Origin: Gammaproteobacteria bacterium
Lineage (GTDB): Bacteria > Pseudomonadota > Gammaproteobacteria > Pseudomonadales > Pseudohongiellaceae
Length of the DNA: 64,000 bases
Direction: 5' to 3'
Assembly: GCA_002731775.1 (NCBI GenBank)
Contig: PCCP01000104.1
Coordinates: 1-64,000 of the forward strand
Made by a program: the position numbers and the translations under genes. Positions 1 through 64,000 of this stretch are shown here, piece by piece; position 1 is the first letter of the stretch, and each line of letters begins with the position of its first letter. The notes under the pieces were generated by a model. It was not told the DNA's origin. It saw only the letters and a list, made by a program, of their open reading frames with translations, and did no database searches.

Positions 1-9
1 ACTAGAATT

Positions 10-95
10 TGGTGCCGAAGGCCGGACTTGAACCGGCACGACCGTAGGTCACTACCCCCTCAAGATAGCGTGTCTACCAATTCCACCACTTCGGC
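10..95 (-). tRNA. tRNA-Leu (anticodon GAG)
   Basis: An 86-nt class II tRNA read leftward with the CCA tail encoded. The 7-bp acceptor stem pairs GCCGAAG with CTTCGGC. The anticodon stem CTATC/GGTAG encloses the loop TTGAGGG, giving anticodon GAG, which decodes CUU/CUC leucine codons. A long variable arm and a GGTTCAAGTCC T-arm are present. It lies 29 bp downstream of secG, the same secG-tRNA-Leu neighbourhood known in many gammaproteobacteria, so it is probably co-transcribed with that operon. Confidence 0.96.
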
Positions 96-124
96 TAATT
101 CTGATCGTCGTTGTCGCTCGATGC

Positions 125-514
125 CTAATTATTATCATCTGGGAGGCTGGGCACGCTGTCCTGGTTGTCATTCGACGCAGGCACTGCTTCCAATTGGGGT
201 ATATCGGATTGATTATCCGCCGTGGTCTCCTGCAGGATATCCTGATTCACTACAGGCAATCCCGTAGTAGCACTTACTCCAGACTGGGATTTAGCGAAAA
301 TTGCCAATGACAGGCTGGTGACGAAGAAAATTGTCGCCAGCACAGTAGTCGCCTGTACCAGAAAATTACCACTTCCCGAGGATCCAAACACTGTCTGAGA
401 GGCTCCTGCACCAAAGGAAGCGCCGGCATCGGCACCTTTGCCTTGTTGCAACAGGACCAGGCCGATGATTGTGATGGCTACTATTACATGTATGACTACA
501 ATTACAGTTTGCAT
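125..514 (-). CDS. secG: Preprotein translocase subunit SecG
   Basis: Small inner-membrane subunit of the SecYEG translocon, which assists SecA-driven export. The 129-residue product has a first membrane helix at about residues 3-22, the conserved LLQQGKGADAG stretch with a GASFGAG motif, and a second helix at about 51-72. An acidic, Q/N-rich cytoplasmic tail of about 50 residues follows, which is longer than the core family needs. The gene begins only a few bases after the tpiA stop, so the two are surely co-transcribed; tRNA-Leu follows. Confidence 0.95.
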   Translation of the reverse strand: MQTVIVVIHVIVAITIIGLVLLQQGKGADAGASFGAGASQTVFGSSGSGNFLVQATTVLATIFFVTSLSLAIFAKSQSGVSATTGLPVVNQDILQETTADNQSDIPQLEAVPASNDNQDSVPSLPDDNN

Positions 515-519
515 GATTC

Positions 520-1293
520 TTAATCCGTGCTCTTACAAATAGATATAAATTCTTCCGCTTCCAGAGAAGCCCCTCCCACGAGTCCGCCATCAACATCCGG
601 CTGACTGAACAACTCCTTCGCATTGGCTGCATTTACGCTGCCACCATAAATAATACGTATGGCCTTAGCGATAACCGAATCCAGTCGATCCAGGTGTTCA
701 CGTAATGTGCGGTGAACTTGCTGCGCCTGGGCAGGAGTGGCTGTTTCCCCCGTGCCGATTGCCCAAACCGGCTCATAGGCTATAACCGCCTCCTTCATTG
801 CTGCAATACCAGCGGCGGCAATCACCGCGTCTAGCTGGTTCAGCACAACCCGCTCCGTCTCGTTGTCTTGCCTCTGATCCAGGGATTCACCAACACAAAG
901 GATGGGAGTCAATCTACAGGCCTGGGCAGCCCTGAATTTCTCTGCAATGAACTGATCAGACTCGGCAAAAAATTGCCGTCGCTCTGAATGACCTACGATG
1001 ACGTAGCTAACGCCATATTCTGCCAGCATTTGGGCAGACACTTCACCGGTAAATGCGCCTGCCGGCTCAACATGCACGTTCTGCGCGCCCAGTTTTATTT
1101 GCCCTCTGCCCGCGCCTGATTTAGAAGCCAGTAAATCGAATGCCAGACCCAGGTGCAGGTAAGTGGGACAGACACAGATTTCGATGTCTTCCAACAATTG
1201 CTCACTGCCCGACTCGATTTCTTCCAATAGCTGGCTTATTTGATCCGTGGAGCCATGCATCTTCCAATTGCCAACGATCAGTTTTCGGCGCAT
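520..1293 (-). CDS. tpiA: Triosephosphate isomerase
   Basis: Interconverts dihydroxyacetone phosphate and glyceraldehyde 3-phosphate in glycolysis and gluconeogenesis. The start chosen is the ATG giving MRRKLIVGNWKMHG, which matches the family N-terminus (257 aa); an ATG five codons upstream at 1308 is an alternative. Catalytic residues are visible: Lys11 in GNWK, His102 in VGHSERR and Glu174 in AYEPVWAIGTG, followed by the phosphate-gripping YGGSV. It lies between glmM and secG in a leftward operon, the usual position in Pseudomonas-like genomes. Confidence 0.97.
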   Translation of the reverse strand: MRRKLIVGNWKMHGSTDQISQLLEEIESGSEQLLEDIEICVCPTYLHLGLAFDLLASKSGAGRGQIKLGAQNVHVEPAGAFTGEVSAQMLAEYGVSYVIVGHSERRQFFAESDQFIAEKFRAAQACRLTPILCVGESLDQRQDNETERVVLNQLDAVIAAAGIAAMKEAVIAYEPVWAIGTGETATPAQAQQVHRTLREHLDRLDSVIAKAIRIIYGGSVNAANAKELFSQPDVDGGLVGGASLEAEEFISICKSTD

Positions 1294-1417
1294 GTTTTCT
1301 TCAACCATGAAATCCCGGAGCTATTTTAATCAGCATGTTTTATGGCTATAACCGACACCGGTCAAAGCGGGCGCCAATACTACCCAAGTTGTCCGGATCT
1401 TGCAATAACAGCACGGG

Positions 1418-2773
1418 TTAGGACCCGAACTCGCTTGCCACTACCGCGGACAGTTCCTTCGCCAGTTTATCCACTACCTCGAAGTCTTCTCCCTCTACCA
1501 TGACCCGCACCACAGGCTCAGTTCCCGATGGTCGCAGCAGCACCCTGCCGTTTTTCCCAAGTTGGGATTCGACGTCAGACACCGCTGTTTGAACAATTTC
1601 GTTGGCGGAAATATCAATCCCGGTGACAAGTTTCACATTAATCATGGATTGCGGAAACTTGTTCATCTTACTCTTCAAATCTGCCAGCGCCTGTTCACTA
1701 TTCACTATTGCGGCCAGGGCCTGCAACGCGGACACAATGCCGTCGCCGGTTGTGGTTTTGTCCAGACAAATAATATGCCCCGATGATTCACCCCCCAGAT
1801 CCCAGCCACGCTCGAGCAATTCTTTCATTACATAGCGATCGCCCACCGCAGTACGGGTGAACGGCACACCCAGTGCATCCAGCGCCAATTCCAGACCCAG
1901 ATTACTCATGGCAGTGCCTACCACGCCGCCGAAATCGATGTTTTGGCGCCGTTTTTCACTGGCTATCACGTAGAGTAACTCGTCGCCATCGACCACATTA
2001 CCGAGATGATCTACCATCACCAATCGATCGCCATCGCCATCGAACGCGATCCCGAGGTCAGCCTGTTCCGCCAGTACTGTTGCGACCAGCAGATCGGGTG
2101 ACGTTGAGCCACATTGTTCGTTAATGTTAAGTCCATCCGGTGCGACTCCAATAGCTACAACCTTGGCTCCGAGTTCTTCAAATACACTCGGTGCAATGTG
2201 GTAGGTCGACCCATGGGCACAATCTACGACTATTTTCAGGCCATTGAATTTCAGGCTGGTACCGATGGTACTTTTACAAAATTCGATATACCTACCCGCA
2301 GCGTCAGCGATTCGGGACGCTTTACCCAAGGTATCAGAGGTGACAGTTGACACATTTTTCGCCAGTTCTTCCTCTATCGCATACTCGACATTATCGGCAA
2401 GTTTGCTTCCCTCACTGGAGAAAAATTTTATGCCATTGTCTTCAAAAGCATTATGAGAAGCGCTAATGACGATACCAGCCTGGGCTCGCAAGGTTCGAGT
2501 CAGATAAGCTATTGCTGGGGTTGGCATCGGTCCCAGCAGATTGATGTCGACACCGGCTGCAGTCACGCCAGCCTCAAGCGCCGCTTCAAACATATAACCG
2601 GAAATGCGAGTGTCCTTGCCGATCAGGATTTTGTTACGTCCATTGCCTTCACGGGCAAATACTTTACCTGCTGCCCAACCGAGTTTGAGCATGAAATCCG
2701 GGGTGATAGGCGCCGTGCCCACTGTGCCCCGGATGCCGTCGGTACCAAAGTATTTTTTTGTTTTTGATTGCAT
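1418..2773 (-). CDS. glmM: Phosphoglucosamine mutase
   Basis: Converts glucosamine 6-phosphate to glucosamine 1-phosphate for UDP-GlcNAc and thus peptidoglycan and LPS synthesis. At 451 residues it has the family length. Visible motifs are [10 protein letters not shown] at the N-terminus, the phosphoserine loop ISASHN (Ser106 is the phosphorylated residue), the magnesium loop DGDGDR, the sugar-binding GGESSGH and the C-terminal phosphate-binding RPSGTEP. It follows folP with a 33-bp gap, the widespread folP-glmM pairing. Confidence 0.98.
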
Positions 2774-2806
2774 ATAATGCTCTGTTAAACCTCAGCCGAT
2801 ATAAGC

Positions 2807-3667
2807 TTATGCAATAGAGAACGCAGAGTTTACTCTAATTGCATCGACGGTGGCAGCCACATCGTGTGCACGAACTATATTCGCACCACCCAGAAGTGCA
2901 TGGGTGGTGGCGGCTATGGACCCGGCCAGGCGCTCCCCGACTGGCTTGTCGGTGATACCACCAATCATCGATTTTCGGGAAATGCCTACCAGTATCGGTA
3001 ATTCCAGTTCCTGCAGTCGAGGTAGGTTCTTGAGTAATTGATAATTATGTTGCAGGGATTTTCCGAATCCAAATCCTGGATCGATTACCAGATGACCCCT
3101 ACCGATGCCGCTGTCGAGACAAAGCTGAACTCTCTCCCTGAGGAAGGTGAATACTTCTTCGGTCACATCGTCATAAGAAACTGTTTTCTGCATCGAGCCT
3201 GGATCACCCTGCATGTGCATCAAACACACTGCCACGCCGCTGTCCTTGATTATCTTAATTGTCTGCGGGTTGGCAAGCGCCCGAATGTCATTAATAAATT
3301 CGGCGCCTGCCCTGATTGCCTCCAGCATCACTATCGGGGAACTGGTATCGACGGAGATGCAAACGTCGAGATTGGCGTGTATGGCCTCGATAACCGGAAT
3401 CACGCGACTCAATTCTTCTTGTGTAGAACCAGCCTCGGCGCCAGGCCGTGTGGACTCACCACCGACGTCGATAAAGAGTGCCCCCTCTGCAACTAAAGTG
3501 CCGGCGCGGCTAAGAGCCTTGGCGAGATCTACTTCGAATTTACTGCGGTCGTCTTTCTTAAGCTGAGCGCCGTCAGAAAAGGAATCCGGTGTAAGGTTTA
3601 TGACACCCATACAGGCAGGAGATGACAGATCTATCTGTCTATCCCCTGCTGTAATGATGTGTGTCAC
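2807..3667 (-). CDS. folP: Dihydropteroate synthase
   Basis: Condenses 6-hydroxymethyl-7,8-dihydropterin pyrophosphate with p-aminobenzoate in folate synthesis, and is the sulfonamide target. The 286-residue TIM barrel shows the two family signatures, MGVINLTPDSFSDG near residue 20 and GGESTRPGAEAG near residue 70. DPGFGFGK and the late GISRKSMIGG loop also contribute to substrate binding. The stop codon of ftsH lies 32 bp upstream, giving the conserved ftsH-folP-glmM order. Confidence 0.97.
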   Translation of the reverse strand: MTHIITAGDRQIDLSSPACMGVINLTPDSFSDGAQLKKDDRSKFEVDLAKALSRAGTLVAEGALFIDVGGESTRPGAEAGSTQEELSRVIPVIEAIHANLDVCISVDTSSPIVMLEAIRAGAEFINDIRALANPQTIKIIKDSGVAVCLMHMQGDPGSMQKTVSYDDVTEEVFTFLRERVQLCLDSGIGRGHLVIDPGFGFGKSLQHNYQLLKNLPRLQELELPILVGISRKSMIGGITDKPVGERLAGSIAATTHALLGGANIVRAHDVAATVDAIRVNSAFSIA

Positions 3668-3699
3668 AATTAAGGCTTGCGGTGGATCGAGTGCTGCGC

Positions 3700-5646
3700 C
3701 TAGTGTTCGCTGGCGGGTCCACCAATCTTACTGGATTTGTCGGTTTCGCCTTTGTTCACTTTGCTGGTGTCAGAATCCTTGTCGTCACTCTCGGTCTTGT
3801 TGTTGCTGTCAGACCAGTCTGCGGGAGGTCTTGGGGCTTTTCCCGCCATGATGTCATCGATCTGAAGCGCATCGATGGTTTCATATTCCATCAGAGCATC
3901 TTTCATCAGTTCCAGTTTTTCTTTGTTACTCTCGAGCAAGTCTTCTGCTTTCTTGTAGCAGGCGTCGATGATTCTTCGCACTTCTTTATCGATAGCGATG
4001 GCGGTATCGCTTGAGACTGTTTTCTGATGCATTGCCGCCGAGCGCCCAAGAAATATTTCACCATCATCTTCAGAATATAGTACAGGTCCGAGCTTGTCGG
4101 ACAAGCCCCACTTCGTAACCATATTCCTAGCCATCTCCGTTGCGCGCTGAATGTCATTTGAAGCGCCAGTTGTCACACCATCCTTGCCGAGTGTCATTTC
4201 TTCCGCGATCCGTCCTCCGTAGAGGCTGCAAATATTACTGATGATGTGCTGCCTGCTGATACTGTAACGATCTTCTTCGGGCAGAAACATGGTTACACCC
4301 AGAGCCCGGCCACGCGGAATTATACTGACCTTGTAAACCGGGTCATGATCCGGCATCAGGCGACCGACGATGGCATGTCCGGCTTCGTGATATGCGGTGT
4401 TAAGCTTTTCCTTCTCCGACATCACCATGGACTTTCGTTCGGCGCCCATCATGATCTTGTCTTTTGCTTTTTCGAATTCTTCCATGGTAACCAGACGTCG
4501 ACCTGCCCTCGCCGCAAACAACGCTGCCTCATTCACCAGGTTAGCCAGATCTGCTCCGGAAAACCCTGGAGAACCCCGGGCTATTACATTTGCCTTCACA
4601 TCGTCATCGATTGGCACTTTTCGCATATGCACTTTCAATATCTGTTCACGACCACGTATGTCAGGCAGACTTACTACCACCTGTCGGTCGAATCTACCCG
4701 GCCGTAATAGTGCCGGGTCTAACACATCAGGCCGGTTAGTCGCCGCCATTACAATGACACCGTCATTGGCCTCGAAGCCATCCATCTCCACCAGCAACTG
4801 GTTCAAGGTTTGTTCACGCTCATCGTGCCCACCGCCCAGACCGGCTCCCCGGTGACGACCTACTGCATCAATTTCGTCGATGAAAATGATACAAGGCGCT
4901 TGCTTCTTAGCCTGTTCAAACATGTCACGCACGCGAGAAGCACCGACCCCGACAAACATCTCAACAAAATCTGATCCGGAAATGGAGAAGAAAGGAACCT
5001 TGGCTTCGCCTGCTATGGCCTTGGCGAGTAAGGTTTTACCAGTTCCCGGCTGCCCCACCAATAAGATACCGCGAGGAACGCGACCTCCGAGGCGCTGAAA
5101 TTTGTCTGGCTCCCGCAGGAATTCGACCAGTTCCTCCACATCTGCCTTGGCCTCATCGACACCGGCAACATCGGCGAAAGTAATCTTAATCTGATCCTCG
5201 CCCAGTAATTTCGCCTTACTTTTACCGAAGGACATCGGTCCGCCTTTGCCCCCGACGCCTCCGCCCTGCATTTGCCGCATGAAAAAGAAGAACAGGGCAA
5301 TGATGATGAGTATAGGGAAGCTGGCAACCAGTAACTGGGTCCAGATACTTTGCTGCTCTGGCTCGTTGGCAACAATTTCAACCCCGTTATCGAACAGGTC
5401 ATTCATCAACTGATCGTCGCCAATCAATGGCATCACGGTGCGGAATTGGGTGTTATCAGAGCGCACGCCGGTGATATTGATGCCTGCCAGCTCCACCATT
5501 TCGACACGACCGGAGCGTACTTCCCGTACAAATTGGGAGTAATTGATGCTGTCCTCTACGGTTTCCTGGTTAATATTGTTGAAAACTGTCAACAATACAC
5601 CAGCGATGATCATCCAGAGAATCAGATTTTTTGCCATATCATTCAA
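3700..5646 (-). CDS. ftsH: ATP-dependent zinc metalloprotease FtsH
   Basis: Membrane-anchored hexameric AAA+ protease that degrades misfolded membrane proteins and regulatory substrates. The 648-residue product has a first membrane helix near residues 7-24, a periplasmic domain, and a second helix near 105-123. The AAA domain follows, with Walker A at 198-205, Walker B IFIDEID at 254-260 and a second-region-of-homology arginine segment. The zinc site HEAGH is at 420-424. Walker A reads GQPGTGKT where most homologues have GPPGTGKT. The tail is charged and serine-rich. The first ATG has an AAGG about six bases upstream. Confidence 0.98.
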
Positions 5647-5776
5647 GACCTTATCCCCAATGCGTAGAAAATTGTATTAATAAATCCAGCAGGCGTAGGG
5701 TAAAGCAGACAGCCGACCGAACCCGTTCCCCACTTAGCTACCATTCTAATGTCTGTACGAAATATTGCACGAAAAT

Positions 5777-6403
5777 TCAGTCCGGTCTCTGAAAACCACG
5801 GGCGAGCAGGTAGACTTCGCGCGATCGTGCCCTTGAAGCCCCGGGTTTCCTGGACTTCACGCTGTTAAAACCAGCCTGCAACTGCTTCAAATAGGCCTCA
5901 TAACCTTCCCCATGGAATACTTTGACGAGGAAGCTAGCGCCCGGTTTCAGTATCGCTTGCGCCAACTCCAGAGCCAGTTCAGCCAGATACATGATCCTTG
6001 GCTGATCGATGTCCTTGATTCCACTCATATTGGGGGCCATGTCAGAAATTACAAGGTCCGCGACCCGACCATCGAGTTTAGACAAGAGTTCGTCAAACAC
6101 CGGAGTTTCGGTGAAATCCCCCAGCACAAACTCCACTCTCGGCAGTGCATCCATTGCCAGCATATCGCTAGCAAGCACGTTGCCTTTGCTTCCCACTAAT
6201 TCCGCCGCTACCTGGGACCACCCACCGGGCGCCGCACCCAAGTCCACCACCGACATCCCGGGTTTAATCAAGTGATCTTTCTGTTGAATCTCCAACAACT
6301 TGAAGCTGGCCCGTGAGCGATAACCCTGCTCCTTGCTGCGTTTCACATAGGCATCGTCAAAATGCTCTTTCAACCACTGTTTACTGGTTTTCGATCTGGC
6401 CAT
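5777..6403 (-). CDS. rlmE: 23S rRNA (uridine2552-2'-O)-methyltransferase RlmE
   Basis: Heat-shock methyltransferase that 2'-O-methylates U2552 of 23S rRNA late in 50S assembly. I chose the ATG giving [17 protein letters not shown], which is the typical family N-terminus; an in-frame start 22 codons upstream adds an unrelated extension. The SAM-binding motif [15 protein letters not shown] is followed by the [10 protein letters not shown] region and the catalytic lysine segment LVKVFHG. It is divergent from yhbY and is the first gene of the rlmE-ftsH-folP-glmM-tpiA-secG block. Confidence 0.96.
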
Positions 6404-6496
6404 AGATTTTCTGGATACTGGAAAATGATAGAACACATAGGATATCAATTTACGTGCTAAACTCCGCAACCTTCAAACAGAGGACGTCTCCCGCAC

Positions 6497-6808
6497 ATGG
6501 CTCTAAGTAACGCAGTCAGAAAACGCTTCCGAGCTATCGGGCACAATTTAAAGCCGGTGGTGACCATTGCACAAAAAGGCATCACCGAGAATGTTCACGA
6601 CGAACTTGAGCGAGCATTGAAGGACCACGAACTCATCAAGCTCAAGCTGGTGACCGCGAACCGATCCGACAAGCAAGCCCTCACCGAATCAATCTGCAAT
6701 GATTTCAAGGCACAGTGTGTGCAGAGTATCGGCCACATAGTCCTGTTTTATCGAGCGGCCAAGAACCCTGACCCACGCCTGTCGAATCTGCTTCGCAATC
6801 GTAGCTGA
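6497..6808 (+). CDS. yhbY: YhbY-family ribosome assembly RNA-binding protein (CRM domain)
   Basis: A 103-residue single CRM-domain protein associated with pre-50S ribosomal particles. It begins MALSNAVRKRFRAIGHNLKP and carries the family signature of an early LKPVVTIAQKGIT segment, corresponding to the GxxG loop, and a central HELIKLKL strand. It is divergently transcribed from rlmE across about 90 bp, which must carry both promoters, and convergent with greA. The yhbY/rlmE divergent pair is conserved in gammaproteobacteria. Confidence 0.94.
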   Translation: MALSNAVRKRFRAIGHNLKPVVTIAQKGITENVHDELERALKDHELIKLKLVTANRSDKQALTESICNDFKAQCVQSIGHIVLFYRAAKNPDPRLSNLLRNRS

Positions 6809-6826
6809 ATTAGTGGACCGGTAACT

Positions 6827-7303
6827 TTAAATATGCTGAATCGTATCGATCGCGTATTCGATGTCGCCGGCGGGGGCCTTCAGTACGATCTCTTCGCCTT
6901 CTTCTTTTCCCATCATGGCCCTGGCGATAGGTGAGATCACCGAAATCTTGCCACTGGATACGTCGGCTTCGTCTTCGCCTACGATCTGGTATGTGACCGT
7001 AGCTTCGGTCTCGAGATTTATCAGGGTCACGGTAGTGCCGAATATTACCCGCCCCGTCGGCTCGATCTTACTGACATCAATCACCTGGGAATTAGATAGC
7101 TTGCTTTCGATCTCCTTTACCCTGCCCTCGCAAAAACTTTGCTGCTCGCGGGCCGCATGATATTCAGCATTCTCTTTTAAGTCGCCATGCGCCCTGGCCT
7201 CCGCGATCGCCGCCGTGATTATCGGACGGCTGACGGATTTCAATTCGTTAAGTTCCCGGCGCAGAGATGCCTCACCGCTAACCGTCATGGGAAATTTTTG
7301 CAT
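6827..7303 (-). CDS. greA: Transcription elongation factor GreA
   Basis: Binds the RNA polymerase secondary channel and stimulates cleavage of backtracked RNA. The 158-residue product has the coiled-coil arm with the acidic tip, seen as [16 protein letters not shown] at residues 41-56. The C-terminal FKBP-like domain contains GTTVTL and [15 protein letters not shown]. The gene follows carB after 58 bp, and the carB-greA pair is common in Pseudomonas-like genomes. Confidence 0.97.
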
Positions 7304-7361
7304 AACTCGTTAACCTCGAACAGATACTCGATGCTGATTCTGAATATCCGGGGGATTGAAT

Positions 7362-10300
7362 TTAGTGTAAAGCCGCGTGTAGCTGTTGAATTGTGTAGAC
7401 AGACATTTTATCGCCGAATTCCAGCGCTTCGCAAACTGCAAGCGCCCCGGCAATCGTCGTGGTACAGAACACATCATGCCGCAGGGCCGTGCGCCTTATC
7501 AAAGAAGAATCGGCGATCGCCTGTCTTCCGTCGGTGGTGTTGACGATGACCTGGATCTCGTCATTTTTTAGCATATCGACTATGTGGGGTCTACCCTGGG
7601 CGACTTTATTCACACCAGTAACTGGAAGATTGGCGTCTTCCAGCACTTTTGCAGTGCCGTGGGTCGCTACCAGGGCATAGCCAAATGCCAGTAGCTTGCG
7701 GGCAACTTCCACGACGTAAGGCTTGTCGTGATCTCTTACACTGATGAAGGCATTGCCGGATGTTTCGATGACTTCTCCCGCAGCCATCTGCGCCTTGGCA
7801 TAGGCCTCAGCGAAGGTTTTGCCTACACCCATAACCTCACCGGTGGATTTCATCTCCGGTCCCAGAATCGGATCCACACCCGGGAATTTGTTAAATGGAA
7901 ATACCGCCTCCTTGACTGCATAAGTCTCTGGCACTATCTCTGTAGTAAATTTCTGATCTTGCAGACTTACACCCGTCATGCACCGTGCCGCCACCTTCGC
8001 CAGCGATCGCCCAATACACTTGGAGACAAATGGCACGGTTCGTGAGGCCCGGGGATTTACCTCGATGATGTAGATTTCCCCATCCTGGTAAGCGAGCTGG
8101 GTGTTCATCAATCCAATCACACCCAACTCCAACGCCAGCCTCGAAACCTGGCCCCGAATTTCATCTTGCACAGCCTTTGGTAAATTGTAGGGAGGCAGGG
8201 AACAGGCCGAGTCTCCCGAGTGGATGCCAGCCTGCTCGATGTGTTGCATAATTGCACCGACTACCACCTGCTTGCCATCACTTACCAGATCAACGTCGAT
8301 CTCGATGGCGGAATTAAGGAAATAATCCAGCAATACCGGGCTATCCTTGGAGACCTTGACTGCATCGTGCATGTAGCGCTTTAACTCCACGTCGTTGTAA
8401 ACGATCTCCATCGCTCGACCACCAAGCACATAGGAGGGCCTGACCACCAGGGGGTAGGTAATTTCTTCTGCAGCCCTGATGCTTTCCTCCACACTCCGCA
8501 CGGTGCGGTTAGCTGGCTGCTTGAGATCGAGTTTTTGAATGAGCTTTTGAAAGCGCTCACGATCTTCCGCGCGATCTATAGCATCCGGTGAAGTTCCTAT
8601 GACTGGCACTCCCGCCTGTTCAAGACGCTTTACCAGGTTCAGTGGGGTCTGGCCTCCAAACTGCACGATCACGCCCTTGGGCTTTTCAAGTTCGGCGATC
8701 TCTATTACATCTTCGAAGGTGAGTGGCTCGAAGTACAATCGATCCGAGATATTGAAATCCGTGGATACAGTTTCCGGATTGCAGTTAACCATAATGGTTT
8801 CATAGCCATCTTCGCGCATGGCGAGGGCGGCATGAACGCAGCAGTAATCGAATTCAATGCCCTGACCAATGCGATTAGGACCCCCCCCTAACACAATGAT
8901 CTTGTCCCGGGTCGAAGGTGCAGCCTCGCATTCCTCCTCATAGGTGGAATACATATAGGCCGTAGCGGAAGCAAATTCGGCGGCGCAAGTGTCGACGCGT
9001 TTGTAGACCGGCCGTACACCAAGGCCGTGACGCACCCGTTGTACTTCGATTTCCTTGACACCGAGCAGTTGTGACAAGCGTTCATCGGAGAAGCCCTTGC
9101 GCTTGAGAGCAAACATCGCCGCCTTGTCCAGATCTGACAGGGATTTCCCTGCGAGACTCTCCTCCGTGCGTATCAAATCTTCTAGCTGCACCAGGAACCA
9201 GGGATCGATGCCGGACAATTGGTAAACAGTTTCAATCGGCCAGCCCTGCCTGAAGGCATCTCCCAGGTACCAGATCCGCTGCGCACCAGGTTCCGTGAGT
9301 TCCCTGGTGAGAATTTCCTTGGCATCACTGAGCCCGGTATCCAGAATTGAATTGAAGCCACAGACGCCAACCTCGAGTCCGCGCAGGGCTTTTTGCAGGG
9401 ATTCCTGAAAAGTCCTGCCTATAGCCATGACTTCTCCCACCGACTTCATCTGTGTGGTAATACGGTCATTGGCGTCAGGAAATTTTTCGAAGGTGAACCG
9501 GGGGATTTTTGTTACCACGTAATCGATGGTTGGCTCGAAGGAGGCTGGCGTGACTCCACCGGTAATCTCATTGCGTAATTCATCCAGGGTAAATCCAATA
9601 GCCAGTTTCGCGGCGACACGGGCGATTGGAAAACCGGTCGCCTTGGATGCCAGTGCCGAGGAACGGGATACCCGTGGATTCATCTCGATAATGACGAGCC
9701 TGCCATCTACAGGATTGATCGCAAACTGTACGTTGGAACCACCAGTCTCGACACCGATCTCCCTGAGCACAGCGATAGCTGCATTTCTCAGAATTTGGTA
9801 TTCCTTGTCCGTCAGTGTCTGTGCTGGCGCAACGGTAATGGAGTCTCCTGTATGTACACCCATGGCATCGAAATTCTCGATGGAGCAGACGATAATACAG
9901 TTATCATTCTTATCTCGAACCACTTCCAGTTCGAACTCTTTCCAGCCTATCAGAGACTCATCGATCAACAGTTCGTGGGTTGGTGATAGCTCAAGCCCGC
10001 GGGTACAGATTTCGTCAAATTCTTCCCGGTTGTAGGCGATGCCGCCACCGGTGCCACCCATGGTAAAAGATGGCCTGATAATGCAGGGAAATCCTACCTT
10101 TTTAAGCGCTTCCTGGGCCTGCTCCATGTCGTGTGCCATGCCGTGTACCGGTGTTGCCATGCCAATGGAGAGCATAGCCTGGTCAAATAGCTCACGGTCT
10201 TCTGCCTTGTCGATGGCTTCAACACTGGCGCCGATCAGTTCCACGCCATATTTCTGCAAGATGCCATGGCGATTTAGATCCAACGCACAGTTGAGTGCCG

Positions 10301-10580
10301 TCTGCCCTCCCATGGTCGGAAGGATAGCGTCGGGTTTTTCCTTGGCGATTATCTTTTCGACGATGGACCAAGTCACGGGCTCTATGTAGGTTGCATCAGC
10401 CATCGATGGGTCAGTCATGATGGTAGCAGGATTGGAATTCACCAGGATGACCCGAATACCTTCTTCTTTTAGCGCCTGGCAGGCCTGGGTGCCGGAATAA
10501 TCAAATTCGCAGGCCTGACCGATGATTATCGGGCCCGCACCGAGGATGAGGATGCTACTGATGTCTGTTCTTCTTGGCAT
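7362..10580 (-). CDS. carB: Carbamoyl-phosphate synthase large subunit
   Basis: Makes carbamoyl phosphate from bicarbonate, ammonia channelled from CarA, and two ATP, feeding both arginine and pyrimidine synthesis. The length of 1072 residues matches the E. coli enzyme. Two homologous ATP-grasp halves are visible, each beginning with a glycine-rich GPxxIGQ/GPNRIGQ loop. The C-terminal MGS-like allosteric domain (about the last 140 residues, [16 protein letters not shown]...) is present. It follows carA with a 35-bp gap. Confidence 0.98.
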
Positions 10581-10615
10581 AAGGCGTTATTTCTGGTTTG
10601 CGAATTTAGGGTCAC

Positions 10616-11776
10616 TCACTTGCTTGCGATGGCCCTGACACTGCCTTTCGCCACCATCAACTCGATGAAATGATCAAACAGGGGTGCCACATCGTGTGGT
10701 CCGGGACTCGCTTCCGGGTGGCCTTGAAAACCAAAGGCTGGCCGATCTACTCGTTCTATTCCCTGCAATGAGCCGTCGAATAAGGACTTGTGTGTGGCCC
10801 TCAAATTGTCGGGCAGACTGCCCGCATCCACTGCAAAACCGTGATTCTGACTGGTGATAAGAACTCTGCCATCATCAAGATTCTGTACCGGGTGGTTAGC
10901 ACCATGGTGTCCCAGGCGCATCTTAATAGTGGTCGCACCACAGGCTAGGGCCAGCAATTGGTATCCGAGGCAAATACCAAAAACAGGGATCGAAGCATCT
11001 ACCAGGGTAGTGATTGCCTCGATTGCATAGTCGCAAGGCTCCGGGTCTCCGGGTCCGTTAGACAGAAAAATACCATCGGGATTCAAGGCCAGTACCGCCT
11101 CGGCACTGGTCTGGGCTGGAACCACGGTAAGATCGCAACCCCGATCTGCCAACATTCGCAGGATATTGCGTTTAATCCCGAAATCGTAGGCTACTACTTT
11201 ACAATGTGAAGCTCGAGGTGGGCCATAGCCGGACTCCGGATCCCAGACACCATCTTGCCAATGATAGCTTTCGGCAACTGATACTTCTTTGGCCAGATCC
11301 ATACCCTTGAGTCCAGGAAAAGACCGGGCCTGTGCAATCGCGGCCGCCTCGCCTCCGTCTGTCAACAAGCGACCGGAGAGTACGCAGCCATTGAGGGGGC
11401 CCTTGTCACGCAGGACCCGGGTAAGCCGGCGCGTATCGATGTTGGCGATAGCGACAAGCTGCCTTTGCTTTAGAAACTCATCCAGGGTTTGTTGCTGGCG
11501 CCAACTGCTGGCTAGCAAGGGCAGGTCTCGAATCACCAGGCCCGATGCCCAGATCTGATCCGATTCGTTATCATCTTCATTGGTTCCGGTGTTACCGATA
11601 TGGGGATAGGTGAGGGTAATTATCTGCTTTGCGTATGAGGGGTCGGTGAGTATTTCCTGGTATCCGGTCATGGAAGTATTGAAGACCACCTCACCATTGG
11701 AGCACCCTTCGGTTCCAATCGCGGAACCATGAAAAGTACTGCCGTCTTCTAATGCCAGCACAGCTGATCCGACCAC
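10616..11776 (-). CDS. carA: Carbamoyl-phosphate synthase small subunit (glutaminase)
   Basis: Hydrolyses glutamine and passes ammonia to CarB. The 386-residue protein has the CarA N-terminal domain ([14 protein letters not shown]) and a class I glutamine amidotransferase domain with the nucleophile in [11 protein letters not shown] and the His-Glu pair in [11 protein letters not shown]. The start is GTG, preceded by AGGAGT five bases upstream. A strong intrinsic terminator lies 51 bp upstream of this start, so transcription either begins in that short gap or is controlled by read-through. Confidence 0.97.
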
Positions 11777-11827
11777 AATTACTCCTGACTAAAAACTTAG
11801 CCACTCAATTCAGTGAAAAAAATGCGC

Positions 11828-11861
11828 AAAAAAAAGCGGAATGAAGAATTTCTCCAATCCG
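11828..11861 (-). terminator. Rho-independent terminator or attenuator upstream of carA
   Basis: Read leftward, positions 11861-11837 form a stem of about ten pairs (CGGATTGGAGA against TCTTCATTCCG, with one T-T mismatch and one G-U pair). One C (the complement of 11836) separates it from eight consecutive T (11835-11828). It lies about 340 bp after the dapB stop but only 51 bp before the carA start. It could end dapB transcription late or act as an attenuator in a carAB leader. No leader peptide or alternative antiterminator is obvious to me. Confidence 0.65.
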
Positions 11862-12042
11862 TTTTATTGTCAATTCGTAAAGGTTTCAGCATCGAACATA
11901 CTGAGGGAGTATATTAAGAAAAACTGGTCGACTTGTCCATCAAGTTATTGCCCATTTCTGGATATATCGGGTTTAGGCACCTTTGAATAACGTCATATAG
12001 TCTCTGTCCTTCAGGCGGTTTCGCAATCAAGGTGACAATTGG

Positions 12043-12089
12043 GCAGGTTTTTGCTCCGGCAAAACCTGCATTCCCGCCATCCATGGCGG
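12043..12089. repeat. Pair of adjacent palindromes (REP-like) between dapB and carA
   Basis: Two hairpin-forming palindromes lie side by side. At 12043-12069, GCAGGTTTT...AAAACCTGC is an 11-12-bp stem with a tetraloop and one bulge. At 12074-12089, CCGCCAT and ATGGCGG are separated by two bases. Neither is followed by a T-run on either strand, so they are poor intrinsic terminators. The arrangement resembles a REP/BIME-type extragenic unit, or a stabilising 3' structure on the dapB message. The remainder of the 11862-12202 gap shows no convincing gene. Confidence 0.4.
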
Positions 12090-12202
12090 TCAATGTAGGC
12101 GAGGGGCGTGGGCTGGGAGCGGCAGTTTTACCGGCGAAGTGCGCATTGCAGCTGTACGCTTCAGATCACGCAGAGACGGTAAGCCATGATTCAGAGGCGT
12201 CT

Positions 12203-13051
<849 letters not shown>

Positions 13052-13069
13052 TTATTTGAATTGGGGGCA

Positions 13070-13075
13070 AGTATA
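13070..13075 (-). promoter_or_regulatory. Candidate -10 element for dapB
   Basis: Read leftward, TATACT lies about 64 bp before the dapB ATG. A weak TTTAGC sits 17 bp further upstream at the -35 position. The -10 is a good sigma-70 match; the -35 is poor. The rest of the 13007-13304 gap contains a run of G near 13208 and no other signal I can support. Confidence 0.35.
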
Positions 13076-13304
13076 CAGGTGGACCAATTGAAGCTAAACC
13101 GTCCAGTGCCGGGCAATTTGACAAAAGCTGGGGAATGGCCGGTTTTTGCTGCCGCTGCTAGGGCCGAGTAAATAACTTGATGCAGGCTGCCAATTTAGGC
13201 ACACTCTCAGCCCGAGGGGGGGGGGTCCAATCATGTTCTGCAACGTGGGCCTTAGGTCAATGTCCGCCGATGCCACTGTGCTTTTTAACCAAGAATGAAG
13301 AATA

Positions 13305-13745
13305 ATGGACGAAATCCCGATCTTACAAGGTAATACCAAGAAACAACGGTATGAATCGCTGGTTGCTGCGCTATATCAGGATGTCTATCGCTATGCGTTC
13401 TGGCTCTGCAAAAACCAGCCCATGGCCGAAGATCTGGTACAGGAAACTTTTTTGCGTGCATGGCGGTCTCTTGAGAGTCTACAAAACGATAAGGCGGTCA
13501 AAGCCTGTGAAGTAATGCCCGCATTCCAGAGCGCTCATCTAATATTTGAAGGGACTCAGGGTGCTGTGAGCGTGATCGTGATTAACAATAGACCTGTTAG
13601 CATCGAGTACAGTTTTCACGACGAACGTTTCAATGGCATTGTGGTACCGATGGGCGAAGGCAATATGGTGCTGGTGGGTGAGAACAATGAAGACCTCGAG
13701 CAGTACAAGACGCTGTTCGCCGACAACATAGACTGGGTGATCTAG
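13305..13745 (+). CDS. Chimeric remnant: ECF sigma factor region 2 fused to DUF3379-like C-terminus
   Basis: An intact 146-codon frame with two unrelated halves. Residues about 1-67 are the start of an ECF (RpoE-like) sigma factor: ALYQDVYRYAFWLCKNQPMAEDLVQETFLRAWRSL is region 2.1-2.2. The DNA-reading part of region 2 and all of region 4 are missing. Residues about 68-146 resemble the C-terminal end of DUF3379 proteins, which are often encoded just after such sigma genes and end in a NIxWSI-like tail (here NIDWVI). The simplest reading is an in-frame deletion that joined adjacent sigma and partner genes near 13505. It probably cannot recognise promoters. The sigma assignment is firm; the DUF3379 assignment is from memory of the family. 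Confidence 0.7.
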   Translation: MDEIPILQGNTKKQRYESLVAALYQDVYRYAFWLCKNQPMAEDLVQETFLRAWRSLESLQNDKAVKACEVMPAFQSAHLIFEGTQGAVSVIVINNRPVSIEYSFHDERFNGIVVPMGEGNMVLVGENNEDLEQYKTLFADNIDWVI

Positions 13746-13762
13746 CACACTCGTAGAAATCG

Positions 13763-15556
13763 CTAAAACTGTTCAGCCCTAAGAGCCATCAGGGCTTCAG
13801 GCCCGGCGGCGATCTCCTCTACCAGCGCCCTGCTTCGGGGCAGTAAACGCTGGATAAAGAATTCACCGGTTTTAACCAGTCCATCACAGTAATCCTGATT
13901 GCCCTGGCCCGACTCGATCGCCGCAAAGGCAGCGGCGAGAATGCGCTGCCACATAAAGCAATACAATGTCAGGCCCATCAATTCCAGGTAAGCATAGGAA
14001 GCCGCTCCAAGCTGATCGGGATCGTCGGCTGCACTTTTAATTACAGATGCGGTGGAGTCTATCAGTCGCCGTTTACATTCTTCGAACGCGTGCAGTGGCG
14101 CTACCATGGTGGCAACCCCCCGCTGCTCCGCCACAAATTCATCCATCTCCGCAACTAACACTTGCAACAGTTCACCCTTGCCACGCACTGTTTTTCGGCC
14201 CATCAAATCCAGCGCCTGAACACCATTGGCTCCTTCATAAATTTGCGCGATGCGAGCATCGCGCACATTCTGTTCCAGCCCCCATTCGGTGATGTAACCA
14301 TGCCCTCCAAGCACCTGCTGACCCAGCACACAGGCCTCAAAACTCCGATCTGTGCAATAGGCTTTCTGCACCGGAATCAGCAGGGCCACCAATTGCTCTG
14401 CCTTATTCCGGGCTGCAGACTCAGGATGAAAGCGGGATATGTCCAGTTGCATTGCTGCATACATCGACAGGGCGCGGCCAGCAACAACATTGGATCGCAT
14501 GGTGAGCAGCATTCTTCTCACATCCGGATGCACGAGAATGGGATCGGCGGCCTGGTCGGCCTGCTGCGATCCGGACGCCGCTCTGCCCTGGAGTCGTTCT
14601 TTGGCATAGGCCGAGGCTATCTGATAGCTCGCGTCTGCCAGACCGTTGCCCTGTATGCCCATGGACAAACGAGCATAATTCATCAGGGTGAACATATTGG
14701 ACATCCCCTGGTTCAACTCACCCACTAAATAACCCTTCGCGGCCTCGAAATTGAGCACACAGGTAGCAGAAGCCCTGATGCCCATCTTGTGCTCTATTGA
14801 GCCACATTTGACAGTATTACGTTCACCAGTATTGCCGGCATCGTCGACCAGAAACTTCGGCACCAGGAATAGTGAGATGCCTCGGGGTCCGGCCGGCGCA
14901 TCGGGTAATTTGGCCAACACCAGGTGGATAATATTTTCGGTGAGGTCGTGCTCACCAGCGGTGATAAAGATCTTGGTGCCGCTCAATTCATAATTGCCAT
15001 CTGCCGTGGGCACGGCCAAGGTACGAATCATTCCCAAATCGGTGCCGGCGTGGGCTTCCGTCAGACACATACTGCCCGACCAGGTTCCGTCATACATCCT
15101 GGGGAGATACTTTTCCTTGAGTTCGGCGCTGCCAAGTCGGCTGAGGCTATGGGTGACGCCGGTGGTGAGTATGGCATAAAGCGCGAATGATGAGTTGGCG
15201 GCAAACGCCATCTCCTCCAGCAGTGCCGAAAGCACCGTCGGCATGCCCTGACCGCCATAATCGACATCACCAGTTAATGCCGGCCAGCCACCCTCAGCAT
15301 AAGCCCGGAATGCTTCCCTGAATCCTTTTGGCGTGGTGACCACACCGGCGTCGAAATGACAGCCTTCCTGATCACCGCTTTGGTTAAGCGGCGACAGCAG
15401 ACCTGCTGCCATCTTTGCAGCCGCTTCCAGGATGGCAGCAATCAGATCTTCGGTAACTTCTTCCGTGTCTGGCATTGCTGCGAATAATTCTTCTGCTTTG
15501 AATACATCACTCAACAGAAACCGCATGTCCGTTAACGGAGCACTATAGGTCGGCAT
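13763..15556 (-). CDS. Acyl-CoA dehydrogenase, large (DmdC/AcdA-like) subfamily
   Basis: FAD enzyme that introduces a trans-2,3 double bond into an acyl-CoA. At 597 residues it belongs to the long subfamily that includes 3-methylmercaptopropionyl-CoA dehydrogenase DmdC and fatty acyl-CoA dehydrogenases, with an extra C-terminal domain. Visible features are the N-terminal helical domain, the MCLTEAHAGTDLG flavin segment, the ITAGEHDLTENI region, and the active-site glutamate in AQIYEGANGVQALDL. The true substrate cannot be told from sequence. It stands alone, convergent with the sigma chimera, and has no visible beta-oxidation partners nearby. Confidence 0.9.
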   Translation of the reverse strand: MPTYSAPLTDMRFLLSDVFKAEELFAAMPDTEEVTEDLIAAILEAAAKMAAGLLSPLNQSGDQEGCHFDAGVVTTPKGFREAFRAYAEGGWPALTGDVDYGGQGMPTVLSALLEEMAFAANSSFALYAILTTGVTHSLSRLGSAELKEKYLPRMYDGTWSGSMCLTEAHAGTDLGMIRTLAVPTADGNYELSGTKIFITAGEHDLTENIIHLVLAKLPDAPAGPRGISLFLVPKFLVDDAGNTGERNTVKCGSIEHKMGIRASATCVLNFEAAKGYLVGELNQGMSNMFTLMNYARLSMGIQGNGLADASYQIASAYAKERLQGRAASGSQQADQAADPILVHPDVRRMLLTMRSNVVAGRALSMYAAMQLDISRFHPESAARNKAEQLVALLIPVQKAYCTDRSFEACVLGQQVLGGHGYITEWGLEQNVRDARIAQIYEGANGVQALDLMGRKTVRGKGELLQVLVAEMDEFVAEQRGVATMVAPLHAFEECKRRLIDSTASVIKSAADDPDQLGAASYAYLELMGLTLYCFMWQRILAAAFAAIESGQGNQDYCDGLVKTGEFFIQRLLPRSRALVEEIAAGPEALMALRAEQF

Positions 15557-15740
15557 CTTTTCTGTTCCCCGGTTTACTCACTGCGAATCACAATTATAAG
15601 TGAAGCAGCCGCGAACAGGTACTCCCTATTGTGGCCAAACCTTGGTGGTTTTCGCGGCACTGCCTATACTCAGATTGCGCCTTTGCAACCCTGCTCCCGA
15701 AGCCTTCTATTCGAAGTAGCCCTAAGACAGGGAAACCCCT

Positions 15741-16478
15741 TTGCCGGAGACACCGGTGCTGAATCTTTCCCGACGACTGCTGCAGCTGATGCCCAGTCCG
15801 TGCATTGTCTGCGGAAAATCCAGCCGGGCTGCATACAGCCTGTGCCCGGATTGTGAATTCGATTTACCCTGGGCCGGACCCTGCTGTATTCGCTGTGGCG
15901 AGGAACTACCCGCAACTGCTCCAAACCCCAGATCATGCGCTGGATGTACGCTACATCCACCTCCCTTTGCGTGCTGCAGAGCGGCTTTTCGTTACCAATC
16001 GCCAATCGACAGTCTGCTCTCCGGCTTCAAATTCAGGGCGCGATTCGAAGCCGGCAATGTTCTGGCGCTCCTGTTAGCAGAAAAAATCGCACAACACTAT
16101 AGAAATACCACCCCACCGGATTTGTTATTACCGGTCCCGCTACATCCAAAACGCCTGCGCCAGCGCGGATTTAACCAGGCGCTGGAGATCGCCAGAGTAG
16201 TGTCGAAAAAATGCGATATACCTCTCAGTCGAAATGCCATCGTGAAAATGCGGGATACCACGGCTCAGACAAAGATGCATTCCGCAGGCGCCCGCAAGCA
16301 GAATTTAAAAAATGCCTTTGGCGTGGCGGACAATGTGTTACTGCATCGGGTGAAATCGGTGGCGCTGATCGATGACGTGGTGACAACCATGGCGACGGTG
16401 TCTTCGGTGAGCAGAGAATTGCGAGGCTGCGGAATCCGTCACATCGACGTCTGGTGTCTGGCACGGGCCAGTCGCTGA
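15741..16478 (+). CDS. comF: ComF family protein (phosphoribosyltransferase fold)
   Basis: A 245-residue ComF/GntX-type protein, linked in other bacteria to DNA uptake or use of external DNA. Cys pairs at 21/24 and 35/38, then 49/52 and 66/69, form an N-terminal zinc-finger module. A PRPP-binding-type domain follows, with LLLPVPLHPKRLRQRGFNQA and the loop DDVVTTM at 211-217, where most homologues have a glycine in place of Met217. The start is uncertain: a TTG at 15741 is used here, while a GTG five codons later and an ATG at codon 17 are alternatives. Confidence 0.88.
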   Translation: MPETPVLNLSRRLLQLMPSPCIVCGKSSRAAYSLCPDCEFDLPWAGPCCIRCGEELPATAPNPRSCAGCTLHPPPFACCRAAFRYQSPIDSLLSGFKFRARFEAGNVLALLLAEKIAQHYRNTTPPDLLLPVPLHPKRLRQRGFNQALEIARVVSKKCDIPLSRNAIVKMRDTTAQTKMHSAGARKQNLKNAFGVADNVLLHRVKSVALIDDVVTTMATVSSVSRELRGCGIRHIDVWCLARASR

Positions 16479-16575
16479 TCGCAGTCACAAGACGTTGCCG
16501 CTGAGTGGTGTGCGAGAGGACACCGACCCTGAATTTTTTAGAGCCGAGGTTTAAGGTCGGATGAATACTGATCGA

Positions 16576-17508
16576 TCAGAATTGATACTTGATGGAGCCG
16601 TAGGCGACGCGACCATTTTGATCGAGGATGCGGGTATTGGAGTTGAAGATCTGTGCGGTATTTTCATTGAAAATATTACGAATTCCGAAGGAGATAATAG
16701 CGCGAGCATTGGAGCCCGTTTCAACGCTATAGCCGTACTGAAAATCCACTGTGGTGATGTTGTCGACCAAGTCGTTAAGCTCATCAATATCCAACTCGCT
16801 GATATCCTTGAACGAATTGATATAGTTAGTGATGGCACTGGCAGTGTGATTGCCGACTTGCCAGCTGAGCATCAGGCTGCTTTGCAACTCAGGACTTACC
16901 ATTCTGTCTTGAAGGCCGCCGAGTTCGCCGCCACCAAGCTCCAACAGGCTGCCCTGGTTGTCAAACTGCTCGACGTAGGTAGTCTTGGAACTGAGTGTAA
17001 ACTGGCCGAATCTGGATGTATCCCAGACATAGGAAGCGCCAAGATCGAAGCCCTGGGTCTCCAGCTTGGAACCCAGTAGCGGATTGCTCAACCCAAATTC
17101 ATTAATGTCAGAGTCTTCGATATAAAGTTGTGACGGTCCGTTTTGCCAGCGGTTGCTGCCAATGCTTCTAGCAGGGGCTTCATCGACCTGCAGGCGCCAG
17201 GCGTCGGCGCGTACATTCAGCCCGGTGAAGGGACTGATCTGCACACCCAGATTAAAATTCAGTACGTCGTCGATAACCGCGCCCTGAAAGTCTTTCTGCT
17301 CGATGTTGCGATCCATCCGGAACAGCGGAGCGTCAATTAAAGAGGAAGACGGTGCAACGCGGAAACTGGTGACAACATCGGCATCACCGGCGTCGAAGCT
17401 ATCATTCTGAATCTGAGCCACGCTTTGGCCCTGGGCCACAGCAAGGGGCATGGAGCCAGCCACCGTGAACAGTAAAGCCAATGCAATCTGTGTGGGTTTG
17501 CAATTCAT
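16576..17508 (-). CDS. Short TonB-dependent-receptor-like outer-membrane barrel lacking a plug
   Basis: A 310-residue product with a clear signal peptide (MNCKPTQIALALLFTVAGSM...AVAQ). Sequence resembling only the final strands of a TonB-dependent receptor barrel follows. Near the end, VDFQYGYSV...IISFGIRNIFNE and a closing YGSIKYQF with terminal Phe are typical of the last strands and the BAM recognition signal. No plug domain and no TonB box are visible, and typical receptors have over 650 residues. It may be a receptor gene shortened by internal deletion that kept its signal peptide, or a small barrel of unknown role. Its reading frame is intact. Confidence 0.65.
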   Translation of the reverse strand: MNCKPTQIALALLFTVAGSMPLAVAQGQSVAQIQNDSFDAGDADVVTSFRVAPSSSLIDAPLFRMDRNIEQKDFQGAVIDDVLNFNLGVQISPFTGLNVRADAWRLQVDEAPARSIGSNRWQNGPSQLYIEDSDINEFGLSNPLLGSKLETQGFDLGASYVWDTSRFGQFTLSSKTTYVEQFDNQGSLLELGGGELGGLQDRMVSPELQSSLMLSWQVGNHTASAITNYINSFKDISELDIDELNDLVDNITTVDFQYGYSVETGSNARAIISFGIRNIFNENTAQIFNSNTRILDQNGRVAYGSIKYQF

Positions 17509-17801
17509 ACCTTGGTTTCTTTCTGCCCCGTTGATCCAGACTATCGAGCTGCCCGGTTCCGTTATGTAGTTAATCTCACGGGATCCGGCCCCGATTGTTC
17601 TCCACAGGAATCGTCGGAGATGTTTTGAATACACCAAACAACTTCAGCATCCTACCATTGCCGGGGGAATATGGACACTTAATTTGTGTGAATCGGTGCG
17701 CAAAAACGGCCGCCTGACGCGCCGTGCGCCGGTATCACTGGGATTTCGCCGCAGACCGTCGAATCCCATATTTTATTGTTATAATTCAACAGTTTAAATT
17801 T

Positions 17802-18389
17802 CTAAAAAGACTTCAGGCGCGACACAGCCCCGACACAATCCAGGCCTGAGAGCAGCGCTTGCACGGTCAGGGTCTGTCCTGGCAAGATCAGACCGGGAAC
17901 CAGCTCTGTCAGGGGTGCCAGCACAAATCGCCTGAGGTGGGCGCGGGGATGGGGCAGCACCAGGCTGCCTGAATCGGAGTGCAGCTTGCCCCAGCAAATT
18001 AAATCCAGATCCAGCGAGCGTGCTCGATGGAGAGAAGTGGCGCTGGCCTGGCTGCTTATTTTGCCTCTATCTCCGCTCTGTTTGCGCCCAAAACGCCTCT
18101 CGATGCGATGCAGTTCCTCAAGAAAGGCCACTGCAGACAGGTGCCCCAGAGGCTTTAAGATGATTATCCCATTGATGAAATCTGGCGTGCCGGGAGTACA
18201 GCCCAGGGGTTCGGTTTGGTAGAAAGACGAAACCAGTACCGGAGCAAGACTGAATGCCCGTAGTGTTTCGATGGCAACGCCGAGTACGTCTGCAACTGAA
18301 CGCTTACCATAGGCAAGATTCGAACCGAAGCTCACAATCGCGGTGAGCGGCCCCCCATCCTCAAGCGTGATATTGACTTGAGAGCTCAT
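17802..18389 (-). CDS. folK: 2-amino-4-hydroxy-6-hydroxymethyldihydropteridine pyrophosphokinase (divergent)
   Basis: Transfers pyrophosphate from ATP to 6-hydroxymethyl-7,8-dihydropterin, making the FolP substrate. The product shows SFGSNLAYG, the [10 protein letters not shown] pterin loop, FINGIIIL, the RSLDLDLI metal-binding segment and [16 protein letters not shown]. It is unusual in that the arm before RSLDLD, normally RWGPRTLDLD, carries a serine/alanine-rich insertion of about 14 residues and lacks the conserved Trp-Gly-Pro. The start giving [12 protein letters not shown] overlaps the 3' end of hemE by 29 bp. Another ATG lies five codons upstream. Confidence 0.9.
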
Positions 18390-19422
18390 GGACCGCCTCC
18401 ACAAACACTGCCACGTGTTCAGGATCTACTTCTGGTGTTATTCCATGCCCCAAATTGAAGACATGCCCGGAGCCGGCACCGAAGCTTTTAAGGATGGTAG
18501 CCACCTCCCTGCGAATGGATTCGATGCTTGCATAGAGCAGGGTCGGATCCATATTTCCCTGCAGTGCTACCCGCTCTCCAACTTGGCTTCTTGCCGTGCC
18601 GATGTCCGTGGTCCAATCCAGGCCAATGGCCTGACACGCACAATCGGCAATTGCCTGTAACCACTGGCCACCATTCTTGGTGAAGACGATCACCGGCACC
18701 TTGCGCCCTTCGTTTTCCGTGATCAGCCCGCCAATAATCTTGCTCATGTAGTCGAGAGAGAATTCCCGGTAGGCGGCGCTAGTGAGGATGCCACCCCAGG
18801 TATCGAATATCTGCAGGGCCTGTGCACCGGCCCGAATCTGGGCATTGAGGTAGTCGGTAACCGCCAGCGCCAGCTTATCCAGCAACAGATGCATCGCCTC
18901 GGGATGATTGTACAAGAACTGTTTGGCGAATCGAAAATCCTTGCTGCCGCCACCTTCTATCATATAAGTAGCCAGAGTCCAGGGACTGCCGGAGAAACCG
19001 ATCAGCGGTACCGATCCATTCAATTCCTTCCTGATAAGCGCAACCGCATCGGTGACATAAGAAAGCTCATCGGCAATATTCACATCGGGCAAGTTGTCCA
19101 CATCGGCTGCCGAGCGAATGACTTTGCGAAACTTCGGCCCCTCACCTTCGGCAAAATAAAGCCCCTGGCCCATGGCATCGGGTATGGTCAATATATCCGA
19201 AAACAAAATTGCGGCATCGAAGGCATAGCGTCGCAGTGGTTGCAGCGTGACTTCACAGGCCAGTTCTGGATTCTGGCACAGAGACAGAAAATCTCCGGCC
19301 TGTTTGCGGATGCTGCGATACTCAGGCAGGTAGCGTCCAGCCTGTCGCATCATCCATACCGGCGTTACGTCGACTTTCTCCCTCGCCAAGGCTTTCAGGA
19401 ACCGATCATTTTTTAGCAACAC
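18361..19422 (-). CDS. hemE: Uroporphyrinogen decarboxylase
   Basis: Decarboxylates the four acetates of uroporphyrinogen III to give coproporphyrinogen III in heme synthesis. Length is 353 residues. Both family signatures are present: [16 protein letters not shown] near residue 21 and [19 protein letters not shown] near residue 145. The start is GTG with AGGGG six bases upstream. It lies downstream of aroB after 231 bp. In Pseudomonas-type genomes damX-like and gltBD genes normally stand in that gap, and they are absent here. Confidence 0.97.
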
Positions 19423-19551
19423 AGGACACCCCTGTCCAACTTATCTTCAGTTTTGCCACAGGATCAAGCCCAGCCGTGATCATGGGAATTAACCAGGACC
19501 CGCTAAGCAGGCAGGCACCATCACTGCAAGAAGGCTTAAAAAAGGGGGACA

Positions 19552-19579
19552 ATTCTACACGAGCCATTCATATACACAA
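19552..19579 (-). promoter_or_regulatory. Candidate sigma-70 promoter for hemE
   Basis: Read leftward, TTGTGT (19579-19574), a 16-bp spacer and TAGAAT (19557-19552) lie about 130 bp before the hemE GTG, inside the aroB-hemE gap. A C-run and T-run follow the -10, so the leader is pyrimidine-rich. Confidence 0.4.
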
Positions 19580-19653
19580 TGAATGGGAGGGAAAGGGGGT
19601 CGGGAAGCATGGTAACGGCTCAAACTCGAGATCTAAATAGTTTCTCTGGCAGT

Positions 19654-20769
19654 TCACATACAGAGCCGGTTTCCAGCTTTCAACGTCGCTTGCAGGCACT
19701 CGCTATCGATATCAGTTTCGATTACAGCCTGCCCGATAGCCGTCAGCAACACGAAACGGACCTTACCCAGTTCGGCTTTCTTATCACTCGCCATGAGTTC
19801 CTGGTACTGCTGCGTACTTATGCCGGCAGGAGGAACTACGGGCAAACCAAAATTATTCTCCAGAACTGTCCTCACCTGCTGTGCGGATTGCTGGTCAATC
19901 CACCCCAAGCGCATGGATAGATCCGCCGCCATGACCATCCCCATGGCGACGGCTTCTCCATGCAGCCAAGTGCCATAGCCTGTGGCTGTCTCTATCGCAT
20001 GCCCGAAGGTATGGCCCAGATTCAGTAAGGCTCGAACCCCGGACTCTTTCTCATCCGCAGCCACAACATCGGCCTTAACCTCGCAGCAGGTTTTGATTGC
20101 CTGGGTTAGGCAGGCCGCATCCAGTTGCAGCAGCTTTTCGCTATTTTCTGCCAGCCAATGGAAAAATTTCGGCTTGCTTATCAATCCATATTTCAACACC
20201 TCGGCCAGCCCTGCTCTCACTTCACGTGCAGGCAGCGTAGTGAGGACGTCGGTGTCTACAATCACGCACTGCGGTTGGTAAAAGGCGCCAATCATATTCT
20301 TGCCCAGTGGATGATTCACGCCAGTTTTGCCACCCACGGCAGAATCAACCTGTGCCAGCAGAGTCGTTGGCATTTGAATAAACTGTATGCCGCGCAGGTA
20401 GGTCGCTGCGGCAAAGCCGGTAATATCTCCCACCACTCCTCCACCCAGTGCCACCAGCACAGTATTGCGGTCGTATTTGCCGGCCAGAAGCTGGTCATAG
20501 ATGTGGCCTACGGCAGCCAAATTCTTGTGGGCCTCTCCATCGGGTAGCACGATGGCTTTACAAGAGGATCCCCCGGAACCTGCCAATTGTGCCGCAGTGA
20601 ATGTTGATTTTGCTTGTTCCAGATAGAGCGGCGCCACCACATCATTGGTCACGACAACAACCCGGCCACCGGCGAGGTAGGGTGCCACCAATTCTGCGCT
20701 GGCAATGAGTTTCGAGCCGATATGGATTGGGTAAGTTCTCTCACCCAAGTTTACTGCCACTGTTTGCAT
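19654..20769 (-). CDS. aroB: 3-dehydroquinate synthase
   Basis: Second step of the shikimate pathway, converting DAHP to 3-dehydroquinate using NAD+ and a divalent metal. The 371-residue protein shows the NAD-binding loop ALGGGVVGDITGFAAATYLRG, the PTTLLAQVDSAVGGKTGVN active-site segment and the metal-ligand histidines in NLGHTFGHAIE. It follows aroK by 22 bp, the conserved aroK-aroB pair behind pilQ. Confidence 0.98.
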   Translation of the reverse strand: MQTVAVNLGERTYPIHIGSKLIASAELVAPYLAGGRVVVVTNDVVAPLYLEQAKSTFTAAQLAGSGGSSCKAIVLPDGEAHKNLAAVGHIYDQLLAGKYDRNTVLVALGGGVVGDITGFAAATYLRGIQFIQMPTTLLAQVDSAVGGKTGVNHPLGKNMIGAFYQPQCVIVDTDVLTTLPAREVRAGLAEVLKYGLISKPKFFHWLAENSEKLLQLDAACLTQAIKTCCEVKADVVAADEKESGVRALLNLGHTFGHAIETATGYGTWLHGEAVAMGMVMAADLSMRLGWIDQQSAQQVRTVLENNFGLPVVPPAGISTQQYQELMASDKKAELGKVRFVLLTAIGQAVIETDIDSECLQATLKAGNRLCM

Positions 20770-20791
20770 AGGGTATTTCCAGCCTGTCCGA

Positions 20792-21340
20792 TCAGTCCTG
20801 ATTGGATTCAGAACGCATCTTTACCATCTGATCCAGCTGTTTGCTAATTTCCTGACTCACGGATTTAGGGTTCCGCCGATCGGTATCGACAATGATGTTG
20901 GCCACTTCGAGGTATAGCGGATCGCGAATGGCCATAAGCTCGCGAATTTTTGATTCCGGATCAGCCGTTTGCAACAGCGGCCGGTTCTTATCGCGACTGG
21001 TGCGCTCCACTTGTTGGGCAATGGAAGCGCGCAAGTATATGACCACGCCTCTACTGCTCAAACAAGCCCGATTCTCGGCCGCAAGAACTGCGCCTCCGCC
21101 CGTGGCCAATACCACATTGTGCCTGGCGCTCAAGCACTCAATCATGCGAATTTCGCGCAGACGGAAGCCACTCTCGCCCTCAACATCGAAGATCCAGGGA
21201 ATATCTGCGCCGGTGGAAATTTCGATCTCTCGATCGGAATCGGCAAACTCGAGACCGAGTAATTCGGATAGCGCTCGCCCTATGGTGGACTTGCCCACGC
21301 CCATCGGACCCACCAGAAAAATATTGCCAGAAAACCTCAT
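20792..21340 (-). CDS. aroK: Shikimate kinase
   Basis: Phosphorylates shikimate at O3. The 182-residue P-loop kinase has Walker A GPMGVGKSTIGR at residues 12-23, the shikimate-binding DSDREIE segment, the GESGFR motif, the Walker-B-like ATGGGAV and the lid RTSRDKNRPLL. It lies between pilQ and aroB, the usual gammaproteobacterial arrangement. Confidence 0.97.
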   Translation of the reverse strand: MRFSGNIFLVGPMGVGKSTIGRALSELLGLEFADSDREIEISTGADIPWIFDVEGESGFRLREIRMIECLSARHNVVLATGGGAVLAAENRACLSSRGVVIYLRASIAQQVERTSRDKNRPLLQTADPESKIRELMAIRDPLYLEVANIIVDTDRRNPKSVSQEISKQLDQMVKMRSESNQD

Positions 21341-21492
21341 GACATGGATACCAGAATCAGTTTACATCGAATATTGTACTCGCCAGGCCAGCCGCCGGAA
21401 CGCAGGGCTTTAATAAATCAGGCAGCTGGAATCAGCTGTCGGCATAGATCACTCAAATTAGAGGATCATTGCTGTGTACCGGGGCTGCTGAA

Positions 21493-23826
21493 TTATCTGA
21501 CATTGATCTCGGTGATAATCTTCGGCGTTATGAAAATCAGCAGTTCGGTGCGTCGCAAAGCATTCTCGGTGCGCTTGAACAGCCATCCTACATAAGGCAG
21601 GTCACCCAGAATCGGCGTCTTGGTTTCCGTTGTCGTATTCTCTTCCCTGAATACGCCACCCAATACGATCGTCTCACCGTCATTAACCAATGCACTGGTA
21701 GTAATCTGGTTGGTGTTGATTGCCGGTATGGCACCAGAGCCAGCTGCGACCGAATCCTGCCTGATGTCCAGTTTCATATTTATGCGTCCGTCCGGCGTGA
21801 TCTGTGGAGTCACCTCCAGGGAGAGTACCGCTTCTTCAAATTCAGTAGTCGAACCGCCAGCCGTGCCTCCAGCCTGGGACTGATAAGGAATGCGCACGCC
21901 GGATTGAATCAGCGCGGTGACCTTGTCCTGGGTGGTCACTTTCGGTCTGGCGATAACTTCACCATTGCCACTGCTCTCGAGGGCCGACAACTCCAGTTCG
22001 ATCAACCCACTCCCGCCGGTGAAACCTATTGAAATACTGCTGGCGCTTGGTTCCTCTACACCCAGATCTATCGCCAGCGCGTCCGGAAATGTAATGGTGC
22101 CGGTGGGTATTGCGACACTCGAGATCGCCTGTTGCACCAGGGTTTCGATCAAACTGGGGTCGGTACCGTCCTGCAAGGCCTGAAATCGTGCGGATTCACC
22201 TGCGATAACGGCGTTCTGCATAGCTTGCTCCCGGGCGATCCGGTTATTGGCTACTTCGCTGGTGGCAAATTGCGTGCCACCGTAACGGAAGTTATCTCCT
22301 GTCCCCGTCAGCGAGCCGCCGCCGCCCCAGCGCACTCCCAGGTCGCGACCGAAGTCTGTCGAAACGTTTACGATTCGCGCCTCGATAAGAACCTGGCGCA
22401 CCGGAATATCAAGACGAGCCAACATCTCGCGAACTTCTTTCAGTTTTTCCTCGATATCACGGACAATAATAATATTTGTGCGCGCATCTACGGTCGCCGT
22501 CCCTCGAGGAGAGAGAATGCCTCCCGAGTTACCACCTACGGCTGCGGCACCCACCGGTGCAGGCGCTCCCGGCAAACCACCCGGAACTGCTGCCGGCGCA
22601 CCAGCACCGCTGCCCGCTCCGGTAAGTATTTGCATAATATCCGCCGCGTCGGCATAGTTAATCTGCACGAATTCGGTAAACAAGGGAGCCAGCGCTTGTG
22701 CCTGCTGCGCCGCCACCAGTTCGAGTTGTTCCTGTGCCGCAATTTCGTTGGCTGGCGCCACGTACAACACATTGCCTTCCAGGCGACTGCCCAGGTTACT
22801 GGTTCTCAATACCATTTCCAGCGCCTGATCCCAGGGCACATCGTCCATAACCATAGTAATGTTTCCGGAAACAGCTTCGCCTGCAATTAAGTTGAAATCA
22901 TAGTAGTCCGCAAGTATCTGCAATACCGAACGAACGGGTATATCCTGGAAGGAAAGGCCTGTTATTTCACCAGTATAAGCAGAGGTGGCATCGACGCCGA
23001 CTAACTCAACGATAGGGGGCCTCACGCTTACGGTATACTGATTACCACTCTGGAAGGCGACATATTCATAGCTGCCATCGATGTCAATTACAACCGTAGC
23101 TCGTCCGGATTGACCCAACACATCCACTGTAGATACTACGGTGGCAAAATCACTAACATCAAAACGGTGATTCAGGTCGTCTGGGACCGTGGTGTTAGCA
23201 AATTCAATATAGACCCGGGTCCCGACCTGCTCAACACTGCCTATCACCTGATCGCTGGATAAGTCGATAATCACGAGGCCTTCCTCATCCTCGCCGCGCC
23301 TGAATGTAATGTCGGCAATCGAATTTTCTTCGTCGCTGACAATACCCGCTGTTGCCCGATCTTGAGAGGAGACCCCGCCCCCGGGGCCGGCGTCGTTGCC
23401 GACTCTCAGAGTCAGGACATTGCCATCAAGCTGAGTTTCATAACCAACCAATTGATCCAGATTAATGACAAGGCGTGTGCGACTGCCATCATCCAGCACC
23501 ATAACGCTGCGCGCATTGTTGGAATCGAGATTGAAACGCTGTTGCGAAAGACTACTGCTGACACCGACTAGATCCAGGGATATGCGTGCGGGATTATCCA
23601 GCACAAAACTACTGGGATCGGGCGGAGTCGAATCGAAACTCAGGTGAATTTCGATACTATCGCCGGGCAGGTTCGCGAAACCAATACTGTCCAGGGTGAT
23701 GGATTGCTGGGCAAAGTTTGCCGGTGACATTAGTATCGCCAGAATAGCTACCGCTGCCTTGATTAGAATAGAATGTGATCTTCTGGCACGACATCTGGAT
23801 TTTGGCATTGCTACTCTTTTATACAT
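21493..23826 (-). CDS. pilQ: Type IV pilus secretin PilQ
   Basis: Outer-membrane secretin through which the type IV pilus passes. The 777-residue precursor has an N-terminal signal sequence (hydrophobic ILIKAAVAILAILMSPANF then AQQ), and two AMIN-type beta domains in about the first 270 residues. A secretin/STN domain follows (ISLSFQD-like GEITGLSFQDIPVRSVLQILADYYDFNLI), then an N1-type domain interrupted by a Gly/Ala/Pro-rich linker, and the C-terminal secretin pore with VLIEARIV and the closing LFKRTENALRRTELLIFITPKI. An ATG at codon 7 is an alternative start. Confidence 0.97.
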   Translation of the reverse strand: MYKRVAMPKSRCRARRSHSILIKAAVAILAILMSPANFAQQSITLDSIGFANLPGDSIEIHLSFDSTPPDPSSFVLDNPARISLDLVGVSSSLSQQRFNLDSNNARSVMVLDDGSRTRLVINLDQLVGYETQLDGNVLTLRVGNDAGPGGGVSSQDRATAGIVSDEENSIADITFRRGEDEEGLVIIDLSSDQVIGSVEQVGTRVYIEFANTTVPDDLNHRFDVSDFATVVSTVDVLGQSGRATVVIDIDGSYEYVAFQSGNQYTVSVRPPIVELVGVDATSAYTGEITGLSFQDIPVRSVLQILADYYDFNLIAGEAVSGNITMVMDDVPWDQALEMVLRTSNLGSRLEGNVLYVAPANEIAAQEQLELVAAQQAQALAPLFTEFVQINYADAADIMQILTGAGSGAGAPAAVPGGLPGAPAPVGAAAVGGNSGGILSPRGTATVDARTNIIIVRDIEEKLKEVREMLARLDIPVRQVLIEARIVNVSTDFGRDLGVRWGGGGSLTGTGDNFRYGGTQFATSEVANNRIAREQAMQNAVIAGESARFQALQDGTDPSLIETLVQQAISSVAIPTGTITFPDALAIDLGVEEPSASSISIGFTGGSGLIELELSALESSGNGEVIARPKVTTQDKVTALIQSGVRIPYQSQAGGTAGGSTTEFEEAVLSLEVTPQITPDGRINMKLDIRQDSVAAGSGAIPAINTNQITTSALVNDGETIVLGGVFREENTTTETKTPILGDLPYVGWLFKRTENALRRTELLIFITPKIITEINVR

Positions 23827-23850
23827 ATTTTTAACCTCAGCTCACGCAAA

Positions 23851-24348
23851 TTATTGCAACGTGAGGGTTTGTGGTCGTTCTACCCAGCCACCATTTCCAC
23901 TGGGGACTATCTCTACAATCTTTACTCGATCAGCAGAAATCTCCTGAACACGGCCATGATTGCGACCCAGAAAATTTCCCACACCAACTCGATGGACTTC
24001 ACCAAATCCATCTTCCACCAGGGCATGGAATATCCCTTCCCTGGTCAGCATGCCAACCATGGAAAGTTCACTTAAGGACTGGCTCTCAAGGAATGCTCTT
24101 GTGCGCTCCAGGTTTGGTTGTACGTCTTGGGCCAGCACTGCGCCTTCGGCAAGTACGATGATGACAGGCGCCTCGAATGGACTGCGCAAGGACGCGGCGC
24201 CATAAATAAATCCCTCGTAGGGAACAAATTCTGGTACTGGTTCTATCTCGGCAGCTGGCCGTGCCTTAACTTCATCGATAAAAGACTGCAAATCGACGAA
24301 ATTTTCAGCGCGGGAACATGTCGCCAGCACCAGCGACATAGCTATCAT
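23851..24348 (-). CDS. pilP: Type IV pilus inner-membrane lipoprotein PilP
   Basis: Periplasmic lipoprotein that links PilNO to the secretin PilQ. I chose the ATG at 24348 because GAGGAG stands five bases upstream, giving MIAMSLVLATC with a lipobox cysteine at residue 11. A GTG immediately after the pilO stop (24405) would give a longer, more basic leader. The body shows the LQSFIDEVKARPAAEIEPVPEF region and the PilP beta-domain ending in VEIVPSGNGGWVERP, which is typical. Confidence 0.92.
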   Translation of the reverse strand: MIAMSLVLATCSRAENFVDLQSFIDEVKARPAAEIEPVPEFVPYEGFIYGAASLRSPFEAPVIIVLAEGAVLAQDVQPNLERTRAFLESQSLSELSMVGMLTREGIFHALVEDGFGEVHRVGVGNFLGRNHGRVQEISADRVKIVEIVPSGNGGWVERPQTLTLQ

Positions 24349-24405
24349 TTCGGCTCCTCGTATGAGGATGCCGGCGCTATCCTTAATGTTGCGAATTTTT
24401 ACCAC

Positions 24406-25029
24406 CTACTGTTCAACCTCATCCACATCTTTATACCGGTACGTCCGTGCCACAATGGTCATATCTAGAAACGAATCATCGCGCGCCTTGATGGTGAAAT
24501 CATGCAAAGTTACGATTCTATCCAGACTCGCGACGCCGCTGACGAAGATACCAAAATCGTGATAGCCGCCAACCACGTCCAGGTTAATCGGGATTTGAAT
24601 ATAGAATTCTTGTATTTCTTCCGGTGGCAAAACCAGATTGGCAAATTCCAGACCGCTACCCACGCCAGTGTTGGTGACATCGTCGACCAAGCCTGGTACT
24701 TCCGTTTCCGATGGTAACTGGCGCAATAATTCGGTAAACGACTCTTCCATCGTTAAGGTCTGTGCCCGGTACTCTTCCAGGTTAGCCGCAAGAAATGCCT
24801 TCTGCTCAACCTCAATGCGCAGATTAACTTCCTCACCGGTAACCGCAGCAAGCTCAATCTGCAGATTCTGAATATGAAAGAAATAACCCCCGGCATTACA
24901 GCTACCAAAAATAATCATGGTAATGATTACTTTAACAGCCGCCGGCCAGAATCCGATGGTCTCCAAATCCTGGAGGTCATTCCAGTCAAACTCCCTGAGG
25001 TCATCAATTATTTTGTTAACAAAAGGCAT
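24406..25029 (-). CDS. pilO: Type IV pilus assembly protein PilO
   Basis: Bitopic inner-membrane protein that pairs with PilN in the alignment complex. The 207-residue product has a cytoplasmic N-terminus (DLREFDWNDLQDL), one membrane helix near residues 30-50, a coiled coil up to about residue 100, and a ferredoxin-like periplasmic domain with LPSETEVPGLVDDVTNTG. AGAGGGG lies just before the ATG. It follows pilN after 8 bp. Confidence 0.95.
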   Translation of the reverse strand: MPFVNKIIDDLREFDWNDLQDLETIGFWPAAVKVIITMIIFGSCNAGGYFFHIQNLQIELAAVTGEEVNLRIEVEQKAFLAANLEEYRAQTLTMEESFTELLRQLPSETEVPGLVDDVTNTGVGSGLEFANLVLPPEEIQEFYIQIPINLDVVGGYHDFGIFVSGVASLDRIVTLHDFTIKARDDSFLDMTIVARTYRYKDVDEVEQ

Positions 25030-25037
25030 CTGCCCCT

Positions 25038-25607
25038 CTAGGCCTCCTCTTGTTGATCCGGCAATTGCAAAGTCAGCGTCAGAGAAAACCTGAACGCATC
25101 CGACAGTGAATCATCTGCGGAATCGGTGGTGAGAATAGTGCTGATATCAGCTTCCTGAAACCACTCGGAATCATCCAGTCTACGCATCAGTTCGGTAATG
25201 CGCGCGTAAGATTCAGCGACTCCCTGTATCGCTATATCGTTGTCACTTCGCTCTAGCGTCTCGTAGAAGACCCCATCCGGGAGGGTCTTCACTAATTCGT
25301 CAAATACCCTGACGATCACCGGTCTCGTCCCCTGCAAACCAGTAATTACATTCATCCGTGAACGAATGTCTTCCTTCTGTTGCCGCAATTGATTTACTTC
25401 CGTAACCCGTTCATCCAGTATCTGAAGTTCAGCCACAAGAAAATCGTTGCGCGCAGTTTGAGTATTGATCTCGCCGTTGAAATAACGGTCTACCAGTAAT
25501 AATAATCCGCCGGAAATAACCACGACACCGATTAGAATCGAGAAGAATTCCCGCTTCCGTTCTTCCCGCTGCCGTTCTCTCCAGGGTAATAGATTTATGT
25601 TCGCCAT
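25038..25607 (-). CDS. pilN: Type IV pilus assembly protein PilN
   Basis: Inner-membrane partner of PilM and PilO. The 189-residue product begins MANINLLPWRE, the conserved cytoplasmic INLLPWR motif that docks into PilM. A membrane helix at about residues 22-42, a coiled coil and a periplasmic domain follow. A GAGGTGAG ribosome site precedes the ATG. The pilM stop overlaps this ATG by one base, implying translational coupling. Confidence 0.96.
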   Translation of the reverse strand: MANINLLPWRERQREERKREFFSILIGVVVISGGLLLLVDRYFNGEINTQTARNDFLVAELQILDERVTEVNQLRQQKEDIRSRMNVITGLQGTRPVIVRVFDELVKTLPDGVFYETLERSDNDIAIQGVAESYARITELMRRLDDSEWFQEADISTILTTDSADDSLSDAFRFSLTLTLQLPDQQEEA

Positions 25608-26692
25608 TAGTACTCACCTCGCATTGCCAGACCACATGCGATCATTAATGAGGGCGCATCATTTTCTAACATGGCTTTATTCACTTTGGAACTAATCGTC
25701 AAATCTAAGAAAGGATTCGCCACGGTAACCGGTGTGGACAGGCTTTCCTGAACCAGATCACTCAGTCCTTCAATGGCGGCGACACCTCCAGCCAACAGGA
25801 TGTGATCTACTTCGTTGTAATGGCTGGAAGAAAAGAAAAACTGCAGAGTCTGGCTGATCTGCTGCACCACCGTATCTTTAAAGGGAGCCAATAACTCGTG
25901 TTCGTATTCATCCGGCAAACCACCACGTTTTATCGCGGTTTCAGCCTCTACTGCACTAAGACTGAAGCGGCGCTGAACTTCCTCAGTTAGCTGGTTGCCG
26001 CCGAACACCTGCTCTCTGGTGTAGATGGTTTTACCGCCTAGAATCACATTCAGGGTCATCATCACGGCACCAATATCCACGATAGCAACAGTCTGTTCGT
26101 CCTCGAGTCCAATTTGTTGTGCCAGCAATTTGAATGTCCGCTCAATTGCATAGGCCTCGATATCAACAACTTTGGTTTCCAAGCCACCGAGTTCCAGTGC
26201 GTTAACCCGCGAATCAACATTTTCCCGGCGGCAAGCTGCCAGTAACACTTCGACCCTCTCTGGACTGTGCTCGGACAATTCCTGACGTTCAAAATCGATG
26301 GAAACCTCGTCCAGTGGATAGGGAATATATTGATCGGCTTCCACCACAATCTGACTTTCCATCTCGGAGTCGCTGAGTGCGGCATTCATCTCAATAGTTT
26401 TCGTGATTACCGTGGAGCCCGCTACCGCTACGGCCGCGTCTTTCGATGAAGGTTTGAGAATGCCGACTGCGCTGGCAATACAGTCACCCACGGCGTCGAT
26501 ATCGTTAATATTTTTTTCGACAACGGAATTGGCAGGCAGGGAGTGGATGACGTAATTTTCCAATTTGTACTTTTTGCCGCTGGGACTCAATTGCAATATC
26601 TTCACGGCCTTAGAACTGATATCCACGCCAAGCAGAGTACCGGCTTTCTTGCCGATACCACTTATTCCTAACCTTGCAAATATATCCAGCAC
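25607..26692 (-). CDS. pilM: Type IV pilus assembly protein PilM
   Basis: Actin-like cytoplasmic ATPase that forms a ring with PilN. Visible features are LLGVDISSKAVKILQL (phosphate-1 type loop), the AVAGSTVITK segment, VAIVDIGAVMMTL and the LLAGGVAAIEGL adenosine motif. I chose the GTG at 26692 because AGGAGA lies six bases upstream; in-frame TTG codons further upstream lack such a site. First gene of pilMNOPQ, divergent from mrcA as in many gammaproteobacteria. Confidence 0.95.
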   Translation of the reverse strand: MLDIFARLGISGIGKKAGTLLGVDISSKAVKILQLSPSGKKYKLENYVIHSLPANSVVEKNINDIDAVGDCIASAVGILKPSSKDAAVAVAGSTVITKTIEMNAALSDSEMESQIVVEADQYIPYPLDEVSIDFERQELSEHSPERVEVLLAACRRENVDSRVNALELGGLETKVVDIEAYAIERTFKLLAQQIGLEDEQTVAIVDIGAVMMTLNVILGGKTIYTREQVFGGNQLTEEVQRRFSLSAVEAETAIKRGGLPDEYEHELLAPFKDTVVQQISQTLQFFFSSSHYNEVDHILLAGGVAAIEGLSDLVQESLSTPVTVANPFLDLTISSKVNKAMLENDAPSLMIACGLAMRGEY

Positions 26693-26841
26693 TTGAAATC
26701 TCCTGCACAAACTTGCGGGCAGACCGACCGTCCCGGTTTTTCACCCAAACTGCATCTTGGGGCAGCTTTGAAAACCAAGGCAGAAACTCCGAAATCTACC
26801 TTCGGACAAACATAATACCAACAATAACAGCAGCTTAGCTA

Positions 26842-26847
26842 ATTATA
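26842..26847 (-). promoter_or_regulatory. Candidate -10 element for pilMNOPQ
   Basis: A perfect TATAAT read leftward, about 150 bp before the pilM GTG and within AT-rich DNA. No good -35 hexamer stands at 16-18 bp, so the assignment rests on the -10 alone. Confidence 0.3.
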
Positions 26848-27278
26848 GTCCAATTATTAATCTTCCAGCTTTGCATATCGGCAGAGTAAAATATTTTTAT
26901 AGTTTTCAACAAATTATAAAACATTCAGAATAAATAACCTTAAGAAACCTCTAATTATTAATAGTGTAACAAGCCTGCCCAGAAATCTTTGAATCAGATC
27001 ACGTTTAGATCACCGGCAACCCCAAGGGCGCTGGGCTCGGGAGACATTAGCGCCACCTCCTGCGAAAGCACGGTGGATCGGGCAATATCGGTTAGGACTA
27101 CTCTGAATTCCGACAGATGGATTTGGCCCCGAACGCCCAAGTATTAATCAGCGAACTCAATAAATCCACATTTCTCGACTAATCTGAAATTCTTATTGTT
27201 CACTCAAATCCCTTATAACTATTGGGGTAAAAATAAGAACAAACCCCAGAATTACAACGCTTTACCGGCTTCCAGGTG

Positions 27279-27284
27279 TATAAT
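27279..27284 (+). promoter_or_regulatory. Candidate -10 element for mrcA
   Basis: A perfect TATAAT, 112 bp before the preferred GTG start of mrcA. The -35 is unclear. If it is used, the upstream TTG start of the same frame would not be on the transcript, which supports the downstream GTG. Confidence 0.4.
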
Positions 27285-27396
27285 TATCGCTTTCGACCCT
27301 GGGCGACTTTCTGAAAAACAGAGACTGCGGCGCCGGCAACACATCACCAGACCTAATTCGAATTCATCACAGGGGCCACTCCAGAGGCAAGCAAAG

Positions 27397-29808
27397 GTGC
27401 AATCAAAGTTTCAACTTATTGGAAAATGGGCTGCAATGCTTGCAGTAGCAGGCACGACCAGCATCATCATGGTGAGCTCTGCCGCCTATTTGTACCTCGC
27501 TCCACTCCTGCCTTCGGCCGAAACCTACAAAGATGTGCAGTTGGAAACGCCGCTACGCATCTACACCGCAGACAATCGCCTTATCGACGAAATCGGCAAT
27601 CGTCGCAACCCGGTCACCTTCGAAGAGATTCCCCTGCTATTAACGAATGCGCTCATAGCAACCGAGGATGTCCGTTTCTATTCTCATTCCGGGGTGGATA
27701 TACAGAGCCTGCTGCGGGGATTCTACGGTTTTATTCGTGGTGTAAATCTGGGCGGTGGTAGCACTATCACCATGCAGCTGGCAAACAATCTTTCCTTCGA
27801 TAGCGATAATGTATACCTCCGAAAATTCAAGGAAATCCCATTTGCTCTGCAAATACAGAGAGAGTTGAGTAAGGAAGAGATACTCACACTCTACCTGAAC
27901 ACTATCTACTTTGGGGCCGGTGCAGATGGGATTGGCGCGGCCGCCTTCGTTTACTACGGCAAGGCTGTGAGTGAGCTCAGTCTGGCTGAAGCCGCGATGA
28001 TGGTTTCTCTACTGCCCTGCCCGTCAACATGCAATCCGCTCAGTAATCCCGAGCGAGCAATTGCCAGACGTGAAACTCGGTTATTAAATATGCTAAACGA
28101 GGGCATGATCGATAGCGAGGAGTATTCGACGGCAAACAGCTCCCCAGTCACGGCGCAGCGACATAACCGCAATATAGCGGTTCACGCTCCCTATGTGGCG
28201 GAAATGGTGCGTCAACAACTCTACCGAGAATTTGGTGAGGCAACCTATACCCTGGGCTTCGAAGTAACCACCAGTATCGACGGCGACAAGCAATTGGCCG
28301 CGAACCGGGCACTGGTCGAGGGCCTGGAAGTGTACTATGACAAACGCCATGGATATCGCGGCCCTGCTGCTCAATACTTAGTTGACGACGCAGACCCCTT
28401 CGCCGACTCGTCGAGAGCGCCGTCTACGGATCCAACCGAGTATTGGCTGGAGCAATTGCAGACGGTGCCGGTTTATGGCAATCAGCATCCGGCGATAGTG
28501 ACGGCAGTAGAGCAGCGCCAGTTCAGTGCCCTCTTGAAATCCGGAGAAACTGTTAACGTACCCTGGGAGGGCATGAATTGGGCCTATACATTCAGAAGCC
28601 GAAACGAAGCCTGGCCGCCGCCACAACAAGCTGCGGATGCGGTTCAGATCGGCGACTTGATTCGAGTGAAGCAGGGCCAGCAACATTGGGAGTTGGGCCA
28701 GGTACCGGATATTCAGGGCGCCCTGATCTCATTGTCGCCTTCCGATGGTGCCGTACTGGCCCTGGTTGGGGGCTACGATTTTCGCCGTTCTCAGGTTAAT
28801 CGAGTCTTGCAGGCAAGGCCTCCTGGCTCCAATTTTAAACCTTTTCTTTATGGCGCCGCCCTGGAACACGGCTATTCACCTGCCAGCACTATTAATGATG
28901 CACCAATTACCCGCGGCGACTACCGCCCAAACAATTACGACAATACCTTTCTTGGTCCGGTCACCCTGCGTTATGCCTTGAAGGAATCACGCAATGTACC
29001 TGCGGTACGTCTCTACGATCAACTGGGCTCCAGCAAAGTGTTGCCATTCGCCGCCAAATTCGGATTTCAAACCCAAAATTTCCCCCGTAACGATTTGACT
29101 GTTGCCCTGGGCAGTCAGGATGTCCAACCTCTGGAGCTGGTTACGGCTTACGCCGCCATTGCCAATGGTGGCTACAAGGTTGATCCCTGGTTTATCAAAC
29201 AAATTAATAGTCTTGCCGATGGCGTCATATTTCAATCCATTCCCAGCATTGTGTGCGAAGATTGCAGCCAATCTCATGATGAATCCGCAGAGGTCATTGT
29301 GCCTGCCCCACGCATAATCGACTCCCGTGTTGCCTACATTCTAAATTCCATGCTCCGCTCTGTAATCGAAGAAGGTAGCGGCAACCGGGTGCAGAGAGAA
29401 TTAGCCAGAGGCGACCTGATGGGTAAAACCGGCACCACTAATGGGCCGCAGGAATTATGGTTTTCTGGCTTCAATCAAGACCTTGTTACGACTGTATTCG
29501 TTGGCTTCGATACGCCAGAGCCGCTGGGTGAACGAGAACAGGGTGCCACTATTGCCGTGCCTATCTGGATCGATTACATGAGATCTGCGTTGGCCGACAC
29601 GCCGGAGGCCAGCATGAGTCGTCCCGACGGTATTGTCGATCGCCTGATCGATAAAACCACGGGAGCTGTCGCCACACCGGGCGATTCCAATTCCATGTTT
29701 GAGTATTTCAGAGCCGAGAACGCACCACAGATGGCCGGTGATCAATTACCTGGAGTAGAGCTTGACGAAGAAGCCAGCGAAGAGCTCGCAACAGAAACTA
29801 TCTTCTAG
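27397..29808 (+). CDS. mrcA: Penicillin-binding protein 1A (bifunctional class A)
   Basis: Polymerises glycan strands and cross-links peptidoglycan. I chose the GTG at 27397, preceded by GAGG nine bases upstream. It gives a short cytoplasmic tail and one membrane helix (about residues 11-33), the usual PBP1A layout, for 803 residues. The glycosyltransferase domain has the catalytic Glu in ALIATEDVRFYSH (about residue 90) and GGSTITMQLANN. The transpeptidase domain has the SxxK nucleophile in RPPGSNFKP (Ser at about 478) and the KTGTT motif. An OB-fold-like insert lies between them. Confidence 0.96.
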   Translation: MQSKFQLIGKWAAMLAVAGTTSIIMVSSAAYLYLAPLLPSAETYKDVQLETPLRIYTADNRLIDEIGNRRNPVTFEEIPLLLTNALIATEDVRFYSHSGVDIQSLLRGFYGFIRGVNLGGGSTITMQLANNLSFDSDNVYLRKFKEIPFALQIQRELSKEEILTLYLNTIYFGAGADGIGAAAFVYYGKAVSELSLAEAAMMVSLLPCPSTCNPLSNPERAIARRETRLLNMLNEGMIDSEEYSTANSSPVTAQRHNRNIAVHAPYVAEMVRQQLYREFGEATYTLGFEVTTSIDGDKQLAANRALVEGLEVYYDKRHGYRGPAAQYLVDDADPFADSSRAPSTDPTEYWLEQLQTVPVYGNQHPAIVTAVEQRQFSALLKSGETVNVPWEGMNWAYTFRSRNEAWPPPQQAADAVQIGDLIRVKQGQQHWELGQVPDIQGALISLSPSDGAVLALVGGYDFRRSQVNRVLQARPPGSNFKPFLYGAALEHGYSPASTINDAPITRGDYRPNNYDNTFLGPVTLRYALKESRNVPAVRLYDQLGSSKVLPFAAKFGFQTQNFPRNDLTVALGSQDVQPLELVTAYAAIANGGYKVDPWFIKQINSLADGVIFQSIPSIVCEDCSQSHDESAEVIVPAPRIIDSRVAYILNSMLRSVIEEGSGNRVQRELARGDLMGKTGTTNGPQELWFSGFNQDLVTTVFVGFDTPEPLGEREQGATIAVPIWIDYMRSALADTPEASMSRPDGIVDRLIDKTTGAVATPGDSNSMFEYFRAENAPQMAGDQLPGVELDEEASEELATETIF

Positions 29809-29819
29809 GCAACCTGGAT

Positions 29820-30029
29820 TTAGACTCTGCGACTGCCAAAGCGTTTCTTAAAGCGATCCACCCGACCAGCGGTATCAAGAATTTTCTGCTTGCCGGTATA
29901 GAACGGATGACACTCGGAGCATACATCGATGCGGATGTCTTCACCCAGCGTAGATTGGGTTTCGATGACATTGCCGCAGCTGCAGGTAGCCTTCATTGGC
30001 CCGTAGGCTGGATGGATTTTAGGTTTCAC
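29820..30029 (-). CDS. rpmE: 50S ribosomal protein L31 (zinc form)
   Basis: Small ribosomal protein bridging the subunits. The start is a GTG with GAGG seven bases upstream, giving [11 protein letters not shown] and 69 residues. Four cysteines in CSCG and CSEC make the zinc-binding C+ form, so this is not the zinc-independent paralogue used in zinc starvation. It is convergent with mrcA, with 11 bp between the stops. Confidence 0.95.
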
Positions 30030-30152
30030 GTTATTTCCTCTCAGTTGATGTCGCCACATCAGATTCAAACCGAATCGATGCACCACATCTGCTTTTTCCT
30101 TTTGGCCCCGGGGGCCGCAGTCAGCCCAGACCTCGGAACATAAGGGGCGTGC

Positions 30153-30180
30153 ATTCTAACAGAGAATTCGAAAGACGCAA
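30153..30180 (-). promoter_or_regulatory. Sigma-70 promoter for rpmE
   Basis: Read leftward, TTGCGT (30180-30175), a 16-bp spacer and TAGAAT (30158-30153) lie about 125 bp before the rpmE GTG, leaving a leader of roughly 115 nt. This is a good match for a constitutive promoter. Confidence 0.55.
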
Positions 30181-30230
30181 GTCGGGGGCTCTAGAGCCGA
30201 TAGGCTTAGGCAAAATTCGGAACCGAGCCG

Positions 30231-30533
30231 CTATTGCCGGTGTTGCTGCCTGATTTGATTATGATTACGTACCGCCTCGGCCATGATTTTTATGAAAATC
30301 TCGGTTACCAACTCTGGATTGAGGCCGTTGTCTGCGCACAGTGCCCTCAGCGCCTCCAGTTTCTGTGCCTCCCTGCCGGCATCGACGGGATCCAGAGCAT
30401 TGCTAGCCTTGAGCCTGCCCACGTGATGAGTGAGATCAAATCGCTGCGCCAATAGCTGCAGCAGGTCCCGATCGATTTGATCTATCCTGCCTCTTATTTC
30501 CAACAACTCCGCTGCAACCGAGTCTGCGGTCAT
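30231..30533 (-). CDS. Chorismate mutase, AroQ class (monofunctional)
   Basis: A 100-residue all-helical AroQ-fold protein, predicted to convert chorismate to prephenate. Helix 1 carries LLEIRGRIDQIDRDLLQLLAQRF with the catalytic arginine. VGRLKASN supplies the active-site lysine, and the last helix has IFIKIMAEAVRNHNQIRQQ, with the Gln typical of the family. No signal peptide, so it is cytoplasmic. It lacks a fused prephenate dehydratase domain. It may be a pyochelin-type PchB relative; the physiological pathway cannot be decided. Confidence 0.82.
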   Translation of the reverse strand: MTADSVAAELLEIRGRIDQIDRDLLQLLAQRFDLTHHVGRLKASNALDPVDAGREAQKLEALRALCADNGLNPELVTEIFIKIMAEAVRNHNQIRQQHRQ

Positions 30534-30628
30534 GTGCTTGCGTCCTCTTGCTGTCGCCAGTACCGGGGTCGCGATACTGCGAGCCCAGGCTGATTCCGCC
30601 TGATCCTCAAGGGTCGAATTCGAGCAAG

Positions 30629-30634
30629 ATTATA
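30629..30634 (-). promoter_or_regulatory. Candidate -10 element for the chorismate mutase gene
   Basis: A perfect TATAAT read leftward, about 95 bp before the gene, in the intergenic region divergent from priA. The -35 is not convincing. Confidence 0.3.
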
Positions 30635-30685
30635 AACCATCGGAGCCGTGTTTAGATATTCGTTATGCCAGCTTTAGCACGGAAG

Positions 30686-30714
30686 TTGTTTGCCTGCCCG
30701 ATTGAATTTACACT
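30686..30714 (+). promoter_or_regulatory. Candidate sigma-70 promoter for priA
   Basis: TTGTTT, a 17-bp spacer and TACACT, ending 42 bp before the priA ATG. It is a moderate match with correct spacing. Confidence 0.35.
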
Positions 30715-30756
30715 GCTTTAATTCCAGGGTGGAACACCCACAAGTAATCAGTTTTG

Positions 30757-33069
30757 ATGTCAGCGGAGTCACTCATCAAGCATTCACAATATCGAGGCCT
30801 CGTACTTCAGGTCGCGGTACCCTCCCCGTTGTACCGCAGCTTCGACTATTTACCCGTGGACAGCGTATCAACAGAGACTTCATCCAGGAACACGGTGCCA
30901 GCAGATACAGAGATCAGTCCGTCCCGCGACAGCCAACCCGGCACCCGGGTGTTAGTGCCGTTCGGAAATCGAAAAGTTGTTGGCATTGTGACTGGCGTCT
31001 CCAGTCAGTCGGCCCTGAGTGAAGACAGGCTGAAATCGGTGCTGGCGGTGCTCGATTCTGAACCAGTATTCACTGCCTCCCTATTCAAGGTACTGCTGTG
31101 GGCCGCAAGTTACTACCAGCATCCCATCGGTGAAGTAATGGCGACCGCGCTACCGGCCAGGTTACGTAGCGTGAGCGACTGGCGGCCACAAGCAACCTTC
31201 TGGAAAGTGGCGGAGGGCATCTCGGTATCAGAGCTGGGCTCACTTAAGCGAGCGGCCAGGCAGAAGGCTTTGTTGGAGTTCATCGACAAGAAAGGCAAGG
31301 TCAGCCGCGATCAATGGTTAGCGGCAGGTTTTAGCCCGCCCCTGGTATCGCAACTGCAGAAAAAAAACCTCATTACGAAGTTCTCTTCTGTGGTGGTGGG
31401 GAAATCCACCACTACTGGTTTCGATCCGATCTCACGTGATAATAAAATTTCGATCCATCTCAATGCCGAACAACGCCATGCAGTTGATAAAATCACCGCC
31501 GGACTGAATAAATTCTCTTGCTACCTGCTGGATGGCGTTACCGGGTCAGGGAAAACCGAAGTTTACATGCGCACGATGCAGGAGCAGCTAGCAGCTGGTA
31601 AGCAATGCCTTGTTCTGGTGCCCGAAATTGGGCTGACCCCACAGAGCGTGTCGCGCTTCCAACAGCGATTCTCCTGCCCGATAGTGGCACTGCACTCCGG
31701 ACTGACTGACAGAGAACGCGCCAGCGCCTGGGATCAGGCCCGGCAGGGCGATGCCGGTATCATCATCGGTACTCGCTCGGCCGTGTTCACACCAATGCGC
31801 AAACCAGGCTTGATCATCGTCGACGAAGAACATGATCCATCGTTTAAACAGCAGGACGGGTTTCGATATTCGGCGCGGGATCTTGCTGTGGTGCGCGCAC
31901 GCGAGGAGAAGGTTTGTATAATTTTGGGTTCCGCCACACCGAGCCTGGAGAGTTTTCAGAACGCACGCAGCAATAAATTTATCCATCTTCGTCTTACCGA
32001 ACGCGCCGGGGAAGCACTCCCCTCGGCTATGGAATTAATCGATATTGCCAGCGCCCCTCTCGACAATGGGTTTTCCGAACAGCTTCTTTATAAAATCCAG
32101 AAACATATCGACGCAATGAATCAGGTTCTGGTATTTATCAATCGACGCGGCTTCGCCCCGGTTTTAAATTGCCAGAATTGCGGCTGGGTAGCAGAGTGTG
32201 AAAATTGCGTTGCCCAATATATTGTGCATGCCAAGCCGCCCTCGATTCGCTGCCATCATTGCGGCAGCAGCAGACAATTACCGAGATATTGCCCGTCCTG
32301 TAAATCGAGGTCGTTGGCGACATTCGGGATTGGCACGCAGAAAATAGAAGCTTTCCTGATTAAGAAATTCCCAGGTATTCCTGTGTTGCGCATCGACCGG
32401 GACTCGACCCGAGGCAGAAACAGCCTGGCGAATTTGTTAGATCGGATCGATAAAGGCGACCCTTGCATCCTTCTCGGCACCCAGATGCTGGCAAAGGGTC
32501 ATCACTTCCCGAACATCACTCTTGTCGCCATATTGGATGCCGATACCGGCCTATTCAGTGCCGACTTCCGGGGCCAGGAGCATATGGCCCAAACTATTAC
32601 CCAGGTGGCAGGTCGGGCCGGACGCGCAGAACGTGCTGGCGAAGTCATCATCCAATCCCGTCACAGCAGCCATATCACCTTGCAAACACTGGTTCGCGCC
32701 AGCTATGCAGAATTGGCCGAGCTATTATTTGCAGAACGGGAAGCGTCCGGTATGCCGCCATTTGCACACTTGTGTTTGATACGCGCTGAGGCTATCGAAG
32801 TGAACGACCCGATAAGCTATTTGAAGCAGGTGGCGGTAATAGCTAAAAGACTCTGTGCCGAGCATGCTCTGGCGGTGACATGCCTGGGCCCGCTGCCGGC
32901 ACCAATGGAGAAACGTGCTGGTAGGTACCGGATACAACTATTGCTGAACAGTAAAAATCGTGGGGCGATACAGAATTTGCTGGAGCAGCTGACTCCCGCT
33001 ATATCGGCGCTAAAACACTCCCGCAAGCTGCGCTGGAGTATCGATGTCGACCCGCAGGATCTTATTTAA
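30757..33069 (+). CDS. priA: Primosomal replication protein N' (helicase PriA)
   Basis: Superfamily 2 helicase that reloads the replisome at stalled forks. The 770-residue protein has the N-terminal 3'-DNA-binding domain (VPSPLYRSFDYLP), Walker A GVTGSGKTEVY, the DEEH box in IIVDEEHDPSFKQQDG, and a zinc-binding region of paired cysteines (CQNCGWVAECENC, then CHHCG and CPSC). The helicase motif GTQMLAKGHHFPNITLV is followed by QVAGRAGR. The ATG at 30757 is preferred over a TTG one codon upstream. Confidence 0.97.
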   Translation: MSAESLIKHSQYRGLVLQVAVPSPLYRSFDYLPVDSVSTETSSRNTVPADTEISPSRDSQPGTRVLVPFGNRKVVGIVTGVSSQSALSEDRLKSVLAVLDSEPVFTASLFKVLLWAASYYQHPIGEVMATALPARLRSVSDWRPQATFWKVAEGISVSELGSLKRAARQKALLEFIDKKGKVSRDQWLAAGFSPPLVSQLQKKNLITKFSSVVVGKSTTTGFDPISRDNKISIHLNAEQRHAVDKITAGLNKFSCYLLDGVTGSGKTEVYMRTMQEQLAAGKQCLVLVPEIGLTPQSVSRFQQRFSCPIVALHSGLTDRERASAWDQARQGDAGIIIGTRSAVFTPMRKPGLIIVDEEHDPSFKQQDGFRYSARDLAVVRAREEKVCIILGSATPSLESFQNARSNKFIHLRLTERAGEALPSAMELIDIASAPLDNGFSEQLLYKIQKHIDAMNQVLVFINRRGFAPVLNCQNCGWVAECENCVAQYIVHAKPPSIRCHHCGSSRQLPRYCPSCKSRSLATFGIGTQKIEAFLIKKFPGIPVLRIDRDSTRGRNSLANLLDRIDKGDPCILLGTQMLAKGHHFPNITLVAILDADTGLFSADFRGQEHMAQTITQVAGRAGRAERAGEVIIQSRHSSHITLQTLVRASYAELAELLFAEREASGMPPFAHLCLIRAEAIEVNDPISYLKQVAVIAKRLCAEHALAVTCLGPLPAPMEKRAGRYRIQLLLNSKNRGAIQNLLEQLTPAISALKHSRKLRWSIDVDPQDLI

Positions 33070-33217
33070 GGAGCCAATGGAAAGCCCCTGGCAGGCTTTA
33101 GCTAACTCACGATTAACCGATAATTGTGGTGTCCGGGCTCTGTTTACAATAAGATTTACCGTAGAACCACCTCATTAAATGAAATTAAAACAATAGCTTA
33201 CAAAGCGAGCAGTTGGT

Positions 33218-33829
33218 ATGACCCAGGATTTCGCAAAAATCAGACCGGAACCGATACTGGAGAGAATACCGGTGGAATCGCCGCCAGCCTGGCTATTAAT
33301 GGGTACCGGGGGGGTGGTAGGACTCGCTGTTGGCGTGTTCGCCTGCTTCCTGTTCTATCTGTCCGGTAATGTCCCACCCCTGGGTGCCAACAATGTCCTG
33401 CACGCCGCAGCGGCAGTCACCCAGATTCCCGATCTGTCTGAAGAAGGAAGCACAGACGAGAGTAGCGACGGGTTGCAGCTGGAATTCTATACCGCCCTGG
33501 GGGAATACGAAGTCGAAGTCGATGCAACACCAGTTGAAATCAGCTCTGAAGAAGCGAACCAGGTGAATCAATTGCAAGCAGAGCGGCAAGCCCAGCGGGC
33601 AAGCTACATGTTGCAGACGGGCGCTTTTGAGCAGAGGGCGCTTGCCAATACCGAAATGCGTCGCCTGCAAACTCTGGGCCTGAACGTGGTAGTGAAGCAA
33701 CAGGCTCTGATAGGGAGCACGTTGTATCTGGTGCAATCCGGTCCCTACGACGACAGCCGCCAACTCGATGCCGCCGAGCAAGTACTCCGCGCCAACAACA
33801 TTGCCAGCATGCGCCTGAGCCTGCAGTAG
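33218..33829 (+). CDS. ftsN: SPOR-domain cell-division protein, FtsN-like
   Basis: Bitopic inner-membrane protein predicted to act at the divisome. A basic cytoplasmic tail, one membrane helix at about residues 25-48, an acidic periplasmic linker and a C-terminal SPOR domain (about 127-203, starting SYMLQTGAFEQRALAN and ending with the SGPYDDSRQLDAAEQVL repeat) are visible. SPOR domains bind denuded septal glycan. The position between priA and hslVU is the classical ftsN locus, which supports the name. At 203 residues it is shorter than E. coli FtsN. Confidence 0.85.
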   Translation: MTQDFAKIRPEPILERIPVESPPAWLLMGTGGVVGLAVGVFACFLFYLSGNVPPLGANNVLHAAAAVTQIPDLSEEGSTDESSDGLQLEFYTALGEYEVEVDATPVEISSEEANQVNQLQAERQAQRASYMLQTGAFEQRALANTEMRRLQTLGLNVVVKQQALIGSTLYLVQSGPYDDSRQLDAAEQVLRANNIASMRLSLQ

Positions 33830-33920
33830 GGCACCCAACACCTTGAATTTCAGCCGCTTACCACCATATTTTCAGCCTGGTGTGGTAACTTAGTCACAGC
33901 TTGAAATCAGGAGAGTTGGA

Positions 33921-34463
33921 TTGGATCAATTCAGAGGCACGACGATCGTCTCGGTACGGCGAGGCAAAAAAGTCGTCATCGGTGGTGACGGCCAGGTTTC
34001 CCAAGGCAATACCGTGCTGAAAGGCAATGCTCGCAAGGTTCGGCGCCTGTACAAGGATCAGGTAATAGCCGGTTTTGCCGGCGGCACCGCCGATGCCTTT
34101 ACCCTGTTCGAACGCTTCGAAGAACAACTGGACAAACATCATGGCAAGCTGGTGAGGGCTGCAGTTGAACTCGCAAAATTGTGGCGCACCGAGCGCTCTC
34201 TACGGAGACTGGAAGCACTGTTGCTTGTCGCCGATCAGGAGGCCTCCCTGATTGTGACCGGCAGTGGCGATGTAATTGAACCTGAAGATAAAATCATGGC
34301 CATAGGTTCTGGCGGCCCCTTTGCTCTCGCGGCCGCTCGCGCGCTGATACAGAACACCGAACTCGGGGCGCGGGATATTGTGGGAAAAAGCCTCTGTATC
34401 GCCGCCGATATTTGTGTCTTCACTAATCAAAACCATACCGTCGAAGAGTTGGATATTGCCTGA
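33921..34463 (+). CDS. hslV: ATP-dependent protease peptidase subunit HslV
   Basis: Proteasome-like threonine peptidase that works with HslU. The start is a TTG with GGAG seven bases upstream. It gives MDQFRG before the TTIVSVRRG that begins the mature enzyme, so six residues must be removed to expose Thr7 as the N-terminal nucleophile. [25 protein letters not shown] and the sodium-site region [15 protein letters not shown] are intact. The gene overlaps nothing; hslU follows after 42 bp. Confidence 0.96.
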
Positions 34464-34505
34464 GCTTATAATGCCAACCGCCAAAACTGATTACAGGTAG
34501 CCCCG

Positions 34506-35885
34506 ATGTCCCAAACAACTGCAGTATTGAAATCTGTGCCGCTGACAAATTCGTCGCTGATGACTCCCAGAGAAATCACCTCGGAACTCGACAAACATAT
34601 CGTCGGTCAGAATGCGGCCAAGCGCGCCGTTGCCATAGCCTTGCGTAATCGCTGGCGCCGCATGCAGCTCGATGAGGAGCTGCGCAATGAGATCACACCG
34701 AAGAATATTCTAATGATTGGGCCCACGGGAGTGGGCAAAACTGAAATTGCGCGCCGACTCGCGAAACTGGCACAGGCGCCTTTCATTAAAATTGAAGCGA
34801 CAAAATTTACCGAGGTCGGTTATGTGGGCCGCGATGTCGAATCCATCATTCGTGATCTCATCGATGTGGCAGTCAAGATGATTAGAGAAGCGGAGATTCA
34901 CAAGGTACAGCACCTGGCTGAGGATCTCGCGGAAGAAAGAATTCTCGACGTACTGCTACCCCAGGCCCGCAACGATGAGAGTTCGGTTCAGAGCGGCCAA
35001 TCCAGTGCCCGCCAGGTGTTTCGGAAAAAATTTCGCCAGGGCGAACTCGATGACAAGCAAATCGAAATCAAGATAACCGAGCCAGCGGCCGGCATCGAAA
35101 TCATGGCGCCCCCCGGGCTGGAGGAAATGACCAGCCAACTCAAGGGTATGTTCTCCAATATGAACAGCGGCAAGAAGCGCTCGCGCCGCATGACCGTGCA
35201 GGCCGCTTACAAAGTGGTGAAGGATGAGGAGGCGGCAAAGCTCATCAACGAAGAAGACATTAAAAATCGTGCAATCGAAGCGACGGAGCAAACCGGAATA
35301 GTCTTTCTCGATGAGATCGACAAGGTCACCAATCGTCACGATCAAGCCGGCGCCGGAGTTTCCAGGGAGGGAGTACAACGAGATTTATTACCCTTAATTG
35401 AAGGTTCAACTGTTACCACCAAATATGGCAGCATCAAAACCGACCATATCCTCTTTATCGCTTCTGGCGCTTTCCATTTGTCCAAGCCTTCTGACCTGAT
35501 CCCGGAGCTTCAGGGCCGTCTGCCCATCCGCGTTGAGCTGGATGCACTGACCGCAGAAGATTTCGAACGAATTCTGGTAGAGCCGGATGCCTCCCTGGCA
35601 GAGCAGTATCAGGCTCTGCTTGCCACCGAAGATTTGCACATCAAATTCAGCAAGGATGGCATAGCAAAAATTGCCGAGATCGCCTGGCAAGTTAACGAAC
35701 GAACGGAGAACATTGGTGCCAGAAGACTGCACACCGTGATGGAAAGATTGCTTGAGGAAATATCATTTTCTGCGGCTGACATGGCGGTTGGTGACAACAA
35801 GGAAGTAGTGATCGATGCGGCCTATGTGGAGAAACAACTAGACGAACTGGCGAAGGACGAAGACCTGAGCAGATACATTCTCTAG
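34506..35885 (+). CDS. hslU: ATP-dependent protease ATPase subunit HslU
   Basis: AAA+ unfoldase that feeds HslV. The 459-residue product has Walker A GPTGVGKT at 72-79, the GYVGRDVES pore loop, the intermediate I-domain (about 110-240), Walker [11 protein letters not shown], and the C-terminal DEDLSRYIL tail that docks into HslV. The N-terminus carries about 16 residues more than E. coli HslU before MTPREI, so an internal start at codon 19 is possible. The stop codon falls inside the putative 4-bp target duplication of the MITE that follows. Confidence 0.97.
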
Positions 35886-35985
35886 GGTGCTTCTGAATAA
35901 TACAGTGATGCTCAGGCTTTCGGTGGGCCTTGCAACTAAATGCTTCAGGACTCACTGCGACATTATTGTATTATTCCGAGGCACC
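35886..35985. mobile_element. 100-bp MITE-like element with terminal inverted repeats
   Basis: The ends are 19-bp inverted repeats that agree at 17 positions: the left end begins GGTGCTTCTGAATAATACA, and the right end is the complement of GGTGCCTCGGAATAATACA. The flanks are CTAG (35882-35885) and CTAA (35986-35989), a near-duplication that fits the YTAR target of IS5-group transposases. The inside carries further imperfect pairing (CAGTGA with TCACTG) and no reading frame. The left flank supplies the hslU stop codon. Identification as a MITE is from structure alone. Confidence 0.6.
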
Positions 35986-36005
35986 CTAACAAGTTACGGA
36001 AAAGC

Positions 36006-36413
36006 ATGGCCAACGATCTACCCACAGATGTCAAACTACACAAGAAGTCAGGTACTCTGGAGCTGGTTTATAGCGACGAGTTGGGTAATGAGCTCAGCGC
36101 CGAGTTTCTCCGTGTGCATTCACCCTCAGCCGAAGTAAGAGGCCATGGCAGGGGTCAGGAAGTGTTGCAGATCGGCAAACGCAGGGTGAAAATTTTATCC
36201 CTTGAAACGGTTGGAAATTACGCCATTAAGTTAGCTTTCGATGATGGCCACGACTCGGGCATATATAGCTGGACCTATCTGAAGGAGCTTTGCAGAGGCA
36301 AGGAAAATCTCTGGCAGCACTACCTGAAAAAACTCATGAAGGCCGGTGCGAGCCGTGATTCACTACCGGCGGACACGCAAGTGCTTAGCTTTAAGCCTTC
36401 TCCCTCGAAATAA
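36006..36413 (+). CDS. DUF971 (GBBH-like N-terminal) domain protein
   Basis: A 135-residue protein starting MANDLPTDVKLHKKSGTLEL, which matches the DUF971 family (the N-terminal domain of gamma-butyrobetaine hydroxylase-like proteins). Typical features are LRVHSPSAEVRGHG, VKILSLETVGNYAIKLAFDDGHDSGIYSWTYLKEL and a variable tail. It stands right after hslVU, as in many gammaproteobacteria. No specific role is established that I can state. The start lies 21 bp after the MITE. Confidence 0.9.
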   Translation: MANDLPTDVKLHKKSGTLELVYSDELGNELSAEFLRVHSPSAEVRGHGRGQEVLQIGKRRVKILSLETVGNYAIKLAFDDGHDSGIYSWTYLKELCRGKENLWQHYLKKLMKAGASRDSLPADTQVLSFKPSPSK

Positions 36414-36442
36414 ATCCGCAGCCCAACAACAAGCAATTACAG

Positions 36443-37261
36443 ATGACAAATAACTCCAATTCAGGCTCGTCTACATCGACACGGCCCGGGGATTCAGACC
36501 CGACCGCAGCAGCGGACGAGACCACCCACTTCGGTTTCGAACAGGTACCGGTTGCCGAGAAGGAGCGGCGGGTTGGCCACGTATTCCGCTCGGTAGCCAA
36601 TCGCTACGACATAATGAACGACGTGATGTCGCTGGGATCCCATCGACTGATCAAACGCTTCACCGTAGAATTGAGCGCACTGCGTGCGGGTCATAAAGTA
36701 TTAGACCTGGCAGGCGGAACCGGCGATTTCAGTATTCGCTTCGCTCCACTGGTGGGCAAGGAAGGCCACGTTGTTCTCGCCGACATCAATGAATCCATGT
36801 TGAAGATAGGTCGCGATCGAATTATCGATAAAGGCATTGGTAGTAACATAAGCTTCGCCCAGCTTAATGCCGAGTCGCTGCCGTTTACCAACGACTCCTT
36901 CGACTGTGTTTGCATAGCTTATGGTTTGCGTAATATCACTAATAAAGATGCCGCACTGGAATCTATGCACCGGGTGCTAAAGCCAGGGGGGCGGGCGCTA
37001 ATATTGGAATTTTCAAAACCGACGAATAAAATCATGGAAAAGGCATATGATGCCTACACAAATTTGTGGCCACTCGCCGGCAAGCTGATCACCGGTGACG
37101 GGGACAGTTATCGCTACCTCGTCGAATCTATTCGCATGCACCCGGATCAGGAGTCTCTCATACAAATGATGCAGGCTGCGGGGCTGGAAAATTGCAAATA
37201 TCACAATGTGATGAGTGGAATCTGCGCTATTCATATAGGCTTTAAACCGCTGCCCTTATGA
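36443..37261 (+). CDS. ubiE: Demethylubiquinone/demethylmenaquinone C-methyltransferase UbiE
   Basis: SAM-dependent C-methylation of the quinone ring in ubiquinone and, where present, menaquinone synthesis. A Ser/Thr/Asp-rich N-terminal extension of about 25 residues precedes the conserved THFGFEQV...KERRVGHVFRSVANRYDIMNDVMS. SAM motif I is VLDLAGGTGDFS, and motif II/III (CIAYGLRNITN, RVLKPGGRALILEFSKP) follows. First of the ubiE-ubiJ-ubiB set. Confidence 0.97.
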   Translation: MTNNSNSGSSTSTRPGDSDPTAAADETTHFGFEQVPVAEKERRVGHVFRSVANRYDIMNDVMSLGSHRLIKRFTVELSALRAGHKVLDLAGGTGDFSIRFAPLVGKEGHVVLADINESMLKIGRDRIIDKGIGSNISFAQLNAESLPFTNDSFDCVCIAYGLRNITNKDAALESMHRVLKPGGRALILEFSKPTNKIMEKAYDAYTNLWPLAGKLITGDGDSYRYLVESIRMHPDQESLIQMMQAAGLENCKYHNVMSGICAIHIGFKPLPL

Positions 37262-37294
37262 CTGGCAGCTAAATAATTATTCCCGGATCGGCCA

Positions 37295-37939
37295 TTGATT
37301 CAAATTCTCAAATCACTAGCTCTGTTGCCGGTAGAGAAAGTTCTCAACCAGTTGCTCTGGAACGACCCCTATCTTGCCGCGCAGCTGGCTCCTTTCGATG
37401 GCAAGACTATCGAAGTGCGGAGCACGGCACCGACAACGGCAATATGCTGTAGCATCGATGGGGGCGCTATACGCCTCAGCAGCCTCGGCAGCGAATGTAT
37501 GGCCCTGCATGCCGATGCGGTTATCTCCGGCAAGACAGTCGATCTGGTGGACATGCTGGTTACAAACAGCACAGACAGAGCGCTTGCCAACCCGGCAATA
37601 TCGATTGGCGGCGACGCCATACTGGTGCAGGAGCTTTATGCCACGATGCGAAAACTGGATATACAGTGGCAAGATTATCTGGCGCCCTTTCTCGGCGATG
37701 TCATTACTAATGAACTGGAACATGTCACCGATAGCAATCGCAAGTGGTCAACAAATGCCAGCGCCAGCATACGCCGCAATATCGATGACTATTTGCAGGA
37801 AGAGACGCCTCTGCTACCCGAGCGGAATGAAGTAGCTGCCTTCGGCGCTGGCCTCGATCGGCTCAAGCTCGATGTAGACCGCATCCGGGCTCGGGCGCGA
37901 AGGCTCAGCGATCGTCTCGACAAGCTACTAAGCGATTGA
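37295..37939 (+). CDS. ubiJ: Ubiquinone biosynthesis accessory factor UbiJ (SCP2 domain)
   Basis: Lipid-binding SCP2-domain protein required for aerobic ubiquinone synthesis, thought to hold the polyprenyl intermediates for the Ubi complex. The 214-residue product has an early VEKVLNQLLWNDP segment, a hydrophobic SCP2 core to about residue 110, and a C-terminal coiled coil (NEVAAFGAGLDRLKLDVDRIRARARRLSDRLD) typical of UbiJ. The start is a TTG with a weak ribosome site. The position between ubiE and ubiB settles the name. Confidence 0.9.
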   Translation: MIQILKSLALLPVEKVLNQLLWNDPYLAAQLAPFDGKTIEVRSTAPTTAICCSIDGGAIRLSSLGSECMALHADAVISGKTVDLVDMLVTNSTDRALANPAISIGGDAILVQELYATMRKLDIQWQDYLAPFLGDVITNELEHVTDSNRKWSTNASASIRRNIDDYLQEETPLLPERNEVAAFGAGLDRLKLDVDRIRARARRLSDRLDKLLSD

Positions 37940-38029
37940 AAACTCAGTGCTAATTGCCCACGCCCACGCTTGTGAGTGGGTCTGCGGGGTGGTATCTTTG
38001 CAAGCCCCAATAGCTATCGTCATTCCACC

Positions 38030-39670
38030 GTGTCTCATCTGCCCCGCCTTTTTAAAGTCCTCAATGTTATCGCCAAGTACGGGCTGGATGACTTCATAAA
38101 ACATCAAGCAGGCTTCATCTGGATAAGACTATTACTCTCTCCCTGCCTGATCGTGTGGGCGCTGAGCGCCCATCGGAAAGGTAACAGGAATCGACGACTC
38201 CGACTGGCGCTGGAGGAGTTAGGTCCTATTTACATAAAATTTGGTCAGCTACTCTCCACCCGGCGCGATTTTCTCGATACAGATCTCGCGGACGAGTTGC
38301 AAACACTGCAGGACAACGTACCTCCATTCCTTTCCCCCAGTGTCGAGTCACTGGTAGAGAAAGCACTGGGCGTATGCACCGACTCGGTATTCAGTGAACT
38401 GGAGACAGCGCCATTTGCCTCCGCATCAGTCGCCCAGGTATATAAGGCCACGCTACTCAGCGGCGAAGAAGTCGTCGTCAAAGTACTGCGACCGGGAATC
38501 GGAAAAACAATCGGCGCTGACATAGAATTGATGAGATGGCTGGCCCACCTAATCGAATCTCAGACCGCGATCGGAAAACGCCTGCGACCTGTAGAAGTAG
38601 TGAATGAGTACGAGCAGATTATTTTCGACGAATTAGATCTGCAGGCGGAAGCGGCAAATACGACTCAACTAAAACGTAATTTTGAAAACTCCAGCGTCTT
38701 GTACGTTCCAAAAATTTATTGGGATTTTACACGAAAAGATATTCTGGTAATGGAACGCATCCATGGCATTCCTGTAGCCGACATCGATGCTCTTAAGGCC
38801 CATGGCATTAATCTGAAGGTGTTAGCCGAGACCGGTGTAAATATCTTTTTTACCCAGGTGTTCGAACACAATTTTTTCCATGCCGACATGCATCCGGGCA
38901 ATATATTTGTCTCCAGGGAAAATTCCGATACCCCCCAATATATCGCAATAGACTGTGCGATCATCGGCTCATTGAGCAACAACGATCAGGAATATCTGGC
39001 AAAAAATCTGCTGGCGATCTTTCAGCGAGACTACCGCCAGGTCGCGGAATTACATGTTGCCAGTGGTTGGGTTCCCGCCGATACTAGAATTCATGAATTT
39101 GAATCGGCGATACGCAGCGTTTGTGAACCCATTTTCGAAAAACCATTAAAAGACATCTCTTTTGGGCTGTTATTGGTACAACTTTTTCGAACAGCAGGTC
39201 GCTTCAACATGGAGGTACAACCTGCGCTGGTATTGCTGCAAAAGACCCTGCTCAACATTGAAGGCCTGGGTAGGCAACTTTATCCTGATCTTGATCTATG
39301 GAAAACTGCGCTGCCATATCTTGAAAGCTGGAATGCCAGGCGCCTCAATCCGTTCACTCTGCTGACCCGGGTTAAGGAGAATATCCCCAATTGGATAGAA
39401 CAGTTACCTGAACTTCCACAACTAATGATCGAGGCAATTACTCAGAGCACTCAGCTTAGCGAAATAAATCGAACCCTACTTAAGCAACAAGTCGCGACTG
39501 AATTGACAATGTTGCGCCAGCGGCGCCAAGCAAAAATGGCAGGCATCATCGCCCTGGTAATAGCCGCTGCCTCCATGGCGCCTGTGGTGTTAGAAGCCAT
39601 ATCGAGTGTGCCAGTAGTTACATTAAGCTTTGCTTTGGTCGGGGTTTATCTTTTGTGTTTTAAACGATGA
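38030..39670 (+). CDS. ubiB: Ubiquinone biosynthesis regulatory protein kinase UbiB
   Basis: Atypical ADCK/ABC1-family kinase-like ATPase for ubiquinone synthesis. The GTG at 38030 gives MSHLPRLFKVLNVIAKYGLDD and 546 residues, the E. coli length; an upstream in-frame GTG at 37976 adds 18 unrelated residues. The signature KxGQ appears in YIKFGQLLSTRRD, followed by the Ala-rich loop ASASVAQVY, VVVKVLRPG and HADMHPGN. The metal-binding IDC motif is followed by Ala310, where homologues usually have Gly. Two membrane helices close the protein. Confidence 0.95.
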   Translation: MSHLPRLFKVLNVIAKYGLDDFIKHQAGFIWIRLLLSPCLIVWALSAHRKGNRNRRLRLALEELGPIYIKFGQLLSTRRDFLDTDLADELQTLQDNVPPFLSPSVESLVEKALGVCTDSVFSELETAPFASASVAQVYKATLLSGEEVVVKVLRPGIGKTIGADIELMRWLAHLIESQTAIGKRLRPVEVVNEYEQIIFDELDLQAEAANTTQLKRNFENSSVLYVPKIYWDFTRKDILVMERIHGIPVADIDALKAHGINLKVLAETGVNIFFTQVFEHNFFHADMHPGNIFVSRENSDTPQYIAIDCAIIGSLSNNDQEYLAKNLLAIFQRDYRQVAELHVASGWVPADTRIHEFESAIRSVCEPIFEKPLKDISFGLLLVQLFRTAGRFNMEVQPALVLLQKTLLNIEGLGRQLYPDLDLWKTALPYLESWNARRLNPFTLLTRVKENIPNWIEQLPELPQLMIEAITQSTQLSEINRTLLKQQVATELTMLRQRRQAKMAGIIALVIAAASMAPVVLEAISSVPVVTLSFALVGVYLLCFKR

Positions 39671-39687
39671 AGTAGCATACTAAGACG

Positions 39688-40077
39688 ATGCCCCCTTACC
39701 TCGATCAAATCAACTGGAATGCTGACGGCCTGGTGGCGGTAGTGGCCCAGGACGCCAGTAGCGGGCGCATACTCACCCAGGCCTGGATTAACCGGGATGC
39801 GCTTGAGGCTACGGTAAATGAGAAGAGAGCGGTGTATTGGTCGCGATCCAGGGCGCGACTCTGGCGTAAAGGTGAAGAGTCTGGCAACGTTCAGAAACTT
39901 GTGGATGTATTACTGGACTGCGACAATGACGCCGTCTGTTATCGGGTCGAGCAGATAGGTGGTATCGCCTGTCACACCGGTCGTGAAAGTTGTTTCTATC
40001 AAAAACTGGAAGGCGACAGCTGGAAAACGGTGGATCCGGTTTTAAAAGATCCCGGGCTGATGTACAAGCAGAACTGA
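39688..40077 (+). CDS. hisI: Phosphoribosyl-AMP cyclohydrolase
   Basis: Third step of histidine synthesis, opening the adenine ring of PR-AMP. The 129-residue monofunctional enzyme has [20 protein letters not shown], the magnesium site [11 protein letters not shown] and the zinc cysteines in [13 protein letters not shown]. It is separated from the main his cluster at 58-61 kb and sits between ubiB and hisE, as in Pseudomonas. Confidence 0.97.
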
Positions 40078-40162
40078 TGCTCGGGCGAGATAAAGACTGA
40101 GCAATGTAGATTGATAAGCAGTAGTTTTAGATTAGGATTAAAGTCGGGTACACAAGCCGATC

Positions 40163-40492
40163 ATGAGCGAAGTACTAACAGAACTTACGGCAATACTGGA
40201 ACAACGCAAGTCAGCTTCGGCTGCGGATTCTTATGTAGCCAGTCTCCATGAAAAAGGCCTTAACAAAATTCTTGAAAAGATAGGTGAGGAAGCGACTGAA
40301 ACAATATTGGCTGCAAAAGAATTTGAACACGCGGACGGCCTTGCTAAAGAGGCTGTCATAAAGGAAACCGCCGATCTATGGTTTCACACGATGGTAATGT
40401 TAAGTCATCTAGGTTTGAGTTCGGACCAGGTGTTGGAAGAACTTGAAAAACGCTTTAACATATCCGGCCTTGAGGAAAAGGCATCTCGATAA
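40163..40492 (+). CDS. hisE: Phosphoribosyl-ATP pyrophosphatase
   Basis: Second step of histidine synthesis, releasing pyrophosphate from PR-ATP. The 109-residue MazG-like helical protein has SYVASLHEKGLNKILEKIGEEATE and the metal-binding KETADLWFHTMVML. It follows hisI and precedes tatA. Confidence 0.96.
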   Translation: MSEVLTELTAILEQRKSASAADSYVASLHEKGLNKILEKIGEEATETILAAKEFEHADGLAKEAVIKETADLWFHTMVMLSHLGLSSDQVLEELEKRFNISGLEEKASR

Positions 40493-40543
40493 ACACGTTC
40501 CTGGTTGAATAAATAAATATTTTACCGGCTTTGGAGGTTTACT

Positions 40544-40810
40544 ATGGGTATAGGTGGTATTGGAATATGGCAACTACTGATCATTTTGTTGATCGTGGTA
40601 ATGTTATTCGGCACTAAAAAATTGCGCAACATTGGCTCAGATCTCGGTGGTGCCTTAAAAGGATTCAAGAGCGCTATGAAAGACAATGAATCCAATCAGG
40701 ATTCAAGCAACGAGGAATCTGAGAGTTCAGAAGAATCTACGGAATCCAGCGAAGAAACCAGCGAAGAAACCGCTGGAAAGGAAGAGAAAGAAGAGTCTAA
40801 CACCGACTAG
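40544..40810 (+). CDS. tatA: Twin-arginine translocase subunit TatA
   Basis: Forms the oligomeric pore for folded proteins with twin-arginine signals. The 88-residue product has one membrane helix (about residues 3-20) ending [24 protein letters not shown], the amphipathic helix. A very acidic Ser/Glu-rich tail of about 40 residues follows. A strong GGAGG precedes the ATG. Confidence 0.96.
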
Positions 40811-40935
40811 GATATCCGTAGTATGCAGTTCCCGGCGCCCTCTTCTGGCCAAAGGATCTTGTAGCGATAAATTTCTACGGTGCAAGTGTTACCAATTTCA
40901 ATTATCGTCCTTTATCTATCACCAGATTCCGACTT

Positions 40936-41472
40936 ATGTTCAATATTCACTCGACTGAGCTTCTTCTAGTCTGCATTGTTGCCTTGATAGTGATAGGCCC
41001 GCAGCAACTGCCATCGGCGATTAAGACCGCTGGGCTGTGGATCGGTCGCTTTCGTCGAAGCTTTTACAAGGTGAAGGCTGAGATCGAAAGAGAACTCAAC
41101 GCCGATGAAATACGAAGACAGTTGCATAATGAATCTATTATGGAGGACATTGAGGATGCCAAATCTCGGTTACAGGATGTAGCGAAGGACGCAGAGAAAT
41201 CTGTGAACAGCATCGTCAACACAGACAACTTCGATCCGGGGGCATCAAAAGAATCTTACGAAAAGGATAAAGATGACGACGCGGAGCTCGAGAAGCCTCT
41301 GCAACAAGAATTAGCAGAGGGCGCGGAAGAGATAGGCGGGCAAATAGAGAATGTCAAACAACAAATCTATGGCGGCGGCAAGAACCCCAAATTGGCGCTA
41401 GACGAAAATTCCGACGAAACCCCAAGCACCGTAACTCAAGACTCAAGCAAGCAAGCAAATGACATCAGCTGA
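40936..41472 (+). CDS. tatB: Twin-arginine translocase subunit TatB
   Basis: Works with TatC as the twin-arginine signal receptor. The 178-residue product has the membrane helix [20 protein letters not shown] with the conserved Glu and Gly-Pro, an amphipathic helix, and a long charged tail. The 3' end overlaps tatC by 14 bp. A 125-bp gap from tatA carries no gene. Confidence 0.95.
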
Positions 41473-42214
41473 AGACGAGAAAGAACTCACTCTTGTCGAT
41501 CACCTGGTTGAACTGCGTGATCGAATCATGAAAAGCCTGGTGCTGCTGGTTGTGTTGTTCCTGGCGCTTTTCTATTTCTCTAATGATATCTATACCTACG
41601 TGGCAGAACCCCTACTTTCCGCGTTGCCTGAAAATACCAGCATGATCGCCATCGATCCGACGGCACCATTCTTCGCACCATTCAAGCTGACCTTCTATGT
41701 CGCCTTTATGCTGTCTGCTCCTTATATTTTGTTCCAGCTCTGGTCCTTTATCGCACCAGGGCTTTACAAGAACGAGAAAGAAATCGCTATCCCCTTGTTT
41801 ATCTCCAGCGTCATTCTGTTCTATTCCGGCATCGCCTTCGCACGCTATATTCTGTTCGACATAATATTCGGATTTTTTATCTCAGTAGCGCCAGATGGTA
41901 TTCAGGTTGCGCCGGACATCAGCAGTTTCCTCAACTTTGCCCTGACCCTGTTCTTCGCCTTCGGTATTGCATTTGAAATACCGATTGCAGTATTCCTGTG
42001 CATTTGGGCCGGACTGGCGGAGCCCGACTCACTTACCCAGAAACGCCCTTACGTGGTGGTCGGTTGTTTCGTAGTAGCGATGATGCTGACACCGCCGGAC
42101 CCGTTTACCCAATCGATGTTGGCGTTTCCAATGTGGGCGCTGTTTGAGGTGGGAATTATTGCCGGCAGACTCGTAAGCAAACGCAAACAGAAAGACGATG
42201 AGGCGACAAGCTAG
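41459..42214 (+). CDS. tatC: Twin-arginine translocase subunit TatC
   Basis: Six-helix core of the Tat translocase that binds the twin-arginine motif. The 251-residue protein opens with the conserved [12 protein letters not shown], followed by [20 protein letters not shown], the FGIAFEIP helix and the late [23 protein letters not shown] segment. The start overlaps the tatB end, so translation is probably coupled. Confidence 0.97.
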
Positions 42215-42244
42215 GCAACTCTGCCGCAGCACAAAGCCTGAATA

Positions 42245-42682
42245 TCAGACTTTCAATATGAAAGTTACCGGTCCGTCATTCTCAAGCAGAATTTGCATAT
42301 AGGCCCCAAACTTGCCGTCACGAACCACTTTGTGCTGCGCTACTGCCGACTTAACCAGATAGCGATAAATCTGTTCAGCTTCGGCCGGGGGCTTGGCCGC
42401 TGAAAAACTGGGCCGCAAGCCTTTATCCGTGCTTGCCGCCAGAGTGAATTGCGATACCAGCATCAAGTCGCCACCTACAGCTTTCAAATCCAGATTCATG
42501 CGCCCGTCATCATCGGCAAATAGACGATACGCGAGTATCTTATCCACCATTTTTTCCGCGAGCTCTGTTGTGTCAGCTTTTTCAATACCAATAAGTGCAA
42601 GCAATCCCGAACCTATCTCAGAATAAAGTTCGCCCTCGATATTTAGCCGAGCCCAGTTGACCCGCTGAATTAGTGCAATCAC
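42245..42682 (-). CDS. dtd: D-aminoacyl-tRNA deacylase
   Basis: Removes D-amino acids and glycine mischarged to tRNA. The 145-residue product has the two catalytic-site signatures, LVSQFTLAA (SQxTLxA) and NDGPVTFIL (NxGPVT). The start is GTG. Convergent with tatC. Confidence 0.96.
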   Translation of the reverse strand: MIALIQRVNWARLNIEGELYSEIGSGLLALIGIEKADTTELAEKMVDKILAYRLFADDDGRMNLDLKAVGGDLMLVSQFTLAASTDKGLRPSFSAAKPPAEAEQIYRYLVKSAVAQHKVVRDGKFGAYMQILLENDGPVTFILKV

Positions 42683-42899
42683 CTATTAACCACTCCGAGT
42701 CAAACCAGCCCTCTTATATCACTCCAAAATTGGAGAGCTTCAGTATACGCCAGACTTGCGGTTGAATTTAGCTCTGGTCTGAGGAATCCCGGCCTAATTT
42801 GGGGTTCCTAGCACAGGACTGGGAGGATTGGGTTATATGTAGGTAGTTGATGCGTAGAACGGAGCTTGGCAAGGGCTTTTGTTTTTCCGTTCCGTTGGA

Positions 42900-43859
42900 C
42901 TAACTGGCAGACTTCAACTGTTTGGCAATATCGGCAACCACCCTGATCAGCGCATCGACAGTGCCCGGCTCCGAAGCGGAATGGCCAGCGTCGCGCACGA
43001 TGACAAGCTCCGAATTGGGCCACTGTTGATGCAATCTCAGAGCGTTGTCGAGGGGGCAGACCATATCATAGCGGCCGTGGACAATTCGACCGGGTATGTC
43101 TTTGATCGACTGCATATTATTGAGGATGTAATTTTCGTCTATAAAACCCTTGTTCACGAAATAGTGTGTTTCGATGCGAGCCAGCGCCAGGGCATTGTGG
43201 GGCTTGGTGAATTTGGCGAGCGCAGTCGGGCTGGGCCGCAGTTTGGAACAATTACCTTCCCAAGCCGACCAGGCTTTGGCAACCCCCATGCGCAGCAACT
43301 CATCATCACCAAGCAGGCGGGAATTATAGGCCTGGGCCAGGTCGCCCCACTCGGACTGGGGAATCGGTTTTATGAACTCCTCCCAGTAATCGGGGAATAT
43401 TCGGTTCGCACCATCCTTGTATAGCCAATCGAAATCACATTGTCGGCAGAGAAATATCCCTCGCAAGACCAGCGCCATCACCCGCTGAGGATAATGTTGT
43501 GCGTACAACAGGCTGAGAGTAGAACCCCAGGAACCACCAAACAGAACCCAACTGTCGATGCCCAGGTGAACCCGGATCGCCTCCATGTCTGCGATCAGGT
43601 CTTGCGTGGTATTGTCTGACAACTCGCCATGGGGAGTAGATCGGCCACAGCCGCGCTGATCGAAAGTAACGATGCGATAGAGCGCCGGGTCATAGAAGCG
43701 ACGGGAGCTGCCATCACAGCCGCCACCGGGGCCACCGTGAACAAAGAGTACAGGTATGCCATCAGGATTGCCGGCCTCATCGATGTATAACTCATGCAGC
43801 TCAGATACCTTGAGCGAGTGCCGTTGATAGGGTTTCAATTCAGGATAGAGCACCAACAT
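42900..43859 (-). CDS. pip: Proline iminopeptidase (alpha/beta hydrolase, S33)
   Basis: Cleaves N-terminal proline from peptides. The 319-residue protein has the oxyanion segment HGGPGGG at 41-47, the nucleophile Ser110 in GGSWGS, the acid in GRYDMVCP and His in DAGHSASEPG. The acidic cap region typical of S33 prolyl peptidases is present. The upstream gap (42683-42899, between dtd and this gene) shows only a small hairpin. Confidence 0.95.
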   Translation of the reverse strand: MLVLYPELKPYQRHSLKVSELHELYIDEAGNPDGIPVLFVHGGPGGGCDGSSRRFYDPALYRIVTFDQRGCGRSTPHGELSDNTTQDLIADMEAIRVHLGIDSWVLFGGSWGSTLSLLYAQHYPQRVMALVLRGIFLCRQCDFDWLYKDGANRIFPDYWEEFIKPIPQSEWGDLAQAYNSRLLGDDELLRMGVAKAWSAWEGNCSKLRPSPTALAKFTKPHNALALARIETHYFVNKGFIDENYILNNMQSIKDIPGRIVHGRYDMVCPLDNALRLHQQWPNSELVIVRDAGHSASEPGTVDALIRVVADIAKQLKSAS

Positions 43860-43962
43860 AGGCCATTCCTTCTGCAGCGAGGCTTAAGCAGCACTGCCCG
43901 CACTTCAACCGGAGCACTCATTGTAAGACACCAGTCTGCAGTAAGACACAGGAATTGTTATC

Positions 43963-45807
43963 CTAGCCCCGCGCTGCCAGTCCCCTGCTCATGCGCTTGC
44001 GTTCGTTCTCGGTGAGATAGCGCTTGCGTAAACGAATGTTATCGGGTGTGACTTCAACCAGTTCATCATCGGCAATAAATTCCATTGCCTGCTCCAGAGA
44101 ATGTACTACCGGCGGGGACAATACAATGTGTTCATCCGTACCCGATGCCCGCACGTTGGTAAGTTGCTTCGCCTTCGTTGGATTCACAATCAAATCATTA
44201 TCACGGCTGTGAAGACCAACGATCATACCCTCATAGACCTCGGTGTTGGATCCAACGAAGAGCCTGCCTCGCTCCTGCAGATTGAACAGACCAAAGCCTA
44301 GGGTCTTGCCCTGAACCATGGAAACCAGCACGCCACGACCCCGACTCGCCAATTCAGTATCGATGTACTCACCGTAATGATCGAAGACATGGGTCATCAA
44401 GCCGGAACCGGATGTCATCGAAAGAAACTGGGAGCGAAACCCAATCAGCCCTCTGGTCGGCACCAGAAACTCCAGGCGCACCCTGCCCTTGCCATCGTCG
44501 CTCAGGTCTTGCATCCTGGCCCGACGCTGCCCCAATTCTTCAATGACAGAACCCTGATACTGTTGGTTGCAGTCGATAAGCAGTGATTCATAGGGCTCCT
44601 GTTTGACCCCATCGACCTCATGAATAATTACTTCGGGCCGGGACACCGCCAACTCGAAGCCCTCACGCCGCATCGATTCGATCAACACTGACAGGTGTAA
44701 CTCGCCGCGGCCGGATACCTTATATTTATCCGGCGTGTCACCAGGCTCTACACGTAAGGCAACATTGTGGAGCAACTCGCGCTCCAATCTCTCCTTAATA
44801 TTTCGAGTGGTGACATACTTGCCTTCCAGTCCCGCGAAGGGGGAATCGTTAACCTGAAAAGTCATACTGATGGTGGGCTCGTCTACCTGCAGTGGAGCCA
44901 TGGCCTCTACCTTGTCCGGATCGCAGATGGTATCGGAAATATTCAATTTATCGATGCCAGTGATACAGACAATTTCACCGGCGCGAGCCTCTTCTACATC
45001 GATGCGCTCCAGACCGAGATGACTCTTGACCTGCAGTATTTTGCCTTTGCGCTGCTTGCCTTCACTATCGACGATCACCACCTGCTGATTCCTGCTAGCC
45101 TTGCCTCGGGAAATACGACCGATGCCAATGACACCAACATAACTGTTGTGATCCAGAGCACTGATCTGCATCTGTAATGGGGCATCGACAACAACTACCG
45201 GAGCCGGTACATTTTCCACGATAGAAGCAAACAGGGGCATCATATCTTGCGCCAGGCTTTCATGCTCCAGCCCGGCGACTCCATTCAGGGCCGAGGCATA
45301 TACGATGGGAAAATCCAGTTGCTCATCGCTTGCGCCCAATTTATCGAACAGATCGAATACTTCATCCACCACCCAGTCGGGGCGGGCACCATCGCGGTCA
45401 ATCTTGTTGATCACCACGATGGGATTCAACCCCTGGGCGAAGGCTTTCTGGGTCACGAAGCGAGTCTGGGGCATCGGCCCATCGGCTGCATCCACTAAAA
45501 GCAATACGCTATCGACCATGGACAGAACCCGTTCGACCTCGCCGCCGAAGTCGGCGTGACCGGGGGTATCGACGATATTGATATGGTAGCCGTTCCAGGT
45601 AATGGCGGTATTCTTGGCAAGAATGGTTATGCCCCGCTCCCGTTCCTGGTCATTGGAATCCAGCATTCGTTCCAGCTGCTTACCACGGCTCTTCACGGTG
45701 CCAGATTGCTGCAACATTTTGTCAACAAGCGTGGTTTTGCCATGATCAACGTGTGCGATGATGGCTATGTTTCGAATTTTCTCAATCACAGGCTTGCAAG
45801 CGTCCAC
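43963..45807 (-). CDS. typA: Translational GTPase TypA/BipA
   Basis: Ribosome-binding GTPase used in stress and low-temperature ribosome assembly. The 614-residue protein has G1 [10 protein letters not shown]3 [10 protein letters not shown] and G4 [15 protein letters not shown]-like domains follow, and the BipA-specific C-terminal domain ([13 protein letters not shown], then [13 protein letters not shown] and [11 protein letters not shown]) is present. The start is a GTG with AAGGGG eight bases upstream. Confidence 0.97.
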
Positions 45808-45972
45808 TTCGTTCGCCCCTTACAAGGAATGAGCTGGCGGCAGCGGTTTTTCACCGGGCGCGTGAGTTCATTTCAGGGGGCGTGCAAAAGGCGGCGAGTA
45901 TACACGAGACTGCCACCAATAATGAACATTTCTTACTATTTTGCGAGTTCAGTACGGGATAAGGACGCTGAA

Positions 45973-47511
45973 TTACTGTGGGTTGGCCATAGCCGCTGAT
46001 ATATCCAGCACCGCGACGTTGGCGAATCCTTCATCGAGCAAATTTGCAGCATGTAATCTACTCATCATGCCCTTGTCACAGAACAAGAGAAAACTCTTGC
46101 TCTTGTCCAGCTCGGTAAAGCTCGTGCGCAACTGGTAGAACGGAATACTCAGCATTGCTGCCGGTGCCGTCGACTGATGCAGAATCAGCGGCCTGGCTTC
46201 CTGTTCGGTGGGATGGCGAATATCTATAATGGTGTGCTCCGGGCCTACCTCATTGACAATTTTTACATCTACCGCTTCCTGGCCAAAATCTTTAGCCAAT
46301 TCGGTAATCAGTTGATGTTTGGATTTTTTGACCGCTGCATCCAGTACTGAAAAATCAAACCGGGTTTCTTCGTATTCGACACGCTCAAGCTTTGCCCTGG
46401 TGCTCGGGTTATTCGAAATAACAGCACAGTATTCGGGTATATTTCTGGAAAACTCTTCACTGCCAATATCCCTGGCAATATCGATGATCTCCTGCTTGTT
46501 GACTGTGCACAGGGGCCGCAATACCAGCAATTCTGCAACTCTGTCAATTACTGCGAGGTTAGCCAGGGTCTGACTGGACACCTGCGCCACACTCTCTCCC
46601 GTCACTATCGCATTGATCTGCATTTGTTCAGCGATTTTACCGGCTACCCGCAGCATCATACGTTTCAGTACAACTCCCATCAGGGAGTTGTCGACGCGAT
46701 TAAGAATCTCCTCAATTACAGCCTCGAAGGGCACAGAAATAAACTTGACCCGGTGGCTACTGTGATATTTCATCCACAGAAATAGTGCGACTTCCTTCAC
46801 CGCAAGCTCATGGGCTTTACCACCAAGGTTGAAAAAACAATAGTGGGTCTGGAGACCGCGTTTTATACAAAGATAACTGGACACAGAGGAATCGAAGCCA
46901 CCGGAGATCAGAGACAGCACCGAATCCTGGCAACCCAGTGGATAGCCTCCTAAACCTCCGTGTTGCTCCCTGACAATGAAGAGCTGGTCCTGGCGAATTT
47001 CCAGGACCACGGTAACATCTGGATCTACCAGCTTGACGCCCGCCGCCTCGGTTTGCTGGTTCAAGCCACCCCCCACATACCTCTCGACGTCCACCGACCT
47101 GAATCCATGGCGACCGCTGCGTTTGCAGCGCACCGCGAAGGTCCTGCCTGCGATTTTCGCCGTGTAAGTGCGCAGACAAAGCTCCAGCATGCCGTCCATA
47201 TCCGGAAGCGGATACTTGTCTACTTCCTGCACCAGGGCAATACCCGGAATCCGGGTCAGCTGCTCGACCACGTTAGCGCGCAGATCTATTTCATCCTGTG
47301 TTGCCGTCTCCGGCTCAGACCCTTGGCTGGCCCTTGCTGCAATGGCCCCAGTTTTAACCTCGATGATATCCCACTCGCCAGTCACCTCTACATCGCTGTC
47401 TAACGGCCTGATCACGGACCTGATGTTTTTGCGCAACTGGCGTATGAAGCGTTTTCGTACGGGTCGACTCTTGATGGAAATTTCAGGAAATATCTTAATC
47501 AGGAACAGCAT
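45973..47511 (-). CDS. thiI: tRNA 4-thiouridine synthase ThiI (with rhodanese domain)
   Basis: Makes 4-thiouridine at tRNA position 8 and can supply sulfur for thiazole. The N-terminal ferredoxin-like and THUMP domains are followed by the PP-loop ISGGFDSS, and a C-terminal rhodanese domain with the persulfide cysteine in LLFCDKGMMSRL. The start chosen is the ATG giving MLFLIKIFPEISIKS, which is the family N-terminus (512 residues); a TTG four codons upstream is less likely. Divergent from glnII. Confidence 0.96.
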   Translation of the reverse strand: MLFLIKIFPEISIKSRPVRKRFIRQLRKNIRSVIRPLDSDVEVTGEWDIIEVKTGAIAARASQGSEPETATQDEIDLRANVVEQLTRIPGIALVQEVDKYPLPDMDGMLELCLRTYTAKIAGRTFAVRCKRSGRHGFRSVDVERYVGGGLNQQTEAAGVKLVDPDVTVVLEIRQDQLFIVREQHGGLGGYPLGCQDSVLSLISGGFDSSVSSYLCIKRGLQTHYCFFNLGGKAHELAVKEVALFLWMKYHSSHRVKFISVPFEAVIEEILNRVDNSLMGVVLKRMMLRVAGKIAEQMQINAIVTGESVAQVSSQTLANLAVIDRVAELLVLRPLCTVNKQEIIDIARDIGSEEFSRNIPEYCAVISNNPSTRAKLERVEYEETRFDFSVLDAAVKKSKHQLITELAKDFGQEAVDVKIVNEVGPEHTIIDIRHPTEQEARPLILHQSTAPAAMLSIPFYQLRTSFTELDKSKSFLLFCDKGMMSRLHAANLLDEGFANVAVLDISAAMANPQ

Positions 47512-47614
47512 GTCTGAACTCAATTGAGGTGGGAGTGAAATGGGCTCGAGTGCCAGTCAGAAAAATCGCCTTAGGCGGGGATTTTGCTGATCTGCTGGGT
47601 ATTTCACTGGAAAA

Positions 47615-47629
47615 GCACTTTGATGGTGC
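47615..47629 (+). promoter_or_regulatory. NtrC binding site 1 upstream of the glutamine synthetase gene
   Basis: GCAC-N5-TGGTGC, a full match to the enterobacterial NtrC consensus. It is centred at about 47622, roughly 125 bp before the predicted sigma-54 start site. Confidence 0.75.
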
Positions 47630-47644
47630 GGTAATATTGCCTGC

Positions 47645-47659
47645 GCTCGCAATTAGTGC
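47645..47659 (+). promoter_or_regulatory. NtrC binding site 2 upstream of the glutamine synthetase gene
   Basis: GCTC-N7-GTGC, one mismatch from the palindromic GCAC-N7-GTGC core. Its centre is 30 bp (about three helical turns) from site 1, the spacing used for cooperative NtrC binding at enterobacterial glnA. Confidence 0.6.
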
Positions 47660-47720
47660 GCGATTAATTTCTGTAGCGGCAAGCCTACCGTAAAATCAGG
47701 CTTTGCAGCCACCCTTTTAA

Positions 47721-47736
47721 TGGCATATATTTTGCT
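47721..47736 (+). promoter_or_regulatory. Sigma-54 promoter of the glutamine synthetase gene
   Basis: TGGCAT-N5-TTGCT with exact GG-N10-GC spacing, close to the sigma-54 consensus TGGCAC-N5-TTGCA. Transcription would start near 47746, leaving a leader of about 185 nt before the ATG. Two NtrC-type sites lie upstream at the usual enhancer distance. Confidence 0.75.
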
Positions 47737-47931
47737 CCTTCCGAAGTGCACAAGACAAGCCAGGAAGAATTGGGCGAATCGCGTCTTCGCCATGTGAATC
47801 GTGAGCGGAACCGGAGATAGGCTCTTTCGTGAGCAGCGTCTGCTGTTAGGGCATTTTGGCGAGACCGGAAGTTAGAGAATCGATTAAACATCATCGCAAT
47901 GTAAATTAGTGATTTAGGAGAACCACAGAAA

Positions 47932-48945
47932 ATGAAATCTAAACTGGAATATATCTGGCTGGACGGATACAAGCCAACACAAAGTCTGCGCAGCAAGACG
48001 CAAGTAAGAACCGACTTCGGTGGCACCGTGGAAGAATGCCCGATGTGGAACTTTGACGGCAGCTCGACCGAGCAAGCCTCGGGTGGCGACTCCGACTGTC
48101 TGTTGAAGCCAGTGGCCATATACCCCGACCCAGATCGTGCCAGTGCCTACCTGGTAATGTGCGAGGTAATGAACGCCGATGGCTCCCCACATGAGTCCAA
48201 CGGTCGTGCCACCATCGATGATGATGATGAAGATTTCTGGTTTGGTTTCGAGCAGGAATATTTTCTTTGGGATCTCAAGACTAATTTGCCACCAGGTTTT
48301 CCTCCAGGCGGATATCCTGGCCCCCAGGGTCCTTATTATTGTTCCGTCGGCGCCGGTAATGCCTACGGCAGAGACTGCGTCGAAGACCATCTGGACCTGT
48401 GTCTCGAGGCCGGGGTCAATATCGAGGGAATCAACGCGGAAGTTGCGGCAGGGCAGTGGGAATTTCAGGTGTTTGCCAAGGGCGCCAAACAAGCAGGTGA
48501 TGAAGTCTGGATAGCCCGCTACCTGTTAGAACGCACGGCCGAGCGCTATGGCTTCAGCATTAACTACGAACCCAAGCCACTGGGCAGACACCTGGACTGG
48601 AATGGTTCCGGCATGCACGCAAACTTCTCCAATGGCGCCATGCGTGATCTAGGTGACGAATCTGTTTTCACCAGAATCTGTGAACACTTCGGTAAAAACA
48701 TCGACCGCCACATCCACGTGTATGGCGCCGACAATGACCAGCGCCTCACCGGTGAACACGAAACCCAGTCGATCGATATGTTCAGCTACGCCGTCTCCGA
48801 TCGTGGCGCCTCCATCCGCATCCCCGTTACTACCGTGCAAGATGGCTGGAAAGGCCGCCTGGAAGATCGTCGCACCGCATCAAACGCCGACCCTTACAAG
48901 GTCGCGGCCGTGATCATAAAGAGCTCCAAGGAAGCGCTGGCTTAA
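47932..48945 (+). CDS. glnII: Glutamine synthetase, class II (eukaryotic type)
   Basis: ATP-dependent ligation of ammonia to glutamate. The 337-residue length and motifs identify the short class II enzyme, not the 470-residue class I GlnA: LEYIWLDGY, the WNFDGSSTEQA loop (40-49), the metal-binding GFEQEYFLW (105-113), NGSGMHANFS (224-233) and LEDRRTASNADPY (310-322). Class II enzymes are decamers and lack the adenylylation tyrosine loop, so GlnE-type control should not apply. A TAGGAGA site precedes the ATG. A sigma-54 promoter and NtrC sites lie upstream, and ntrBC lies downstream. Confidence 0.96.
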   Translation: MKSKLEYIWLDGYKPTQSLRSKTQVRTDFGGTVEECPMWNFDGSSTEQASGGDSDCLLKPVAIYPDPDRASAYLVMCEVMNADGSPHESNGRATIDDDDEDFWFGFEQEYFLWDLKTNLPPGFPPGGYPGPQGPYYCSVGAGNAYGRDCVEDHLDLCLEAGVNIEGINAEVAAGQWEFQVFAKGAKQAGDEVWIARYLLERTAERYGFSINYEPKPLGRHLDWNGSGMHANFSNGAMRDLGDESVFTRICEHFGKNIDRHIHVYGADNDQRLTGEHETQSIDMFSYAVSDRGASIRIPVTTVQDGWKGRLEDRRTASNADPYKVAAVIIKSSKEALA

Positions 48946-48984
48946 AACCGCCAGCAGCTGGGTGGGTAAATAAGTCTCCAAACC

Positions 48985-49013
48985 AACCCGGGTAGCAACT
49001 CCCCGGGTTTTTT
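48985..49013 (+). terminator. Rho-independent terminator after glnII
   Basis: AACCCGGG and CCCGGGTT form an 8-bp perfect GC-rich stem with a 9-base loop, followed by six T. It lies 40 bp after the stop codon and separates glutamine synthetase from ntrBC. Confidence 0.85.
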
Positions 49014-49143
49014 GTCTTGTAATTTCCTTTTTGCGCAGACGCTGCCAGTTGCCGGCGGTTGCACTCGAAGAAAGCCTCGAGCAAATACCAGTGTCTTTCG
49101 CTCACCTGTAACAGCCCAAGAGCATCGAAGTCGTCTTGCGTTA

Positions 49144-49160
49144 TGCACTATATTGGTGCA
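49144..49160 (+). promoter_or_regulatory. NtrC binding site upstream of ntrBC
   Basis: TGCACTATATTGGTGCA, a full NtrC palindrome (GCAC-N5-TGGTGC) extended by one more matched pair on each side. It lies about 210 bp before the ntrB start and about 110 bp before a -24/-12 element. Confidence 0.75.
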
Positions 49161-49254
49161 TAGTTTCACCAAACCGTCTCGAATTGCGGCCGTTCCTGGC
49201 TCAAATTCACCGAATAATCAACAGCAGGAGCCCCACGCGCCGCGCTACCATTGT

Positions 49255-49270
49255 TGGTTTGCTAATTGCA
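49255..49270 (+). promoter_or_regulatory. Candidate sigma-54 promoter for ntrBC
   Basis: TGG-N8-TTGCA with exact GG-N10-GC spacing. The -12 part is perfect; the -24 part keeps only TGG. It stands about 100 bp after a consensus NtrC site, the same geometry as the glnII promoter. The rest of the 49014-49371 gap has no credible gene. Confidence 0.5.
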
Positions 49271-49371
49271 TAGGAACTACCAGCGCCGGCGAGGCTACGC
49301 AACAATCCCAAAGACCAAGTACGGCTAGCCACCAGGTCTTGAACTTAATCAGACAATAACTGAGCCCTAAG

Positions 49372-50460
49372 GTGACCCTGGATACTGTACATAAACGTCT
49401 GCTGGACAATCTCAACATCTCGGTGTTGCTGCTGGATTACGAGCTAAGTCTACTTTACATCAACCCGGCGGCAGAGAATTTGCTGGAAATAAGCGACCGC
49501 AAAGCCAGGCAGCTGTCTATTGCCGATGTCTTTATCGAGGCGGCCGAAGATATTGCTGAGATGCAGGCAGCGCTTGCAAGCCATAGCAGTTTTACCCGGC
49601 GCAAGGCAGAATTTCTATTAAGCCATGGCAAGGTCATTACCGTGGACTACAGCATCAACACTTTCGAGGAAAATGGACAGATCCAGGCACTACTGGAGTT
49701 GAATTCACTGGAACACGTCAATCGTATCAGCCGTGAACAAAACCTGAGTTCGGCGCATGCCACCGCCGTGGAACTGGTGCGTGGTCTGGCCCACGAAATC
49801 AAAAATCCGCTTGGGGGCATTCGCGGGGCTGCCCAGCTGCTGTCCCAGGAATTGCCCACAGCTGAACTGAGAGAGTATACCAACGTGATCATTGAGGAGG
49901 CCGATCGACTACACAAACTGGTTGACCGCCTGGTCGACTCCAGGCATCCGCCGGAGTTAAAAGATATCAATATTCACGAAGTGCTGGAGCGTGTCAGAAA
50001 CCTCGTCGAAGCAGAGATCGTCGGTAAAAGCATCCGGCTGATTACCGATTACGACCCCAGTATTCCACCGCTACACGCTGACGCCGAGCAGTTGATCCAG
50101 GCCATGTTGAACATTGTCCGCAATGCGATGCAATCCCTGACCAGTCCGGTGGTGAACCATGATCTGGGGAGAATCTATTTGCGCACCAGAATCATTCGCA
50201 ATGCCACTATTGGTTCCAGTTTTCATCGCCTCGCCGCCAGTATAAAAATTATCGACAATGGGCCGGGTGTAGACTCAGAAATCATCGACACTATCTTTTA
50301 TCCAATGATAAGCGGGCGTGCAGACGGTACCGGTTTAGGCCTTTCCATCGCCCATGGCATCATTAGTCAGCATAAGGGCATGATCGAATGTATATGCAGG
50401 CCTGGTGTGACTTGTTTCAAGGTGGTGCTCCCGGTTAGTGATTCAAACCTCGGCCATTAG
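49372..50460 (+). CDS. glnL: Nitrogen regulation sensor kinase NtrB
   Basis: Soluble histidine kinase/phosphatase of the NtrBC system, controlled by PII. The 362-residue protein has an N-terminal PAS domain (LLDNLNISVLLLDYELSLLYINPAAENLL) and the phospho-acceptor His141 in GLAHEIKNPLGGIRGAAQLL. The ATPase motifs are NIVRNAMQSL, IIDNGPGV and GTGLGLSIAHGI. No membrane segment. The start is GTG. Followed by ntrC after 53 bp. Confidence 0.96.
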   Translation: MTLDTVHKRLLDNLNISVLLLDYELSLLYINPAAENLLEISDRKARQLSIADVFIEAAEDIAEMQAALASHSSFTRRKAEFLLSHGKVITVDYSINTFEENGQIQALLELNSLEHVNRISREQNLSSAHATAVELVRGLAHEIKNPLGGIRGAAQLLSQELPTAELREYTNVIIEEADRLHKLVDRLVDSRHPPELKDINIHEVLERVRNLVEAEIVGKSIRLITDYDPSIPPLHADAEQLIQAMLNIVRNAMQSLTSPVVNHDLGRIYLRTRIIRNATIGSSFHRLAASIKIIDNGPGVDSEIIDTIFYPMISGRADGTGLGLSIAHGIISQHKGMIECICRPGVTCFKVVLPVSDSNLGH

Positions 50461-50513
50461 AGATCCGAATCTACCTTATTTTTAGTAATTGAATTTGCAG
50501 GAATGGTAAATAA

Positions 50514-51923
50514 ATGAACGCACAAGATACAGTCTGGATACTGGATGACGATAAAGCCATTCGTTGGGTGCTTGAGAAGTCTTTGAACAAGGCCGGCCTT
50601 AGTACGCTGACTTTTCAAAATGGTGACGAGCTGTTACATCGACTCGCACAGGAAACACCGGATGCAATCATCAGCGATATTCGAATGCCTGGCATTAGCG
50701 GTCTCGATCTGCTCTCGACTATTCAGGACACACACCCGCAACTGCCCGTGATCATCATGACCGCCCATTCCGACCTAGATAGCGCCGTCTCTTCGTACAG
50801 CCGTGGCGCCTTCGAATACTTACCCAAACCCTTCGATATCGAAGAGGCAGTCGCCATGACCCAACGCGCACTGGCTCATGCCCGTGAACAGGGTGTCGAA
50901 TCCGGCAGCAACAAGGAGGTCGTGCCCAGCCAGGAAATAATCGGCGAAGCGCCGGCGATGCAAGAGGTATTTCGCGCCATCGGCCGCCTGTCCCAATCCA
51001 ACATCTCGGTACTGATCAATGGTGAATCCGGCACCGGTAAGGAGCTAGTTGCCCTTGCCCTGCATCAACACAGCCCACGTCAGGATATGCCCTTCATACC
51101 CCTGAACGTCGCCGCTATTCCCAAAGAGCTGATCGAATCAGAACTGTTCGGACACGAGAAGGGTGCATTCACCGGCGCCTCCCATCAACGTATTGGCAGA
51201 TTCGAACAGGCTAATGGTGGCACCCTGTTTCTGGACGAGATTGGCGATATGCCCGCGGACACCCAGACCCGATTACTGCGCGTACTTTCCGATGGAGAGT
51301 TCTATAGAGTAGGGGGTCACACCTCCCTCAAGGTAGACGTACGCATTATCGCCGCCACCCACCAGAACCTAGAGCAGTTGGTGGACGCACACCGATTCCG
51401 TGAAGACCTGTTTCACCGTCTCAATGTCATCCGCATTCATATCCCGCGCCTGAGTGATCGGCGAGAAGATATTCCATTGCTGATCAGTCATTTCCTCAAC
51501 CTCGCCGCAAAAGAATTAGACGTGGAACCTAAGACGCTCCGCCCAGAAACCGAGCAATATCTGACTGGGTTGAGCTGGCCCGGTAATGTGCGCCAGCTGG
51601 AAAATTTTTGTCGCTGGGTCACGGTGATGGCATCGAGCCGTGAAGTGCATCTGGCCGACCTGCCACCGGAGTTTTCGGCGCAAGAAGCCAGCAGCGGCAG
51701 CGGCAATTGGACGGTAGGCCTGCAGGAATGGGCGGACCAGCAGCTAAGCCTGGGCAATACCGGCATTCTTGATCAGGCAACACCGATGTTCGAACGGACC
51801 ATGATCGATATCGCTCTCAAGCACACGGCTGGCCGACGCCGCGACGCGGCTGCCCTGCTAGGCTGGGGTCGCAATACCTTGACGCGCAAGATCAAGGAGT
51901 TGGGCACATTAGAGCAGGATTGA
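50514..51923 (+). CDS. glnG: Nitrogen regulation response regulator NtrC
   Basis: Sigma-54 activator for nitrogen-limitation genes. The 469-residue protein has a receiver domain with DDD at 11-13, phospho-acceptor Asp55 in AIISDIRMPG and Lys105 in LPKPFD. The AAA+ domain has Walker A GESGTGKE (170-177), the sigma-54-contacting GAFTGA (218-223) and Walker B TLFLDEIGDMP. The C-terminal Fis-type helix-turn-helix (RRRDAAALLGWGRNTLTRKIKEL) closes the protein. The NtrC-type sites found upstream of glnII and ntrB are its likely targets. Confidence 0.97.
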   Translation: MNAQDTVWILDDDKAIRWVLEKSLNKAGLSTLTFQNGDELLHRLAQETPDAIISDIRMPGISGLDLLSTIQDTHPQLPVIIMTAHSDLDSAVSSYSRGAFEYLPKPFDIEEAVAMTQRALAHAREQGVESGSNKEVVPSQEIIGEAPAMQEVFRAIGRLSQSNISVLINGESGTGKELVALALHQHSPRQDMPFIPLNVAAIPKELIESELFGHEKGAFTGASHQRIGRFEQANGGTLFLDEIGDMPADTQTRLLRVLSDGEFYRVGGHTSLKVDVRIIAATHQNLEQLVDAHRFREDLFHRLNVIRIHIPRLSDRREDIPLLISHFLNLAAKELDVEPKTLRPETEQYLTGLSWPGNVRQLENFCRWVTVMASSREVHLADLPPEFSAQEASSGSGNWTVGLQEWADQQLSLGNTGILDQATPMFERTMIDIALKHTAGRRRDAAALLGWGRNTLTRKIKELGTLEQD

Positions 51924-52055
51924 GCATTAGGATGAGGCCGCATATCAGTCGAGGAAAGCCGGTACCAAATGGAAGCTGCAATTTTCGGCTAAAATGACCT
52001 AAGGGCGATAAACAGTGACTAAAAATAGAGGCTTGCGACGAAAAATGGTTAGATT

Positions 52056-52523
52056 TTGATCAACATTGTGCTCTTCGAGCCAGAAATTCCCCCCAATACC
52101 GGAAATATCATTCGATTAGCCGCCAATACCGGCTCGCCTCTACACCTGATCAAGCCATTTGGCTTCGAGTTGGATGATAAGCGCATGCGTCGGGCAGGGC
52201 TGGACTATCACGAATATGCCGGTATTTCGGTTTATGAGGGCTTCGCCGAATTCATTGAAGCGCATGCTAATAAGCGCCTATTCGGTATCAGCAAGAAGGG
52301 CGTACGCCGGTACCACGAGGCGATATTCGAGGACGACGACTTCTTGATTTTTGGTTCCGAGACCCGCGGATTACCTGACTCGCTAAAACAACAGCTGGGA
52401 AATGATCAGATTCTGAGAATCCCGATGCAGGCGCACAGTCGCAGCCTTAATTTATCCAACGCCGCGGCCGTGGTGGTTTACGAAGCCTGGCGTCAGCTAG
52501 GCTTCGTAACCAGTAACCAATAA
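52056..52523 (+). CDS. trmL: tRNA (cytidine/uridine-2'-O-)-methyltransferase TrmL
   Basis: SPOUT-family enzyme that 2'-O-methylates the wobble base of tRNA-Leu isoacceptors. The 155-residue product starts with TTG, giving [26 protein letters not shown], which aligns with the family N-terminus. [11 protein letters not shown] and [23 protein letters not shown] form the SAM-binding knot. Its stop directly abuts the convergent secB stop. Confidence 0.95.
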
Positions 52524-53090
52524 TTATTGGGTGGTTGCAGACGCCGCTTCATCCGCTGCGGCGTCAGCGCCGTTTTCGCCGGTTGCCGCCTGCTCCGCCT
52601 GGGCTTGTTTTTGTTGGGCATATAGGGCATCGAAATTGATCGGGGCCAGCATCAATGCAGGAAAACTGCCCTTGATGACCAGGGAATCGATGGCTTCCCT
52701 GGCATAGGGAAACAGTATATTGGGACAGACCGTGGACAGCACCTGCTCCATTTGGGCCTCATCGAAATCCTTGCAAGAGAATATACCGGCCTGGTGTACC
52801 TCAACCAGAAATGCCGATTGATCATCCAGCTTGGCTTCGGCGGTAAGCACCAGTACCACTTCATAGATGTCGTCCTGCACCTTGGAGCTGCGAGTCTTGA
52901 TGTCGAAATGGATCTTCGGCTCCCAGTTGCCCTGAAAAACCACGGGGCTGCGTGGGGACTCGAATGAGGAATCCTTTAGATAGATGCGCTGCAGGGCAAA
53001 CTGCGCGCCTGGCGCCTGCTCGGCTGCGTCGGGCGAGGTGGCTATCTCACTGGTTTCTTCGCTTTCGTTGTTTTCTTCGTTATCTGCCAT
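52524..53090 (-). CDS. secB: Protein-export chaperone SecB
   Basis: Tetrameric cytosolic chaperone that delivers preproteins to SecA. The 188-residue product has FALQRIYLKDSSFESP, the PKIHFDIKTRS strand, the VEVHQAGIFSCKDF segment and LFPYAREAIDSLVIKGSFPALMLAPINFDALY. Acidic and Ala/Gln-rich extensions at both ends make it longer than E. coli SecB (155). Confidence 0.96.
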   Translation of the reverse strand: MADNEENNESEETSEIATSPDAAEQAPGAQFALQRIYLKDSSFESPRSPVVFQGNWEPKIHFDIKTRSSKVQDDIYEVVLVLTAEAKLDDQSAFLVEVHQAGIFSCKDFDEAQMEQVLSTVCPNILFPYAREAIDSLVIKGSFPALMLAPINFDALYAQQKQAQAEQAATGENGADAAADEAASATTQ

Positions 53091-53233
53091 TTTAATTCCT
53101 GTTTGTTACGAACTGTTTGCGTTGTAGTCAATGAATTGTTACCGGTGAATAGCTGATTTTTTAGATAGATGCTTTGGGCCTCGATATTCGAGCCTCTATT
53201 GATCAGCTTTCAATTTACACGCCCTTTCTTAGC

Positions 53234-53293
53234 AAATTCTCTATTTATAGACTCTTTATTTGTAAACTCTCTACTTATAATCTCTCTATTTAT
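53234..53293. repeat. Four tandem copies of a 15-bp repeat between rhodanese gene and secB
   Basis: Four consecutive 15-bp units, roughly AAACTCTCTATTTAT with two to four differences each, run from 53234 to 53293. The last unit covers the stop codon of the rhodanese gene (53286-53288). No gene is seen in the remaining gap down to secB (53091-53285). Confidence 0.75.
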
Positions 53294-53702
53294 ACACAAG
53301 GGGCATTGTTTGCGCCTTCCACTCGGCCAAGCCGCCGGATAATTTGTACACTTCGACATGACCGGCTTCCTGCAGAGTTTTTGCCGCTTCACCTGATTGC
53401 TGACCCAGTTTACACACCACCACCACCGGTTTTTCGGTGTGTTTTTTGAGCTCTGTAAGCCGTTGTTTCAATTTCGCCAGGGGGATATGAATGGAATCCA
53501 CAATATGCCCACTATCAAATTCTTTTTTCTCCCGAATATCGACGATCACGGCGTCTCTTCTATTTATCAGCGCCACTGCCTGCTGTGGTCCTATCGCCTT
53601 GCTGCCGGTACGAACATGATAAAAAATGATCGCCGCCAGCGCTACCAGCCACATGCCGGAAAGCACCAGGTGGTTGCCAAGAAACTCAATAAATTGTGCC
53701 AT
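53286..53702 (-). CDS. Membrane-anchored rhodanese-like sulfurtransferase
   Basis: A 138-residue protein with an N-terminal membrane helix at about residues 12-30 and one rhodanese domain. The domain has VIVDIREKKEFDSGHIVDSIHIP and the active-site Cys97 in VVVCKLGQQSG. This is the YibN type usually encoded next to grxC and secB. Here no glutaredoxin gene is present, and a tandem repeat follows directly. Confidence 0.92.
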   Translation of the reverse strand: MAQFIEFLGNHLVLSGMWLVALAAIIFYHVRTGSKAIGPQQAVALINRRDAVIVDIREKKEFDSGHIVDSIHIPLAKLKQRLTELKKHTEKPVVVVCKLGQQSGEAAKTLQEAGHVEVYKLSGGLAEWKAQTMPLVYK

Positions 53703-53929
53703 GGTTGCTTAAGTCTTTCCGGGATTCTTGCGGCCTGACAATGGGCTGGTCAGAGTGTCTGCTTAAAAAGGGAAGCAGTATACACGTCTGAGCGGGGGTA
53801 AAGAAGCGGCAGCAGCTCGGGAGCGTTTATTCATGGACCATAGCGCCGATGTCCCTCGCTTAAAACCCCGCTTTCCAGGATAATACGCCCACCATTTTAG
53901 CCCACCTGGACCCGGGAATAGCGGCGCCA

Positions 53930-55516
53930 ATGACCACCAAGAAAACTGCTCTTCTGTTAATACTCGATGGCTGGGGCCATCGCGAACAAACCGACAGCAA
54001 CGCCATTGACGCAGCCAGGAGCCCTACCTGGGACGCACTCTGGGCCAATCGCCCCCATACCCTGATCCGCACATCTGGCAAGGCCGTGGGCTTGCCAGCA
54101 GAGCAAATGGGCAATTCCGAGGTAGGTCATATGAATCTTGGTGCTGGCCGCGTGGTCCACCAGAGTCTCACCCGTATTGACCAGAATATCGACGATGGCG
54201 GCTTCTTCGAAAATTCAGTGCTGTGCGCTGGCGTAGAAAAAACCATCAATAACAATAGCGCCCTTCACGTCTTCGGTCTGCTCTCCCCAGGTGGAATCCA
54301 TAGTCATGAAAACCAGATCATGGCGCTGCTGGAACTCGCAGTAATGAAAGGCGCCGACAAAGTCTACCTGCATGCCTTTCTCGATGGTCGTGACACGCCT
54401 CCGCGCAGTGCGCTACCTTCACTGGCAAAGGCAGATCAGTTTTTAAAAAGCGCAGGCATTGGTCGAGTCGCCTCCATCTGCGGGCGTTTCTATGCCATGG
54501 ATAGGGACAATCGCTGGGACCGGGTACAACCAGCTTACGAGTTAGTGACCGAGGCCAAGGCAGAATTTAGCTATGACAATGTCAATGCAGCACTGGATGC
54601 TGCCTATGCCCGAGAAGAAGGCGATGAATTTGTGCAGGCTACCCTGGTAGGGGAAGCTGGCGCGGTCTCGGCGAGAGTTAATGACGACGATGTCGTCATC
54701 TTTATGAATTTTCGCGCTGACCGAGCTCGAGAGCTTAGCCGAGCCTTCGTCGATGATGACTTCGATGGTTTCGAACGAGTGGCGAGGCCTGCCTTGGGCG
54801 ACTTCATCATGCTCACGCAATACGCTGCCAACATCGACACACCCTGCGCCTACCCACCACAAGTTTTATCCAATGTGCTGGGCGAGTATCTGTCCGCACA
54901 AGGCAAGACTCAACTGCGCATTGCGGAGACAGAAAAATACGCCCATGTAACCTTCTTCTTCGACGGCGGTCGCGAAGAACCCTTCGCCGGCGAAGATCGT
55001 GTGCTAATCCCTTCACCCCAGGTCAAAACCTATGATCTAAAACCGGAGATGTCTGCCTTCGAGGTCACTGATCGACTGGTAGATGCCATTTATGCTGGCA
55101 ATTACGATGCCATTATTTGCAACTACGCCAACGGTGACATGGTAGGCCATACCGGTAACTTCGATGCGGCAGTGAAGGCGGTGGAAGCCATCGATCAATG
55201 TTTAGCTCGCATCGTCGACGCCATCGAAGCGATGCACGGAGAGCTTCTCATCACCGCCGATCATGGCAACGTGGAGCAGATGCTGGATGCCGATAGCGGA
55301 CAGCCCCTCACTTCTCACACCAATGGCCCGGTACCGCTGGTATATGTTGGCGACAGCGGCCGGCAATTCCTCAGTGAGGGCTGCTTGTCTGACATTGCAC
55401 CTACCCTACTCTCCCTCCTGGACATGCCGATTCCAACCGAGATGACCGGGAAGATATTAATGGGAGATGCGGTTCCAAAAACCGGCGCGGCTGAGGAACC
55501 ACGTGCGAGTAATTAG
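53930..55516 (+). CDS. gpmI: 2,3-bisphosphoglycerate-independent phosphoglycerate mutase
   Basis: Manganese-dependent interconversion of 3- and 2-phosphoglycerate. The 528-residue protein has [11 protein letters not shown] with the first metal Asp, Ser63 in [15 protein letters not shown] as the phosphoserine nucleophile, and [15 protein letters not shown]. The second metal cluster is in [12 protein letters not shown] and [10 protein letters not shown]. The 3' end overlaps the next gene. Confidence 0.97.
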
Positions 55517-56747
55517 TTTTGAGCCTGCCCCGCTCTGCTACCAAGTGCCGGTAATAAACGCTACGCCAGCGCGAGCAGCGTCGTTGCTGCTGCCAATAAA
55601 CTTCGGCAAGCTTTTCCTCCTCTGTTTGCTCTTTACTCTCTTCTTTTCTGCCTCAACTGCGGTGGAAACGGCCGAGAATATCGAGCAGGCGGAAGCGGAT
55701 TTGGCAACCGTGACTGCCGCGATCATTGACATTCAAACTTGGCTAAGCAACGCTAATGCTCGCCACAGCGTGGAAGAAAAAAATCTGCGTGACGCCGAGA
55801 AAGACATCGCGGCAGTCGCTCAATCTGCCGCGGCGGCTCAACGTCTCCTCGGCGAAACTGGGTCTGAACTCGAGCTGCTACACCGCCGAATCGATCGGTT
55901 GGAGAATCAGAGAAGACAGCACAGTGTACTCCTCGCCGAATCCATTCGCGCCGCCTACATGGTTGATGAGCGCAGCGCACTCAAGCTGCTGCTGAATCCA
56001 CAAGACCTGTCCCGCAGTGCACGCCTGTTTCACTATCATCGCCTGTTTGCCGAATCCCGGATCGAGAAAATCGAGGCCTTTCAGAATACGCTGGCTGACA
56101 TTAGTAAGGCCAGCATTGAACTCGAATTCAGACTTCTGGGCTTTGCAAATCAGCAATCTGAACTCGAGCAGAAGCTGTTGACACTCAATGCAGCCAGGAC
56201 CCGGCGAGAACAGGCAGTGTCCGAACTCACAGCGAGCATCAGCTCACGCAGTGGCGAACTCGAACAACTAGAAATCAATCAGGCTGAACTCGAGGCCCTG
56301 TTAAAGCAAATTGCCGAGGCGATGGCGCGGGTACAGTCGGTAGCAAATCTGGCCCCCTTCATCGACCAACGTGGCAAGCTGTCGTCGCCGGCCGACGGTC
56401 CTGTTATCAATCAGTTTGGATCCCGCTACGGAGAGGGCGCCCTGATTCGCCAGGGCATCACCATTGGTGTTGCAGAGGGAACCCCGGTGCAGGCGGTGCA
56501 TTCAGGCCGAATCGTTTTTTCCGATTGGCTGCGGGGATTGGGGCTGTTGGTGATCGTCGATCATGGAGATGGTTATATGAGTCTCTATGGCGCCAATCAG
56601 GCCCTCTCGAAAACGGTGGGTGACTGGGTGAATGCGGGTGAGGTACTCGCAAGCTCTGGTGCCAGGGGAGACCGCAGCGTCGGTATCTACTTTGAGATCC
56701 GCTACCATGGTATTGCCCAGAATCCGTCGATCTGGCTGCAAAGATAA
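55503..56747 (+). CDS. envC: EnvC-like murein hydrolase activator (degenerate M23/LytM)
   Basis: Periplasmic protein with a signal or anchor helix ([15 protein letters not shown]), a long coiled coil (about residues 45-270) and a C-terminal LytM domain ([19 protein letters not shown]...[16 protein letters not shown]). The zinc ligands of active M23 peptidases are missing, since HxxxD is replaced by RQGITI and the last His by Asn. It should therefore activate amidases, as EnvC does for AmiA/AmiB. The GTG at 55503 has GAGG six bases upstream and overlaps gpmI by 14 bp. An ATG at 55467 is less likely. Confidence 0.9.
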
Positions 56748-56923
56748 TTCGAACCTTTCCCGCTCTCGGCCGGTCTTGTGCTGTGAACCCTGTATACCGT
56801 CGCTAAACCCGGAAATACCAGGGCCATCAGAAACAAACATGCAGAACGCGGGGTGTTGCCTATTCCCCGCTAAACTGAAACACTAGCAATATTGCGAACG
56901 CAGGTTTACATCAGGACCAGACT

Positions 56924-58261
56924 ATGACTTTCTTCCGATCCTTCCGGCGCAGCCTCCCGGCGCTAGCTTTCGCAGCGGCCCTGCTTGCTCCACTCAGCGC
57001 TGGTGCTCAGGACAGCCCCGCGCCTTTACCTCTGGACGAGGTGCGTATGTTTACCGAGGCGCTCGAGCGTATCCGCCTGTCCTATGTGGAAGAAATCGAT
57101 GACAAAACCCTGTTGGAAAATGCCATTCGCGGCATGCTCGCAGGTCTCGATCCTCATTCTGCGTATATGGCCGATGATGACTATGATTTTCTACAGGAAT
57201 CCACCACGGGTGAGTTCGGTGGGCTCGGTGTAGAAGTGGGCCGTGAAAACGGCTACATCCGCGTAATCAGCCCCATCGATGACTCCCCTGCTGACCGTGC
57301 CGGTATTAAAGCTGGCGATCTAATCATACAAGTAGACAACAAGCCCTTGCGTGAGATGCTGCCCGAAGAGGCCGCGCAGATGATGCGTGGAGAACCCGGT
57401 ACCGATGTGACCGTGACCATAGCGCGAGAAGGGCAAGAGCCCTTCGACCTCACCATCACCCGCGAGGTAATCGCCCTGGCTAGCGTCCGTAGCAGAATTC
57501 TGATACCGGGTTATGCCTATATCCGTATCTCCCAATTCCGGGTGAACACCGGCGATGATCTGGAAGCAGAGATCGAGGAATTATTCGAAAAACATGGTGA
57601 GCTCAACGGCATCATACTGGATCTACGCAACAATCCCGGTGGCGTCCTGCAGGCATCTGTCCATGTCGTCGATTCCTTCATCAGTGAGGGCCGTATTGTT
57701 TACACCAAGGGTCGGCTGGAAGATGTCGGTATGGAATTTTCCGCCACACGAAAAAATGTAGCCGGCGATGTGCCGCTAGTGGTTCTGATTAATAATGGCT
57801 CCGCATCCGCATCGGAAATTGTCGCCGGTGCCTTGCAGGATCATGGCCGCGCCATCATCATGGGCACCCGTAGTTTCGGCAAGGGTTCGGTACAAACTGT
57901 GCTACCACTGGCCGAAAAACGAGCAATAAAATTAACCACGTCGCTCTATTACACCCCGAGTGGGCGCTCCATCCAGGCCCAGGGCATCGAGCCCGATATC
58001 ATTGTCGATGAAGCCTTCGTCACCCGTCGCTCAACCCGGGTCACTCAATACAATGAGTCGGACCTGCGCGGTCATCTTAGCAATGGCAACGGTGAGGAAG
58101 AACAAAGCGATGACATGGCAGCGGCATTAATCTCGGCCGAAGAAGTGTTGGTAAATGATTATCCGCTTAACGAAGCGCTGAATGTGCTGAAGGGAATTAA
58201 CGCGTTCAAGCCGCCACGAGCGCCGAGAACTTCCGGCTCGTTTGCGCAGCGCGAAAATTAG
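56924..58261 (+). CDS. ctpA: Carboxyl-terminal processing protease CtpA (S41)
   Basis: Periplasmic serine protease that in Pseudomonas trims cell-wall hydrolases. The 445-residue precursor has a signal peptide (to about residue 28, ending SAGAQ), a helical N-domain with GLDPHSAYM, a PDZ domain (about 95-175), and the protease core. The Ser-Lys dyad is Ser295 in GSASASEIVAGAL and Lys320 in RSFGKGSVQ. ILDLRNNPGG is conserved. It follows envC, the usual gpmI-envC-ctpA trio. Confidence 0.96.
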   Translation: MTFFRSFRRSLPALAFAAALLAPLSAGAQDSPAPLPLDEVRMFTEALERIRLSYVEEIDDKTLLENAIRGMLAGLDPHSAYMADDDYDFLQESTTGEFGGLGVEVGRENGYIRVISPIDDSPADRAGIKAGDLIIQVDNKPLREMLPEEAAQMMRGEPGTDVTVTIAREGQEPFDLTITREVIALASVRSRILIPGYAYIRISQFRVNTGDDLEAEIEELFEKHGELNGIILDLRNNPGGVLQASVHVVDSFISEGRIVYTKGRLEDVGMEFSATRKNVAGDVPLVVLINNGSASASEIVAGALQDHGRAIIMGTRSFGKGSVQTVLPLAEKRAIKLTTSLYYTPSGRSIQAQGIEPDIIVDEAFVTRRSTRVTQYNESDLRGHLSNGNGEEEQSDDMAAALISAEEVLVNDYPLNEALNVLKGINAFKPPRAPRTSGSFAQREN

Positions 58262-58292
58262 GACAAGTTTTATTGGTTTTGGCAAAAGAGAC

Positions 58293-59069
58293 TCAGGTGA
58301 GGCGCACCTCGATACCTCTGGCCGCCATATAGGATTTGGCCTGCTCAATGGTAAATTCCTGAAAATGAAAGATGCTCGCCGCCAGGACCGCATCGGCTTC
58401 ACCCTCCAAGACCCCTTCAACCAGATGCTGCAGTGTGCCAACACCGCCGGAGGCGATAATTGGCACCTGCACGGCGTTGCTCGCCGCCTTGTTAAGTGCG
58501 AGATCGAATCCTGCTTTAGTACCGTCGCGATCCATGCTGGTTAAGAGAATTTCGCCGGCGCCAGATTCAACCATGCGCTCGATCCATTCGATGGCGTCGA
58601 TACCGGTGGGGTTGCGGCCACCATGGGTGAAGATTTCCCACTTCAGTGGCTCGCCCTCCGCGGATACCTGTTTCGCATCCACTGCAACGACGATGCACTG
58701 CGAGCCGAATCGCTGTGCTGCTGCACGCACGAATTCAGGATTCTCCACCGCCGCGGTATTGATCGCGACCTTATCCGCACCGGCATTGAGCATGGTGCGA
58801 ATATCTTCCAGGTTACGAATACCACCACCCACGGTCAGGGGAATAAACACTTCGCCGGCAATCGCTTTGACGGTGTGAATCGTTGTGTCTCGGCCTTCGT
58901 GGCTGGCGCTGATATCCAGAAACGTGATCTCATCGGCACCGGCATCGCAGTAGCGCTTCGCCACCTCCACCGAATCACCGGCATCCCTGATGTTGACGAA
59001 TTTAACGCCTTTGACAACACGACCATTGTCGCAATCGAGGCAGGGAATTATGCGCTTGGCCAGGGCCAT
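58293..59069 (-). CDS. hisF: Imidazole glycerol phosphate synthase cyclase subunit
   Basis: TIM-barrel partner of HisH that makes imidazole glycerol phosphate and AICAR. The 258-residue product begins [21 protein letters not shown], with the catalytic Asp in PCLD. The second catalytic Asp is in VVAVDAKQ, and [10 protein letters not shown] and [13 protein letters not shown] are conserved. It follows hisA with a 2-bp gap. Confidence 0.97.
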
Positions 59070-59071
59070 GA

Positions 59072-59818
59072 CTAGTCGCTACCATCGCAATAGTCTTGCG
59101 CCTCGGTGAGATCGAGCTTGCCTTCGTAGATAGCACGACCGGTTATCGCCCCCAGGATTCCTGCACCCGTCGCGGTATTCGACACCGCCTTCAGATCCAC
59201 AATATCCCCCAGCCTGGCGATTCCACCGGAGGCGATGATTGGAATGGAAGACTTCTCGGCAAGCTCGACGGTAGCTTCGATATTTACCCCGTTCATCATG
59301 CCGTCGCGGGAAATATCAGTGTAGACGATTGCCGTCACCGCGTAGTCCGAAAACTGCCTTGCCAGCTCAATGGCCGTCAATTCGGAGACATCGGCCCAGC
59401 CTTCGGTGGCGACTTTGCCATCCACCGCATCGAGACCGACGATCACCTTACCGGGGAAGGCAGCGCAAGCTGCTTCTACAAATTCGGGTTGCTTCACCGC
59501 CTGGGTACCGATAATCACGTAGCTGACGCCGGCATCGATATAGAACTGCACGCTATCAAAATCCCGTATACCTCCACCTATTTGTATAGGCAAGGACGGA
59601 TAGGCCCTGGCAATCGCCTTGACGATTTCTCCGTTTACCGGTGTGCCGGCAAAGGCACCGTTTAAGTCCACGACGTGTAAGCGCCTCGCTCCCTTGGAAA
59701 CCCACTTGCCCGCCATCTGCACCGGGTCATCGGAAAATACGGTAGAGTCCTCCATGCGTCCCTGGCGTAAACGCACACACTGGCCATCTTTCAAATCGAT
59801 TGCGGGAATAACTAACAT
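59072..59818 (-). CDS. hisA: ProFAR isomerase (phosphoribosylformimino-5-aminoimidazole carboxamide ribotide isomerase)
   Basis: Fourth histidine step, an Amadori rearrangement on a TIM barrel. The 248-residue product has [18 protein letters not shown] with the catalytic Asp, [20 protein letters not shown], and [14 protein letters not shown] with the second Asp. Between hisH and hisF in the leftward his block. Confidence 0.97.
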
Positions 59819-59841
59819 TGGGCCATTTCATTTAGAGACAT

Positions 59842-60498
59842 TTACGTAGCTCCATCCCATTGCAAAAAATTTCTCAACAGGGTAAGCCCGACGGCCTGAC
59901 TTTTCTCTGGGTGGAACTGTGTAGCGAAAATATTATCATCTGCGAGCGCGGCGACGATCTCGGCGCTATAATCAGTGACACCTGTCACTATTTCCTGTTT
60001 TTCGGTTTGAACATAGTAGCTGTGGACAAAATAGAAGCGACTGTTATCCGGCACGTCCCTCCACAGGGGATGGGATCTGGTCTGCTTTACCCGATTCCAG
60101 CCCATGTGAGGAACTTTTAACCGCCCGCCGCTTTCGTCTCGTAAATCGTTGCCGAAGTAGCGCACGTCACCGTGCATAAAATCGAGGCAATCGACGCCGC
60201 CATTTTCTTCACTGTGAGTCATCAATGCCTGCATGCCAACACAAATGGCCAACACCGGTTTGGACTTCATCGCATCGGCAACAATCTGTCCGACGTTGAG
60301 CCGATTAATCTCTGCCATGCAATCACGAATGGCGCCAACACCAGGAAATATTACCCGATCGGCTGCGGCAATCTTCGCCGCATCCTCGGTGACGACAACA
60401 TCGATGTCTTCACCCAACTCACGACCGACATACTCCACTGCCTTGGCAACAGAATGGAGATTACCCATGCCGTAATCGATGACTGCAATTTTGTTCAT
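59842..60498 (-). CDS. hisH: Imidazole glycerol phosphate synthase glutaminase subunit
   Basis: Class I amidotransferase that feeds ammonia to HisF. The 218-residue product has VIDYGMGNLHSV, the oxyanion PGVGAIRDC, the nucleophile Cys86 in AICVGMQALM (more often GICLGMQ), and the His-Glu pair in ATQFHPEKSQ. Confidence 0.96.
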   Translation of the reverse strand: MNKIAVIDYGMGNLHSVAKAVEYVGRELGEDIDVVVTEDAAKIAAADRVIFPGVGAIRDCMAEINRLNVGQIVADAMKSKPVLAICVGMQALMTHSEENGGVDCLDFMHGDVRYFGNDLRDESGGRLKVPHMGWNRVKQTRSHPLWRDVPDNSRFYFVHSYYVQTEKQEIVTGVTDYSAEIVAALADDNIFATQFHPEKSQAVGLTLLRNFLQWDGAT

Positions 60499-60549
60499 TT
60501 GCGGAAATTCTGCAACAAAGTGTCGTGATAAAAGCTCTTAGAGCGAGAA

Positions 60550-61167
60550 TTAAAGCGAACCTTTCGTCGAGGGAACGACGCCTGCCGATCTCGGATCAAG
60601 CTCCACCGCCATTCTCACAGCCCTGCCGAAGGCCTTAAATATAGTCTCAATCTGGTGATGCGCATTCTTGCCACGCAGATTGTCGATATGCAGGGTTACC
60701 AGGGCGTGGTTGCTGAAGCCCTGAAAGAATTCGTGGAACAGATCCACATCGAAGGAACCAACTGTGCTTTTGACAAACTGCACGTGATATTCCAGACCGG
60801 GGCGCCCGGAAAAATCGATCACGACTCTCGAGAGCGCCTCATCCAGTGGCACATAGGCGTGGCCATAACGACGAATGCCGGTCTTGTCCAGCGCCTTGTT
60901 AACAGCCTGGCCCAGTGTAATACCGATGTCTTCCACGGTGTGGTGGGCATCGATCTCCAGATCGCCAACTGCCTTGATACTTAAATCAATCAGCCCGTGG
61001 CGAGCAATCTGATCCAGCATATGATCGAAAAATGGCAGACCCGTTTCCACCTCAAGCTGGCCGCTGCCGTCGAGATTGACGTGGACGGCGATCTGGGTTT
61101 CCCGGGTATTGCGTTCTACACTGGCTTGTCGGTCCTTCGAACCAGTAGATGCTGACGAAACGGTCAT
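60550..61167 (-). CDS. hisB: Imidazoleglycerol-phosphate dehydratase (monofunctional)
   Basis: Sixth histidine step, manganese-dependent. The 205-residue product has RNTRETQI, the metal-binding [24 protein letters not shown] and the late [18 protein letters not shown]. The phosphatase half found in E. coli HisB is absent, as in Pseudomonas. A short polar leader of about 15 residues precedes the conserved part. Confidence 0.97.
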
Positions 61168-61495
61168 GACATACCTTTGAATCGGCCCGGCACCGTAAAA
61201 TCAGGTGCCCGCTGCGTGTTTCCATGAAGAGCGCATTATAGAGCCCGCTCCCCTTCAATGAAAGTCAATAGCTACCCGTGTTGATTGCAGGCATCTGATC
61301 GATGTCCATCCAACTCCCCTCTATCTTTATCCTTCCCAGTTCCTATGCCATACCCCGTCTTATCAGCTCCAGCCCTCTGTCCACCTCGCATGTAGTCCCT
61401 CATTCCGGTAAACTTATTGCCTTGCAGTGTTGTCATTTATTAACAATTAGAACAGGCAGCATGCATTCCACCCTGCGAAATCGAACCAATTGATC
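61168..61495. other. Divergent hisB/asmA intergenic region
   Basis: No gene is seen. A leftward TATAAT at 61235-61240 lies 68 bp before hisB. The only TTGACT nearby is 22 bp further up, too far for a standard promoter. The right half is pyrimidine-rich and shows no clear promoter for asmA. Confidence 0.5.
61235..61240 (-). promoter_or_regulatory. -10 element for the hisBHAF operon
   Basis: A perfect TATAAT read leftward, 68 bp before the hisB start. The -35 at 17 bp is weak. Confidence 0.45.
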
Positions 61496-63595
61496 ATGTG
61501 GAAGACGATCCTCAAAGTTGTCGGTATCATCGCCCTGTTTCTGGTGCTGCTGATTGTTGGTGCCACCTTTTTTCTTAATAACAACCAGTACAAGTCAGCA
61601 CTACAGGAATCCGCTCTCACCACTCTGGGCTATGAGCTTATTATAGCCGGTGATCTCGACATCAATTTTTTCCCTTCTCTGGCTCTTACCCTCAATGATG
61701 TGCGGCTGAAAAATCCGGCCTTCCCCCAGGAACTGGCCTCAACCTCGGCTGTGTCCCTACGCGTCGATACCCGTAAATTATTCCGCGGACAACTGTTGAT
61801 TCAGGAACTCAGTGCCGACGATTTCCACATCAACTACTATACCGATGCTAACGGCAATAACATCTGGGATGTGGAGCCAACGCTGGTAAACGATATCGAC
61901 GATGAGCAAGGTACTGCATCAATTATCGAAGACGTCGTTGATTCCGCTGTAGCACAGCAAGCCAACAACAATAATGAAATCGTCACGCCTTCTTTCCAAC
62001 GTATCCGCATCTTCAATGCAAGCATCGACATTCAGGATCTAAGCACCGGCACCAGGTTAAGTATCCGTAACCTTGACCTGGACAGCCGCGATACAAATAT
62101 TGAAGGCAGGCCATTCGATCTGAATCTCACCTTCGACTACCTTAACAATGGCATGACGAAACCCATGGCCATGGGATTTCGCAGCAACATCGTTGCCGAC
62201 ATCAACGGTGGCACGGTCAGCATTAGCGACATAAATTTCAACCTCACTCCCATGCTACTTCAAGGCGAAGTACAACTGACCGGTCTTGACAACGAGCCGC
62301 GCATAGATGGAGCACTTCAGTCCAACGAATTTGATCTGGTCGGCTTGCTGGAAACGCTAGGTGTAATCGCTGCCAGTGAAGAATTCACCACTGCCGGTAC
62401 TGCTGCCAAACCGCCACAAGTGGCTATCGCCTTGAACTTTAGCGGCGACCAAAACCAATTAACTATTCCCAGCTTCACCGCTACCATGGGCGTTTCGGAA
62501 CTCCAGGCTGATGCCAGCGTACACTTCGCTACCGCGTTCACTCCCACTAACATCAGTTATGACATTATCCTTAACTCCATCGACCTCACCCCCTTCATGG
62601 CATCTACGGAGACAGATCTCCCACAAATAGACACCGAGGGAACTAGCGAAGCGGCCCCACCGGCTTTCGCCAGCACCGCTGATACAGATCGATCTCTCGA
62701 CACGCCTTTGCCGCTGGATGTACTGACTGGGGTCAATGTACTCGGCGCCATTTCTATCCAGGCAATCACCACCGATAGCCTGGAGTTTCGCGACGTCAAT
62801 ATCTTCACCAATCTGGAAGGCGGCCAGCTGGATATTGAAACCCAGGCCATCTCTATCTTCGGCGGGGCTGTTCAAGGCAACCTGCGTCTGCATGGTGCTG
62901 GCACTGCAGCCGAACTATCCACTGAATTAGTGATTAGTGAAATCGACATCGTCGAGTTAGTACCGATGGTGGCACAACTCGACAGCGTCACTGGCAAGCT
63001 CAATGTGGAAGTGAATTACAGCGCCAGTGGCAGTACCGTCAACGAGATGCTCGCGAGTCTCAGTGGCTCCACTTCCTTCACAGTCACCGAGAACTCCGTA
63101 GACATCGGACTGATTAAGCAAGTATTTACCGCCATCACTGCCCTCAGTCCAGGGGGGGATACGGTGCAGCAATGGCCCGACGTCATCCAGTTTAGCGAAC
63201 TGGGTGGTTTGGTGATCTTCGAGGACGGCATTGCCGCCAATCAACAGCTGAAGCTGCGCATGGATAATTTTGATATCAGCGGCACCGGCGGCATTAACCT
63301 GGCCGAGAAAAACTTCGACTTCGATATGCAATTTACCGTCCTCGGTGAACCGGCCCCGCAAACCATCCAGATCAACGAGCGTTATCACAACGTCCAGTGG
63401 CCGGTAAGCTGCGCAGCCGCCATGTCCGACCAAGTCAGCCAGTACTGTGGACCTGACTTCACCCGGGTCCGGGAAATCTTCACTCAGATGGCCACCAACG
63501 AACTCAGAAATCGCGCTGTCGACAGCCTCATCGATCAGGTGCCGCAACAGTTACAAGACAGCGCCCGCGGCTTGTTGCGCTCCATCCTGAACTAA
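61496..63595 (+). CDS. asmA: AsmA-family protein
   Basis: Inner-membrane-anchored periplasmic protein of the AsmA group, linked in other bacteria to outer-membrane lipid homeostasis and transport across the envelope. The 699-residue product has one membrane helix at about residues 5-27. The AsmA N-terminal domain follows ([30 protein letters not shown]), then a long beta-rich body and the AsmA_2 C-terminal domain ([21 protein letters not shown]). An ATG two codons after a possible TTG is used. Next to mutY, as in Pseudomonas. Confidence 0.93.
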
Positions 63596-63603
63596 ATTCA
63601 AGC

Positions 63604-64000
63604 GTGACTTCATTCGCCGACAGAGTGCTGGATTGGTATAGCCGCAGGGGACGTCACGATCTCCCCTGGCAGCAAGACCCAAGTCCGTATCGCGTCTGGA
63701 TCTCCGAGATCATGCTGCAACAAACCCAGGTCAAAACGGTTATTCCCTATTATCTCCGCTTCATGGAACGCTTTCCCACGGTTACTGACCTGGCCAGAGC
63801 GAAACCCGACCAAGTGCTGCACCTGTGGACAGGGCTCGGTTATTACGCCAGGGCGAGAAATTTGCACGCTGCCGCCAAGACAGTAGTGGCAGAACAGCAC
63901 GGACATTTCCCCGGTAGTGTGGAAGGACTCATGGAACTCCCTGGTATCGGCAAATCCACTGCCGGCGCTATCCTGGCTCTGGCCCTGAACACAAGAGCAC
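63604..64000 (+). CDS. mutY: A/G-specific adenine glycosylase MutY (5' part, runs off the window)
   Basis: Base-excision glycosylase that removes adenine opposite 8-oxoguanine. It begins with GTG eight bases after the asmA stop. The visible 132 residues contain [26 protein letters not shown], with the catalytic Glu in [10 protein letters not shown], then [12 protein letters not shown] and the helix-hairpin-helix [12 protein letters not shown]. The catalytic Asp, iron-sulfur cluster and 8-oxoG domain lie beyond the end. Confidence 0.95.

Follow-up and report, generated by a model that had tools for sequence, protein, structure and literature searches.

The enteric nitrogen cascade runs from GlnD through PII, NtrB and NtrC to sigma-54, and it is the source of the mechanism that we propose below. 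In E. coli, an NtrC site also lies before ntrB, where glnLp is the autoregulated promoter of ntrBC. In the Pseudomonas glnA slot, thiI presumably stands beside typA. The glnALG genes of E. coli are divergent from typA, and an NtrC box, TGCACCAnnnTGGTGCA, is given for this system in the portion of the source that we used (PMC8743547).

Class II glutamine synthetase (GSII) is best described in rhizobia. According to the available parts of two accounts, phosphorylated NtrC activates the GSII gene glnII of S. meliloti and R. leguminosarum, control of GSII is mainly transcriptional, and GSII exists there as an additional enzyme alongside GSI and GlnE (PMC10746234; PMC5127829). Because NtrC control of a GSII is established in rhizobia, this mode of regulation is not novel in itself. 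The Global Ocean Sampling survey, in the sections accessible to us, found type II glutamine synthetase to be surprisingly common in marine bacteria for a reason that it called unclear, listed a signal transduction histidine kinase among the GSII neighbours, and counted 19 cases of GSI beside GSII, the function of such pairs being called open (PMC1821046). Excerpts of another study place gamma-proteobacteria in the GSIIB clade, which is the reported source of plant glutamine synthetase by transfer (PMC2978018).

Here we analyze in silico a locus in which a GSII gene is followed by ntrB and ntrC. In the window (the whole stretch of 64,000 nucleotides that was analyzed), the gene order is typA-thiI-(promoter)-GSII-ntrB-ntrC-trmL-secB (Table 1), which we take to be the Pseudomonas order with GSII in place of glnA.

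Table 1. Positions of genes and predicted elements at the GSII locus, and of the associated kinase genes at other loci
Feature	Position	Strand	Basis or remark
typA (bipA), flank of glnA slot	43963..45807	-	NCBIfam TIGR01394, 922 bits, over cut-off
thiI, divergent neighbor upstream of promoter	45973..47523	-	NCBIfam TIGR00342, 341 bits, over cut-off
NtrC-type site 1, GCACTTTGATGGTGC	47615..47629	+	Centre about -125; predicted from motif
NtrC-type site 2, GCTCGCAATTAGTGC	47645..47659	+	Centre about -95; predicted from motif
Block between enhancer and promoter, GTAAAATCAGGCTTTGCAGC	47690..47709	+	Partly conserved; alignment of 29 upstream regions
Sigma-54 -24/-12 element, TGGCATATATTTTGCT (TGGCAT-N5-TTGCT)	47721..47736	+	Sole strict match in window
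Predicted 5' leader	47747..47931	+	About 185 nt; GSII ATG at 47932
GCACAAGACAAGCC	47748..47761	+	Within partly conserved start of predicted leader
Class II glutamine synthetase (GSII)	47932..48945	+	337 aa; Pfam and PDB comparison
Terminator-like hairpin, AACCCGGG/CCCGGGTT and T run, after GSII	48985..49013	+	Sequence
Perfect 17-bp NtrC palindrome before ntrB, TGCACTATATTGGTGCA	49144..49160	+	Absent from the preliminary description
ntrB (glnL)	49372..50460	+	NF008293, 352.6 bits, over cut-off
ntrC (glnG)	50514..51923	+	TIGR01818, 737.8 bits, over cut-off
trmL, downstream flank	52056..52523	+	TIGR00185, 204 bits, over cut-off
secB, downstream flank	52524..53090	-	TIGR00809, 177.5 bits, over cut-off
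Ser/Thr kinase (and PP2C in some), linked loci	L157:5741-6751 and 6812-7576; L155:1937-2893 and 2932-3708		
Ser/Thr kinase of the window's genome	G000:C71:4306-5277 (locus L197:4267-5247)		Contig other than that of GSII

The enzyme encoded at the locus

The preliminary description had assigned the gene downstream of the promoter to class II, and this assignment held. Both Pfam domains, Gln-synt_N and Gln-synt_C, scored over their cut-offs (49.7 and 68.5 bits), and the length of the product agrees with the roughly 340 aa of this class. The best solved relatives were the glutamine synthetase chains 3fky (E 1.5e-95) and 4bax, which we take to be class II enzymes, whereas PDB chains of at least 440 aa, the size of GSI, matched at E 1.6e-14 or weaker. 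Since the protein reached 386.5 bits against a cut-off of 500 for the NCBIfam GlnII equivalog NF041605, it is not filed under that equivalog. The genome contains three PF00120 genes in total. We considered the other two as GSI or glutamylputrescine synthetase, and neither reached a specific model; they scored about 200 bits where GSI requires 429, and 177 and 210 bits where glutamylputrescine synthetase requires 650. Because they fall short of the GSI cut-off, GSII is the sole recognizable ammonia-fixing glutamine synthetase of the genome, whose assembly is 90% complete. The hairpin that follows the gene has a folding energy of -15.4 kcal/mol (z -2.63); it was not returned by a consensus terminator scan, the loop limit of which is 8, while the perfect stem leaves 9.

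A predicted glnA-type promoter in front of GSII

The sigma-54 element and the two NtrC-type sites reported in the preliminary description are present, the latter by motif match. The -24/-12 spacing of TGGCATATATTTTGCT is correct for a sigma-54 promoter, and the start inferred from the -12 element falls at about 47747 (47746 in the preliminary description). Relative to this start, the centres of the predicted NtrC sites lie at -125 and -95, 30 bp from each other; site 1 carries all eight of the specified bases of GCAC-N7-GTGC and site 2 seven of them.

That these motifs are chance matches or functionless remnants is scarcely credible, although each of them taken alone is weak. TGGCAY-N5-TTGCW occurs once in the window against 0.23 expected, and NtrC-like sites with at most one mismatch number 34 against 31 expected, which is the chance level. 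As single NtrC-like sites occur at chance frequency, it is their arrangement that carries weight. We defined a joint layout as a strict sigma-54 match with two NtrC sites of at least 7/8 placed 28-33 bp apart. A search of both strands of the window found it once, and none of 60 Markov windows (one strand each) contained it. Among GSII upstream regions, 45 of 105 had the joint layout and 72 had the strict sigma-54 pattern, compared with none and one, respectively, of 2776 control stretches taken from these loci; the 105 include paired records of one genome, and five regions shorter than 300 bp were excluded.

The elements are also conserved in close relatives, contrary to one of the outcomes by which the preliminary description would have been refuted. 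All 28 loci of the window's genus with enough upstream DNA had the strict sigma-54 element, and both NtrC sites were in place at 7/8 or better in 19 of the 28 (in 22 at 6/8 or better). Counted singly, site 1 was found at 7/8 or better between -128 and -122 in 22 loci and site 2 between -98 and -92 in 21. In L027 and L028 the NtrC pair lies about 91-93 bp further upstream and in L032 55 bp further, with 29-31 bp between the centres retained; an in-place site has 5/8 or less in L018, L024, and L029, and one site has 6/8 in L005, L013, and L021. At the motif level, GSII thus has paired NtrC sites that are about 30 bp apart, less than 200 bp upstream of the inferred transcript start, and conserved in relatives.

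Two further blocks were seen in the alignments. The one between enhancer and promoter (47690-47709) is GTAAATTCGGGC.TTGCAGC-like and is perhaps a weak NtrC site or a site for a bending protein. Just after the predicted start (47748-47761), CAAGGCAAG is present in 11 of 17 genus leaders, the version in the window being CAAGACAAG; across these 17 leaders, the block matched no fold and no recognized motif. The consensus RNA fold of the same leaders had five pairs, none of them with changes on both sides, and the leader fold was no better than that of shuffled sequences (z 0.67). A riboswitch or structured leader was rejected as well, as an Rfam scan of the region gave no family at gathering score, and what appeared at the lax threshold was a match of chance level (E 0.54) that fell within the GSII gene.

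The palindrome before ntrB is part of a wider pattern. An NtrC site of 8/8 precedes ntrB in 49 of 60 distinct GSII-ntrB gaps, all 49 being among the 55 gaps of at least 100 bp, as well as in 19 of 25 GSI-ntrB gaps, and in all three gaps of the sister genus described below. By analogy with E. coli glnLp, this site should autoregulate ntrBC. In one subclade (L033, L072, L096, L102, L107, and L110), only 68-70 bp separate GSII from ntrB and no NtrC site remains in front of ntrB, which suggests a merged operon.

The glnA slot in relatives

Apart from the window, the genus provided 29 loci. In 25 of them, GSII stands between thiI or typA and ntrB; in the remaining four, a contig end interrupts the slot. 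A sister genus of this family is represented by three genomes (G079, G135, and G181), which have the order typA-thiI-GSI-ntrB-ntrC together with a sigma-54 element; they have GSI and GlnE and lack GSII. Their NtrC sites are at -126/-96 (7/8 and 8/8), -127/-97 (8/8 and 8/8), and -126/-96 (6/8 and 8/8), respectively, and the layout of sister-genus glnA agrees with that of GSII in the window to 1-2 bp. At 18 of 19 glnA loci of other families, typA, thiI, or ntrB lies no more than 1.5 kb away; 17 of the 19 have an NtrC-type site of at least 7/8 upstream, and nine have a strict sigma-54 element, two more differing in the last base. Between the two genera, the similarity of the non-motif linker from enhancer to promoter hardly exceeds that of shuffled sequences (z 2.2), and to the eye their leaders seem unrelated. 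Because of this weak linker likeness and the unlike leaders, the case for homologous promoter DNA is one of position and spacing.

In the NtrC tree, the 31 loci with GSII in the slot form a clade (SH-aLRT 99) beside the three sister-genus loci with GSI in the slot (100), a topology which indicates that NtrC came by descent in place while the enzyme changed. In the GSII tree, the window's group, which consists largely of aquatic bacteria, is one clade (support 99), whose members by record name include Pseudohongiella and OM182. Both trees were quick ones made without bootstraps, and the NtrC tree came with long-branch warnings. Mapped on the NtrC tree, the GSII label changes five times, with at least three changes forced by starred branches and gains and losses undistinguished. 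In Halieaceae, too, GSI and GSII are seen at a single locus, and GSII genes without ntrB downstream also bear sigma-54-like and NtrC-like elements in other layouts. Four loci titled Pirellulales, planctomycete, Rhodospirillaceae, and Myxococcota (L090, L097, L111, and L113) carry a GSII 78-80% identical to that of the window, by either transfer or wrong binning.

Since GSII lies in the glnA slot and the GSI layout of the same family is alike to 1-2 bp, the enzyme appears to have changed while the frame stayed. We therefore favor, with a probability of roughly 0.8, a replacement in place, in which GSII took over from glnA (GSI) and the regulatory frame was kept, as gene order and promoter motifs suggest. 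The preliminary description had proposed a glnA-type promoter before a synthetase of another class, for which we find support in silico, with ntrB and ntrC following. It had further proposed that the resident NtrBC circuit captured this gene. The NtrC/sigma-54-type promoter of that proposal stands; capture is less well supported, because GSII occupies the glnA slot and GSI-bearing relatives share the layout.

Absence of GSI and GlnE from GSII genomes

We compared 58 genomes, 37 of the window's genus (its own included) and 21 of other families. Within the genus, GSII was found in 36 of the 37 genomes, GlnD and PII in 35 each, and GSI over cut-off in one. The window's own genome has one GlnD and two PII genes and thus, with NtrB and NtrC, the signalling components expected for a nitrogen promoter; in its 90% complete assembly there was no GSI over cut-off and no GlnE match, so that the GSI adenylylation cycle (glnA-glnE) is not found. 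A GlnE-sized match was obtained in none of the 37 genus genomes, 32 giving no match and five a weak or partial one. The other families showed the converse: of their 21 genomes, 19 have GSI over cut-off, 20 have GlnE, and none gave a match at the level of GSII, the best one (2.3e-12 at 33% identity) being a GSI.

Of the five weak or partial matches in the genus, those in G018, G021, G022, and G033 were rejected as GlnE, being partial domain matches (23.6-34.9 bits) rather than GlnE-sized genes. Each of these four weak GlnE-type (nucleotidyltransferase-like) matches shares its ORF with a fatty acid desaturase domain, behind which it stands (L189:970-2991, L190:1146-3203, L191:2205-4391, and L192:2126-4483). 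The fifth, in G009, is a true piece of GlnE that lies at the edge of a contig. In G002 (locus L194), a true GSI is paired with a PII gene on a 7.6-kb contig, which, judged by this setting, is probably a contaminant.

An order-wide sample of 145 evenly sampled genomes (requested completeness at least 90%) gave the same picture. GSII was present in 11, eight of which have no GSI, and all eight lack GlnE; the three with both synthetases (G098, G160, and G172) have kept GlnE, and their GSII lies within a few kb of GSI. Among the 134 genomes without GSII, GSI and GlnE were found in 129 each. GSI alone was missing from G066, G091, and G112 (each of at least 390 contigs), GlnE alone from G068, G085, and G140, and both from G040 and G110. 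G040 has GSIII in place of GSI or GSII (L167:4678-6852) and no GlnE match, and upstream of this gene there are a sigma-54-like match and an NtrC-type site of 7/8. Metagenome assemblies account for many of the genomes analyzed, and such genome counts are not independent events. The states form a readable series from GSI alone through a GSI+GSII pair to GSII alone with GlnE gone.

A Ser/Thr kinase that accompanies GSII

With GlnE and GSI absent, a fast shut-off of the enzyme must come from elsewhere. GSII genes that lie away from ntrB often have a Ser/Thr kinase beside them and sometimes a PP2C phosphatase (12 and two, respectively, of 80 named loci). In the order sample, the kinase was found in all 11 GSII genomes and in none of the 134 others. 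The query had been picked as a GSII neighbor at one locus, and a class-wide sample of 370 genomes, in which the window's genome and at least four others are shared with the order sample, served as an independent repeat. There, all 10 genomes with a GSII at least 76% identical to that of the window had the kinase, compared with none of the other 360, which include 11 with GSIIs of 46-57% identity. These counts apply a threshold of E 1e-60, the weakest match being 1.8e-85, and kinases below it are outside the count. Because genomes with both GSI and GSII also carry the kinase, it tracks GSII and not the loss of GlnE.

The protein is a Hanks-type kinase by domain and catalytic motifs. The copy in the window's genome scored 133.3 bits with Pfam Pkinase, those of L155 and L157 were over the cut-off as well, HRDIKPEN and DWG are kept, and the proteins of 30 rows are about 317-353 aa long; among solved structures, PknB kinases come closest. 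Control of the kinase by NtrC and sigma-54 was considered and rejected, as 31 kinase upstream regions (row L219 misread) gave no sigma-54-like match and NtrC-like sites of 7/8 occurred, scattered, in seven of the 31.

We also looked at the GSII side. Ser or Thr residues fixed in at least 95% of the GSII clade and rare in 11 divergent GSIIs are T23, T94, S138, S226, T301, and S317, and Y197 is likewise fixed in the clade and rare in the divergent proteins; this set comes from 129 clade rows, duplicates included, the kinase status of which is known for part only. The six Ser/Thr positions may be regarded as candidate kinase targets, as a lead only. Among possible sources of a fast shut-off of GSII, the kinase would be the leading candidate.

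Proposed mechanism and alternatives

According to the replacement that we favor, GSII would have replaced glnA in the slot typA-thiI-(glnA)-ntrB-ntrC in an ancestor of the window's genus. At low nitrogen, GlnD would uridylylate PII and NtrB would phosphorylate NtrC; phosphorylated NtrC bound at -125 and -95 would loop to the sigma-54 polymerase at 47721-47736 and raise GSII, and the site before ntrB would adjust ntrBC. GlnE, which acts on GSI, would have become useless after the swap and been lost, which would explain its observed absence, while GlnD, PII, NtrB, and NtrC are all still encoded. GSII would be controlled by transcription, by feedback, and possibly by the Ser/Thr kinase that is associated with it, through a putative phosphorylation.

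A true capture would mean that GSII brought its own sigma-54/NtrC promoter along, or evolved one beside ntrBC, and that the likeness to glnA is convergent. The sigma-54-like and NtrC-like elements of GSIIs elsewhere and the weak linker likeness to sister-genus glnA (z 2.2) speak for such a course, but we consider it unlikely, since the other GSII layouts differ (-204/-174 in L156, -184/-153 in L158, and -109/-77 in L163), whereas the glnA of the sister genus, which occupies this very slot, agrees to within 1-2 bp. It is also conceivable that GSII is ancestral in the family and that the sister genus regained GSI and GlnE, as the nearest outgroup rows in the NtrC tree (L051, L071, and L156; 84) have GSII or GSI+GSII. 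We regard this as quite improbable, because, of the 134 genomes of the order that lack GSII, 129 have GSI and 129 have GlnE, the GSI of the sister genus branches deeply by itself and is not nested in another family, the GSII proteins of the outgroup rows fall outside the group formed by those of the window's genus, and the sister genus gave no kinase match.

For the kinase, the alternative is that it merely travels along with GSII on one piece of DNA and acts on a different substrate. This would fit the distance of 92-329 bp between the two genes in eight of the nine class-sample genomes besides the window's, and we take it as a serious possibility, clearly short of even odds. It is harder to reconcile with the order sample, in which eight of the 11 GSII genomes have the kinase on a contig separate from GSII, and in which five families (f1, f6, f24, f39, and f45) contain both kinds of genome, some members having both genes and others neither. 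The distance matrices of kinase and GSII are also correlated (r 0.57 over 30 pairs, with none of 2000 permutations as high), although shared descent alone can give such a correlation. More broadly, we tentatively suggest, as a proposal just below even odds, that GSII and the Ser/Thr kinase, with PP2C in some lineages, form a transferable module in which GSII phosphorylation replaces adenylylation by GlnE and which repeatedly displaced GSI and GlnE beside glnA with the NtrBC promoter of the host kept.

Comparison with known systems

The proposed swap gives a concrete route to GSII in marine bacteria, by way of GSI, GSI and GSII side by side, and GSII alone. It would offer a clear example in which one class of an essential enzyme gives way to another while the regulatory frame remains in place, and the kinase is a directly testable candidate for a new control of ammonia assimilation. 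In a literature search in which subscription journals were mostly outside the scope, we did not find an in-slot swap of GSI for GSII, the accompanying loss of GlnE, or a GSII kinase. The portions of the ocean survey at hand do not mention replacement at the glnA locus, the promoter, the loss of GlnE, or the link to a Ser/Thr kinase (PMC1821046), and the GSIIB study, in the text available, does not treat bacterial neighborhood or regulation and contains the word 'kinase' 0 times (PMC2978018).

The GSII-associated kinase resembles the Hanks-type PknB kinases in its kinase domain and in the HRDIKPEN and DWG motifs, but it does not reach the PASTA-kinase model (232.9 of 450 bits for the L157 copy). 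We know of no rhizobial glnII in a glnA-ntrBC slot. Control by NtrC, predicted in the window, is common to rhizobial glnII and this locus, whereas the GSI and GlnE beside which the rhizobial enzyme works are not found here. With the glnA-ntrBC loci of enterobacteria and Pseudomonas, the window shares the slot beside typA, the sigma-54 promoter, a pair of upstream NtrC sites separated by about three helix turns, and ntrB-ntrC downstream, and with E. coli also the NtrC site in front of ntrB. The predicted NtrC sites of the window, at -125 and -95, compare with sites at about -140 and -108 at E. coli glnA, and the window differs from these glnA loci in having GSII instead of GSI and no GlnE match.
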